From assembly GCA_903813345.2 (NCBI GenBank), contig CAIIXF020000007.1, forward strand, positions 21,811,564 through 21,875,563: a stretch of DNA of 64,000 nucleotides, written 5' to 3'. Positions 1 to 64,000 of the stretch are shown piece by piece; within the stretch, counting starts at the first letter, position 1; each line of letters starts with the position of its first letter. Under the pieces are notes generated by a model. It searched no databases. It saw nothing but the letters and a program-made list of their open reading frames with translations, and was not told where the DNA came from. The translations under genes were made by a program, and so were the position numbers. This stretch comes from Owenia fusiformis (taxonomy: Eukaryota; Annelida; Polychaeta; Sabellida; Oweniidae).

Positions 1-1798
1 CTCCAGGAGGTCCAATAACAAATATCTCTAGGAATCAATTAATAGTTTATATTAAGGATAATCTAAGTAGCCAGATATACTGATAATCCATGTACATGTA
101 TATACTATATAATCCAGCATAAAAATGTTTAATGAAGCAGTCTTTACCATATCCTTTCATTAGAATTATTATGGTAGCCAGACGATTTGATGAAATCTTA
201 CTCTTGTGAACCAATTTTTCCATTTCCACATTTTCCAATACATATTTTGTGCCTTCAACAGGATGCCGTCTATATGACAGCTGTCCTGCTATTATCTAGA
301 GGGGGTAGTTGGGGGTATGTGGGGGAATTGGACCTACGCTCTGAAATTGGTCAGAATGCACCTAATGATGTAATTTTCGTAATTTTCTGGGGAGAGAACC
401 CCCTCACTCACTCGATTCGTTTCACTTACAGTTTAAGGAAAGAATACTGATTTACAATGAAATATATTTCAAACACCCAAAGCAGTGAGATCATCTATAC
501 ATAAGATTGAAGTTTTAACATCCTTTTCCCTTGTATAAGATGAATATATATTGTATATTTGTATGTACAAATATATGTAATCCCAATATATTTCAAATTC
601 ACATTTTTCAGTCAGCAAATCACATATGAAATCCTAATTTGTCATATAATTCCTCCTCTAATTCCTCCTTCTGTGAATTGGCTCCTAGCAAGAAAAGTTC
701 TTTGAGTATGTGCAAAACTTGAGAGGCCTTTGAGAAGTTATACTCATTACCACATTCCATGTACTCTGAGTATCAATGAAGCTGATGAAGCTCTCTTTTA
801 AGAAGCAATATCAAACTCAACTTAGTCAATTTCTTCATTCTATATAGGTAAATTAATCTTTGTAAACTTAGTTATCAACTTACTCTATGTACTGCCTCGC
901 TCTACTACTCCGTATATTGTAGAAATTCCACTAAAATTACTGAATGCTTTTAACTCCACTGAGACTCTGGCTGCTTTGTTCCTGGTGAGATTATGATTAG
1001 AGATTGATTCATTCAGAGTTGATGATCTGTGCTAGACTCACTGCACTCTAGTGTTCAGTTGAAGAGAAATCCATGTGTAATCCATGTGTTATGATCAGAT
1101 GTAACAGATTATATAGAACACACTCAGTCTTAGCTATAGCATCATCTTTGCTTCTGAGTCAGGGGTAAAGCACAGCACAGATAAATCTGATAAGGTCATG
1201 TTTACTAGTTAGGGATACAAAATACTAAAGTTGAAATAACCTCATACCATAGGTATATCAGAACAACTATCGTTGAAATGCAATTAACCTTTTTAGTAAA
1301 AATAAGACAAGATCGGGCTTAAATCTTCAGAAAAGCAGAACAATTTTAGCTAAAATATTTTCACAAAGAAATTGTTCCTCTATTAAAGATTCACTCAAAA
1401 ACTGTAGGGAATTCCTATGAGAGAAAGGCCACATAGAATTCAGTGAATAACAGACCTTACCTTCCTCACTACTGGCTAAGATAACAAATCATCTGAAGTG
1501 ATTCAAATATGTTTATCCACATAGAGGAAGCTAGAGGTGCTTCCCAGGTCAACAGACTTGATCAATTTCATCAACTGAAAGTTTTTCATATATTTTGACA
1601 TATCCCTCTTCAGTGATCTACATACTATTTTGTCCACACTATCCAATGTTTCCATTTTTCTTCAATAAATATTATGAAATGTCTTTTAAGTAGTATATTG
1701 TACCATCAAAAGCATGTCCCAAAATACAATTTAGCCTAATGAAAACTTCAATTTTTACCTTGGAAATCCAAAATGTACACATAAGGTTTAGATGTAGT
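1..1798. other. AT-rich non-coding stretch, no gene recognised
   Basis: I see only short chance ORFs, no splice-bounded exon with protein-like codon use, and no clear repeat boundary. The segment could be intergenic or intronic sequence of a gene lying outside the window. Confidence 0.5.
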
Positions 1799-1802
1799 TT
1801 AA

Positions 1803-2612
1803 AGTCCCCGTCTAAAGTTTGAAAATATTTTTTTATCATTCATTTACTATTTGTCAGGACTTAAAGTGATTTTAGAGCTTTTTGAACAAAAAAAAATTTT
1901 TGAAAAAAAAGTTATGAGCATCTCATTTCTCAAATATTCAAATTTCCTGCCATTTTTCAAAAAAAGTTGAAATTTCTTAATCATCAAATATTTCTTAATG
2001 CATTTCAAAAAAGATTATCTTTTTAACACCAATGCAAAGATTGAACAAAGGACACACTATTTCAATAATAAAATGCCATATTTAATGGGCCATTTCAATG
2101 TTTTAGCGTATCAAAAATATTTTGAAACATTAGTGATGTCACTAAGGTACCAAAAACTTTTTGACTATGTCAATCTTTTCTAAATGTGTTAGACTTTCAT
2201 TAAAAAACAATGTTGATTGTCTAACCAGGTTAAAAGGAAGAATAAATTATGTTTTAGATATCATTGTATCATTGGTTTCTATGAGAACTAAAATTTTGAA
2301 ATGCATTTTTCTCAGAACCATTTTCATGCACTGATAAGTTCATTTCTCGCTTATTTATGAACCGATTTTCTTAATTTTTTCGGCAAAAAACATGGGAGGA
2401 TGAATGCTATGCATTGGTTTGAATTGTGGCTAATTAGAAGATATGAGTGACCTCTAAAAGTTGGTTTTAAATAAATTCATAAATTTTGGAACAAAAAGTC
2501 TATCAAAAAACCCTTTTTGAAATTTAAAAAAAAAGTTTCACATATCACACTTTGATAACATTGGGTAAGACTACAATATAAGCCAAAGTGGTTTAAACTT
2601 TATATGGGGCCT
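1803..2612 (+). mobile_element. Non-autonomous TTAA-target DNA transposon, copy 1
   Basis: The element starts AGTCCCCGTCTAAAGTTTGA and ends with the inverse of AGGCCCCATATAAAGTTTAA. It is flanked by TTAA on both sides (1799-1802 and 2613-2616). The two ends form an imperfect inverted repeat of about 22 bp, and no transposase ORF is present. A second copy lies in opposite orientation at 28836-29669 and is alignable along its whole length, which fixes both boundaries. A TTAA target duplication is known for piggyBac- and Kolobok-type elements. The superfamily cannot be settled from the termini alone. Confidence 0.85.
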
Positions 2613-2616
2613 TTAA

Positions 2617-3593
2617 CAATCTTGAGTCTTGCATTCATTCCCAATTCACCCCCCCCCCCCCTCTCACTCTCCCTCGGATGGCCCAGCTAATGTTGGTGAA
2701 ACAGGCATTTGATCTGAGAACCCAAAGATGCTTTTAAATAATTAATGTTTTTCAAGTTTTTCATGTTTTTTAAGTCCTGCTTCTGATATGTCCTCAAATT
2801 TCATTATAAAATTCATATTTTGTAAAAGCTGTAGATGAAAATCATTTCTGAATCGATCATAATAAAGTCAAGTCAAGGGACTCAATTCATCGAAGAAAAC
2901 AGGCATTGAAATAAATGTCAATTAGCATTAGTGTGTTTAAATAAAAAATATTTAAGAATAAATTGAGAAAGATACCTTTTTTATCTCCTGTATAACTTGC
3001 TGACAAGTGATATCAATACAATTAAGTGATATCAATAGAATAAATGCCTCTTTCTATGTAAATGCCACCCCCTCATACTTTCAAAACAATTAAGATGTCA
3101 TCTTGACATCACTATACACTAAACTTAATTTCCGTACAAACACAAAGTTTTGAAATTCTTTCAACAAAATAACATACAGAAAAACCTGTATATGGCGTTC
3201 TCCATGAGTGCCAAAAAGTGTTATTGGTTTTCATAACTTTTCTCTTTTTCAAGTATACTGTACTATGTAGAAGTGTACTATTAAATGGGTGCAAAATCTG
3301 AAGTGAATATGGCACCCCCTTGATTTAACACTGGTGAGATTACTTCGACATATCTTAATGTTAAAAGGTTTAACTGCCTTTCAATTCTCAAGTATTTAAC
3401 TGTCAAACACTCAAATGTTAAAAAAACAAAAATGATATTTGAAGAGAAAAATGAACTTTGGAAGTAATTCACCGGTTTAATAGGAAGTTGTAGTTAGTCA
3501 TTCTTGCTGATCCACTCATTCACTTGTATGTCTTAACACTTAAAAGCAACAAGTCATAATTCATGTTCTCTTGTCATATATTTTTTTGGTATG
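2617..3593. other. Non-coding stretch with a poly-C tract
   Basis: A run of about 14 C followed by CT-rich sequence lies at 2650-2680. The rest is AT-rich with only short chance ORFs on the minus strand at 3112-3472. I see no gene. Confidence 0.5.
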
Positions 3594-3598
3594 AATAA

Positions 3599-4889
3599 CA
3601 CGGTGTATAACCCAAACGCTCCTACATGCACGATGGAGCGTTTCATCACTGAAATTAAACAAAGAAACGCTCCGGAGTAGGAAAACTGGCTGGCGGGAAT
3701 GATGAGCCGTCTGACGATTTCCCCAATAATGGGAATAAGAGGTATGAGTTACATATTTCGAGCATACCATTCGATGGGTGTGATATTCATGTTGTACTTG
3801 GCTGGCTGTTGACGTTTGAAGCAATTAGGAAGAGCTGTACGAAGCAGTATAGTTATCAAAATCCAAAAACGTATTTGTCATTCTACCGGTCAAAACCCCT
3901 TTTGTCGATACATGTGATAAGTTGAGCCAAGATTAGAGCACCAACGTATATTTTAGTCAAATTCCAATGCTTCAACGCACCATACATTGTCGTTATAGTG
4001 ATTTGATGACTGAAAATCCAGTCTTAAAAATGATGACATTCTCATATTCAAGAAACGCTCCGACGTGGTTAACACAGTGAACTGGAAACGCTCCGGTAAT
4101 CTAGATCTGTTTAGGAAATCTATAGCTTGCCTTTCCTTTTCAGGAAGAGAAAGAAAAGATCTATTATACCCCTTGGCATCAAAAGAAGAAAAATTAATTC
4201 ACATATAAATTTTCGTTTTTTCTATAGTTTTATGATTTAGCACACATGTAGGCAAGACATCATCTAATGTAGGCTTAAACCAGCTACTTGCACGTTTAGC
4301 ACCACCAGGTTCAGATGTTTCAATTTGCCTAACAAGTACAACACGTTTTTGAGAGATAGATTCGATTCGGAACTCTTCTCTAATAATCTGAAAATGATAT
4401 CAAAACAAAATGGTAAGAGCGTTTCTAAAATTGTGTTCTAAATCGACGGAGCGTTTCGAGGAAAACAAGCGATTTCTTGAGAACAAGTAATGGATTTGGA
4501 CTGGGATTTTAGGAAATGAGAATATATGAGTTTGTGATCTACTACTTTAACAGAAAGAGTAACGTTTTCATAGAAATACTAGTTTAATTCGTAATTTGTG
4601 GTCAAATCGTCATCTTCAGATTCGTTCGATCTACACTTCGGAGCTTTGATCAAGCAAATAACAGTTTACCACCAGAAGTTGAATAAATAAGATCTTTGCT
4701 CACGGTATTGTTCATCGAATGGTACATAATATTTCACCATAACATATGATATGTAAGAGAGACGAGAGAAACAATACTTACGGTCATAGTGGAATCTTCA
4801 TGAGCCGCCATTTTATTTCGCTCCGGAGCGTTTCCGCGTAAATGAAACGCTCCGTCGTGCATGTAGGAGCGTTTGGGTTATACACCGTG
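3599..4889. mobile_element. CACGGTG-ended TIR element with 5-bp TSD and internal motif array
   Basis: The two ends are inverted repeats of 48 bp with a single mismatch, beginning CACGGTGTATAACCCAAACG. The element is flanked by the 5-bp direct repeat AATAA (3594-3598 and 4890-4894). The 9-bp motif AAACGCTCC, or its complement, occurs ten times inside, near 3614, 3635, 3665, 4053, 4086, 4417 (one mismatch), 4448, 4825, 4845 and 4866. It lies in both orientations and is concentrated toward the ends. No transposase ORF is present, so the element is non-autonomous. CAC termini with a 5-bp TSD are the signature of the Transib/RAG-like group. CACTA elements also have CAC ends and subterminal motif arrays but make 3-bp TSDs. 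Confidence 0.85.
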
Positions 4890-4894
4890 AATAA

Positions 4895-5954
4895 ATAGCT
4901 AGAATAAAATGCCGGAACTAGCAATACCTATTTCGTGAAATAAATTCACAATATACATGGTCATACTATTTATTTATTTACTATTCACATTTGCATTTCC
5001 TATTTCCCTGCTTTACAGTGGCAGATCTGGAGGTTGACCGATGTAGTGTTAGAAATGAGTAGGTGTTTACAATGATATGATACACATGCCAAGTTTCCTG
5101 TCTAAAAATGATTGTGATAATTTCAAGAATCTTTACTATAGACCTCAACTTATCCTTAGATCATCTGACTGATATCAGTATCTGTCATATTTGTATGCTA
5201 ATCCCAGTCAATGCTGAGAATTATGCCTGCCTATCTCCCAATTTAATATCAAAGATCCACCTCTGGTAATTAGCTTAAAAATCAAATGACTTGAATTTCC
5301 CAAACCAATGACCTTCTCTCCAAACCAAACTACCAGAACAGTCTGATTTGTTGATAGTAAGTTTCTACCTTTATTGGTTATTTTCCCTATCTACTTGCTT
5401 CTTAGCTTCCTTTAAATGTATGGAAAGACAAAAATGTGAGTACATGTATTATCATGTATTTACTAGGATATGGGATGGTATATTGCTCTTGTGGTGAGAG
5501 ATAACAAGCACTTTTCCTTGCATCATATCAAATTCCTCTATTCAACATTTTGAGAAAGCTAGCAAGTTTACTTCCCCATGTTCTGTGGACTGAATTTAGT
5601 GTTTGCTTGTCATATATTTGTATATAAATCCGAGCACTGAGTGGAAATCGTTACTTTGCCATCAAGTATTCCCTAATCCTCTCATTAGTTTCTTCTTTTT
5701 CATTTAAAATGGCAGACACATTATCTACATGGGAATAACAAGCAGTATGGATTAACAGCTGGTCTGGTAATGTGATCTTAAATCTTACAGTTTACAGATT
5801 CTATAAGATGACCATACATTACACAATACAGGAACAAATATTAGATCATCAGGGAAGAATTCCATTTCTATACATGCAATGAGAATGTTTTGATAAAAGA
5901 ACTCCTTGGTACAGAATTCTACCTTTCTTTAAGAAAACCCAAAACATTTGTATC
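4895..5954. other. AT-rich non-coding stretch
   Basis: No ORF or exon with credible coding character and no repeat boundary that I can see. Confidence 0.45.
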
Positions 5955-5959
5955 TTAAG

Positions 5960-6199
5960 CACAGGCTGGTATCAAAAATTTGTTTGCTGTGACGGAGCGT
6001 GTTATTTTGCATAGAAACACGAGGAAATCCACACAATTTATTTTTTACTCATATGTTTTGCTATACCAAAGAAAATTTCTTACTCCATGCAATGGATATA
6101 TCATTTGCGGGTTAAAATGAATTGTGTGGGTTTCTTAGTGTGTCTATGCAAAATAGCAGGCTCCGTCACAGCAAACAAATTTTTCGATACCAGCCTGTG
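5960..6199. mobile_element. 240-bp palindromic MITE with 5-bp TSD
   Basis: The left end CACAGGCTGGTATCAAAAAT is repeated inverted at the right end. Inverted homology runs for about 90 bp on each side, through GCTGTGACGGAGC and the TTTTGCATAGA segment. Direct repeats TTAAG flank it at 5955-5959 and 6200-6204. The core (TACCAAAGAAAAT, ACTCCATGCAATG) recurs in degenerate form at about 40683-40760. The plus-strand ORF starting at 6122 lies partly in this repeat and is not a gene. Confidence 0.8.
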
Positions 6200-6204
6200 T
6201 TAAG

Positions 6205-9200
6205 GATGCTCCAAAAGCTAATGCATACTATACAGTATTGGTACATAAGCTTATCTATCATGTCTATATACAGTTCACTTATCAATCTAAATGCCTATAA
6301 TGGTTCCTATTCAAGTTCAATATATTCCCTTGCTTCTTACACTGATTCTCAGAGTCTAGTAATTAGATCTAAAGAAGCAAAACCAAACAACTGGAAAGGG
6401 TACTGGCTTCTGGATCTGCTGAAAGGAAAACAATAAAGATAAATCTAATTCCAATAGACTACTGTGTCTTCCTTGACAATAAATGCATGTTTGGAAATAG
6501 GATATGTTTTATCTTTGCAAAACACATTTACTGAGGAGATATTTTCAAATGTAATGTCCTTCCAAATATTTATTATCGTGACCTTAGGGAATCCATATTA
6601 ACTGGCATTTAATTCAATCATTACTTTTCTATCTATACTCCATGCCAACTTTATACAACATTTAAATTGGCTACCAGGATGAACAAACTGCAAGTATTTA
6701 CTTTGAAAATGGTCACACTGGCTGGTCTCCATAGAGAAGACACTATTTAGAGTTGCATAACAGCAGGTTTAATTGCTTCATTATGAAGCATTTTGACAAA
6801 AAAAGCTTTGAAATTGAGGATTTTTAACATAAAATCCTTCATTACTTTTTGTTAAAATGCTTCGAAACAAAGCAATTTTACCCTGCTACGTAACAGTTAT
6901 TTCAATATCAGGTCTACCTTTAGTCTGAATTCATTTAAAATACACATGAAAACATATTATAGCATAGAAGGAGTCTTTGAACTTGAGTCTCTCAACTATC
7001 TTAACTGTTTCTATCATTTCCTGAATGTGTTTGAGGAAGTAAACTGTGAGTTTAAACTAACAAATGCAAGGCAACTTTCCACTTTAGGGTTAATACCTTC
7101 AGCATCCAAAGAGAACCCACAGTTTCAAAGTAAGGCTCTAATCATGCTGACCAAAATAACTTTCATAGCATATAGGCCTATAGGGTGGTATACTATAGTA
7201 TATGGATCTGAAGATTTCCAGAATGTCTACAATATGTATAATGTTACAGCATCACAGCTTATATAGAACTCTTGCTTCAAGCCCTTGAAACTTACTAACC
7301 ATCCTCCCCTTTAAACCTCACATCTGAGATGAAGTATTATTGCAAAACTACTTCTATAAAATTACTGTAGTTTCTGGTCTATCCCAATCAGAGAAAACTA
7401 TAGTCTTGAACCAAGCCCTTGTATACTCCTCGAAAATGCATACCTATGGTAGAGATATTTGGGGCACTATATCCTTGATGCAAGACTATAAGATGGAATG
7501 GTCATATGACCATTTTTCTTATAGATAAGGCGTGAATAAGACCCAGGGGGGGGGGGAATAAGATGCTTAAGAATATACTAAAACTGAGTTTCTTTGTTAT
7601 ATGCCAGATGTTTCATGGCCAAAAGTTAAAATGCCTGTACAGACAGCACAGAGGCATAAGGTCATATCCACTTGGCCAATGCAGAACTTGTTTGTATTAC
7701 TCCCTTATAACTTGAAAATTTACATTTGCATTGGCAACCTTACAATATTACAAAAATATTGAAATTTTAATTTGAGAACCAAGTTTCAGCTGGATATACA
7801 TAATTATGCTTACACACAATATAACTCCTGTTTGGAACAAAATAAAACAAGATATTTGAGGAAGGGTTTCTAAGGGATCTGACCACATTGATAGACATGA
7901 AGAAATCACCAGTTGAGCCTTCTGATTAGAGGCTATGTAGAGAATATGCCAAACAGCTTGCATGTCTGGTTAATGTTATAACCCTAAGTGACTTGTCCTT
8001 TTTATGAAGGAGCAAGTACCTTTTTAAAATGTGACCATAGTTTATCTACATGTTTAATACATTCCCTGTATTGCTATTCAATAATTTTAGCCTCAAAAAA
8101 TATTTTCATTCAGACAATAACAACAATGACTTATAATGAAGGCATAATTAAACTGTGATCCAGAGCCAAAGTCAGCATTTGAAATTTTAAAATAGTCATG
8201 AGCGTACGAAAAAATAGCCAATGTAGTCAGTTGTCTTGTAACCAACTTCTTATTTATTGCACCTTGTTTTATAAGGTTTCATTTAGTTTAGTAGTTATTT
8301 GACTGGGTTACAATCTTGTACAAAATATATATTCTGAAAGGGTACTTGTTACAAAGACTAAATTCAGTTTATGAATATACTGATCACTTTTTGACAAATA
8401 TTATATTAACTTCTAAAACAACAGCAGCCAAACCAGAAGCAAAGTGTTTTTTTAATTTAGTTGCTCATTTTTCAGTTTTTTTTTAGTCACAGCCTAATTG
8501 AACGTCTACACCTGAACTGAGTAACTTGGACATTTACAGAGAACTTTTGATTTCAACCATATATGAAGATGGAGGTCTTTGTTTCCTGAACTGGAATCAA
8601 AACCAAATCACTGGTACTGCATTCTGTACCTTCAAACTTTTAGCACGGTTCAGTATAAGTTATAATAGGGAGGTGTTATATTGACAATTCTGTTGTCTTC
8701 TGAAGTGTTTGTTCACAAAGGTGAAGATTTTTTTTTAAAATATGGAACTGCCTTACTGGAGTCTCTAGCCAATTCTTGGCTAGAAGTAATTTCATCTGGA
8801 ACACCATGAAGGCCATTTGAAAAAAGATGGCCGGTGTGTCATAAATTTATCAAATATTTTAAAAATCGACAGATAAATAAATCATTAATCAAAATGGGAC
8901 CAGCCGGGCTCCTTGATGAGATATTGCATGATTTTGTCAGGATTTCGTCTGAAATTAAAACAATTGGCTCCATGGAAAATGGTGATATTCAAAAACTGGT
9001 CGAAAATTTGTTAATGTCTGACATTAGTAACTGGCTGTAAATTCTAAGCTAGCGATCAGGAAGATGTGAACTAGTACATTGATCACTTCATGTGTGTTTT
9101 GGAATTTTTGGTGAGGTAATAAGACCAAATCTCGCAATTCAGATTGTGATGTGGAAAAATGACGGACATTTGGTTTCAAATTTTATAATTACGACATTAC

Positions 9201-9681
9201 CCGTATACATGCAGGTATTTATGTTTGGACGAAGGCCACGATACAATGGCCTTAGAAGAAGGTAAGTACTGACGCATGTTGATAAAAATGTTGTGGAGAT
9301 TCTGCCTAAGACTTACAAGTCGAGAATCAGAAAAAAAGAAAAGTCATACCTTTGAAGTTTCTACATTTTGATAGCAAAAACGGAATGTTCTGTTAACTAG
9401 TTTGAAGAGTGCAGTACCAGTGCAAATGAACAAGATGTAGACTACAGTTAGGGACAAAAATAAATGACAGGTCGATTTTCGATCACCATTTTCTAATTAT
9501 GGTGGTCTGAAAGCCCATAATTTCCAATATTCTTTAGATATATATCCCTTAAAATTTGTATATTTTACATTTTGTATAATCTCATCCACTGATGTATGGC
9601 CTCTTGTAAATTCTCTTATTTTTAACATGGGAAATCCTCACTTCAGCAAATCCACCTGTCATTTATTTATGTCCCCAACTG
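6205..9681. other. Non-coding stretch with a small palindrome and one weak exon candidate
   Basis: A 143-bp imperfect palindrome at 6752-6894 (arms GTTGCATAACAGCAGG and CCCTGCTACGTAAC) looks like a small MITE. A poly-G run lies near 7545. A 46-bp segment at 9213-9259 is bounded by GCAG and GTAAGT and could encode MFGRRPRYNGLRRR, but nothing connects to it. The ORF at 8834-9040 (68 residues) matches no family I recognise. The ORF at 6946-7266 looks like chance. Confidence 0.4.
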
Positions 9682-10227
9682 TTATCCCGTTCCCGGACTA
9701 TGGTCCTGTGAACATCTCAATCTTTTGCCTGTGCGATTACAACATGGGAGAATTTTTTACTCATCCTACACTTCAGATACCTACTTCAATAGATTCCTTG
9801 GTAATTTAGCATTCTTTTCGTGTAGTTGAATCCACAATTGTCTGGGTTTATCGGCAGAACGAAGACATTTTCGTTTTTGATCGCAATATTTGCGTGTAAC
9901 ATTTAACTTATTTCAACCGTCAAATTCCTCCATATTGGTACTTCCGGGCTACATCCGGGACAGCCAAACGGGGGATTCCCCTTTTAAATCCAACCGCCAT
10001 TTTGAAAAGTGATGGAATCTCTCTCGATGAAAAAGAGAAAATGTTCCCGTTCTGCCGATATACCCAGACAATCGGCGGTTCCAATATATTAGAAGTTACA
10101 TCTTGAGTTCTATAATGCATTGAGGTAGGTATCTTAAGTGTAAGGGGCGTAGATAATTCTCCCAAGTTGTAATCGTACAGGCAAATGAATGCGCTCAGTG
10201 CAGGACTATAGTCCGGGAACGGGATAA
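9682..10227. mobile_element. 546-bp foldback MITE with 8-bp TSD
   Basis: The two arms are inverted copies starting TTATCCCGTTCCCGGACTAT. Homology continues through TTGCCTG.ACGATTACAAC and a CGGCAGAACG block on each side of a short centre. The flanks carry the perfect 8-bp repeat CCCAACTG (9674-9681 and 10228-10235). An 8-bp duplication is typical of hAT-type or similar transposition, although the ends do not show the usual CAG..CTG. The ORFs at 9627-9809 (+) and 9920-10300 (-) read the two arms and share IPFPDY/CDYN-like strings only because the DNA is palindromic. Confidence 0.8.
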
Positions 10228-10969
10228 CCCAACTGTAGTTATCCTTGCAAGGGAAATCAAAATGTGTCAAAATAAAACAACCTTTAGATTCTACAGACAT
10301 TCTAAACCATAGACCTACTGAACTTGAAGCAGATTCTGTAAGATGTAAGAGTTAGACTATATACGTTCGAAATATGAGTTTAAGATGTAAACTGGTTTGC
10401 CTGGAAGTTGAATTAAAGCTTCCCTTCCTCCAAGGATGAAAAAGAAAATTTTAGGAATTTTCATTGAGCAATGTGTCTCTTTTTCTGCATATAACGTCCA
10501 AAGTTTGTATATATATTACAATCGACTTACCTGAATCAATTATTTTTGTGTTTGTGTTGGTCTTCTGCTAAATATTTGTTGGGTAAAGTTATTAAACCAT
10601 CAGGAAAACGGATAAAAGGTGTGTACAACTTTATTGAAGATTTTCCAAAAATGGCGATCCAATTGACGTGCGCCCTCTATCGGATGTAGTTGAATATACT
10701 CAAACTTCCCACAATTCAACACGGTTTTGACCTACTTCTTCAAAGTAAATTTTTGAAATAAATTCATAGTTTCTCATCTTATTTAAAGGTATTGTATGTG
10801 ATTTGGTTATTATTTAGTAGGATATTTATATGTCTTGTATATATGTTAACCTGTGAATGTCAAATATGCCTCCATTTTCCCCAAACATTGTTTCTGCTTG
10901 CAATTTATGAAAAAATCACTCAATCTCACACTGCTCACTGCTCAGCTCAAGTTCAAAGAGACCCTAGTA

Positions 10970-12260
10970 GGCCTATCTGTTGCAAGACTGGCCATCATCT
11001 TGTTATTTTTTGTTTTTAAGTTGCACAAGGATCCTGCCATGACCGTGTCATCGTGAAAGCCTGGTATAACCTTGACAATGTCAGATGTCATCATATGACC
11101 GTGACAGAGACCCTATCTGTTGCAAGACTAACGCCTGGCGTAACCGTCACCATGTTATTCGGTGTTTTTTAAGTAGCGCAAGGATCCTGCCATGACCGTG
11201 GTAATGTTATCGTGAAAGCCTGGTATAACCGCGACAATGCTGTATTATATTAAAATGCCTGCCATGACCGTGGTAGTGTAATCGTGTAAGCCTGGCGTGA
11301 CCGCAACCTTTATATGACATTAATGACCTTCATGTTTCGCCCATTGCTGTTGGTATTTTTTATGGATAAATCTTATTAATTGATCATTATAGAAAGTATA
11401 TGCTTTCGAATCGAAGCTCCTTGAATGAGAGTAGAGATATAGTTTGTTCGCAAATTATTTATGAGTAAAAATTAGGTTTTCGTTGTGAAATTAATACACA
11501 TTTTTAGTAGTCTTTATTTACAAATTTAAGGTAGTTAAAGACGAAGAAAAATTGTCATTACAGTATTCTCATGCTACTTTAAATACAACCACGGTCATGA
11601 GAGGCCTTGGAACTATTGTCACGGTCATACGAGGCTTTAACATTACCACGGTCATGACAGGCCTTGCAATATAATATAGCATTTTCACGGTTATGACAGG
11701 CCTTGCAAGCATTGTAACGGTCATATCAGGCTTTAACATTACCACGGTCATGACAGGCCTTATAAGCATTGTCACGGTCATATTAGGCTTTAACATTACC
11801 ACGGTCATGACAGGCCTTGCAACCATTGTCACGGTCATACGGGGCTTTAACATTATCACGGTCATGGGCAGCTTGGGTCAACATTCATAAAGACAGAGAC
11901 ATATAATGTCTCTGGTAAAATATACAAATATACAAATATTTAAAAGTGGATAGTAAACAAATCGCTTAACAAACAACAATAAAAAATTCTTAAATTAAAC
12001 GTAAAGGCTACGGCTGCGCCAGGCTTCCACGATAACACTCATGGTCATGACAGGCCTTGCAATATAATACAGCGTTGTCACGGTTATACCAGGCTTACAA
12101 AATAACACTGCCACGGTCATGGCAGGATCCTTGCACTACTTAAAAAACACCGAATAACATGGTGACGGTTACACCAGGCGTTAGTCTTGCAATAGATAGC
12201 ATGTGCCGTGACAATGGTTGCAAGGCCTGTCATCACCGTGGTAATTTTAAAGCCTGATGC
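10970..12260. repeat. Foldback repeat with a 57-bp minisatellite core
   Basis: At about 11120-11260 the sequence GCAAGACTAACGCCTGGCGT...AAGTAGCGCAAGGATCCTGC is the inverse of about 12050-12195, giving inverted arms. Between and around them lie degenerate tandem units of about 57 bp built on CATGACCGTGGTAATGTTAA and GTGACAATGCTTGCAAGGCC. The clearest run is 11590-11870, with about four to five units. The ORFs here (for example 11569-11865 on -, a repeating MTVVMLKP pattern) are products of the tandem array, not genes. Confidence 0.75.
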
Positions 12261-12299
12261 GACAGTGTTCACATTCTTGTATGAGATTAGAATTATAGT

Positions 12300-12925
12300 T
12301 TGCCGAAATGAATTATGAGTAAATTAATCTAAAATTTTACGTATCAATTTATGTGAGTACCCGAACTCCCGTGCAGTGATATATCACTGCGGCGGGCAGG
12401 TATCTCACCGTAAGCATGGTAACTTCGTAATAAACAACTGACGTGATTGGTTCTAGTCCCATGCTCAGGTCGCGTGATTGTAAAATTTAGACAATTTCAT
12501 TGGTTGAATTACGCGTATTAACTATAAACAACACGTGCGGTAAACTATTATCAACAAAACTTTTACTCAGAATTCCTTCCGCGGTGATTTCTTCTCATAT
12601 TTCAATAATTTTGAAATATTTTGACAAAATAATGTTTGGGGAACATTCATGAATACATATTTTATAAGTTGTGTGAAAATTGACCACATATGCGATGAAA
12701 AGGGGAACTATTTTCCCCAAATTTTGGGGATTTGCTTCATCTGCCCGCCGCAGTGTCTATACGGAGACACTGCATTGGAGTTCAGTGAGTACCATGTACA
12801 TGTATAGTAGTCTAGATTTACATATTTAAGGTAGTTAAACGATGAAATCTTTCATTACAGTATTCGCATGCTGCTAAATGTAATTTAATATAGCCATCGT
12901 CATGGTCATGTCATGCTTTAAAGAA
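12300..12925. repeat. Second copy of the flank of the minisatellite element, split by a MITE
   Basis: Segments 12300-12353 and 12794-12925 match 11445-11640 in order: TAGTTTG, TTATGAGTAAA, then AAATTTAAGGTAGTTAAA, CATTACAGTATTC and CATGCT. The 423-bp MITE at 12362-12784 separates the two halves. This is a duplicated copy of the same repeat family, later interrupted. Confidence 0.6.
12362..12784. mobile_element. 423-bp MITE with 9-bp TSD
   Basis: The ends are imperfect inverted repeats containing CACTGCGGCGGGCAG on one side and CTGCCCGCCGCAGTG on the other. Each side also has an inner small hairpin (GCAGTGATATATCACTGC on the left, CAGTGTCTATACGGAGACACTG on the right). GTGAGTACC flanks it at 12353-12361 and 12785-12793. 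An 8-9 bp TSD would suit a Merlin- or hAT-like family. Confidence 0.75.
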
Positions 12926-13341
12926 CTTCACAAAATGAGAGCTGCATCCAATAGACTGAATATCCTGAGAATTCAGTCTATTGATCATCATGTCCCTCCT
13001 GTGGGAAAAACAGGAAATTTTGTGCACAAAACTATCAATTTTAGGAAGCTTCACTTCCCAAAAATAAACATTATAACAATTCAATTAAGTAGTAAGCTAC
13101 AATTAAATGCTATAAAAAGTAACACAGCATGTTGTCATTATACTAATGTTAAGGATCTAATCTGAGTAAAATTTATATCTTGCAGTATCTTGATAGACCC
13201 TCCTCAAAACAAGATGTTGATACTTTCTATGAACATTTTCCTCTGAAGGAGGGCCCCACATACAATTAGACTTCCCATTTGAAAAGTTTCATACATGTTC
13301 TTCACAATTTTTGCATAGGCATATTTTATGTTTCAGAGATT

Positions 13342-16300
13342 ATGACAATGCAGTATAACATCCCGACCATTACATACATTTCCATAGTAACACTGAGTCT
13401 GTTGGTCACTTTTATGCAGATAGAAACTGTATCAGGATCAGTGGGTGATAATTCACAACCGTTTATTGAATGTTTGGCAACCTGTCGAACACGATTATGC
13501 GGCATATCTGACATAAAATATGAGAACAAATTACCATTCTATATGAGATGGTTAAAATGGAACTGTGTGGATGATTGTAAATACCAGTGCATGTGGCCAA
13601 CTGTTGAATTTTTCAAGGATAGAGGTTGGCCAATTCCACAATTTCATGGAAAGGTAAGTCATAGTTTATCACGTCATTACAGGCAACATTTATCATGGCT
13701 AAGTAGCAGTTTCTGTAACAGCATTCTGCCATCAACATCTGTAACAACTGGTCACCCTTTTGTAATTATAACCAAGTCTTGGTCAGGTCATTTTGTCAGT
13801 TAATGTTAAACATATCTAGTCTCAGTCATATACTTCATTGCTTTATCATTAATATGTGAGAAAGATTGCCTTTATTTATAATGGCCTCTGAAAGGGCCAA
13901 ATGCATTGTTTGGTATTGTTTTGTATCATTGTATTTTTACATTTTATTCTAATTTGAATTTATGCACCCATTGTCTGCCAAGTTGAAATGCCAGAATAAA
14001 TGTAAATGTCTAATGTTCTCTAAGTTCTAGCTGCCAGTATTCACTACAGCAAGCTTTCCTCTATAAAGAACTCAAAAGTTATGACCCAAGAGGCTCCCCC
14101 AAAAAATGATACATCGTGAAAAAGTAATTTTAAAGGTTGCAATTATTTGTTGATATTTGTATATTATTAGATCAAAATTGAACATTTCGGGCCTATTGAT
14201 GAAAGCTGGCATGAAATGCATGTGTATTAATATTTATTTTCATTTTAATAGTGGCCTTTTATCAGGCTATTGGGAGTACAGGAACCTATGTCTACACTAT
14301 TCTCAATGTTGAATGGACTGAGCCATATAATTAATGTTCCAATATTTAGGAAACATGTACCTAACTCTGCTCCTTTGTATTATGTGTGGCAGTCATATTC
14401 CTTGGTGAGTGAGTGGGTAGAAAAAAGGTATTGATGACATATCCCTCTTGCCTTTATTCCCTATTACCAGTTAGTTGTAAGTTATTTAATCTCAACTTGC
14501 CACCCTCTTATATTTATGGGCATTGCTTTAATGCTTTATACTATTTGTATGTATTTATTATCCCATCGAACGAAGTTCGGAGGGATATAGGGAACGCCTC
14601 CGTCCGTCCGTACATACGTACGTACGTCCGTCCGTACGTACGTCCGTCCGTCCGGGCAATAACTCAAATACCGTTGGCCCGATTTTATTCATATTTTGTA
14701 CACATATACCTTATGGTATGAGGTTCCATATCCATCCGCCAAAAGGTATGACCCCTATATAGTCCATTTAAAAACTTGTGGTTTTGTTCTAAATAACGCC
14801 ATAGTTGGCTTCTAGGGTACCTAGTATGCCACTATTTGGTATCAAAATAAAGAGGAGGAGTTCAACTTTCATTTGAATTACGAAAATAGCGATGTATGTC
14901 AAAAATAGTTCCGACGTGAGCATGTTTACTACGCGTTTGCCCATCATATCAGAATTGAGGAAGTGGTAGCAAACGCGAGTCACAATAAATGGACGCTGAT
15001 ATCTCAAAAAGTAACCTGACTCCCTATAATTTGATGTAGATCAATCGAACCCCTATATGAACAGGTACATTTTGATATATAACACTATGGGGGGTAAGCG
15101 TTTTATAGTTGGTCACGAACGCCATATGTGCAAAGTATTGTTATGAATTTTCGAATTTGGTGTTGGATTACGGTACTCATACCTTATGGGGGTAGAAGTT
15201 CTGCTCGAAAGCCGATTTTCAAAATGGCCGCTCATTTAAAAATGGCGGCCATTTTAGTGCCGATTTTACAGTAATTTAGGTGCAATATGTAAAACTATAA
15301 TAGCAATATGTTTTAAATGTAAAAAAAATATATCATGTATATAGGACATTAATAAAGCTAGAAATGTAGATATTAAAAAAGCACATGGCAGCCATCTTGA
15401 AAAATGGCGGCCATTACTCGTTATTTTACGATTTTTGCTGTAACTCGAAAAGTAGTGGATCGATTTTGTTCATATTTGGTATGTGAATACTATAAGCATG
15501 GCACACTGTCTAATGACACTTTTGGTAGAAGGCGGCCATTTTAACTTATTTTACTAAAACTCGAAAAGAAGTGGACCGATTTTGTTCATATTTGGTATGT
15601 GAATAAGGATAAGCATGGCACACTGTCTAATGACACTTTTGGTAGAAGGCGGCCATTTTTTAAAATGGCCGCCATTTTAACGTATTTTGCTATAACTCGA
15701 AAAGTAGTGGAGCGATTTTGTTCATATTTGGTATGTGAATACTATAAGCATGGCACACTGTCTAATGAGACTTTTGGTAGAAGGCGGCCATTTTTCAAAA
15801 TGGCCGCCATTTTAACGTATTTTACTATAACTCCAAAAGTAGTGGAGCGATTTTGTTCATATTCGGTATGTGAATACTGTAAGCATGGCATTGTCTAATG
15901 AAACTTTTGGTACAAGGCGGCCATTTTGAAAAATGACGGACATTTTGAAAAATGGCTGCCATTTTTACATTATTTTACTTTAACTCGAAAAGTAGTGGAG
16001 CGATTTTGTTCATATTTGGTACGTGAATACGTATAAGCATGGCACACTGTCTATTGACACTTTTGGTAGAAGGCGGCAATTTGTTAAAATGGCCGCCATT
16101 TTAACGTATTTTGCTATAACTCGAAAAGTAGTGGAGCGATTTTGTTCATATTTGGTATGTGAATACTATAAGCATGGCACACTGTCTAATGAGACTTTTG
16201 GTAGAAGGCGGCCATTTTTCAAAATGGCCACCATTTTAACGTATTTTACTATAACTCGAAAAGTAGTAGAGCGATTTTGTTCATATTTGGTATGTGAGTA

Positions 16301-19300
16301 TTATAAGCATGGCACACTGTCTAATGACACTTTTGGTAGAAGGTGCCCCTTTTGAAAAATGTTCGATGGGATTCGCTACGCTTTGGCGTTGCCATTGTTC
16401 TGGTTAGGAAGTCCCATTGTTCAAGCACAGTGCAAGTGTATTTGATTCAAACTGTACCTAGAATACAGCTTGTGTCTTTTGTATCATAACATAAAGTAAA
16501 TATTGTTGCTTGTACCATTGTGTTATCATGGGATCCCTAATATTTATACCAATTCCCCCATTTATCCCCAATATTACATCAATTTTACATCCATGTTAAG
16601 ACATCCCTGTTTTTCAGTGGCTATTCACAAGATGCATCCATGAAGATACCAAAGTTTGACTAGTGAAAGTTGGGCTACAGATTCTATCATGTACTCCTCT
16701 CCTATCAGTTCAAAGTTACTCATGCTTAAATACACCATTGCACAAACCATTTTGAATTAATTTAAGACAGGCATCCCTGTTTTTCAGTGGCCATTCACAA
16801 GATGTTATGGCATTCAAGAACCTGCTTCAGTTGTATTTTCAATCCTCAATGCAATCACTCTCATCTACAATCTCTGGTGGTATCGTAAAAAGGTGGAAGA
16901 CAAAGCTCCATTATATAATATAGTTCATGTGGGAAATGTAGTAAGTGCTTCCTATAGTTAAGAATGACCTCTTAAATAGTATAAAAATGTCCCTGACTTA
17001 ATAGTTAGACTGTACTACACTGCACATGTATGTATGGTGCTATCTCATAATATTTCATACTAAATTCTACATTTAGGGTGTATTGTGAGTGATAAATGGT
17101 AATCTTGTTTACTGAAATAAAAATATTTTTCAGTAGTCCTTTTTTAATCCAGAAAAAAATCCCACTTTCAAAATGTTTTTCATAAACACAGAGGTTGTGT
17201 AGTAGTTGAAAAATGGTTAACTGTAGAATTCAGTGAGACAGTTTTGAGATGGTTCCTAGTATGACTCAAACTATTTGGATTCCCCATTGTTTTAGCTCTT
17301 GATTGAGTCAGTCTTTTATGTTAAAATACAAAAGAAATAGAAATAAATAAAAAGAGCAATTTTTTCATTAACCATATTACCATATTCTATGATTCTTTTT
17401 CAAACAATTTTACAAGACAACATCAAATTGATTTTGTTTATAGCCTAAATGCTTGCCATTAATATTGTTAGTCGTAAAATGATGATACATACATGTACAT
17501 GTATTTATTTTCTTATAAATTCTTTTCTAATTTGCCTTGCAAGGCATGGGTAAACACTTTGCGATAATCTGTTATTCTGTATCTAATAGAATTGTATTTT
17601 AACTTGTAGGTGTCTGTGAATGCCTGGGTCTGGTCTTCTGTCTTCCACACCAGGGACACTAGGATAACAGAGGTATGATTGACTTTTTGAGTTGGGAGGG
17701 GGGGGCAGAATCAATAAACTGTTATGGATAAGATAGGGAAAATCGTAAATGAGTATACTTGCACATAGCTAGGCAAGGTGTGTCCGATACCAGCCAATCC
17801 GAACACAGTATTTCACAATTTGCTGCAGTGCATTTTATCACCAATCACTGCATCCAAGGTCACTTGTTAAATAGTTGTCAAGGTGACAACTTGACTCTCC
17901 AGATTAAAATTGATAATTTGCCAACTTGACACTTGTAAAAGGTTTCACAACGTGTAAAAATAATTTAATTTCAAGACTCAATGCATTGTGGCTGCTTCAT
18001 TCCACTCAGGCGTGGTTTCCTAAACTTTGCAAAGATTTGGAAACAACGCCTTCAATGGATTGATTCAGCACAGAATGCACTGAGTCCACGGTATTAAACC
18101 CTCAAGTATAACATAATAGTTATCTTGTGTTTCAGATGCTGGACTATTTCTGTGCCATCTCTCTTGTCATTTACTCTGTCTTCATGCTGGCCTGCAGGTG
18201 AGTTGAATGTTATATATCATAACAGTGTTGTCCAAATGCTAAAATATCGCTTGTACGATTACCAGGACATTTTAGAATTCTGACCTGTAAACTGGAAAGA
18301 TACAGGAAAATGAGAAAAAATAAATTGAAAACTACTAAATTCATACACTATAAACATACAGTTGATGAATATGTATTTTACCTTTTTCCCATAAAAAGGC
18401 ATTTGCCCAGGCTATTTCATGCTTGAATGCAAATATGATTACATCCTTGACTTCAACATTAAAGCAAGTGGGTGCACCGAATTAAGATTTTGAAAGGTCT
18501 TATTTCCATCTTGCACCCACTTTAAAATCATGAACAAAAGTTATAGCTGATCATTTTATCTCTCCCATCTCACAATGCTGCAACTAATACAAACTTCAAT
18601 ACCTCAGCAGCTGTTGTTTCTACAAAATGCTTAGGCTACCTATTGTCACACAGTAGAAATGTTGTAATGACCCTCGGTTTCAAGTTGCTAAGTAACACAG
18701 CTATAGTAGCTATATTGGCTGGAGTGGTAGAGCATCATACTTTTGAGTGGAAGGTCCTGGATTCAATTCCCGCATGGGGCATTGAATTTAGCCTACTCTT
18801 TTCATGTCTGTATATATCTGGCTTGTAGCATTACAGCTCCTTAGAGGCACCCGCGGGTTGTTATAATATTAACAAATGTAACAGTTCTTGTACATATTTG
18901 TTTTTTAGAGTGTTTGGTACAGAGAGACCCCTGAAAGCATCTATCTGTGGACTGATTCTCTTCTACTTCTTTGTGTGGCATGTTCACTACTTGGCATATG
19001 TCAAATTTGACTATGGCTACAATATTAAAGCAACTGTATCAGTTGGTAAGTGTTGATGACTGCGTACAGAAGTAAACATCAGAAAAGTAACATGAAATGA
19101 AACACAATGTTTTGACTTCATCGACATCCTTTTTTCTCTAACTTAAATTTGCTTCCTTGTTTTTAACAAAAAAAGATAAAGAGACAAAAAGGTAGTTCTC
19201 AGTTTGATACAAATAACTCAATACAAACTAAAAGGCAGGAATGTAAACCTGATGCCAATTGTGATTGACCATTTCTCTTCTAAAGTTTCACCAGATTCTA

Positions 19301-20072
19301 AGCAATCTGCCATGCCCCTGACTGTTATTTAACTACATGTATTCCAACTCAACAAGCATGTTTACCATTTATTTTAATACTCATATATTCCAGGAGTGCT
19401 GAATTCTATAGGTTGGTTAATTTGGTGTGCTGTTGTGCGGAAGCGGCAACCCTATGTCTGGAAATGTGCCCTCTCTATTGTACTTCTTAACCTGCTCATA
19501 TTGCTTGAAGTTGGAGATTTCCCACCAATCTGGTGGGTCTTTGATGCACATTCTCTATGGCATGCTGGGACTGTTCCATTGCCTTTTATTTGGTACAGGT
19601 AAGGCAAAGGTACTCAGTTTTATGTCACCATCAATAGTGGTGACATACTGTTTGTATGGTTTTTGTGACGGTGTTTGGCAGTCGGTATTCGGTGTCTGTA
19701 ACAAATGATGGGTGGTGTCATTTTGCATGTAATTATCTTGTATGAATCTTATCTTTTTATTTTCCCATTGAGATTGTCACCGAATGTTGTCCAGTTTTTG
19801 GACTTCATAGTAATAATCAATCAAAATAACCTAAAAGTAACATAAAGAGTTTTATAATGAAATGATTATGATAATATCATGAGAAAAATGTGAGATGGAT
19901 TAATTGAACAAAGACAGTTATTTGAAGTAAAATGTGTGTTTTGTGTTCTGCTTGCAGTTTCCTGATTGATGATTGTAACTATTTATTGAAAGAAAAACAA
20001 CAGCGAAAGGAACAATCAATTGATGCAACATCCTCACAAACTGCTGAAGAAGTTATTAAGAAAATATCATAG
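13342..20072 (+). CDS. PGAP3: PGAP3 / Per1-like GPI-attachment factor (seven exons)
   Basis: The exon chain is 13342-13653, 16788-16940, 17610-17672, 18136-18197, 18909-19045, 19394-19598 and 19958-20072. It stays in frame through GT-AG junctions and gives 348 residues with a TAG stop (human about 320). PGAP3 is a Golgi multipass protein that removes an unsaturated acyl chain from GPI anchors during fatty-acid remodelling. Visible family features are an N-terminal signal segment (about residues 10-35), a cysteine-rich lumenal region (CLATCRTRLC, WNCVDDCKYQC), WPFTRCYGIQEPASV, the WSSVFHTRDT block, FDYGYN, DFPPIWWVFDAHSLWH and a C-terminal tail. An in-frame ATG exists upstream at 13279, but 13342 starts directly before the hydrophobic signal and lies beside a TTTCAG acceptor-like site, so I prefer it. 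An AATAAA at 20868-20873 is a plausible polyadenylation signal. Identification is strong; exon 1 may have an upstream UTR exon. Confidence 0.93.
14561..16371. repeat. Satellite-bearing repeat element in PGAP3 intron 1
   Basis: The block begins TCCCATCGAAC (14561-14571) and ends with its inverse GTTCGATGGGA (16361-16371). This suggests one repeat element of about 1.8 kb with short inverted ends. It contains a GTCC/GTAC microsatellite (about 14600-14654) followed by about seven units of a roughly 135-bp repeat. Each unit has a core GTTCATATTTGGTATGTGAA, seen at about 15468, 15584, 15718, 15854, 16007, 16142 and 16279. The units also carry palindromic AAAATGGCCGCCATTTT. Because 135 is a multiple of three, open frames run through adjacent units (15599-15898, 16023-16355). 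Confidence 0.8.
14600..14654. repeat. GTCC/GTAC microsatellite
   Basis: Alternating runs of CGTCCGTCCG and ACGTACGTACG. A similar GTCC run occurs at about 46984-47018 in a separate repeat. Confidence 0.9.
16598..16640 (+). repeat. Partial duplication of PGAP3 exon 2 acceptor (decoy)
   Basis: The segment reads CATCCCTGTTTTTCAGTGGC followed by TATTCACAAGATG. This nearly repeats the true exon 2 acceptor region at 16771-16805. The decoy frame would read WLFTRC and then reach a stop within about 15 codons, so it is not a usable alternative exon. Confidence 0.7.
18708..18780 (+). ncRNA. tRNA-like sequence (SINE head or tRNA pseudogene) in PGAP3 intron 4
   Basis: A-box-like TGGCTGGAGTGGTAGAGC and B-box-like GGATTCAATTCC are spaced as in a tRNA gene. 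The acceptor stem pairs poorly, and the T loop has ATTCAAT rather than the standard TTCRANN. I therefore read it as a tRNA-derived repeat rather than a working tRNA. Confidence 0.5.
19617..19738 (+). repeat. Dispersed stem-loop repeat (TCACC..GGTGA family) in PGAP3 intron 6
   Basis: It starts TATGTCACCATCAATAGTGG followed by TGACATA, a hairpin, then GGTGTTTGGCAGTCGG and TCTGTAACAAATG..TTTTGCATG. Related copies are at about 21200-21280, 48090-48240 and, inverted, 56520-56640. The last holds the most perfect hairpin, TCACCACTATTTGGTGGTGA. Confidence 0.6.
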
Positions 20073-22141
20073 ATCTTTGTGTGGACCAATGTGGACTTGA
20101 GGTTGTGTTTTTACCGGCCTTGAACATTACATTCCAAATTGTATAGGAATGCAGGAAGGGAGTAAACTTCACTCAATTCTAGAGTTAAATCAAATGAGAA
20201 TGTATGAGCAGTTTGAAATTTCAGTTCACCAGTTCATGTTGAAATTCGAGCCATGGATGTTTGCCAGTTTATGATTTTACTGGCAAGTATTGCTACATGT
20301 AACATGACAGAGATAGTAAATCATGGATTTAAATGAAAGTTCGCACATATAGCTCATATTTTTATTGAGTGATGATAAGAAGACTTAGGGACAGGTAAAT
20401 CACCAACAAAGACCTATCAGACACTTTTTTCCAAAGGAGGTGCATTTTTGAAAACCATATCACTGGTGGATATACTAAAGGGATTGAAGCAGAAGCTTAA
20501 TTTTATGAACTCTTCGAGCGACTGAAAATATAACAGGGGTCATGAACAGAAACTTTTATTTAGTTGTGAATTTCTGAATCAATTTGTGATAGCATGGATA
20601 TAATTACATGTACATCATAATAGTAAGAGAACAAAGGTTGTGTTAATGACCCCTAGATTAGCAAACAACTTTTAATTTTCTTCTCTAGAATTCTTTATAG
20701 CTTACTATTTTGTTTGCCGAACAGAAAAGAGTAGTATCCCAAAACTGTGCAATGCAAGTCTGTGTGTGCCATAATACAGATCACTTAATAGACTGTTAAA
20801 AATTGTTGAAATGTTATTCAGGTTTCAATATCATGAAGTAAAAAGTACTAACCATGACAGTGTGTCAATAAAATGGGGAAAAATACAGAATATACTCACC
20901 TGCCATAAATCTTTAAGGTGTAGTGTTCTTATTTTATATTTTGAATGATTGGTGGGAATAGAAGAGAAATTAAGTCAGGTTGGTGGATCACATTGGCGTG
21001 GTTCATATTATGGACCACACTTTGAACCAGGCACTGGGATGGCTGGATAGTAAAATGAATACATAAATATATCAAAACATTTTAGTTTTCCTGGAATAAA
21101 TTATTGGATTTTTAGAAAAAACAAGGAATGGTATGAACAAAAAATTCTTAAATTGAAACACTTTTTGGGAAGGATGCTTGCTAAATCTGATTCTGGCTTT
21201 GATCTGGATTATTTGTTGTTTGGCGGTTGGCATCTGCAACAAATGGCAGGTAGTGACATTTTGCATGTTAATGCCTCGACTTACTTGTAAGTTGTAAAGG
21301 AATCAAAATGTTTCCAAAGATTAAAGGCCATATGCATGTCTTTAAACTGTCCAAATATTATGAATTTATTCTCAGTACTTTAAAGTTACAGTATATCAAA
21401 TGTAGAATGTATGGGTGTACCCGGAACAGTTTTTACTTTTTTGAGAATAATATGAGAATAAGTAGTACATGTATATTAAAGTTATGGTCTGATCTGATAA
21501 ATGGCCATATACTTTATTTGAATGATGATTTGGACTAAAAAAAACTTCATTTTTAGCAACTCATGATAAGGAAAAACTCGCTGGGTACCCTCATACATAT
21601 ATATTTAATTTGATGTATCTTTAAAAGTATCCAGAATAAATTCACAATATTTGGTCAGTATAAAGGCATATATGTTAAATTCCGGAAAATTTCATCTTAA
21701 TTCCCTCACAAACAAGAAAATGAGAGCACTTGTATCAGTATTTATTGAACAACCCTTGTAGCTTTGGTGTAAAATCATCACTTCATCACTAATGTCAAGA
21801 TGCACACTATTATACAAAATTTAAGGTATACAAATAACATGTTGATATATTTTATAAATCACATATGAAACATGTTAACAGTTTATAATACATATAGGCC
21901 TAGATATGTACAATTATAGTGTTCAAATGTTGAATATTATACAGTTTTTTATGTACAGTATTTACATACTAGTATTAACAAGATCTGTGATATGTAATGT
22001 AGTAATTTGCACTGATGTACATTTCTATTTCAATTATTCAATGATGAATGTTTGCAATTATTGAACATGTTATTTTGCAATAAATGTTATTAAAAATAGT
22101 ATTTTATGTCCACATTTGGTTATCTGCCTTTTGATATATAT
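20073..22141. other. PGAP3 3' region and intergenic DNA
   Basis: This stretch holds the PGAP3 3' UTR with AATAAA at 20868-20873 and a copy of the stem-loop repeat at about 21200-21280. Another AATAAA lies at about 22079. I see no gene. PGAP3 and CFAP210 are arranged tail to tail across this gap. Confidence 0.5.
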
Positions 22142-22502
22142 AGGTTATTTACTGGGAGGGATTGAATATGGGTTTTTTTTCCGAGGGACAATATGATATT
22201 GACCGAAGGGTAATATGATATTGACCGAGGGAGCGCAGCGCACCGAGGAATAAAACCCATATTCAATCCCGACCAGAAATAACCTATTTATTCCATAATA
22301 CATTCCTCCTTAAAATGTTACATTTGGATAATACTTATATCAATTAGTCAAGGTTAAAAATAACTGGAAAAACCAAAAATAGGTTAATACGTTCCAATAC
22401 GATTTTTGTCCCGGGGACAATACGATTTTTCCATGTAATACGATTCAATACGATTTTTATTCCTTCATACTTCCCTGGGAAAACAGTAGTATTATGGAAT
22501 AA
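22142..22502. mobile_element. Two adjacent palindromic repeats
   Basis: The first hairpin pairs 22142-22175 (TAGGTTATTTACTGGGAGGG on) with 22254-22287. It encloses two direct copies of a GATATTGACCGA segment. The second begins TTATTCCATAATAC (22288-22301) and ends with its inverse (22489-22502). A related fragment (AATAGGTTATTGCTGG and ATATGATATTTG) occurs at about 45187-45240. The limits of the full element are uncertain. Confidence 0.55.
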
Positions 22503-22741
22503 TTAAATTATATTTAGGTTATTGTTTTATTTTTTGTTGATATTCCCCACCAAATTTGCCTCTCACATGTAAAGGTCTTCCATTATTTGCCAAAGATATC
22601 AACTTGGTCAACAAACCATTCTTTGCAATATCAATGAGCTCCTCATTTTGGCATGTCAAATTTTGCTATTTTATATTATGATGATGTGTCTTCATTTTTA
22701 GAGTTGAGTAAACTAGAATAGATGCAAGTTATCCAATTGAA

Positions 22742-25700
22742 CTACCATACAAATCCTAGTCGTTTTTGTGAAGCTTCACCATAAATATTTGACTTAGTTT
22801 CCTCAGTGGTGTCCCTTTGATAATTAGGCATCTGTACTCCAGACTGATCAGATGCCATATAACTGGGCCTGACCCCACCCTTTCCTTCAAACACAGGTCC
22901 CGCACCACCCCCTGCTCCAGCCTTGGCAGCCTTACGAAGAGGGATTGTATTACGTCCTCCTTTTTCACAATGATCAATAACACGTTTGGCATATTCTTGG
23001 AATTGCTGCTCCTCCACGGCCAATAGTTCCATATTTCTCTTGTCACGGGCCAGTTGCTCCTGCCGTGCTTTGTCATCCTTTACAAGTCGCTCATCCTGCA
23101 AGATAATAGAACATATAGGAAACATGGTTTTAACATTTTACATGTATCAGTGATCTCCTGATGTCACTTTTACCGGGGGCTCCCCCTACTTGAAACCAAA
23201 GGCCCCCCAGTTGGCACCCAGTTGGAATCTGCACTTCAACTTCTGATTTGAAAAATGAGTGAAGTAAGCACCTACACTGAGATATTGTGAGCGTAGCGAA
23301 TGCTGATTTTTTCGGACTTGAAATCTTGCAGCCAGTTGAAATTTTTTTTTGGGGAGAACACTGTGTATTGCTCACAGGGTTACATTAAGAGGCAGAGCAT
23401 ACAAGAATACCATGCTGCCATATCTTTACTGGCCAAGTACCTTCCAGTATGCTGAGATTGTCTCTTGTTTTTGAATCAAGATGTCTCTTGATTTGATTGG
23501 TCAATATTGCTTTGTAAATATGTTTGCACTTGTAAATATTTGTAAATACATTTTTATTTGTAAATATTCCCCATCATAATATGTTTGTTAGTCCGTGATA
23601 ACTCCAATACATATGAAAAACAACTAGGACCACCCATAAATCAATTACAGTAAAACCCGTTTTAATGAAAACCTCTCTCTAGTGAACACCTGTCTTAAGT
23701 GGACACCAAACTTGCAAATTACAAATTAGCCTCTCTGTAGTGAATGCCTACCAACACTGAACATTTTTTTCTTGGCAAAAAAATGTTCAATATACAAAAG
23801 TTTCACTGTACAGTAAAACCTGTCCGATGGAATACCTCTCTGTAGGGAAAACCTATGAACAAGGAATGCTTTTCAAAAGAACCGAATATTTTTCCATTGA
23901 CTTACATGTTAACGGACCCTCTCTGTAGGGAAAACTTGTGAACAGGGAACAAGGAACACTACTTTTTTGGGGCAAATTATGAAAATTCACCTGTGAACAA
24001 GGAATATGGAATATTGGTGACACTGTATATTCCATTATTTTTCAGAGGTGTGAAAGTCTTCAGCCAATATCTGAATATAAAAAGCTTAGATTAATATGAT
24101 TGAGATTAAGATAAGCCAATTGTTGACATGATGTAGCATCCCACCCACTGTTAATTACCCTGATTTATTTTAAAACTAATACTAATCTGTTTGTTACTTA
24201 TTATCATGACACCAATTCTTCCTTTCAAAAACCCAATTACATCAAATCAGTTGTGATAATCTAGGGACTGACACAATTGTTTTATGGAGATAACAGATAG
24301 TAAGTACACGGTCATGTTGAGCCAAATCTCTTTAAATATTTTACTGATCCAACTTCTAGATTATCAATGATATAAAATGGGGTTGCTGAAACTTGAAATT
24401 CAGTTCTTAGCAATATATCTCTACACATCATATCAATAATTACATCAACTAGACATCATCAGACACTAGAAGCAGCTAAAATCAACATGGGGAGAATGTA
24501 ACCAAGCATTTGTACAATCAATCAATATACAAATATGCTTATTCGGCAATTTTGAGTTTGCTGAAAGTGCGGCCCCTCTCTATAGGGAAAACCTCCGAAC
24601 AAGGAAACTTTCCTCCAGTCCCAAGAGCATTCCCTGTTCGCAGGTTTTACTGTATTTACAATTTAAAAACTTACATTTTGTTGGAAATGGAATTTGGCAA
24701 GTCCCTTTGCTTCTTCCAGCTTGCGCCTTCGTTTCTCCTCTTCATTTTGTCTGAAAACGTTATCAGCCTCCTTTTTGATTTTCAGCATTTCCATTTCCTT
24801 TACTCTCTCTTCTGCCTTCATATCTTCAATCTCCTTCATCTGTAAGCATGCAACGTAAGAGTTACTGATGATTAGGCTATATGAGAATTTATCAAAAGAT
24901 AAATGCGAAATTGAGATTGGGATGGGCTAAAAATTAGTTTAAAGCATGGAAAAATTGGATCCCTTTTTATAAAAGGCCAACTTTTATATTGAGGCCCATT
25001 TCTCTTGAAAAATATAAAATATATTTTGTAAATAAAATAATTATTTTCAAACTTGCAGTGAATGCAAAACATATTTGATGTTATGGTAATACAATTATAA
25101 GAGAATCATACCTGTTGATATCTGTGGTCTCCCATCTCTTTCATTGCCTTCATCAACTTGGCATTCTTCCTTTCTTCTTCCTCCATTCTTGCTTTCTCCT
25201 TCTCTTCCAAGGCATTCCTTATTCGCTCATCCTCATCGTCCTTCTTCTGTTGTTGTTGGGCAAAAAGTTTTTCACGGATTCTCTCCAAACGTTCCTGTTT
25301 TTCATTGTGAAGCATCTTTTCTTTCTGTGTTCTCAATTTCATCATTTTCCGTTTAGCTGCAGCAAATATTCTACATTCCTCATCTTCCTCCTGTAACCAT
25401 AGCAATATTGAAAGTCAGCATGGTTTTATATTGTTGCAATGCTGTTACAAATAGACAGGGGCTTGGTCTGTTACATAAAAAATCTAACCATAATTGTAAA
25501 ATCGGACAAGGCAAATGCAAATCATCACATGAAAACCTCAACATAGAATTGGATATCTTGAGGTTTGGAAACAAATAACACCTGACATGTACATATACTT
25601 AGACTAATATTCCGAGCAATATTGGATCTACATCAAGGCTTGATTTACAACTTAAGTTTGTCAATCACTGACATAATGAAAACCAATCATAAATTGTGGT

Positions 25701-28700
25701 TCACAAGCTACTGACCTCCTCTTGCAGTCTATGGATTTCCTTCATTTTTCGTACATCTCCAATCCTCTTGACGTTATCTTGCATCATGCCTTTCCTTTCA
25801 TCAAACCTAATCTGTTCAAGACGTTGCTTCTCTAAAGCATATTGAGCAGCCAGTGCCTTCAGTTCTTCACCCTCAGCTCTGTCTAAATCTTTGTCCCTCC
25901 AACCCTCTTTCAGATGTTCTTTCACCCTGTTGCAAAAATAAAATAAAATTAAGAATATGTTCGCTTTTTTATTGTTGTACAACATTGAAGATTAGATAGA
26001 GTTTTAGGTGTTTGTGTTCTTCAAATTTTTCAACTACAGATTTCGGGACAGCTATTATGGTGGGGAGCTAAAGGACAACGATTGGGGTATGGGACTTTTG
26101 TATGATGAGGGACTATAGGATAACCAATGTAGTGGAAATGTTATGACAGCTATTATAGGAGGGGACTTTAAAACAACCATTATGGTAGGGGAGCTATAGA
26201 ACATTAGAACAATCATTATGATGGGAACTATGGAATAACCATTATTGTGGGAACTTCAAGACAACCACTATGGTGAGAGCTATATTGAATATCAGGATAA
26301 CCATTATGGTTAGGAGTGAACTATGGGATAATCATTATAGTGGGAGCTATAGAATATCAGAATAACCATAATGGTCAATAGCTAAAGAACAGCCATTATG
26401 GTGGAGGACTACAGGACAACCATTAAAGGACAACTGAAATAACTTTTCTCAACTTGCAGCTACAAAAATGCGGTTTTCTCCATTGTAAGCCCACCGTAGA
26501 GTTCTTGCGATAGCCATCATAAAATAAATGTTAGATAACTGCTAACGGTCATAGATAACAAAATAAAACTAACTGATAAATCAAATTGGCCCCCACGTGA
26601 TTAGTATAAGTCATAATACAAAATATAGCTTTGGTTTACTGGTTCCATAGTAATCACAACGTCACGGCAACCATAGGATTGTTGTGTAAACTGATCTAAT
26701 GGACCAAAACGGTCCACGTGGGGGCCAGTGAGAGATCACGTGGGGGCCAATAACGTCACAACCAATTCGAATATTGCTTATTAAGCAGCTATAACGATCG
26801 TTAGAGTGAAATAGTTTTCACACTACTGATTAGAAAACATGTCCAAATACATCTATCAAAAAATTATATTGATTCCTTTAGGTTAAAAATACCATTTCAT
26901 ATCTGCTTTAATATGGTGGGGGACTAAAGGACAACCTTTATGGTGGAGGACTACAGGGCAACCATTATGGTAAGGAAGGAGCTATATAACAACCATTAAT
27001 ATGGTGGGGGACTAAAGGACAACCATTATGTTGTGGGACTATAGGACAACCAATATGGTGAGGAGATATAGATTAGAACAACCATTATTATAGGGGATTA
27101 TTAAGTGTTTTAACCTCTTGAATACCCAGAGTGACAAATGAAATAAGACTGGTGCCCAGAGGGACGAGAAAATCCGTAACAAAATTTTTCACAAAAATTG
27201 CTCTCATTTGAACAATTTTTATCCAATTTACACAAAAATTGTTTTAAAACGTGTAGAAATGATCTCTGCCGTCCAATTTTACTAAGCTGAGCATCTAAAG
27301 TTGTATAGGTATGTAATAAAATGTCAAAAGGTGGCAAAAAATGAAAAATTCTCTGGTTTCATGCCAATTTTAGAGCCTGGGATTCAAGAGGTTAATATTA
27401 AAATAATAAATAAAATAAAAAAAGATTAAAAAATTTCTTGTCAAAAACATTAGAACAGACCCTGCACTTTTATAATTGTGTGTTTTTATCAACTGTAATC
27501 ATCATTTATAAATTACATGTATTTATGGTGGGGAGATATAGAACATCCCCATTATGGTGTGGAATACTTGATTTTTAGAAGACCAAATTGTGGGTACTAA
27601 TGGCAACCATTATTGTGGGGATTATTAGACAACCAAATTTTGGGGACTATAAGACAACCATTATGGTGGGGGAGTACTATTACCCCTTTGATCTATAGCC
27701 TAATTAACAGACTTGGTCTCAAGTAGGGAAGTTAATAAATATTATATTTCATAAAAATAAAGTGAAGTCCAATGAATCCTAAATGTGTTTCTTGGCCTCC
27801 TCCTATGTTTTATGCCTTCAGGGCCCTCTATTTCAGCAGACTCGGTACACTATTTTATTTGATAAAATCACATCTTTATATAAAATAACACTTACTGTGC
27901 TTTCTGGAACATTGCATTTTTTCTTGTTGCATCAATTCTAATTTGTGCTTTTCTTTGGTCTTCAAGGACACCTTCTTCATAATCTTTCTGTGCCTTTTCT
28001 AACCAGGCCTTATCCTTGCCCTCATTTGCCTTTTCTTTAAGTGCTTTCAGTTCCAGTTGGGCTTCTCTCTCTTTTAGAACTTCAGTTAACATAAGAGCTC
28101 CCTATAAATGTATATTGGATAAATGCTCATTTTTAAAAATCAAAATACCAAATTAGCCTTTGGTTGATAAAGTGCTGTTATGTTTGTCACTTTCTTGCAG
28201 ATCGAGGTTTCGTTAAATATACATGTATGTATGTCGACATGTTCTCTTTTTTACTGTGAATAGGTTAAAGTTAGAATATACAATATAATCATTGATTCGT
28301 CTTTGAAAGATCAACTGTTCAAATTATGTAAGTAAAGTACAATCTAGAATCATTATATTTCATATTCAGTCATCACTGCCTTCAAAACTGAGCAAACAAA
28401 AATGCAACATCTTTGTCACTTTATATTTCTAATGTCAGTACTCACATGGAATCCTTTTACTCTGTCTGTTTGGTAATACTGCTGTGTTTTTGCTTTTTCA
28501 ATAGCCTCTTTTCTCTTTTGTGACTGGAATGTTGCCTCTTCTAGATCTATTTGTTTCCTTTCCTCCTCTTCCTTTTCTTCTCTTATCTTCCTTGCTTCTA
28601 ATTTCCGTTGCCTTTGACCCTAATAATAATCATACATATTTGAAGATGAGAACCACGAAGTACCAGAGATACCAGTAAATAGACACTCACCACTGGGAAG

Positions 28701-31167
28701 TCAACAGCTGTCCAACTGAGGAACAAAAAACAGATTTTATAAGATATCATTCATTAATGACAAAGGGGTTTTGAAATATGTGACTGGGCAAATACATGTA
28801 TGTTTACATAAATTAAATACATGAAAAACCCTTAAAGGCCCCATATAAAGTTTAAACCACTTTGGCTTATATTGTAGTCTTACCCAATGTTATCAAAGTG
28901 TGATATGTGAAACTTTTTTTTTTAATTTCAAAAAGTGGTTTTTGATAGACTTTTTGTTCCAAAATTTGTGAATTTATTTAAAACCAACTTTTAGAGGTCA
29001 CTCATATCTTCTAATTATCCACAATTCATACCAATGCATAGCATGCATCCTCTCGTGTTTTTTGCCGAAAAAATTAAGAAAATCGGTTCATAAATAAGCG
29101 AGAAATGAACTTATCAGTGCATGAAAATGGTTCTGAGAAAAATGCATTTCAAAATTTTAGTTCTCATAGAAACCAATGGTACAATGATATCTAAAACATA
29201 ATTTATTCTTCCTTTTAACCTGGTTAGACAATCAACATTGGTTTTTTATGAAAGTCTAACATATTTAGAAAAAAATTGACATCGAAAAAAAAATTTCAAT
29301 TTTTTTCAAAAAGTTTTTGGTACCTTAGTGACATCACTAATGTTTCAAAATATTTTTGATATGCTAAAACATTGAAGTGGCCCATTAAATATGGCATTTT
29401 ATTATTGAAATAGTGTGTCCTTTGTTCAACCTTTGCATTGGTGTTAAAAAGATAATCTTTTTTGAAATGCATTAAGAAATATTTGATGATTAAGAAATTT
29501 CAACTTTTTTTGAAAAATGGCGGGAAATTTGAATATTTGAGAAATGAAATGCTCACAACTTTTTTTTCAAAAAAATGTTTTTGTTCAAAAATCTCTAAAA
29601 TCACTTTTTAAGTCCTGACAAATAGTAAATGAATGATAAAAAAATATTTTCAAACTTTAGACGGGGACTTTAAACTTACAGCTATAGTATTGCCCCAATT
29701 TTTCACTGTATCTTTTGAGCGTTGTCTCAGTGCTTCTCTCTCCTCCCTAAGTTTTGCTATCCTCTGTTCTTCTATAACATTTCTATTCAGACTGTTTTGA
29801 ATTCTCTGCCAGTCTTTGCCAGTAAGAACAGTGACTTCTCTCAGGTCTGTGCCATTTTTCAGCTGCATCCCTAATGGGATTTCTGTTGGGAGAGTTTCAT
29901 ATGGACCTGGTTTGGGTTGGGCTGAAATAAATATTGATTAAAATTGATAATGTATGCCTGAAAGCAAGGGATCTGTCCATATGTTAGCAACAATTACACT
30001 GTAAATTGTGTGAGTTGCTTTAATGAGAACAGAAATAGCTTATCTTGTTCCAACACCATCCTCTTTGTAGAGATAGTCTTGGAACGAGATAAGAAATAGC
30101 AACTGTAAACTTTGAAGTACATCAAGTCAAGAGATATAAAAGATTTCTCTGATCTAGTCTTTACAAGGTTCAAGTAAGTATAAATCTGTCAACAAAAATA
30201 AGGCATCAATGGACCATACACTGTTGGGTTATTAAAATTTGTGGCCTCTTGTTAGTGGGGCCTACTCAACTTACTTTGTACATAATTCTGAATTAGTCAC
30301 AAATTCTAATTCTAACATTATCTATTTTGTGACTTGAGGATAAGTTTATTTCTTAAAAAATGACCATGGAGTATATGAACATGTAGTCTTAAACACTGAC
30401 TCTCTGTGCATTTCCACCTGTGATGATGAGTATTGAGAAAATGGAATCAATACCAGGCCTGTCAACTGTCCCGCAATTTGCGTATTTGTCACGCATTTGC
30501 TGAAGAATTTGAAGTCACGCCAGTTTTTTTCGCCAGCGAAAAATTTGAGGTGATAAAAGTTTAGCAAAGGTGCTCAAACTTTGGCCAAAAGTTGGCCAAA
30601 GGTGTTCAAAATTTGGACAAAAGTGTTCAGATTTGGACTTCGGTGTCCAACATTTGTAAGTCACTCATATTAGGTGGTCCCAAGTTGACAGCCCTGCAAT
30701 ACGCTAGGCCTAAATGTCATTTTGTATCCATATTTTTGTATGGACAGTCGATTGTCGTTACAAAACTTAACTATAGAGTGTACTAAATCATATGTAATAG
30801 AAAGGTATATTCCCAACACAGTGAGCAGGCCCGTAGCCATGCAGGGCCTGGCTCCCCCCCCCCCCCCCGCCCCCTGGCCAGAGCTTCAAGCCCCCCCCCC
30901 CCCCCCCCCTTCAAGTTCCTGTGAGAAATACTTTCAAAATCATGCAGTTTTACACCATTCTGAGCACTTTTTGCATGTTTTTTTGTCAAAACTGTCAAAA
31001 AGTTGGAGACTAGACTAACAATATGTCACGTATTTAGATCTACTGTTGACTTGAAAAATTGACTGAGAATGAGATTGAGAATCTCGGTGAGATAAGATTT
31101 TTTAGACCCAAGCAGTAACCTTACCTTTCTTTGTCCCCTTCCGCCTCCCATGCATTACCGTCGCCAT
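22742..31167 (-). CDS. CFAP210: CFAP210 (CCDC173), ciliary TPH-domain coiled-coil protein, eight exons
   Basis: Exons in transcription order are 31167-31125, 29921-29680, 28619-28446, 28101-27896, 25926-25716, 25390-25112, 24839-24675 and 23095-22742. All join in frame through GT-AG introns and give 557 residues (human about 552). The family is an inner protein of ciliary doublet microtubules. Diagnostic features are the N-terminal LREVTVLTGKDWQRIQNSLN block (about residues 39-58) and the YYQTDRVKGFHGALMLTEVL motif at the exon 3/4 join. A long Glu/Lys/Arg-rich coiled coil of the trichoplein type follows. The C-terminus is GPVFEGKGGVRPSYMASD with a final RLGFVW, close to the human ending. The start ATG lies 43 coding bases before the first intron. 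The gene is head to head with PHOSPHO2. Several transposons and a minisatellite fill its introns. Confidence 0.94.
23646..24656. mobile_element. Cluster of CAGTAAAACC-ended elements (pogo/Tigger-like MITEs) in a CFAP210 intron
   Basis: TACAGTAAAACC-type ends occur at about 23647 and 23811, and the inverse GGTTTTACTGTA ends at about 24654. GTTTCACTGTA at about 23805 and GACACTGTATA at about 24020 look like further right ends. The internal text ACCTCTCT.TAG.GAA.ACC..GAACA is repeated in each. TA flanks and CAGT ends match the pogo/Tigger style, so this looks like two or three abutting non-autonomous copies. Confidence 0.6.
26045..27690. repeat. Degenerate minisatellite in CFAP210 intron 4, interrupted by insertions
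   Basis: A unit close to GGACTATAGGACAACCATTA followed by TGGTGGG is repeated with decay at 26045-26440, 26905-27100 and 27530-27690. The gaps are occupied by a CACGTGGGGGCC-containing insertion (about 26440-26905) and by the TTAA element at 27114-27391. Unit length varies, about 25-45 bp. Confidence 0.7.
27114..27391. mobile_element. 278-bp piggyBac-like MITE
   Basis: The ends CCTCTTGAATACCCAG and CTGGGATTCAAGAGG are inverted repeats with one mismatch. TTAA flanks both sides (27110-27113 and 27392-27395). TTAA target sites with CC..GG ends fit non-autonomous piggyBac elements. It is inserted within the intronic minisatellite. The ORF at 27110-27337 (-) lies inside it and is not a gene. Confidence 0.75.
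28836..29669 (-). mobile_element. TTAA-target transposon, copy 2, abutting a CFAP210 splice donor
   Basis: This is the inverted full-length relative of the element at 1803-2612. It runs from AGGCCCCATATAAAGTTTAA to the inverse of AGTCCCCGTCTAAAGTTTGA. TTAA duplications are at 28832-28835 and 29670-29673. In the gene's direction the intron begins GTAAG (29679-29675), so the TTAA starts within the donor neighbourhood and the element body begins about 10 bp into the intron. Confidence 0.88.
30830..30920 (+). repeat. Poly-C-bearing repeat fragment
   Basis: GGCCCGTAGCCATGCAGGGC is followed by two long C runs (15 and 22 bases). Similar 'GGGCGTAGCCAG' fragments with G runs are at 38816-38880. The proline and glycine ORFs here (30722-31018 on +, 30783-30998 on -) come from the homopolymers. 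Confidence 0.6.
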
Positions 31168-31512
31168 ACTGACGTGTACCACACTATAGTGTAAAGTTTT
31201 ATGCTAGAAAATTGGAACGAAATAATCCAGTATACGCTCAAAAGTAACAAAATTAGGAAATTTTTGCGAGCACTTTTCTGGCCAAAATCGTCAAGGCAAA
31301 CAGTGTGTTGCTACAGTACGTGACGTCATAACTAGGTCATAGTCTCGTTTTGAAACCACACAAAAATCATATTATCGCCCATAAATGTTGTTACAAAATT
31401 TTACTTTTGTTTCATAATCGAGGATATGCGATGCTTGTAAGCTTCATGAGACACACATGTAATTGAGAAAATTGTATTAGATGCTCAGGAACATTTCGCA
31501 GCGGTTGAATGT
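31168..31512. promoter_or_regulatory. Shared divergent promoter region of CFAP210 and PHOSPHO2
   Basis: The CFAP210 ATG ends at 31167 on the minus strand. A first non-coding PHOSPHO2 exon, ending at a GTAAGT donor at about 31513, probably begins near 31470. Between them lies a perfect cAMP-response element TGACGTCA (31321-31328). Just before it, GTTGCTAC (31307-31314) resembles half of an RFX X-box, which would suit a ciliary gene. No TATA box is obvious. The CRE is read directly; promoter function is inferred from gene layout. Confidence 0.6.
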
Positions 31513-31867
31513 AAGTATTTTGTTACTTCACCTCAGTTTTTGTATAGATTTTACAGCCCATATTTCATTTTAGATCTCAGATCTAATATTGTTTTCGGAG
31601 AAATCAAAAGATCATTGTGCAAAAATATGTGGAAAAATATATTCCTATTGTACATAAATGACATTTGTGTATCTTGGATTGCTTCTAAAGTGGGGGACAA
31701 AAATAAATCTCAACCCTCAAAAGTTGTCACAATGATGAGCTAAATTCTAAGTTTCGTGTCTCAAACTCACCCAAGCGGTAGAAAAATAATTCCCATTCAC
31801 TTTAAGTAGCACAATAAATGAATCCAAAGCTTCATACCTGCAAATGATGGATAAATCCCTACCAAAT

Positions 31868-32052
31868 CATGGGCGTAGCGCTATTTTTCTAAGTAGTACG
31901 CCACCACCATGGTAACAAGAGTTGAGTGAATCAAAAAACGAGCATTCAGGGGGGTCTGGGGGACAAATTTTGAAAATTGGTTGTATTTGGAGTGAATTTG
32001 CAACCATCTGGTACGCCTGTGCATACCCAGCGTACCGGGCGTTACGCCCATG
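31868..32052. mobile_element. Short palindromic-ended repeat (CATGGGCGTAGC family)
   Basis: It starts CATGGGCGTAGCG and ends CGTTACGCCCATG. The inner right part has GCGTACCGGGCG and the left has GTACGCCACCACC. This looks like a MITE in PHOSPHO2's first intron. The two minus-strand ORFs at 31867-32084 lie in it. Confidence 0.45.
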
Positions 32053-32100
32053 CAAATCAAACTAATGTTTTCATGAATCGCCATGTTTGTGATCCAAGGA

Positions 32101-32217
32101 GGATTGACTCCCAGAATGCAACATCAGGTGACCTTATTTACTCGTGACAGATTTCAAAATGACTGAACGGCATTTTGAAAGCTGACACGTGTCATGTTGC
32201 ATTCTGGGAGCCAATCC
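32101..32217. promoter_or_regulatory. Inverted pair of CCCAGAATGCA motifs
   Basis: GGATTGACTCCCAGAATGCA at 32101 is mirrored by the inverse near 32193-32217. CCCAGAATGC is the core of the ZNF143/Staf binding site in animals. The pair may be a regulatory element downstream of the shared promoter, or simply the ends of a small MITE. Confidence 0.35.
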
Positions 32218-32322
32218 ACATTGCGGCGTAGGCGGGCTCTAAAATCACCTCAACATTTGAAGAGTCGGCATTAACATGTGAATTCCACTTCAAAATTTTA
32301 AGTTCTTATTTGTCATTATAGA

Positions 32323-32377
32323 CAAGAATTCCACAATATCTGGACTTACTAGGATGGAGAAAACTGAATACACTGAG
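32323..32377 (+). CDS. Candidate PHOSPHO2 upstream exon with in-frame ATG
   Basis: The segment is bounded by CATTATAG and GTAAGAA. Its ATG reads MEKTEYTE and would join in phase to the PHOSPHO2 start codon exon at 34878. Either it is 5' UTR with an alternative start, or a chance exon-like segment. No transcript evidence is available here. Confidence 0.45.
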
Positions 32378-33169
32378 GTAAGAATTTATTACATGTGCGA
32401 CAGCATGTAATTTCCATGCTTTTGTAATTCTTTATGTCCCCCACTGTACTTTGGCTAATAAAGTATGTGGCCTCTTATATCTTGATGCTTCTCCGCCATA
32501 GGCATGGATGTCTAATATACGTTCTTCCAACAAGATAGATCATCTATTAGATGCCAATTACAGGACTGGAAACAAGATTCAAGTATTTTTCAAGACCGCC
32601 GACTCTCTTTGGGCTATTTATCCCTATTGACTCAGTTGTTCATATAAATTTATGTACCTTAGATGCTTTGTAATCTACGTAGATAGAAAATATTGTTTCC
32701 TAAATTGTTCTGAAATGCGATAATTAATACTAAATGTGCTCTGAACAGGTCGACTGACTTAAAAGATGGGCATGGAACAAGGTCACGTGAGTGACATGAC
32801 CCATTCTTTATCTTATTGTGTAATAGCAAACTATGAGAATGGTTTACCCGCCAGAAATTAACATAATTATTTGAAGCTATTTTAGAAAATTTTGAAACAG
32901 CCATCTTGGTAATATTGATTATGTCAGATCACCATTGGTCAAGGGTCATTCATCTTGCCATTTGCTTGGCCGTATCTTACCAGTCGACAAAAAACAATGA
33001 AATCACATTAAAAATAAAATGTACACTTTAAAATTGAGGCTTATTGAATATGAAAAGACTCTATTGAATACAGCTGTGCAAGTTACAGTCACCAAGATGA
33101 GCTAATTTGGGAGAAAAAATTACAAGAGGGCATAGGCTTATTGCACAAAAAAAACTAAATAATCTGAAA

Positions 33170-33975
33170 TATTTAAATGTCATTCATGTACAATATGAAT
33201 ATTCTTTTCCATATATTATTTAATGGGTTTCCTGATTTCTTATTTTTGGGGTTCTACTGACGATATAGTGAAACAGTGAAATGGGCTGTAGACAAGTAGA
33301 CTACAGTAAAATTTTAAATGTTTTGAAGTAGGGCTACAGTAAAATTTTAATTGTAAAAATAAGCAATCAAATGACTATATTGCAACAGTATATGAAAAAG
33401 AGAAACATATGTAGAAGTCCCAACTTTTGCATATTTCAGATAGTTATAAATAATGTGCAGCAAAGCTGTGACCTTCTGTAATTTAGGGAGTTTCAGCCAT
33501 GTTAATTAGCTTTGAAAATAACATGGCAGAGAAGTATCAAAATATAAGAGGCCACACATATGATAGCCAAACTACAAAACAAACTAGAATATACAAAACT
33601 TAAGACATGTACCATAAATGTTTCTATTTTTACATATTCTGTTTCAATATGGTCCTTTAATTACTTATTTTTTAGATTCAAAGTAGTTCCAAACATTTAA
33701 AATTTTACTGTAGACTACTTTGAATTTAAAAAATAAGCAAACAAATGACTATATTGCAACAGAATATAAAGAAACGAAACATATGTACACGTCCTAACTT
33801 TTGTATATTTCAGATAGTTTATATGTATAATGTGCAGCAAAGCTGTGGCCTTATGTAATTTAAGGAGTTTCATCTATGTTAATTTTTTACGAAAATAACA
33901 TGGCAGAGAAGCAACAAAATATAAGAGGCCACAGATATGATAGCTAAACTACAAAACAAACTAAAATATACAAAA
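33170..33975. repeat. Tandem palindromic repeat copies in PHOSPHO2 intron
   Basis: Two tandem copies occur at about 33420-33600 and 33785-33975. Each contains GTGCAGCAAAGCTGTG, TTTCAGCCATGTTAATT..AAAATAACATGGCAGAGAAG and TAAGAGGCCACA. The CATGTTA..TAACATG core forms a hairpin. Segment 33175-33300 matches the right half of the element at 45860-46252. Confidence 0.6.
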
Positions 33976-34088
33976 GTTAGAACATGTAAATGTTTCTACT
34001 TTTACATGGTCCTTTGATTGCTTATTTTTTAGATTCAAAGTACTTACAAACATTTAAAGTTTTACTGTAGCCTAAATCAAGTACACAC

Positions 34089-34506
34089 TAGTGTTGTCGC
34101 GATTAATCGATACATCGCGATATACATCGCCAAAGCTGGTTCTGGCGATGCATCGATGTCTGAAACAAAACATCGATGTTTTTAAAAAACTAAAGATCGC
34201 CCTTTCTTATCTTATTTTGACGCAAATTGCTTACCTTTTTTCATGTCTTATTTCATTTTCAAATGTTTTCTGATATTCTTTCGCTTTAAAACTGTTTTAG
34301 CTAGTCGAAATGAACCATTAATCTAAAAAAATTACTTTACTTTCATTTCACCGTTACTATGTTCCCGGATGTAATTTTTTCTGTTCGATATTTTAGTGCA
34401 TAAGCGTTCGGTATTTCAGTGCACTTTTCTCGAACTTGCATCGATGTTTACTACTGAAAATTGCCGATGCATCGATGTACGATTATGGCACATCGCGACA
34501 ACACTA
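34089..34506. mobile_element. 418-bp hAT-type MITE with perfect 8-bp TSD
   Basis: Terminal inverted repeats TAGTGTTGTCGCGAT and ATCGCGACAACACTA are flanked by GTACACAC on both sides (34081-34088 and 34507-34514). Inside are repeated CATCGATGT motifs in both orientations. TAGTGTTG-type ends plus an 8-bp duplication are characteristic of hAT elements. The perfect TSD suggests a fairly recent insertion into PHOSPHO2's intron. Confidence 0.88.
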
Positions 34507-34877
34507 GTACACACTTTGGGCAAGCTCAAATTATGATCTATACTTTCTTCTGTAAACTAATGATTTGGCCTTGCCCCATAACTGCATACTGACTGTGATC
34601 ACCTAGGACGGAATCCTAATGGTCTGAATACAATTGGTCAGAATTCCAATTGTCTGAATCCCATTGGTACAAATCCTAATCGTCCAAATCCCATTAGTCA
34701 GGATCCCACACTTTTTTCCAATGTATTCCATCTACGTCAGAGACCTATTATAGGAGTATTGAGTTCTTACTTATGCCCATCTGCCCATTCTCAAACTTTA
34801 AAACCTCACCGTCAGCTCTATAGTATTCAGGTGAATCTGGCAACCATTCTAGTAAGAATCAATTCATTTATTTTCAG

Positions 34878-35606
34878 ATGTCTGCAATTCAAAAACGACT
34901 TGTGGCATTTGACTTTGACCACACCATCATTGACGAAAACAGTGACTTGTATGTGCGAAAACTTTTACCTGGTGGTAAGGTACCAGAGGAAATTAAATCA
35001 ATCTACAGCGACAGAGGCTGGACAAAATATATGGGCGCCATCTTTAGGAAGTTATATGAGAATGGCTCAACAAAACAAGATTTTTTAAACTGCATGAACG
35101 AATTAGAGTTTACTTCTGGAATGAAGGAACTTTTAGAATACCTTTCAGAAAAAGAGGATGAGGTGATAATCATATCTGACTCAAATTCCTTCTTTATTGA
35201 TTGCATCTTGAAGGAATCTGGAATGCTTCCTCACATCACCAAAGTATTTACTAATCCTGCAAAGTTTGATTCGGATGGGTGTTTATTGGTTGATTACTAC
35301 CATACACAAGACTGGTGTGATTTGAGTACTGTGAATCTTTGTAAGGGTCATATCCTAGATGCTTATGTCCAAGAGCGTAAGGAAGCAGGTGTGACATTCA
35401 AACAAGTCATCTATGTTGGTGATGGTCACAATGATCTGTGCCCTTCTCTTAGACTAAAATCCAGTGATTTTGTATGTCCACGAAAGGGATATAGACTCTT
35501 GAAGGCAATACGAAATATAAAAGATGAAACATCCCAACCTTTACTTGCAAAGGTCATAGAATGGGACAATGGGAATGATATATTGAATGTTCTTCAATCT
35601 GAGTGA
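34878..35606 (+). CDS. PHOSPHO2: PHOSPHO2, HAD-family pyridoxal phosphate phosphatase
   Basis: One coding exon encodes 242 residues (human about 241). The acceptor TTTTCAG directly precedes the ATG, so the 5' UTR lies in upstream exons. HAD motifs are complete: motif I DFDHT near residue 13 with the nucleophile Asp, motif II VIIISDSNS near residue 98, and motif III VYVGDGHNDLCP-like (IYVGDGHND) near residue 180. PHOSPHO1/2 enzymes are magnesium-dependent small-molecule phosphatases; PHOSPHO2 is reported to act on pyridoxal 5'-phosphate. A likely upstream exon at about 32323-32377 (TTATAG before, GTAAGA after) contains an ATG in frame with this exon, which would add MEKTEYTE to the N-terminus. 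A 5' exon ending at about 31513 completes the model. Confidence 0.94.
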   Translation: MSAIQKRLVAFDFDHTIIDENSDLYVRKLLPGGKVPEEIKSIYSDRGWTKYMGAIFRKLYENGSTKQDFLNCMNELEFTSGMKELLEYLSEKEDEVIIISDSNSFFIDCILKESGMLPHITKVFTNPAKFDSDGCLLVDYYHTQDWCDLSTVNLCKGHILDAYVQERKEAGVTFKQVIYVGDGHNDLCPSLRLKSSDFVCPRKGYRLLKAIRNIKDETSQPLLAKVIEWDNGNDILNVLQSE

Positions 35607-38197
35607 ATTACAAGGGATCCAGAAATAAAGACCGGTGATGTCTGACCAATGCATTGCACTCAGTTGAAAACGACAAAGTGTTCCAACATTTAGTCCAGTA
35701 TAGGACATTTTTAGTCAAAATACATGTATGTAAATGAGAATTTTGCAACCAGTTCAGTTGAGAAAAACTGAGAGAGGACATTAAGCATCATACCAGGAAT
35801 GGTTCATGTAATTCATAATGTAACATGTAATTCATAATGCAAATTATAGAAAATAGCCTTGAATATGTGGAAAGTGATTCAAATTATAGAAAATAGCCTT
35901 GAATATGTGGAAAGTGAAAAGTGAAAGTGAATGTTGTTTGAAATACATGTGATTTGAACTGTCAAATTCTATTACATGAACCAAAGCTGTTAGCAGATGG
36001 GATAGAATTCAGCGGGCTTAATTGTTAATATGTAATGTGTATGTATTAAATGGCCAATAGCTGTAATTTTGATCTTAAAGTAAAACTAGAATCTTTTCAA
36101 TTCATAATGATTTGTAACTTGTAGACTTGGAGATATGACATGACATGTTCAGCATTAATTACCCTTTTCAGTTAAAAAATATTAATCCATAACGAACAGG
36201 AAGCCTCTTCAGCCTTTTCAAAAGAAAAATAAATTCTTTCCAAAAATGATATTATTTTTTTTTCTTAAATATTTTATTAGATACCAAAATAGACTAGAAG
36301 TGAATAGAAATAATCTTGATTTACATCATTAAATATTCAAAATTCAGTCCAAGTGATATCATATAATCATATTTGAAATCTACATATAAAATTACAGTGT
36401 TTCAACTTCCAATGTTATAAAATCAAAAATTGAAATATCTTCTTAAATTGGACAGATTATATTTTTGTTTTACTGGACATCTTTTCATCTGTATAACTAT
36501 CAGATTCATAAGGGTTAATATGAAAATTGACCCACTTCCACTGATGAATATTCAAGTTTAAGTGAATTTTGTAATAAACCCATGCCATGCCGTGTTATCT
36601 GACCCACCTGGGTTATTGTGGTGTTAATTGTGAAGTATATGAAACCACAAAATAAATGTAAACATTTGTATTAGTTTGATAATGAAGAGCATTTAAAATT
36701 TTGTAGAGCAATATTTACATAATGGGACAAGTGTGAAGAACTACCACTAATTAGTGGCAACTAGTGGCTGCCATCTATATGTGTACGAGTCTTCATTCTC
36801 TGGCTAACTTGAGTTGATTGTCCATTATTTTATTTTCACGTCAGTGATGCATTGATTTGTGACTTTGTAGAATATTGAGATATTTTTAGTTAATAAAATC
36901 TGAGATGATTTATCTTAAAATAAAAGCTGTGTATCCTCATCATAGAGCAAATTCGACCGATGCTTAACTTTGAGCAACTTCAGGTGAACATGTCATGCTT
37001 TATGGAGGAGGCATTTTACTGTCAAAACTGAAGTCCTTATTCTAACGCCTGCAAACTGACAAGTAACTTGCTGGTTTCAAATGAATCAGACGGGCTCTTA
37101 ACTGCTTAACACGTGATACAACAGTATGGTGTTATTTGCAATACAATCTGCTCTTAGATAAGATAAATATGCACGGGAGCTTTTAGGTTGTGTGCCATTT
37201 TGCGTGTACTACGCGTGTCTACAGGTGAGCAAGGGAGGTGGTCCAACAAACTGCTTCCCTTGTTAAGTGAATATCAAAAGCAAAGGTACCACTGAAAAAC
37301 TCCGTGAGATATTTTGACCGGGATTTTAACTTACTCAGATGTTAGTTTGAAAATAGGCTTCATTAAATATTGAAATAAAATCAGAATTGGAAATTTTAGA
37401 TTTTTGCCATTACACCGAATAAATTAGATATAATCACCTTGCTTGCAATACTCTTCAGGTATCTTGATTAATGGGTTAAACAGTGGCGGATTTCACTCTA
37501 AAAGTTTGGTAAGACCTAGCTAGAGACCCCATAACGCTAGGCTTCATTAATACGTCTGGAGTTTTGATGAAAACATGTAAAATTAAAATGTTAAAAAGGA
37601 AAACTTGCATTTTAGATTATGATACGATCACGATAGTACCATTTCAACGTTCAATAGCTTTAACTCCCAGCGTCAATGGACCTAAAAAAAGAAGTAAAGC
37701 TGGTTATTCGCATATAATAGCCCATTGCGTAGAATGTGTCATTTTCTTCGGTATAACGAAGCATCTGAGTAAAAAATAAATTGTTAAGTCTCTTAAGTAG
37801 TTTATGAAAAATAAACTGATTCTTTCCCCCATAGCGGACAAATGTTCGAGTGCCACAACGTGATTATCGATGATCGAACTTTTCTAATTGGATGACCTCC
37901 CTGTAGCACTTCAAAATTGATATTTATCTGATTCATTTTAGACGAACCTAGAGTGACCATCAAATGTTTGTACAACTAAATAATTTTAGAAGCTTTTAAT
38001 TGGGTTAGATGGCGGAGATGAATCATGAAAAAATACATCGTGTGTTATTAATCTATATAATTTAAACGAAATATATATTCCCAAAATATTTTTTGGGGTC
38101 CACCTAATATACACAAACCAAAGTTTAAGTGATCGGTGATCTGCAGTGATAGCAAATAGCTGACAGACAAGAATACATTACTGGGATAGTTAGTTTT
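35607..38197. other. PHOSPHO2 3' region and intergenic DNA
   Basis: A 38-bp direct duplication (CAAATTATAGAAAATAGCCT onward, copies at 35840-35877 and 35879-35917) lies in the presumed 3' UTR. An AATAAA-type signal occurs near 36892. The ORF at 37564-37779 (71 residues) has no family resemblance I recognise and is probably chance. No other gene seen. Confidence 0.5.
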
Positions 38198-41100
38198 TTG
38201 GCTAAAATGATGATCGTCTTATATCTTCTCGGGTGTGTAACTCTCACAGGGGTGTATGCGTCCCCAAATGGGGCTCCGATCACAGCCTGTGTTAATATGC
38301 ATCCCAATCATGGAATTGGACCACAGAATTCGACGTCTCCGTTCCAAGTACATTCTACGTTGACTAAATACAAACCAAATCAACGAATTACAGGTAAAGA
38401 TGATTTTATTAATAGAGAATTTTCGTCATGTACGTGATTGGCTCACTTATAAGATTCCTTATACGCATAGGTTTTGTGTAGTATGTCATCACACATTGCG
38501 CTCTCTATTTGTAAGACTATTGACTAATATATAAGAGATTTCGCTCATACGTGGAAGCATTACTTATGTTTATGCGTATAGCTTACGTTATAAGTATAAG
38601 TGAATTGCAGTTTGGCGTTCCGCAAAAATAGGCACTTTACGTATAGAAATGTTTATTTCATCATGGGCTTTCTAGAGAAATCCCATGGTTTCATGATCAA
38701 TTCTAATGTTCTTTTCACCAAGAATGAATCGTTTTCTCCTCAAAATTCCTTGTCTAGAAAGGCGGATTAACTTAGATAATAATATATAACTTCATGCCAA
38801 ATATCACTATGGCAGGGGCGTAGCCAGCTTTCAGTCAGGGGGCTGCGATCGCCAAAAAAATCTTTTTCCACTCAGGGGGGATGCGATTGTGGCATAAACA
38901 AGCCAAAAATAAGATTTATTTTGAATTTTACAAAACAATTGACGCAATTTCCTTCGAGATTGAGCTAGAAGCTTCAAATAAAAAGCATTTAAAGCTCTTT
39001 TCTTCTTCTTTCTCCTGGTTGCACTCGATCCATGAGTCTCACATCGCGAACCGTGAAATCTTTAGTCGCGCACCACCATTTCCTCGCTCCCGAACATATT
39101 TCTCCACTCGCACTAACAATGATCCGTGCTCGCGAACAAAGTGCATCCGAGTATTTGGGATTTCAAGTTATATGGAACTTGTAGTGATATGTTCAATAAG
39201 TGGATATTCATGAACATGCATGAAAAACTGGTTAAGCATTTCTTCCGAATTACAAATAAAAACAAGATTCGTTGGAATGTTAGTTAAAATTACGGACCTT
39301 TTTCGATCAGGTGTGTGGTTCGCGAGCCCTGATCCCTGTGCGCGTAGATAAGTGGGAGAGTCCAGGATCTTGAAGCCAAGAATACTTACTTGAGAGGAAA
39401 ATAAAATGGATTGCAATAATCTTTTATAAGTAAGACAGGAGTATCCTAATATTTCAAACCATTTTATTTTTAGTTCAACTTCGAGGCCCCCGCCAATTTA
39501 GAGGTGTCCTATTACAAGCTCGGGTTCAGTCGGGAAATCCAACGACGCCTGTTGGTACCTTTCACATGGATGGACAGCCTGCAAGAGACTTGAAAACATT
39601 GACGTGCACTGCCCGCGACGACGCTGTTACTCACAGTAATAGAAATCTCAAAGGGAACATTGAGGTTGTATGGACCGCTCCAAATAGAAACTTTGGTAAC
39701 ATCCAATTTGTGTAAGTAAAAATTAAATATACACAGGATTATTTAAACAGGCAATATGCCTATTTTTGAAGAGAAAAGGATAAAATATTATTTGAGACAT
39801 GTTACTCACCACGACAATTAAATATGATAAAATCATCAATTTGGGATAATAATGAAGTGTAAAAAAATTACTCGCAGAGAAAACAGCTTTTGAAGTTCAG
39901 TGATCGAAAAAAAGTGGATTACCACTTTTCACAAGTGCATTTTTAAATAACTCTTGGATTAAAAGATGGCGCATGTTTGAAAATTCTATCTAAAATGGAT
40001 AATGTCATGCAAAAAACTGCGCCATCTTTCATTGGCATTGCTAAAAACTTGACATACATATTGATAGACTGAAAATATTTTTTGATAATCTAGTGTCAAC
40101 TCTGATGTGGTCTGTTTGAAGTGCTTTTTGTGTAAAATGAAAGATCAAGTACTAATCAATCCATTGGAAATACCATGAGGATCAAAAGTAAAACTTCATT
40201 TTGCCGATAATACGCATTTAGTTCCTAAAGAAAGACACAAAATAATAAATGCAAAACGTGAAACATGAAAAAATAAGATCACGTACAGATTAGGTCATGG
40301 AGGTCACATATACAATTTTAATAGTTAACCTAGAGTGCATTAGATAGAAAATCAGCGTTGTCCTTGAAACCCACAAGGGGATTTGAGAATTTAAAAGAAT
40401 GGAAAATAGGGATTTAACTAAGCTTGATTCATATGAAAAGAAATGATCGAAATGCCGGTCTTGCACTAAGGACGGACTGAGGTAACCTTCAAAACTAAGA
40501 TGGTATGGTGAAGAATCTTTATTTTGTGTTTCAGGGCGACATTTGTTGAAAGCAAGACCAGGTACTGGATGAATGTAAAATCTGCACCAGTATCAGGTAA
40601 ATACACGGGATGTCATCGGAAGATTTGACCAGCTTGGGGAGCATGCTATTTATTATAGGAACACTAAGAAAACTTTCCAAATTATTTTTAATTCATATGT
40701 TTCGTTATACCAAAGAAAATTAACTACTCCATGCAATGAGTATATCATTCGTGGATAACTTTCACCTTTGTTTGAAGTCCAATAACGCTAGGGGTAGAGA
40801 ATCTGTAACATGTTTTCACCTGCGGCACATGTCATACTCACCTGCGAGATATGGCATATTCCACAAGTGAGTATATGTACATATTCCGCAGGTGAGTATC
40901 GGGTATTCACTGAAATCAATGTATCGCATATTCAATGCGGAGTATGCCATACTCACCTGCGGAATACGCCATATGCCGCAGGTGAGTATGACATATTCAC
41001 CCGAATTACAAATACCGCGCAACCATGAATATCTGCCATACTCCCCTCCATAAGTTGGCAACCTTAGCTCCCCCCCCCATTTGAACTACGTGTTAAAGCC

Positions 41101-43084
41101 TCTTCACGTTTGAATTTTTAATTACTTAACCTGCGACGAAATAACTTGTAATATTGATGGAAACGTAACTTGACTTTATTTCTATTTCCAATACCTCCAA
41201 ATTTTCTCAATTTTTTCCCTCAATTACAATAGGTCGCAAATCGATTATAAATTTGATGGAATTTTGAAAATCGTCATTCCCATGTAATCCAATGGGAAAT
41301 GGAGGGTTCGGGGCAAATCAGAAATCAGGATATCTTTTCAGTTAAAGATTCAGCAAAAATTATTTTTATATAGAAAATTGAATTGTCTAACTTTTTTGGA
41401 CACTAAGTGTTTAGTTTATTTGATGAATACTAAAGTTACAGCGCTTCAAAGTCATTTTTGAAAATAATTTTTCGCCTCCTGTGTTATTTCAATGGGAGAG
41501 GTTTTTGAAAAACAATTTTGACTTTAAAGCTCTATTACTTTGTTGAACCTGAAGAAACATATCAATTTTTTGTTAAATAAAGTTAGCAAATTCAATTGCC
41601 CACCTAACTCGTATTTTTTGCAAGGACTCGGATGGATGAATATTCTGTCATATGACTTGCGGCAAACCTACAATTTCCCATTGGTTAACATGGGAATGTC
41701 GATTTTCAAAAATTCATCAAATTTATCACCAATGTTCGACTTATTGTAATTGAGGGAAAAAATTGAGAAAATTTGGAGGTATTGGAAATAAAGTCACATA
41801 ACTTTTCCACCAATATTATAAGTATTTGCATCGCAGGTTAAGTAAATAAAAATTCAAAGGTAAAGAGGCTTTAACACGTAGTTCAATGGGGGAGCTAGGT
41901 TGCCAAGCTTACGGAGGGGAGTGTATATAAAAAAAATACTTTTTAAATGTCCAGCTTGGGGGGAGGGGGTTTCAAATGAGAAATACAAGAATATGAGTTA
42001 AAAATAATTTGTGAAGTTATCATTGTGCTTTTATGAAAAATAGCGTGCTCCTCAAGCTGGACAAATCTTGAAATTACAACCCTCAGTGTCAGCACCTAGT
42101 ACAGTAAATTGTAAGTGAATCCCCTCTTCTAAAGAAGCAAACATACAACCTCAGAAAATACCACTAACATTGGTGATGGGAATAGGACATAGATAGTTAC
42201 CAGTTTCCCCACCAGGTGGCTAATTCGGGGTAGATAACATAGCAGGATGTTAAAACGTTCCCTTAAACTTTAATATTCATCAGTTTTAGTGATTCATCTT
42301 TCATCATTACCCTTATGTATCTAAAAGTAATGCAAAGTAAAATATGTCCAATAAAAGAAAACATCTGCCTAATCATAAGAAAATATATTTCACTTTTGTG
42401 ATTTTACAACATGACCTAGCACATTTTCAAAGAAAATTGAATTTTCAACAGATTTCAAATATGGTCTACTTTTAACAGAATTTTGAATTTTTAATGACGT
42501 AAATCAAAATCATTCCTACTTGCATCTAGTTTACTATTGCGTTCTTTATTTTAATAGTAGCACACTCGTTCAAAAGAATTGAAAGAACTTTTGAAAACAA
42601 TCTTACACATGCTTGTCGACAGATAGAGGAACATTCAATATTTCATTTTTTCAATTCAATTCAATTTATTCAAAATTCCATCATACACTATTTCATCTAA
42701 AAGAAACCACAGGGAGCGTATATTCCAGTCAAAATAGTAATGTTTTAGTTGTAGATCAAAAGCTTAATGAATTAAAATGAAAAAGAAAAGTGAAAACAGA
42801 AATTATCATTTGTATTTATTGATAAGATCATTTTTTATCATTTTTTCGGATTTTCTAACATGCTTTGCCTTGTCTATAGCCAGTATAGAGTAGGATGGAG
42901 TAGGAGTACACCTCTAATCACAATTGATTTTCTACCAGTTTAAGTTCTACGCTTTCATCAGTTTGTTTCTTTTGTTCCAGGCTCAATGGAGACGGTGATC
43001 TTATCTCTACCACTGTTGCTGGTGACAGCTCTATCTAGTGTTCTCTACACACGCTGCCACATGCCTGCGCATGCGCCTCAGTGA
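38198..43084 (+). CDS. Reeler-domain secreted or membrane-anchored protein (four exons)
   Basis: Exons 38198-38393, 39474-39711, 40535-40596 and 42981-43084 join in frame to 199 residues. The N-terminus (MAKMMIVLYLLGCVTLTGVY) is a signal peptide. ASPNGAPITACVNMHPNHG and the VQLRGPRQFRGVLLQARVQ..VGTF segment, then LKTLTC and IEVVWTAPNRNFGNIQFVATFVE, follow the Reeler (reelin N-terminal) domain pattern. That pattern is found in insect defence proteins, spondin and ferric-chelate reductase 1. After the domain comes a short tail and a hydrophobic segment, TVILSLPLLLVTALSSVLY. The tail could be a single membrane anchor or a GPI-attachment signal. The protein is a Reeler domain alone, without the DOMON or cytochrome b561 parts of FRRS1. 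AATAAA is at 43409-43414. Function is unknown. Confidence 0.85.
38816..38880 (+). repeat. GGGCGTAGCCAG repeat fragment
   Basis: GGGGCGTAGCCAGC, then GGGGGCTGCGATCGCC and a later GGGGGGATGCGATTG. This is a fragment of a dispersed repeat related to the one near 30830, in intron 1 of the Reeler gene. Confidence 0.4.
40683..40760. repeat. Fragment related to the MITE at 5960-6199
   Basis: TTCATATGTTTCGTTATACC, AAAGAAAAT, ACTCCATGCAATG and ATATCATTC follow the same order as 6045-6115. Only the core is preserved; the CAC ends are absent. Confidence 0.55.
40810..41010. repeat. Clustered ACTCACCTGCGG inverted repeats
   Basis: ACTCACCTGCG.. and its inverse CGCAGGTGAGTA alternate about six times, with AT-rich spacers such as GCATATTC. 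The cluster can fold into several hairpins. ORFs 40810-41028 (+) and 40816-41061 (-) only read this repeat. Confidence 0.65.
41053..41917. repeat. Long palindrome (about 0.86 kb, arms about 0.42 kb)
   Basis: The left arm begins TTGGCAACCTTAGCTCCCCC and the right arm ends with the inverse GGGGGAGCTAGGTTGCCAA. Homologous blocks pair all the way inward: the ACTACGTGTTAAAGCC block, the CAATACCTCCAAATTTTCTC block and the CCATTGGA/TTAACATGGG block. The turn is near 41480. Divergence between arms is moderate, so it is an old foldback element. Confidence 0.8.
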
Positions 43085-43823
43085 ATCTTATCTTTTTACC
43101 TCCTATTCCAAAAACCAGTGATTTATAATAAGTTAGGCATAGTAATCTCTTATGAATATTTATCAACGCGTCATTTAATTATGCTGGTCCCATCTGACTC
43201 CGTGTATTGAAAAGAGGACCGTTTAAAACAAATCAAGGAGTTGTGTGAAATCACGGCCAAAGTGTAGGACTATATACATAGCAGGTGCAGATAATGTGGT
43301 ATATGTATTTAAATCAACTATTGTAATTCATATATACCCGATGTTTTTAATGCTTCGCTTTTAGATTATCGATCCGTAAACGGTCTTTAAATGTTGTAAA
43401 CGGAATGAAATAAATCTTATTTGGCTGACATTAGATCTGTACTTTCTTTTGTCTTGTTTTTTCTATCATATTTGAATCAGGGCCCAAAGAGTCATTTCCC
43501 CAATACCTTTAAGAAGGGCATTGATCCGTATTACAGCACGGGCTACATCTATCATTTTCGATAGTTTCTTTCAATATTACTGTGCAGAAAGCGAATCGTA
43601 CAAACGATTGATTCGAAAATCACAGAGGTAGTCTTGGTATCAAAATCTTGGGCATGCTGTCTAACTTTTAAGGTGGCCACTTTTGATTTTCGTGATTGTT
43701 TAAATGGATTGTCAGACAAGACTCACATTATCGCCTCGTTTATAACATGTATAATGTAATACTCCCTCTTAAAAATGTTTTTCTGAATTAAATTAATTAT
43801 GAAAAGTCAGTCATATTTCAGTT
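43085..43823. other. Reeler gene 3' region and gap before sulfotransferase stop
   Basis: Contains the AATAAA at 43409-43414. The Reeler gene and the sulfotransferase are tail to tail. Nothing else recognised. Confidence 0.5.
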
Positions 43824-45537
43824 TTATTGATATCCAAACATTTCGAAGTCATATTTGTAAAAGTCTTGAAGTTTTGCTATGGTGGCTTTAGACACTGATT
43901 TGAGAACATCAAACGATTTATTAGTCAATGTTTTAGTTGCTTTTTGTCGATGATACAAATCAGTCATAATTTTTTTAAGTTCTTCTTTGGTTGTAGATTT
44001 TTGTATGTTTGGAAGTGTTGTTGGCGGGGTGATCAAGTTTTTATGAAATAAAACCTCCCAATAACGTTTGACGATTTCCTCAAATGTTAATCCGCATTCT
44101 ACAGCTTTTTTAACTCTGTCATAGAAATTTTGAACCTCTATCAAAATATTATCAAGTTTACTTGTGTAGTCTTCATGAAGTACTATATCCTTTCGCGCAT
44201 TGATTTGATGAAGGAACAGGTTCACGTCATCATTGAACGATTCCATCTTACCAATGAAGTCGTACTTGATCATGCAGGGATGGCATGTGCGGTACACCGT
44301 GTCCCAATGCATATCAGGTTTTGACTGGCCTATCTCTTCATATATCCTATGATCAAGGAACTCCTGGAAGGAAACATCGTGTCCACACCTTTCGGAAATT
44401 TCGCTGTAATTTCTTCTGACTGTTTTTATTATGCGTCGCCCTAATCCTGACCAGTATCCAGGGTTTATAGCCCTTATTTTATCATTATAGCCCGATATCA
44501 AACGTTTAATGGGTTCTCGAACAAATAATACTTTTTTGTAGTGCTCAATAAAATAAGCGATCTCAGAGTCATTATGAGTTTGAAATGTTTCCAACGGCAG
44601 ACCATGTGCTGCATTAGCGGATATATCATATGGGTTTTTTGATCGACTCTTCCCCGATAGAACGTAAAAGAGTCGCTTCAAAAAAGTGCATCCAACTTTG
44701 GGAACTCCACAATATACGACCTTGTGCTCTTGATCGACAAAAAAGAACCCCTTCCACAATTCAGAAATCACAAGATTTTTATTCAAACTGTTAACTTGGC
44801 ATACTTTTCTCAATGTTTCGATTCTCGTTTGCTGGATTTCACCGGGAGACTTGGCCGCTTCCTCGTCCACCGTTCCTCCATTTGCTTCACTTAACGGGAA
44901 AGTTTGCCTGGCTACATTTTCAATGATTTTTTCCTCTACCGTTTTGTGCAATTGTATAATTTCTGAAATAACAGGAGAATAATGATGTAAACAATGCAAT
45001 AACCATTATCATTCAAAACCGTGCCATTCCATGTAAAAATGTCATGAAATAAATTGATTATCATATAAAAGAAATTCAAAAACTTAAAATAAACATTATT
45101 TTTCCATAATAACATATTTTCCCTGGGAGACAAGGAATAGAATTGATATTTATAAAATCCAGTATCAGAATAATATTACAGAATAAATAGGTTATTGCTG
45201 GTCGTGGTGGAATATAACTTTGTTAAAAGAATATGATATTTGCTTCGGAATAAAATTCATGTTCCACAACCTCTATATATAATGAAGTGAAAAATAAATT
45301 ATTGATGGAAGAGAGTCAAGTCGTGAAAAATGCATGTAATTATTTTGTAATACCAATTAATTAATTTGATTTACGATAACTAATAAATATATTAGTCAGT
45401 AATTCAATACATAGATGCGACGCTATCAGAATGAATCGAAGCCTACCTTTTATGATGAACAGAGCGCCACAACCGAGGAAAAGTCCGTAAATAGGGTGCC
45501 AACAGCGTCGCTTGCATACAGTTCCAACAGTCACCAT
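43824..45537 (-). CDS. Carbohydrate sulfotransferase, HNK-1ST (CHST8-14) type
   Basis: Exons 45537-45447 and 44962-43824 join in frame and give 409 residues. Members are Golgi type II membrane enzymes that transfer sulfate from PAPS to glycans. Exon 1 encodes a short basic N-terminus, then the signal anchor HPIYGLFLGCGALFIIK. A coiled-like stem follows. The 5'-phosphosulfate-binding loop is VPKVGCTFLKRLF (about residues 145-157). The 3'-phosphate-binding motif is VREPIKRLISGYNDK (about 208-222). The downstream DFIGKMESFNDDV block and a C-terminal YKYDFEMFGY end fit the family. Acceptor sugar and position cannot be told from sequence. No AATAAA was assigned. The pair of Cys near HVSFQ and YRTCHPC may form the usual disulfides. 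Confidence 0.9.
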
Positions 45538-45859
45538 GGCTGTCTCTGTTCTTTGTGCCTTGTTTCTGGAATTAGATTATGCTAACTAAACATCAACTTG
45601 ATTCTGTTTATGTATTTTGTTCATAAACTAATAACTCAGGCATATTCTCTGGAGGAGCATTCTAATCCACGTATTAAGTCTAAACTTAAGTGCTTAAGTA
45701 GGTCGTCTGTTTCCTGGTTGGAATAAGCATGATTATGGTGGAAATGGAGGACTTATAATATTTTACTTCGATTTTTATTGATAATTAGAGAATTTGATGA
45801 GTTAAAAAAGACACATTTCTGACTCATGTGGTTTAGAGACGATTTAGATATTTGTTAGA

Positions 45860-46252
45860 GTCCATTTCACTGCTTCATTGCGTCAGTAGAACGGCAAAAA
45901 TAAGAAATTGGGAGACCATTGTGCAATAATATATGGAAAAGTATATTCATAATGTACATGAATGACATTTGTATATTTCAGATTTTTTAGTTTTTTGTGC
46001 AATAAGTTAAGCCTGTGCCGTCTTGTAATTTGAAGAATTTCAGCCATGTTAATCTTATTGAAAATAACATGGCAGAGAAGCATCCAAATATAAGAGGCCA
46101 CACACTTTATAAGCCAAACTAGAAGCAATTCAAGATATACAAATGTCATTCATGTACAATAGGAATATATTTTTTCCATATATTATTGCAAAATGATATT
46201 TTGATTTCTTATTTTGTAGCTTTTACTGACGCAGTTAAACAGTGAAATGGAC
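45860..46252. mobile_element. 393-bp foldback MITE
   Basis: GTCCATTTCACTG at the left and CAGTGAAATGGAC at the right are inverted, continued by GCGTCAGTA and TACTGACGC and AATAAGAAAT and ATTTCTTATT blocks. The centre has the TCAGCCATGTTA..TAACATGGC hairpin shared with 33420-33975. Target duplications are not clear. ORF 45883-46149 (-) is inside it. Confidence 0.7.
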
Positions 46253-46952
46253 TTCAGTGATTGATATCTGCCATTCTGATTTTCAGAGTCTCTTTTCATC
46301 TTAAGCTCTATTCAAAAGGGATAGAAGGGAATGTGCATCCCACAATGGAGATCTACAATTTACAATTCATAAGGCATTTCTCCCTCAAAATCGCATTTCT
46401 TGATTTTTACAATACTCTTTTTTGATGATGTTTCCCTATAGAAATATTTTAATGTCTACATTCTACCTTAGAGTATGTTAGTCTCAGATTCTACGAAGTG
46501 TTTTCATTCGCTTTATTGCGGATGTTCATCGTATTGGAGAAATTTACGACTACCTACCTGTTATTGGTATGCGGTCAAAGCGATTGTGGCACATACGTTT
46601 CTACTGTTACATTCATTTCAATCAGCTAATGGACGCTGCATGTCTTGTGAACGATGCAAAACTCACCTTTTATAGCGTTTTGTCGAGTATTATCCTAAAT
46701 CAAGTTAGTAGGTGCTATATGCGCATGTATATCGTAAATCTTTGGTAACTTGTAATCAAAGTTTCGTGATACATCAATTTCTTCTAACTGAACGTTGTGT
46801 TTTATTTGTGGGGTCGATTATTTCGATTGATACCTAAGTTAGAATTTGATCAATAATACACCGACAAAGCAAGAAACAACTGCTTGCTCATGCTGCAACA
46901 CTAACATCGATCGAATCTCAGGTTGATGAGGAGATGAATTAATCCTTTTTGG
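46253..46952. other. Non-coding stretch upstream of the sulfotransferase
   Basis: No exon recognised. The small ORF at 46475-46675 has no family features I can name. Confidence 0.4.
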
Positions 46953-47830
46953 CTCACACAGTGAGCCTATGGGATCGACCAGGCGTCCGTCCGTCCGTCC
47001 GTTGGTCCATCCGTCCGTCAACATTGGCCGCACAAATTAAAACTGCTATTCGGATTGAGTCACATGCACTTTCATTTTATGCATATCCATAATACCTATG
47101 TGACCTATCATCGCCATTTCCCAAGTTCGCCCGGTTTCCGAGAAATTGCTGATTTTGACGTCAAAAAGTCAAATTTTCTGTAAATACTAGACACTTTGTT
47201 GAAGTAGAACTTTAAAATAACTTGTAGTAGTTGCTGTAAATGCAACCTATGTCCTCTGAAGATTTCAAAGCTCTTGGAATTACTGTTTTTGGTGTTTACT
47301 CTATAAAATTTGACAAAAAGTAGGACTTCGTCATTTTCAGGAAACTTTCTCATGTATAAAGTCAATGGCAGGTTTTGTGATTGACAAGTTTCTCAAACTT
47401 TGCCTTATACTTGATCATTTCTTGCAATGAATTACATCATTACTAGATTTAAGCATTCCCTACATATTGCTCAATGTATGTCAGCATCAAGTTTTTACAG
47501 TTTTTGAGATATTTGACGTCAAAAAACAGTAAAAATAAGTTATTTTTCAACTTTTTTCAATTTGACCAATTGTTTTTGAAAATTATCTACAAGTTGCCAG
47601 GAGTTCAAATCTGACATTTGTTTTAGGATTTGACCTTTACTTGACCTTCAGTGACCTTCGAAAGGTCAAAAAAGTTGATTTTTCAAATTGATTTTTGGAT
47701 GTAAATTTTGGTCAGCTTAATCACAAAAGACCTTACTGAGCTCTGAATAAGTAAAATTTTCAAGGTCAAAGGTCATCAAACTAGGTCACACAACTGTGCT
47801 ATCTAAGTTTCTCAAAGTTTCTCAAAGTTT
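46953..47830. repeat. GTCC-bearing dispersed repeat with AAGGTCAA motifs
   Basis: It starts near GGCTCACACAGTGAGCC, a hairpin, followed by GTCCGTCCGTCCGTCCG (46984-47018). AGGTCAAA/TTTGACCTT motifs follow (TTTGACCTTTACTTGACCTT near 47630) and AGTTTCTCAA repeats at about 47812-47833. The 47560-47760 part is inverted relative to the array at 55800-56515, so both belong to one family. Confidence 0.6.
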
Positions 47831-47833
47831 CTC

Positions 47834-48779
47834 AGATGATTTATGTTGATCGGTTGAATATATTAGATTAGATAGGCGATTGATTTAAAGGTCCCAGGAA
47901 AAGTTTAAATCAGTTTTACTCACAGTGTAGTCTTTGTAGACAGCAAACATGGATGGAACAATATGACTTTCACTTAGAAAATAATCAGTGAACAACTGAC
48001 GATCTATAAATCTTAACTCTTTCTACTGGAATGGCGGATGTTGGACTTCATCCTGGCCCAGTAAGTATATGATATATTTCTGCGTGTTTATGTCACCACC
48101 AGAAATGCTGACATTATGTTACCACCAGAAGTGACGACATACTGTTCTGGTCTCCAACTTGACATGGTGTTCGGTAGTTGTTTTGAGGTTGATGTTCAGT
48201 GTCTGTAAGAAATGGCAGGTTATGATATTTTGCATGATAGTGCCTTGAATAGTATAATCATGGCACACTGTCTAATGAAACTTTGGGTATGTAGTAGGTG
48301 GCCATTTTGAAAAATGGCCACCATTTTTTTACATGTTTTACTATAGCTCGAAAAGTGGTGAAGCTATTTTGTTCATATTTGATATGTGAATACTCTAAGC
48401 ATGGCACATTGTCTAATGACACTCTGTGGAGTGGTAATACTTATAAGCCAAAGGCCAACATGAGTGTAATTTTGAATTTTAAATTTTATTTGTAATCACT
48501 TAAGAAATGTTCTGACATTTTCCGGAAATGGTTATCTTTCGAAATAAAATTGGTGCTCTTTTAATTTTCAAATATCCGCCATTCCAGTAGAAAGAGTTAA
48601 GATTTGTAGATCGTCAGTTGTTCACTGATTATTTTCTAAGTGAAAGTCATATTGTTCCATCCATGTTTGCTGTCTACAAAGACTACACTGTGAGTAAAAC
48701 TGATTTAAACTTTTCCTGGGACCTTTAAATCAATCGCCTATCTAATCTAATATATTCAACCGATCAACATAAATCATCT
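47834..48779. mobile_element. 946-bp element with 207-bp terminal inverted repeats carrying satellite units
   Basis: Arms 47834-48040 and 48574-48779 are near-identical inverted copies, starting AGATGATTTATGTTGATCGG and ending in GGAATGGCGGAT. The interior holds a copy of the TCACC/GGTGA stem-loop repeat (48090-48240). It also holds about one and a half units of the 135-bp satellite of PGAP3 intron 1 (AAAATGGCCACCATTTT, GCATGGCACACTGTCTAATG). Target duplications are not evident. Confidence 0.8.
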
Positions 48780-48968
48780 ACAGAAATGTACGTTGTCTCA
48801 TAAAATGAAGAAATAATTTAAGATGAGATCAAATATATATTTTCACACTTAAATAAAGTTTACGAGATTATGACTTTTAATTAATCATATTCAGTTTACA
48901 ATTGATTTTTTTACAATTGATTTCTTTATTGATTTTTCTTTGAAATGAACACAGTAATCGTTAGTTTA

Positions 48969-49533
48969 TCACACCAAACTAGTTCTTAGCCGTTCTTGCC
49001 AGTCCTACGAAAATGTCGTAAAACGGGCTCAATCTGGCTGCGGTCGGGATATATGTCTAAAATAATTAGCTACTTCGTTCATAAACAGTACTCAATATGT
49101 CCATCTCATTCGCAGTTCGTTCAGGTCGCACCACGTCGGTGTGCAACGTAGTATAAACCGTCCCTTAGTCTAGAAGGTCATCATGACCTGATTACAGAAC
49201 GGTATGGTCGCCATCGAATTTTGAATCGATTCAAAATTCTAAATCACATACCCCGTCCGGGAAAGTCCATTAAGTTCGTAAACAGACCGTAGAACGTTGT
49301 AGCTACGTTCATTCAGTTCGCACACAGTTTGAAACCGATTCGGAAACGTTTTGACGATCACCAGAAATTTTTTTAGCATGCTCTAAGTGCTGGAGGACCT
49401 ACTCGTTCTAGTAGTTTCATGAAGTTTGTAAACAGATCCCAAACGGTTCTTAGTGGGTTCTTAGTACGGCAAATCCGTTCGTGCACAGTTTAAGCCCGTT
49501 TTCGAGAACGTAGTGAGAACTAGTTTGGTGTGA
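48969..49533. mobile_element. 565-bp MITE with TA target duplication
   Basis: Ends TCACACCAAACTAGTTCT and AGAACTAGTTTGGTGTGA are perfect inverted repeats of 18 bp. TA flanks both (48967-48968 and 49534-49535). TA duplication suggests a Tc1/mariner-type non-autonomous element. The interior contains many TTCGTTC/GTTCGT-like words and no ORF. Confidence 0.7.
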
Positions 49534-49619
49534 TAGTAGGGTAAGCGAAACTGCAGTCACAACGTTCCTAGTGGCCAATTATTCGATAGATGTCAGGACC
49601 TTATGTAAAACATCTAAAA

Positions 49620-49985
49620 CGACCACGGTCGTCGTGGAGCTGTAGTGTAGGGACCAAGATAGTAGAAATGAAATGGAGTGTGTCCCGTAGGGGAATCGAA
49701 CCTAGGTCCCTCCGCTCATAAGTTTCATGCTATACCCCTGAGTCATAAGGGCTAACCACCACGTTTAGACTGAAGTAGTGACTTGCTATCAAGGGTCCTA
49801 ACACCAACCCATTGAAGGACAACGTCCCGTCCTAACTGGCACACGAGGACAATCACTTCTGACACCAATGTAACGACCCGAGGGCAGGTTCGTCCTAGGG
49901 CTGTAGTGTAACAAGCCGGCCAGATACTGGACATGAAAGGGAGCCTGTGCTAGCAATCTAAGAAATCGCACTATACGTTTCAAAT
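49620..49985 (-). repeat. tRNA-derived SINE-like repeat, partly duplicated
   Basis: On the minus strand 49675-49760 reads a tRNA-like unit: A-box TGACTCAGGGGTATAGC and B-box GGTTCGATTCC, with CCCTTA and TACGGG as weak acceptor pairing. GGAGCTGTAGTGTAGGGACC (49638) and GGGCTGTAGTGTAACAAGCC (49899) suggest a second diverged copy of the tail region. The ORFs at 49752-49983 (-) are in this repeat. Confidence 0.55.
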
Positions 49986-50284
49986 AACCATTTATTTGAT
50001 AGATGTCAGTTTATAATTGTAAAGCAAGGTAAATGTATATTCCTCATCCTCAAGAATCAACAACCTTTTTGAATCCTTTATCTAACTCGATAACGTCATG
50101 ATGCATCCATTTTATTGTTCTAACAGAGTGCAGTGACAGGTGGTCACTTGGAAATACCCTTCTTTGGCGAGATATTGGATAAGATAAGGTCCGGAAAGTC
50201 TGCCGATGTCAAGGTGCTGGTGACCACATTAAAGTTCACAAAAGTTTGAGTTGTCCTCACCCTCACAATCTAAGATATATTTAA

Positions 50285-53200
50285 TTATTTTTTCCGGCAG
50301 CAACAACTAGGAGTGCTCTTATTCACCATTGCTAGTTCATCTACGTCCTCTAGCGTCTGTGGCAGAGGTTGATTATGCGTCTCGGGTAAGAATAAAGCTA
50401 GGAAACCAACCAATATTGTCAACACACCAAAACACACCCCAGGGAACAACGGAAATACCTTTATCTAAAATAAATGAAAGAGCACGTAGTAGAAATTACG
50501 CAGTTATCATATGTATAGGCGTTGTTAAAATGGTATTTTAGACGAACTCTAAGTAGTAAGTACTTCAGAGTCAGCACATAAACTTGTATGGAGCTTAACC
50601 TTTAAGGAACCTACCACAAGAGCCGAATAAGGGGCTAAGACACCACCGAGTCTCGAGAAACAAGCGGATGCTCCAACACCAATATTTCTGAAATAAAAGC
50701 CAGTAAGACATTCGGTTAGAGGATGACGACACCATGGACCAATATCCTCGGGATAAAGCCATCATAAAGGTTCATAAAGACATAAACAGATCACCATTTG
50801 CTTGTTTTTCAATTATTTTGAAACTGCACACGAAACCTATTACAAGTTTTTTCCAAAGTACAACGAATGAGGATCCCTATTTTACATTGATTTTGATTTT
50901 GATCTTTAACATTATCCACAGCCGTGTACGGTGTATGAGGGTTGTCCCATAAGCCTTGAAATTATATTTACCTTATGTTTGTAGGATAGACCTCCGGTGC
51001 GTAGAGCCAGATTATGGTGAATGAACCTGTTATAGCAGCCTTTCCTAACATAACAACTATTGTCTTTATTGCTGACAGGGCAGCTCCAGAGTCTGCAAAA
51101 TAACCAACGAGGGTATAGTATCAATCGCATTGTAGTTGGATTAGTCAGGCACATATCTCCTTTGCTTTATACATAGGAATTTTGGTGCAAAGATGTGTAA
51201 AGAATATAAGCTTTATCTGATTTATTGGAGGTTTGTATTCGTTATTATTTTGGACTTGTCATTCCATTTGTTCAAGAAACAGTGGACATGGAGATCAACA
51301 ATAAAGTCTATAACTTCATTTGTTTATTTGTTGATTTACCTTTGTCATGAGTAGTAAGGAAAGGGCTAATAAACAAGGCTACACCAGCTATCCAATGTAG
51401 AACTATCACTGGTCGTTTCCTCCCAAATCTGAAATTAATCTGTCAGTTATGATATTTAATCAACGAAGCGTCAGTGTTCAAAATTTTCATAATTGTGTCA
51501 TAACAGTTTGCCATACTAGTATATATTTTCATAAATATAACATATTTCTTTCATTTCAAATTATAGATATTAGCCTAGGGCTAACCCAAACCATTCTTAT
51601 GGTATTCAACTGCTACCACAGATGAAGGAAGCGAGTGAACATGTCACAAATACCATTTTCATTTCGGCTCTATGAAGGGGAAAACCGTTTAATTCCCGGG
51701 TATTGTAACGCCCTTGATTGAAGCTAGACTACATCTTAGACTACATGGGAGTGTAAGGTATAACTGCAGAGATATATAGGCACCATTGATGTGACTAAGT
51801 CAATTTGTCTTGGAGCTTAGTGGAAAGCAATCGGCTGGATACTGAGGGGTCATATGTTCGATTCCTCTGAGGAAGACCGACTTTTTCATTTTCACATCAG
51901 CCCTCTATAACGAAGAATTCTATGTTTTCAGATCAACTTACTCACACTGTTACTGTAGCAGATGTAGGATAAACTTAACTTACTTGAGCATAGCAACCAT
52001 TGTTAGAATAACTGCAGGTACCTCAACTAGACCAGTAAGGGCAAAGTTAACATAAGGGTCTCCGTTAAGGGACGAGGTACTAAGGGACAACCCATAATAG
52101 ACCAAGCTATTCACAAACCTGTTGAAGAAATGAACACCTTTTTTTATGTTTCAAACTTTATAACATATTTATAAATTATACTTGGTGAATATCATTTTTA
52201 CATCTAGGGTACATATAATTGAGTATTAGAAGTATAATTAGTGTTATTTCATCTCGATTTGCAAGGTCTCAGTTGCGCCAACCTCATTGTATTATACATA
52301 ACCACATTGGAAGTTGAAGATGGTGTTACTTACCACATAGCCCAGAAAATGAAGGTGTAACGACGTATCATTGGGTGTAGAAAAAATGCAGATATGTTTA
52401 TTTTGGCTGCCATGGGGTCTTTGGGTTTAGTCTTGTCTGTTTTTGCTTTTGGAATATCAGCATTTGGCGTTTTATAACTATCACAGTCACTATCGCCGTG
52501 CATGTTTATGTTATATTCTAGAGGGGCGTTATTGTTGGGAACAAGTGGGGAATCTTTTAGAGAGTCTTCTATTTTAAAGTGTCGTTTATTAAACTTTGCT
52601 GCTCGTTTAAGTACTTCCAAAGCCTCGCTTGTCTTTCCATTTGCTACCAGCCAAGGTATAGACTCCTTCAGAAACCTACAATACAACAGAAAGCATATCG
52701 CAAAATGTAAATGTTCCAATGCGTCCAATGTGTAAGGCAGTCATACATATGGCTCTAGACATCATTCATTTTGTTCCTCTATTCTCAGACAGTTGGCGCT
52801 GTCTGATGCCAAGCGCTTGGAGAATATCACATATTTGATAATACGCATACTCACCAAAAGAAAGGTAACACAAGCAATGATACAAGAGATATGACCAGTT
52901 GTAAATATCGCCAATTGCGGATAACATATGCCAACAGTGCAAGAGAGGCCATCGCCAACCCCCAAGCACCGGAAGCCACCGTCCCCCCTATGGTTCTTAA
53001 TTCACTAGGAAACAGCTCTAACATCAGAATACTTCCCGATAGCAGCGTTCCCTTTAAAAAGATATGGATTGGCACATATTTGATGCTGCATCACTTCGAA
53101 GCATTACTTTCTTAGAAAGTGATAAACTCTTAAACTGAACTATTTAGTTTAACCTAAACTTAAACATAACGATTATACAATGAACAAGTAATGTAAACCG

Positions 53201-54342
53201 TCACCTGCTGGAAGATTCCAATGGCAAACCGCAATAGCATAAACATGAGGAAGCTCTGGGAGAACGAACAGATCACTCCGACAATGCCAAGCATAATAGC
53301 ACATATGAAGAACACAGGTTTCCTCCCAAACTTGTCAGATACGAAAGAGTTTAAAACACCACCGATAAACATTCCAATAGTAACCACCATCTGTGACGTG
53401 CTGGTAAACGTTATTTTTTCACAAACCAGATCCCACTAAAACAGATGGGTATAAGACCATAATATGGATAAAACGTTCCAAATTACTCTGTGTTAAACGA
53501 CGTGTTGAGATCTATGCTTTCAAAAACTACATAGCTGCTCTTACTGTAGTATGTAACCATTGTTGGCCTACATACATAGAAATACTTATATTGCTGAACC
53601 TATACAAACCTCTGTTATAATTGTTTCCCCATATATAGAATAATCATAACTCCACCCATTGGCGCATGGGACCGATATGTTTGATATTGCAACTACATGT
53701 ACATTAGGTGAACTACCATTCGATGTTAGGTTGTTTAAGCTTCTTGAGTACATTCGACACGATGAAAGCGTCTCTTGTCCACCAACTGTTTCGATAGGGA
53801 TATATTGACCTTTTCTGGTAATGTTTTTATAAATCAATGTATCTCCACTTCTGTTTTCAATTTCATCAATGTCATTAATGTAATCCAGTTTACAGTGATG
53901 ATCTGGTTCTGCACCTATAAAGACCAATATTTGCATAAGGATAGATCACTGGTGCATATAGTTATAAATTGGAAGTGTCCTGTATTAATTGCACACCAAA
54001 AAACGTTGTGTTTCATTCTAAATCATAAAAAGTGTTGATCTGGATCCAAGAATCGTTTTTGTTTATCTAGGCACTTTGCTCAATGGGATCAAATAAATTC
54101 ACACTTCAAGGTTTGGTGACTCAAAACGCTATCATTGTCTCACTGAAGGAAGAAAACTAATTACTAAACAAAAACGATGGAATCATTTACTCACCTAAAA
54201 ATACAATTCCCATTCCATGCCACGCGGGAGGGAAGCACACGAAAAAACTGATACAACAAAATGTAACCAACTGCCATCTATTTGCTTTTCCAAGACTTCC
54301 TAAAGCTTTATCTGTATCAATATCAGCAGCATACATCTCCAT
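50285..54342 (-). CDS. SLC22-family organic ion/carnitine-type transporter (ten exons)
   Basis: Exons in order are 54342-54195, 53914-53610, 53435-53205, 53051-52855, 52675-52334, 52118-51984, 51428-51340, 51092-50972, 50687-50615 and 50458-50285. They join in frame to 604 residues. This is a plasma-membrane major-facilitator protein with 12 predicted helices. Marks seen are AEPDHHC at the start of a large glycosylatable first loop, the MFS motif [12 protein letters not shown] after helix 2, and [12 protein letters not shown] with [10 protein letters not shown] before the central loop. KFGRKRP comes after helix 8, [11 protein letters not shown] after helix 10, and [18 protein letters not shown] at the end. 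The central cytosolic loop is long. The last acceptor was placed at AAAAG/GTATTT because the nearby AG would create a stop. Substrate cannot be assigned. A tRNA-like repeat sits between exons 6 and 7. Confidence 0.92.
51807..51877 (+). ncRNA. tRNA-like sequence in an SLC22 intron
   Basis: GTCTT at the start pairs with AAGAC at the end. It has AGCTTAGTGGAAAGC as a D-arm/A-box and TGTTCGATTCC as T-arm/B-box, 71 bases in all. Either a degraded tRNA gene or a SINE head; the anticodon arm is too irregular to assign. Confidence 0.45.
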
Positions 54343-55640
54343 TTTGAAATATTGTTCTTTTTATAGCATTTGTTCGAGATCGAGAAATAGTTCTAGATGT
54401 AATTTAAAAGATCAGGAATATTCACGGGTATACGAGTAATAGCTTCCACAAGGGTATATGAGGACACAAGTTCATTATCTAACTCTATTGCTTTTATCAC
54501 ATTGTATTTCTTATTTACTTATTTACATTTAAGATATTCAGCTGCGACGTTTGCAAGTATTAACTTTATTAACATTTACGGAAGCAATGGTAAACATAGT
54601 CCATGATCTGATGAGAAATCTTTTCCCACTGAAGAAAATCTTCATTCACCGAAACCCTGTTGAAACACGAAATGGGTTCAGCATCAGGGCTCGTCTATCT
54701 GGGCGAGGTATTACTAATCGAAACAATTTAACAGTATTTTAACTTAATTTACAATTGAGGGGTGGATACTAACCAACGTTAGTCCATGAATACTCAAAAA
54801 TCGGTCTTTAAAGAAAGGCTACCAACTACAACGTGGGGTGGACCTGACCAGATTGAATGTCAGTGAGGCGATATGTCACGGTATCTTGAGTAGCAACAAA
54901 TAGACATTGTTTAACCTGAAACATTCTGTGGTCCTAGCACATCAGATGGGAAGAGTTTTAACTATCAGTAAGTGTAATAGTTATCATGTACTAGATAGTA
55001 ATCATGTAATCATTTACTGCCTTAATGCCAATGCATTACATAAAAGGCAGATATTAGAACAGGTACACAAGATTTATGACCCCAATTAGATGAGATATGA
55101 GCTGGGATGAAAGATCTCATCCTTCAAGATCGGTCCTTCACTGCTTTTATAGCAGATCAATGTAGTGCAATGAATTACTCTTGGGCCAAGGATGGAAAGA
55201 TCTGGAAAATCCTAAATTTTGGGCTCTCCTAGACCGCCAAATCAAGCTCATATATCATGGCATCTCAGGGCTGGGAAGAAATGAGATGTCATGGTTTATC
55301 ATGATGAGATATTTGAATAAATCGCTAACTTCACCCAGACGCTCTAATTGACTTCACGCTAATATCCCCAGGTTGAGCCCGTGATAATGTGAAAGAAAAT
55401 TTCAGCGACTCGATTTGCCCTGTAAACTTATTAAACGTATTAAATTGATAAATTGGAACTGTTCTGAATTAGACCAAAGGAGAAAACGGATCTGTTTTTC
55501 AAATATAATAAGTCTATGGGGATCGATATGAACTCCATGGGGTAATTATATGGGTGGGACTTTGCCCCATTAATGTAATAAAAGTGTCTGTGATATAATC
55601 CAACAAGCTACATAATCATTAACTTCACAACAGAAAATCG
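54343..55640. other. Intergenic stretch upstream of the SLC22 gene
   Basis: Presumed promoter of the minus-strand transporter. The two small ORFs (54551-54742, 54907-55089) lack family features. Nothing else recognised. Confidence 0.45.
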
Positions 55641-55799
55641 TAGTTTATTAGGTAAGCAAGTAAATGAGCTTATTGTTTAATGTTTCAAAACTAGAGCCCC
55701 CATGTGGCATTTAAACAGCTTTGACATATAATTGTCTTACAAATTGTAACAAGGCATTAACATGACAAAATGTCACCACCTAGTTGCTCACAATATTAT

Positions 55800-56640
55800 G
55801 AGCTCAATCTTAAGTCAGATTTGAATTTCTGAGAACTTATAGATGATTTTGAAAAAATAAATTGGTCAATTTGAAGTTGAAAATAGACCATTTTTTACCC
55901 TGAGAAGTTCATTGAAGGTGAAATCTCAAATGTAAAGTCAGATTTGAACTTCTGGGAACTTGGAGATGATTCTGATTTTTGATTGATTGATTTTTAGAAG
56001 GTCATTGAAGGTCAAATATTTCATCTAATTGGGGTCATAAATCTTGTGTACCTGAAAAAATAAATTGGTCAATTTGAAGTTGAAAAAGACCATTTTTTAC
56101 CCTGAGAAGTTCATTGAAGATGAAATCTCAAATGTAAAGTCAGATTTGAACTTCTGAGAAGTTGGAGACGATTTTGAAAAAAAAATTGGACAATTTGAAG
56201 CAAGATGAAAAATGACCTTTTTGACTTTGAGAATGTCATTGAAAGTCAAGTTGAAAAAATACCTTTTTGACCTTTAATGACCTTTAGAAGGTCATTGAAG
56301 GTCAAATCTCAAATCTAGAGTCAGATTTGAACTTCTGATAACTTGTAGATGATTTTGAAAAGAAAATTGGTCAATTTGAATCAAGTTGAAAAAAATCTTT
56401 TTGACCTTTGTTAATCTTTTTTTACCTTGAAAGATCCATTGAAGGTCAAATCTTTAATATAAAGTCAGATTTGAACTTTTGAAAAATTATAGATGATTTT
56501 GAAAAAAAAGTCAGTCTAAACAGTATTTGTTAAGTTATTGGAAGTTGTAAGAATTTGTTACAGACGCCGATCGCCAACCGCCGACCGCCGTCAAAAACGG
56601 AGACCATAACAATATCTCACCACTATTTGGTGGTGACATA
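55800..56640. repeat. Degenerate tandem array with terminal hairpin
   Basis: AAAGTCAGATTTGAACTTCT recurs at about 55808, 55935, 56137, 56316 and 56462. It is embedded in larger units containing GGTCAATTTGAA, TGACCTTT and GAAGGTCATTGAAGGTCAAA. The array ends with GGCGGTTGGCG-like GC-rich text (inverse strand) and the hairpin TCACCACTATTTGGTGGTGA at 56616-56636. It is the same family as 46953-47830 and the stem-loop copies near 19.6 and 48.1 kb. Confidence 0.65.
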
Positions 56641-57305
56641 ATAAAAACATGTTTTCGAAACTTTTTTCTTTCATTTCAAAACATGTTTTTGTTCTAAGAG
56701 TCCTACAATTAATATCATAGATATACTAGAATGTAATAGAATTTTAAAATGACAATGCTTGAATAAAAAATTGGCCTAGAAGTGTTACAGTAAAAATATA
56801 ATATACACTAAGAATATGAAAAGGAATATCAATATTAGATTCTCATTCCTATAGCATTACCAGCACATATGGATACATAACTTGAAGCCATAGGATGTTT
56901 CTGTGAGGATCGCTGTCACAGAGAGAAACTCGCATTGAAGCTCAAAAGCACATTGAAATCATTTTTTGGTCAACTATTGAAATATCAATTAGTTAATTTA
57001 TTTGTCAACTATCGAAATATTATTAATTAGGATGAGAATTACACCTATTTGCCCTAGTATAACTCCATCCTTTACCTTATCTCTTCTAGGAACCACTGAG
57101 AATTCTAATCAATTCAATATTTTGTATGCAGTTTCTATGTTAATGCAATTTAATGAATTCTTTACCTGTAAAATACCTGTATTACATAATTAATGGTCTA
57201 TTTATTTTATTGTTTTAGTCTAAGATGTCATAATTATAGGGACAATTTTCAGTTGCTTGAAAAAGATATAAAGAATAAATCGAAATATTGCAAAACTAAA
57301 TCAAT

Positions 57306-58367
57306 TCAATATTTTGTTATGATGGTTTCAACATTATTTTTTCCTTCTGAAATATATAATTTTGATTTGCAGCAAAATGTTTCAAAACATGTTTTTCTAA
57401 ACTGCTTGTTAGCTGCCGAGTAGAGAACGAAATTGACAGAGCTGTTAAATACGATAAGATATGTAGAAACAGAATCGAAAACTTCATATCCATTCATGTA
57501 ATCGAAGTACTCCTCCAGACCCAATTTGGACCTAATGATATACCTTGTACAGAGCACGACGTCACACGTGACATACACAAACACGACCATAAGCAGGAGA
57601 GCCGTCATTTGATTTTCTTGCTTCTTACGTTTTATCATCTTCTCATTTTCTGCATCAGCTTGAACCGTCATAGCCGCAATTTTATTATTAGCCTGCCTCA
57701 CCCCTACAATGACCCTAATCGTAAGAATGATACAAAGTATACAAGGCAGGAAAAGTCCTACCCCTGTTTGAAATGAGTTGTATACAATATTGTAAACAGG
57801 ACTGTTCAATGGTCCTTTGATGATATCCATGACTATCTCACCATTCTCATTCGTTGGCCCAACTGCGTTGTTGAGAAGATTCTCGCCGAACACAAACAAG
57901 CTGACAAGATAAATCACCCCAATGCTAATCTTGGTGCGCTTGGAGGAACTCCATGTGATAACTTTCGTTGGCCAACATACCGCGATATATCGATAGGCAG
58001 TAAGCAATACCATCAGCCAATTCATGGCCATGATGAACACATAACCGATGGACAACATAATAAATACATAATAGATTCGGATTCCAAGATCGTTTTCATG
58101 GGCGGGAACAAACGAGGACTCGTTCGCCAACCAACACGTTTTGGGTAAACCGATGAGGAGATTGCCGAGATCTGCAACTGCCATCCAAGTTAAGATCATA
58201 CTGTTTGGATTTTTCATTTTAGGACGAGTTAGCACAACGATGTTCAGAATATTACATGTGATCCCAATTATACGAGTTATGAGACTCAGTAAGAAATTGA
58301 AATAAAAATTAAAAGTGTAATCAAAAGGTGTGTGGTCCGTTGACAACGGATGTGTGATATTAGTCAT
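57306..58367 (-). CDS. Class A (rhodopsin-like) GPCR, probable neuropeptide-type receptor
   Basis: A single exon encodes 353 residues with seven hydrophobic segments. The N-terminus has N-glycosylation sequons (NIT near residue 3). TM1 carries ITCNILNIVVLTRP and TM2 MAVADLGNLLIGL with the conserved Asp. The end of TM3 reads AYRYIAVCWP in place of DRY. TM7 reads NSSVNFVLYSAANKQFR in place of NPxxY, a form I associate with FMRFamide/myosuppressin-like and 'GPR139-like' invertebrate receptors. I see no cysteine at the usual start of TM3 (DLGIRIYYVFIM), so the canonical extracellular disulfide may be missing. The third loop is basic (KMIKRKKQENQ). The ligand is unknown. Intronless coding is common in expanded invertebrate GPCR sets. 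Confidence 0.88.
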   Translation of the reverse strand: MTNITHPLSTDHTPFDYTFNFYFNFLLSLITRIIGITCNILNIVVLTRPKMKNPNSMILTWMAVADLGNLLIGLPKTCWLANESSFVPAHENDLGIRIYYVFIMLSIGYVFIMAMNWLMVLLTAYRYIAVCWPTKVITWSSSKRTKISIGVIYLVSLFVFGENLLNNAVGPTNENGEIVMDIIKGPLNSPVYNIVYNSFQTGVGLFLPCILCIILTIRVIVGVRQANNKIAAMTVQADAENEKMIKRKKQENQMTALLLMVVFVYVTCDVVLCTRYIIRSKLGLEEYFDYMNGYEVFDSVSTYLIVFNSSVNFVLYSAANKQFRKTCFETFCCKSKLYISEGKNNVETIITKY

Positions 58368-58392
58368 GATTATGAGTTACACTTGTTATACA

Positions 58393-58653
58393 TTATTTAA
58401 TACACATTATCCTGTTTTGTGCATATGACTCATCCAAAAACGTTTCATAACTGTGTCTTTCGAAAGAGAGGCCATGGTAGGTAGATCCTTCAACGGTCCA
58501 GTCAATGTGGGTAGTTTTAGTGCTCGCGTATTCTGCTTGATCTTTCAATCTTTGCGATCCATCTAAAATGACGCCATCTATCCTCTTGTTTGCTCTTCCT
58601 AATTCATATGAACGTGAATACTTTATCTTAATCTTGTCTACGTACAGGGAAAT
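58393..58653 (-). CDS. Orphan terminal exon of an unrecognised protein
   Basis: On the minus strand a CGTTTTTCAG acceptor is followed by 86 codons and a TAA. The reading begins ISLYVDKIKIKYSRSYELGR and contains RIDGVILDGSQRLKDQ and THIDWTVEGSTYHGLSFE. Codon use and residue mix look coding, and there is no ATG at its start, so it would be the last exon of a gene. I could not find a preceding exon in the next 1 kb, which contains a TIR element and the mariner/LINE nest. It stops 26 bp before the GPCR start codon, so it is not the GPCR N-terminus unless splicing skips the stop. I do not recognise the family. Confidence 0.5.
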   Translation of the reverse strand: MSLYVDKIKIKYSRSYELGRANKRIDGVILDGSQRLKDQAEYASTKTTHIDWTVEGSTYHGLSFERHSYETFLDESYAQNRIMCIK

Positions 58654-58870
58654 CTGAAAAACGTTAAACGTTTGACATTATTTCGTTGTTTAAATTTTTG
58701 TTGAAGACTTTGAAAACAAACACCACATCTAATTCGTTATTTCATTTATACGATCAAGTCTTCCCTTTCTCCGCACCACACCAGAAAAAATTCTCGGAAT
58801 TCATGCTTTGAAAACATGAATTGAACTGAAAGCTTACACAGGATTATTTTAAGTGCTTGTACACGGGATG

Positions 58871-59702
58871 CTAGAGTATCCGCGTATATTGAGTATGACC
58901 GGTTCTTAGGCTACGAATATGACCTGTTTTGGAAAGTCATGAGAGGCACTGCTGCTTAAAAATGGAAAATAAAGGTTAACTTCTATATTATCCTTTTTGA
59001 AATTGTGTTTGTTGAATATAGTTTATGCTGTATTTAATAGTAATGTAACAAAAAAATGTTAAACATGAGCTATTTTAGCAATGTAACTGTTCATAATGGA
59101 ATATCAATCAGAAAGTACAGATTTCTCGCCTTAGAGCCAAATCATTAATATCACAGCAGAAACCTGAACAAGATCTCCAAGAGAAGGATTTATCTTTTCC
59201 CAGAGGATACGCTTGTGAAATGTCAAGGAAACGAGTGTAACACGGCCCACTGATTGTTTCACAAACGTATTCTCCAATAATGGGGCACCAGTGACATTCG
59301 TATTCTCAAAAATTCAAAGATGTATCATATTTGGACAGAGCAGGCTAAATTATTTAAAATATTCATGACTTATTCGTAGATCTAGCTATATATTATACAT
59401 AAGATGTGTCATCCTCTTCGGAGTTGCGTTGTGTTACACAAAAACTGATCAAATATGCTGGAAACTAGGATTTTACAGCTTCAATCTAATATTAATACGT
59501 TTTCTCTTGATTAAGGCCCCTTGTGATATGCCTGGCATTATAAGTATACCAAGTATCATTCATTGACCAAGTAGGATAAAAAGAAAACGTTCGAAAGTGT
59601 TCATAAAAAGCAAGTACTCACCTCGTCTGTTTATAGGAACAGAAATACGGTCACACTCGTAAGCTTAGAACCGGTCATACTCAATATACGCGGATACTCT
59701 AG
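58871..59702. mobile_element. 832-bp TIR element next to the mariner nest
   Basis: The left end CTAGAGTATCCGCGTATATT with GAGTATGACCGGTTCT is repeated inverted at 59665-59702. Arms of about 36-50 bp are near-perfect. No transposase ORF. The right end lies 16 bp from the mariner-like element. TSDs are unclear. Confidence 0.65.
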
Positions 59703-60003
59703 GGTAGTAAATTTAAATACGAGAGGTGATCAATAAGTAATGGACGCTTTTTTACAAAAATACTTTTTATGGACCAATCCCTTTGATTTTCCTACCAGAG
59801 TGATACATCATTCAATTATCTATCAATTCTGAAGATTTGAAGACAAAAATATATAATAGATGTTGATATATCCTTATTTCCCCGAAGGAGGTGCAATACC
59901 CCGGGACCGACATTTATTCACATATTCAGTTTTTTTTAGTTTTTATGGTTCCTTTATTCAAACAATATTAATATACAGCATAAACAGGGCCTACATGTAA
60001 GCC

Positions 60004-60200
60004 AAAGCATTATTGGCCCTATTGGTAACAGCATTTGAATTTACATAAAAGATGGCTCTCCTGTTTGGAGAAATGAACTGATTGTTTTTGCCTCGTACAT
60101 GTTAAAAGCAAAGCATTATTGGCCCTGTTGGTAACAGCATTTGAATTTACATAAAAGATGGCTCTCCTGTTTGGAGAAATGAACTGATTGTTTTTGTCTC
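60004..60200 (-). repeat. 106-bp tandem duplication in LINE 3' region
   Basis: AAAGCATTATTGGCCCT and the following 90 bp (GGTAACAGCATTTGAATTTA, GATGGCTCTCCTGTTTGGAG) occur twice, starting at 60004 and 60110, nearly identical. It lies just after the ORF2 stop (on -), so it forms part of the LINE 3' UTR. Confidence 0.85.
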
Positions 60201-60219
60201 ATCATAAATACGTGTTATT

Positions 60220-61650
60220 TTAGACAATTTCTATTATCGTACAATTTGGACTCTCAACATTTCTAAAATTGTGCAGGAAAAAGTGGCCTAATCTAATGCG
60301 ATTTAGAAGGATTTCACTCTTTCGTGATAATTCTAGCTTAGATGTAGGTAATGGTAAAACGTTGTCTCGGAAATGTTTTTTAACATTCCTTTTAAAACTA
60401 GAAATTTTTTTGTTTTCTTTTAGATAATATGGGAGCTTTTCCCATTCGAGCATTGCTTTTATTATTGGCGATTTAGAAAAGGAGCCAGATGATCTTGGAA
60501 TATTAAATTCTCTGACATTTCTTAGGTTTATATCTTGAACAGGATTTCTATGTTGGTCAAAAATTCGTTGGAGATAAGAAGGGACTGTTTTGTTTTTTAC
60601 TTTGTGCATAAGATTTAAGTATTTTTCATTTCTTCTGGTTAAAAGATCATTCCAGTTTAGGTATTTAAATAATTTAATTTTTGAAGTTCCCTGAATGCAT
60701 CCACTTACTAGCAATGCAGCTCTGAAATGTACTTGGTCAAGTTTTGCAAGATCATATTTGGCTGCTTTTTCGAATAAAATACTTCCGAAGTATAAAGGAC
60801 AAGTACATTTTTCAAGATGTTTGGATCTAACTTGATTCAACATTGTATTACATTTATCAATTATTTCGTGTATACGTGAGCTAAAATTTAAGTGTTCATC
60901 TAATAACACTCCTAGGTGTTTATGATTACATGTTCTACTGATCTTTCCATTGCTTAAAGAAACAAAAGGGTATTTTAACTTTTTCCTTCTTGACCCCTTA
61001 AAAATAAATTCTACACTTTTGGAAGGTTTAAAATTGGATTTCCATTTAAGGGACCATAGTGAAAGTCTGTCGAGGTCTTACTGTACATTTTTGTGAGGTT
61101 CGGAAATATTTTTACTTCTGTCACATGGAAAGAAAATAGAGCTATCATCAGCATACAGGTATAATTGACTATAATTCAGAGCTTCATCAATATCATTTAC
61201 ATAAAGGAGGAAGCAAAGTGGTCCAATTATTGGATCCTTGAGGTATTGAGCTGTTTATGAAGCCATGAGGGGACACTTTTGAGAATTCCCCATTTACTTT
61301 TACTTGGAGACATCTATTTGACAAGTATGATTTTATTAAGTCAATAATGATTTCAGAAAAGCCATATGATTTTAGTTTCTTTAACAGTAGATAATGAGAG
61401 ACTCCGTCATCACAGTTATTGTCTATGTATTCATCAATCATATTAACAATTGTTATTAATTGTTTTTCAGTACTATGTCCTGGAAGAATACAGATTGATT
61501 TTGATAAAAAAGATTGTTTTCAGTCACATATTTGAACATATTGTTGTATATCAAACGTTCAAATATTTTTGAAAAGTTACTTAATAATGTAATTGGTCTA
61601 TAATTTTGCTGGACACACTTGGAACCTTTGTTTTTGAAAATTGGAACAAC
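60220..61650 (-). pseudogene. Degenerate LINE reverse transcriptase ORF2
   Basis: An RT palm is recognisable in pieces, with at least two frame changes: after the NYRPI block and around IPQGS. The downstream maturation/RNA-binding-like domain (60220-60909) keeps one open frame from MLLDEHLNFSSRIHEI to a stop. No intact endonuclease domain is seen upstream, although NKRDKLYRKYK-like text remains near 62200. Confidence 0.75.
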
Positions 61651-63308
61651 AATCCCAAGTTTCCAAGAACTTGGAAATGTATTAAACTCTAAAATCTTTT
61701 TAAAAAGTCAAATAATGGTTGGTCTATGCTATCACAACACATTTTCAACAATTTATTTGTGATTCCATCGGGGCCACCCTGTTTTGTTGTATTAAGGTCA
61801 CGCAAAATTTTATTAATATACTGTCTTGAAAAATCGATTCTTTCTAGACTTTTCTGCGTTTGAACCGGAATCTCTGGAAAATCATGTTCAACAAAATTAT
61901 GATGAAATAGTCAAAAATTGTTGCAAAAGAAAATCTACATTTTCTTTATTGTTTTTTGCCAAAGTATCATCTTTAGACAACATAGGGATATCTGAACAAA
62001 AAAATTTTCCCAAGTAACTTTTTAATTGTAATCCAGTAGAATTTACTATTTGATGTATTTGTTTCTAAATTACTGCACACTGTTTCGTGATAGGATAATT
62101 TCGCTTTTTGTTATTGCATTATTCACAATAATTGTGTTTTGATTTTTTCATAATTTTCGACCGTATGTTCAGTTTTATATTTCCGGTAAAGTTTATCGCG
62201 CTTATTTATTGAGCTCTTGACTTCTTTATTAAGCCAAGGCATATCTTTACTATTTTGAACTTTTATTTTCTTTGGAATGTGATCACTAAATATTGTTAAA
62301 ACAGTGAATGTAAAGAGTTCAGTGATATTGTCTACATCTGTTAAGGCAAAGATATTTTCCCAGTTATACTGTGATATAGCTCTATTTAGATGGAATACAT
62401 TACAATCATGGTATTGCCAAATACATATTCAGTTTTTAGCCAGTTTGGCAAATTTCAGTTAGATTTAAACTTTTTTATATGCAACAAGTGTTGTGTTGTT
62501 TGAAATATTTTTATTGACTGGTAACACATAAACAGTAAGTATTGTGATGTCAGAGTGTTGTATGGTCGAGGTTTGCAGGTCAATTTGATGAAACATTGTG
62601 GAAGATGGGATTGGTGTGGACCCTACTCCATATGGACAATGCACCTGCCCACAGATCTCAAAATGTTCAGAAAAAAATATCCCTGAATCTCAAAGTTGAG
62701 CCATTGGCCAATGCATCATATTGTCCAGATCTGCCCACATTTGACTTATTTATTCCTATTCTGCTGTACTTACTACTATAGAGAAGGGACGCGGGTCTAT
62801 TGACATTGATGAAATAAACAACCCGTGCAACTGCATCTTGCTACCATGTCAGAGAATGGATTTAGCCTTGTCTCACAATCTTAAGTTAAGAGGATTAGGA
62901 ATTGTGTACATGTAGAACGTTATGGAACCTATGTAGAGGGACCCTGTAGAATGAATGTGGCATGAATACCACGTGGTGATGATAAAATATTCAAAATCAA
63001 CTATGGCATAACAAAATGGGGTAATCCATGACCATAATGGTTTGTTTTGTTCAGCCTGCATTCAACTGCGTTGCATGTTAAACAAGCTAAAATAGCTTCA
63101 GAATGTTTGACGTAATGTCGGTCCCGGGGTACCTATACCTCCTTCACGGAAACAAAGATATATCAAAATATATTACATGTTTTGTTTTCAAATCTTGAGA
63201 GTTGATAGGTAATTGAATGATGTATCACTGGTAAGAAAATCGAAGGTATTGGTCTATAAAAAGCATCCGTGTAAAAAAGCGTCCATTACTTATTGATCAA
63301 CCCTCGTA

Positions 63309-64000
63309 TGTTAACTGTAATTCAAATCGGATTTTCTTTTCTAGTGAATGATAGATGGCAGCACTTATGAGCTAGGTGTAGATTTTTAGCTCCTATATAC
63401 TTAAGTTTGTATAAATTTCATATTTATTCAATAGAATTCATCAAAGAACGAATGGCTATAGACACCCCTGGGGTCACTTAACATTTTTTGAAAAATGCAA
63501 TGTTGTTAATATCTTTGATATGTAGGATCAAATTGTAAATAAATATGTATATTTTCAAGAAATAGCAATAAAAAGCATTCAGGATTACTGATATAAGTAT
63601 ATTTTGGTTGATTTGAGAGGTATGTATCACTTCCTGTGAAAATGTGAATTTTTTATCAGTCTCAGATAATGTCTCCAGAATGTATAAACCCAACTTGTCA
63701 GATGTACCATTGTTTGATTGTGTCACTCTATACACTCATTTGATTAATATCGTTTTGTACGTATAAATAGTCATATCTCAATAGCCATTGAGTAGGGATT
63801 AGTTATGTTTGCAATTGTGTTACCTACTTCTTTTTAGATAAAGGAAGGTCATAATAAACTCTTGCCGGCTTTGTTCATATAACGCTTGGTTCTTACCTAG
63901 AAAGTTATATGTATTGAGGGAATAGTGTACTTCTTAGGTTCTTCTTGAGATATGTAAAAATCTAGATAAGGACCAAGCGTTGTGAAAAAATTGAACTTTT
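63309..64000. other. AT-rich non-coding end of window
   Basis: No exon or repeat boundary recognised. The minus-strand ORF at 63478-63735 looks like chance. Confidence 0.4.

What the first reader, a model, noticed from the sequence alone, without database searches (positions are those of the whole stretch)
22742..35606. CFAP210-PHOSPHO2 head-to-head pair: deep conserved microsynteny
A ciliary microtubule protein gene and a HAD phosphatase gene diverge from one short promoter here. From memory, CCDC173/CFAP210 and PHOSPHO2 are also adjacent and divergent in human (2q31.1). An unrelated function with a retained shared promoter across bilaterians suggests regulatory constraint, such as co-expression in ciliated cells or an essential bidirectional promoter.
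Basis: partly seen in the sequence, partly recalled or inferred. Interest (0 to 1): 0.75.

Follow-up and report, generated by a model that had tools for sequence, protein, structure and literature searches.

The report
Divergent CFAP210 and PHOSPHO gene pair
A gene for a protein inside cilia and a gene for a phosphatase stand back to back in this animal genome, probably as they do in humans, which looks like one more old divergent gene pair rather than a new kind of thing.

Summary
The pair is real. CFAP210 (8 coding exons, - strand, 557 aa) and a single-exon PHOSPHO phosphatase (+ strand, 242 aa) are divergent neighbours; no gene was recognised between them, and each was found once in the 498 Mb genome. 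The best-scoring solved CFAP210 is the sea urchin one, so the host is probably an echinoderm or close relative. "One short promoter" is not shown: the start codons lie 3,710 bp apart. At least 2,523 bp of that is dispersed repeat, and a strong splice acceptor abuts the PHOSPHO ATG, so PHOSPHO probably has a 5'UTR intron. One candidate donor (31510) would put its leader within 343 bp of the CFAP210 ATG, but other, partly stronger donors further off are not excluded. Genes that share a 1-Mb chicken interval with this pair are spread over 21.5 Mb of the same host chromosome, so the pair stayed adjacent while its neighbourhood was reshuffled. Human head-to-head adjacency is recalled; other invertebrates could not be tested. 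Ancestral divergent pairs are known by the hundred in chordates. One paper cites a phylogenetic link of PHOSPHO1/2 to cilia, which makes "unrelated function" doubtful. New member of a known kind.

The parts
22742..23095 (-). CFAP210 coding exon 8 with stop codon
   Evidence: query residues 440-557 matched at 99%
24675..24839 (-). CFAP210 coding exon 7
   Evidence: GT-AG boundaries
25112..25390 (-). CFAP210 coding exon 6
   Evidence: GT-AG boundaries
25716..25926 (-). CFAP210 coding exon 5
   Evidence: GT-AG boundaries
27896..28101 (-). CFAP210 coding exon 4
   Evidence: GT-AG boundaries
28446..28619 (-). CFAP210 coding exon 3
   Evidence: GT-AG boundaries
29680..29921 (-). CFAP210 coding exon 2
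   Evidence: GT-AG boundaries
31125..31167 (-). CFAP210 coding exon 1 with ATG (43 bp; inferred from frame, donor AAG|GTAAGG and similarity of the N-terminus to 8snb_3N from residue 4)
31168..31510 (.). candidate shared promoter and PHOSPHO 5' leader; holds one palindromic CRE TGACGTCA at 31321-31328
   Evidence: 31100-31560 has one genomic match, itself; CRE expected 0.003 times here, ten motif types plus the X-box tried; inferred, no 5' end mapped
31511..34877 (+). candidate PHOSPHO 5'UTR intron: acceptor TTTATTTTCAG ending at 34877 is strong; the donor at 31510/31511 is one of several candidates (32010, 32127, 32377, 32786 score as high or higher); largely dispersed repeats
   Evidence: inferred
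34878..35606 (+). PHOSPHO (PHOSPHO1/2-type HAD phosphatase) coding sequence, 242 aa, single exon
   Evidence: PF06888 E 2e-73; only genomic match reported

Best explanation
CFAP210 and PHOSPHO are an ancient divergent gene pair, inherited as neighbours from at least the common ancestor of this animal and vertebrates. PHOSPHO most likely starts with a non-coding first exon close upstream of CFAP210 (its donor at 31510, or failing that at one of the donors up to 32786), so that a promoter beside the CFAP210 ATG fires both ways, and splices over an intron swollen by transposons to the single coding exon at 34878. The pair probably stays together because a break between the genes would cut the promoter or leader that they share; use of both genes in ciliated cells is a plausible added reason. 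Shown: gene identities, strands, single genomic matches, repeat-filled gap, a strong acceptor at the PHOSPHO ATG, shared chromosome with other 2q31-type genes. Inferred: first exon, bidirectional firing, selection. Recalled: human head-to-head arrangement.
For: Gene models and homology; single genomic places. By a rough matrix of my own, 67 of 6,721 AG sites in the window score as high as the acceptor that abuts the PHOSPHO ATG. In 34507-34860 the only donors scoring 4.5 or more (34830, 34851) would leave introns of 47 and 26 bp, so a spliced leader must come from further upstream; all other candidates of that score lie at 33327 or before, within 2.2 kb of the CFAP210 ATG. The donor at 31510 lies in DNA with no other genomic match and scores like CFAP210's exon-7 donor. 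At least 2,523 of the 3,710 bp gap matches dispersed repeats. SPC25, BBS5, GORASP and an RRM_3 (SSB-type) domain lie on C7 at 5.3, 15.4, 17.3 and 26.8 Mb, the pair at 21.8 Mb, whereas chicken has genes of these names with CCDC173L and PHOSPHO2 in one 1-Mb window. Two loci placed at random on C7 would lie within 3.7 kb and be divergent with probability about 5e-5.
Against: No transcript or CAGE data. The 31510 donor (7.7-7.8) is not the best in the gap: 32377 (10.4) and 32127 (8.6) in repeats, and 34830 (8.9), 32786 (8.6) and 32010 (7.8) outside the mapped repeats score as high or higher; 57 of 3,510 + strand GT sites of the window score 7.8 or more. No RFX X-box above background: one site of 13/14 at 34831, which makes 2 of the 4 strand counts of 13 in the window; none of 14. 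The window holds 3 exact CREs against 0.5 expected, so the one at 31321 is not peculiar to the pair. Human adjacency was not confirmed from a record. HAT1 and DCAF17, 2 of 6 markers, are on C1; the RRM_3 match is weak (E 1.1e-4) and could be a LARP7-type gene (LARP7 from recall). In PMC10729543 Phospho1, not Phospho2, is named among the abundant transcripts.
Confidence: 0.6

Rival explanations
1. Neutral retention: the genes are adjacent only because no break has happened to fall between them; shared regulation is not selected. (Not fully exclusive with a shared promoter.)
For: Divergent pairs are common: 25% of neighbouring genes in amphioxus are in bidirectional promoters, with 372 putatively ancestral pairs in chordates. 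Chromosome-scale linkage is conserved here too. No ciliary promoter motif above background was found.
Against: Other genes of the same chicken 1-Mb interval have scattered over 21.5 Mb of C7 (16.6 Mb without the weak RRM_3 match), so local order on this chromosome is not generally kept. The finding was picked because it is conserved, which weakens this argument.
Confidence: 0.25
2. PHOSPHO has its own promoter, either in 34507-34877 downstream of the mapped repeats or within the repeat-rich middle, so in this species the promoter is no longer shared (disentangled).
For: 3.7 kb separates the start codons; 34507-34877 is not repeat; the highest X-box-like score of the scanned region (13/14, 34831-34844) lies there; the strongest donor of the gap (32377) lies inside a repeat.
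Against: A strong acceptor abuts the ATG, and donors in 34507-34860 would leave introns of 47 bp or less, so a start there needs an unspliced leader.
Confidence: 0.2
3. The adjacency arose separately in this lineage and in vertebrates.
For: None found; not excluded, since intermediate genomes were not searched.
Against: Chance of random close divergent placement on one chromosome is about 5e-5, and the chromosome-scale linkage is shared as well.
Confidence: 0.02

Closest known systems
Human PHOSPHO2-CFAP210 (CCDC173) locus, 2q31.1
   Same: Same two genes; PHOSPHO2 on + strand (PMC2568002 Table 1, passages seen); divergent arrangement from recall.
   Different: In human PHOSPHO2 shares 5' exons and promoter with KLHL23; here no Kelch domain was found among the 150 longest frames outside 22.7-35.7 kb, though short exons would be missed. 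One PHOSPHO match here; vertebrates have PHOSPHO1 and PHOSPHO2.
Ancestral bidirectional-promoter pairs of chordates (PMC6292497; passages seen)
   Same: Divergent neighbours retained since before vertebrates.
   Different: That set was defined by CAGE or microsynteny; whether it holds this pair could not be checked (supplements not readable here).
Divergently paired / head-to-head genes of human (PMC3815023 abstract and introduction; PMC4089025 abstract)
   Same: About 10% of genes; members of a pair tend to take part in different processes (PMC3815023 abstract).
   Different: Head-to-head pairs have start sites within 1 kb (PMC4089025); here the start codons are 3.7 kb apart and start sites unknown.

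Membership tests
CFAP210 (CCDC173), microtubule inner protein | Full-length similarity to CFAP210 chains of solved doublet microtubules | tested here: met
   8snb_3N E 1.1e-149, 7ung_o E 2.2e-71, 7rro_o E 1.2e-68; TPH domain PF13868 E 1.3e-16
CFAP210 (CCDC173), microtubule inner protein | Presence in the doublet microtubule lumen | not testable with these tools
   needs proteomics or cryo-EM of the species
PHOSPHO1/PHOSPHO2 phosphatases | PF06888 over its whole length, with HAD DxDxT motif | tested here: met
   PF06888 positions 2-231 of 234, E 2e-73; DFDHT at residues 12-16 of the translation, motif named from recall
PHOSPHO1/PHOSPHO2 phosphatases | Which vertebrate paralogue it is closer to | not tested
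   single PHOSPHO match in the genome, so presumed co-orthologue of both
Bidirectional promoter pair | Divergent neighbours with no gene between | tested here: met
   Pfam-based, so a gene without a Pfam domain or with only short exons could be missed
Bidirectional promoter pair | Transcription start sites within about 1 kb | tested here: inconclusive
   start codons 3,710 bp apart; a leader ending at 31510 would meet it, one ending at 32786 need not; no RNA data
Ancestral (deep) microsyntenic pair | Same adjacency and orientation in distant animals | not testable with these tools
   no other animal genome held; human adjacency by recall; papers place both genes in one human deletion and one chicken interval

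The most novel reading that the evidence does not exclude
PHOSPHO is an ancestral part of the ciliary gene programme: the CFAP210-PHOSPHO bidirectional promoter has coupled a doublet-microtubule protein to a phosphatase that supplies or clears phosphate, phosphocholine/phosphoethanolamine or pyridoxal phosphate in ciliated cells since early deuterostomes or before, and the vertebrate bone phosphatase PHOSPHO1 arose when a duplicate escaped that promoter. (Substrates and the role of PHOSPHO1 are recalled.)
Probability: 0.2. Interest if true: 0.6.

Novelty: new member of a known kind. Interest (0 to 1): 0.4.

Why it matters
If the pair is as old as it looks, it is a compact natural test of why divergent pairs persist, and it gives the little-studied PHOSPHO2 a testable link to cilia. 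It also suggests that the human 2q31 neighbourhood joins two ancestral chromosomes, the pair lying on the one without the Hox-like cluster.

Tried and rejected
Hox-paralogon idea (PHOSPHO1 near HOXB and PHOSPHO2 near HOXD in human, from recall): not borne out, the run of 12 homeobox matches taken as the Hox cluster is on C1 (17.97-18.96 Mb), the pair on C7 (150 of 218 homeobox candidates were scored). RFX X-box as ciliary signature: not above background. Mitochondrial COX1 to name the species: no match in the assembly. PHOSPHO against PDB sequences: only weak matches, best 2fea_A at E 0.0085. PHOSPHO relatives in viral contigs, tried in case they held animal DNA: none. tRNA genes in the window: none.

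Papers on the pair: the searches listed none that, from titles and the passages opened, treats the pair as a pair; one search listed 20 of 458 papers, and PMC8809958 and PMC7515907 were not opened. May et al. 2021 (10.1083/jcb.202007207) is not held and is known here only as cited in PMC10729543. PMC3704668 lists CCDC173 and C2orf77 as separate entries although I recall them as one gene.

Rows dropped: the repeat map used the non-self matches at about E 1e-10 or better, with intervals slightly trimmed; weaker and within-locus ones were left out, and one search scored 40 of 5,850 candidates, so the repeat share is a lower bound. Whole-window gene survey: the 150 longest stop-to-stop frames outside 22.7-35.7 kb (59 aa and up), against 335 frames of 50 aa or more in the whole window.

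Full report
What is there. The window lies at C7:21811564-21875563 of a 498 Mb assembly of 525 contigs. Of the contigs measured, C1 (62.2 Mb), C7 (39.8), C11 (37.3) and C12 (36.7) are of chromosome scale and C13, C14 and C20 are below 0.7 Mb. On the - strand eight exons with GT-AG introns give a 557-residue protein. phmmer against PDB chains matches it to CFAP210: 8snb_3N at 503 bits (E 1.1e-149), then 9cpc_2B at 249 bits, human 7ung_o at 245, bovine 7rro_o at 236 (named CCDC173/CFAP210), 8i7r_Y at 226, and Chlamydomonas 6u42_4Y and Tetrahymena 8g2z_1P at about 81. PMC10973386 (passages seen) names 8SNB as sea urchin and gives the species of 7UNG, 7RRO, 6U42 and 8G2Z. A score twice that of the next chain suggests an echinoderm or close relative; the species was not identified, COX1 having no match in the assembly.

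On the + strand one open exon, 34878-35606, encodes a 242-residue HAD phosphatase matching PF06888 at E 2e-73. It is the only match of that family reported in the genome. All 7 CFAP210 matches reported are at this locus, so both genes are single-copy as far as these searches reach.

The gap. Two facts favour a modified form. First, the PHOSPHO ATG directly follows ATCAATTCATTTATTTTCAG, an acceptor that a rough matrix of mine scores 8.9, against 3.1-9.8 for CFAP210's seven own acceptors; 67 of 6,721 AG sites of the window score as high. The coding exon is therefore probably preceded by a 5'UTR intron. Second, at least 2,523 of the 3,710 bp match dispersed repeats, including one family at 34087-34506 with copies of 89-94% identity and one at 31686-31868 plus 32053-32448 that is contiguous in other copies. 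The stretch 31100-31560 next to CFAP210 has no other match in the genome.

Where the leader exon ends is open. Donors in 34507-34860 would leave introns of 47 bp or less, so a spliced leader must end further upstream; all remaining candidates of score 4.5 or more lie between 31436 and 33327. In the unique stretch beside CFAP210 the best is AAT|GTAAGT at 31510 (7.7-7.8, equal to CFAP210's exon-7 donor), which would give a shared promoter of at most 343 bp. But 32010 (7.8), 32127 (8.6), 32377 (10.4) and 32786 (8.6) score as high or higher; the second and third lie in mapped repeats, the first in what looks like a nested insertion, the last in a 52-bp island between repeats. I prefer 31510 for its place in unique DNA, as an inference. 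The stretch 31168-31510 holds one palindromic CRE, TGACGTCA at 31321 (0.003 expected there; ten motif types tried; the window has 3 against 0.5 expected), which is only suggestive. RFX X-boxes were not above background.

Neighbourhood. Pfam on the 150 longest frames outside the pair shows a Per1-like gene (frames at 13.3-13.8 and 18.8-19.1 kb among five matching, +), a sulfotransferase (43.8-45.0 kb, -), a transporter, a Reeler domain and a rhodopsin-type receptor (57.3-58.4 kb, -). Nothing recognisable as one of the human neighbours known to me (PPIG, KLHL23, SSB, METTL5, FASTKD1, BBS5) showed up, though genes made of short exons could be missed. On the chromosome scale, SPC25 (5.3 Mb), BBS5 (15.4), GORASP (17.3) and an RRM_3 domain of SSB type (26.8, weak, E 1.1e-4) lie on the same contig as the pair (21.8 Mb), while HAT1 (20.7) and DCAF17 (15.5) lie on C1 with the Hox-like cluster. 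C7 is 8.0% of the genome; 4 or more of 6 by chance has probability 5e-4. In chicken a single 1-Mb window on chromosome 7 holds SPC25, BBS5, SSB, GORASP2, DCAF17, CCDC173L and PHOSPHO2 (PMC10976558, passages seen). So the vertebrate block seems to draw on two ancestral chromosomes, and its C7 genes are spread over 21.5 Mb here (16.6 Mb without the weak match) while this pair stayed together. That is evidence that the pair resists separation beyond shared linkage, weakened by the fact that it was noticed because it is conserved.

Comparison with what is known. The human arrangement is recalled; the papers seen give PHOSPHO2 on the + strand sharing 5' exons with KLHL23 (PMC2568002, passages seen) and both genes in one deletion (PMC3704668, passages seen). 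Divergent pairs are ordinary: about 10% of genes (PMC4089025 abstract; PMC3815023 introduction), 25% of neighbouring genes in amphioxus, and 372 putatively ancestral pairs in chordates, most of which were lost in vertebrates (PMC6292497, passages seen). This pair is best filed as another such pair, provisionally, since start sites and other animals were not testable.

A possible functional reason. PMC10729543 (passages seen) reports, citing May et al. 2021 (not held), that PHOSPHO1 and PHOSPHO2 are co-conserved with PALD1, suggesting local phosphate production in cilia; its own transcript data name Phospho1, not Phospho2, as abundant. If the link holds, the two genes are not of unrelated function, and shared expression in ciliated cells becomes a concrete hypothesis. 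No co-expression data were available here.

Verdict. Observation partly confirmed; interpretation partly supported; ordinary in kind, with a worthwhile testable link between PHOSPHO and cilia.

Noticed in passing
G000 C7 and C1 (outside the window): Markers of the human 2q31 block fall on two host chromosomes: SPC25, BBS5, GORASP, an RRM_3 (SSB-type) domain and the pair on C7; HAT1, DCAF17 and a run of 12 homeobox matches (17.97-18.96 Mb, all + strand, taken as the Hox cluster) on C1. The human block looks like a fusion of two ancestral linkage groups.
   Followed up: partly
window 34087-34506: A 420-bp dispersed element with terminal inverted repeats visible by eye (ACTAGTGTTGTCGCGAT...), copies of 89-94% identity on several chromosomes; looks like a MITE.
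   Followed up: partly
window 31686-32448: A repeat family that is contiguous elsewhere is interrupted here at 31869-32052, which looks like a nested insertion.
   Followed up: no
window 13270-19053: Five frames match Per1-like family PF04080 (two placed at 13270-13800 and 18829-19053): probably a PGAP3-like gene (name recalled) on the + strand, tail to tail with CFAP210.
   Followed up: no
window 60223-62428 (-): Frames resembling a LINE-type reverse transcriptase by eye; no Pfam match for 60223-61077 or 62126-62428.
   Followed up: no
window 34597-34708: A repeat with 15-bp spacing (six register copies of a 37-nt reference) just upstream of the PHOSPHO coding exon.
   Followed up: no
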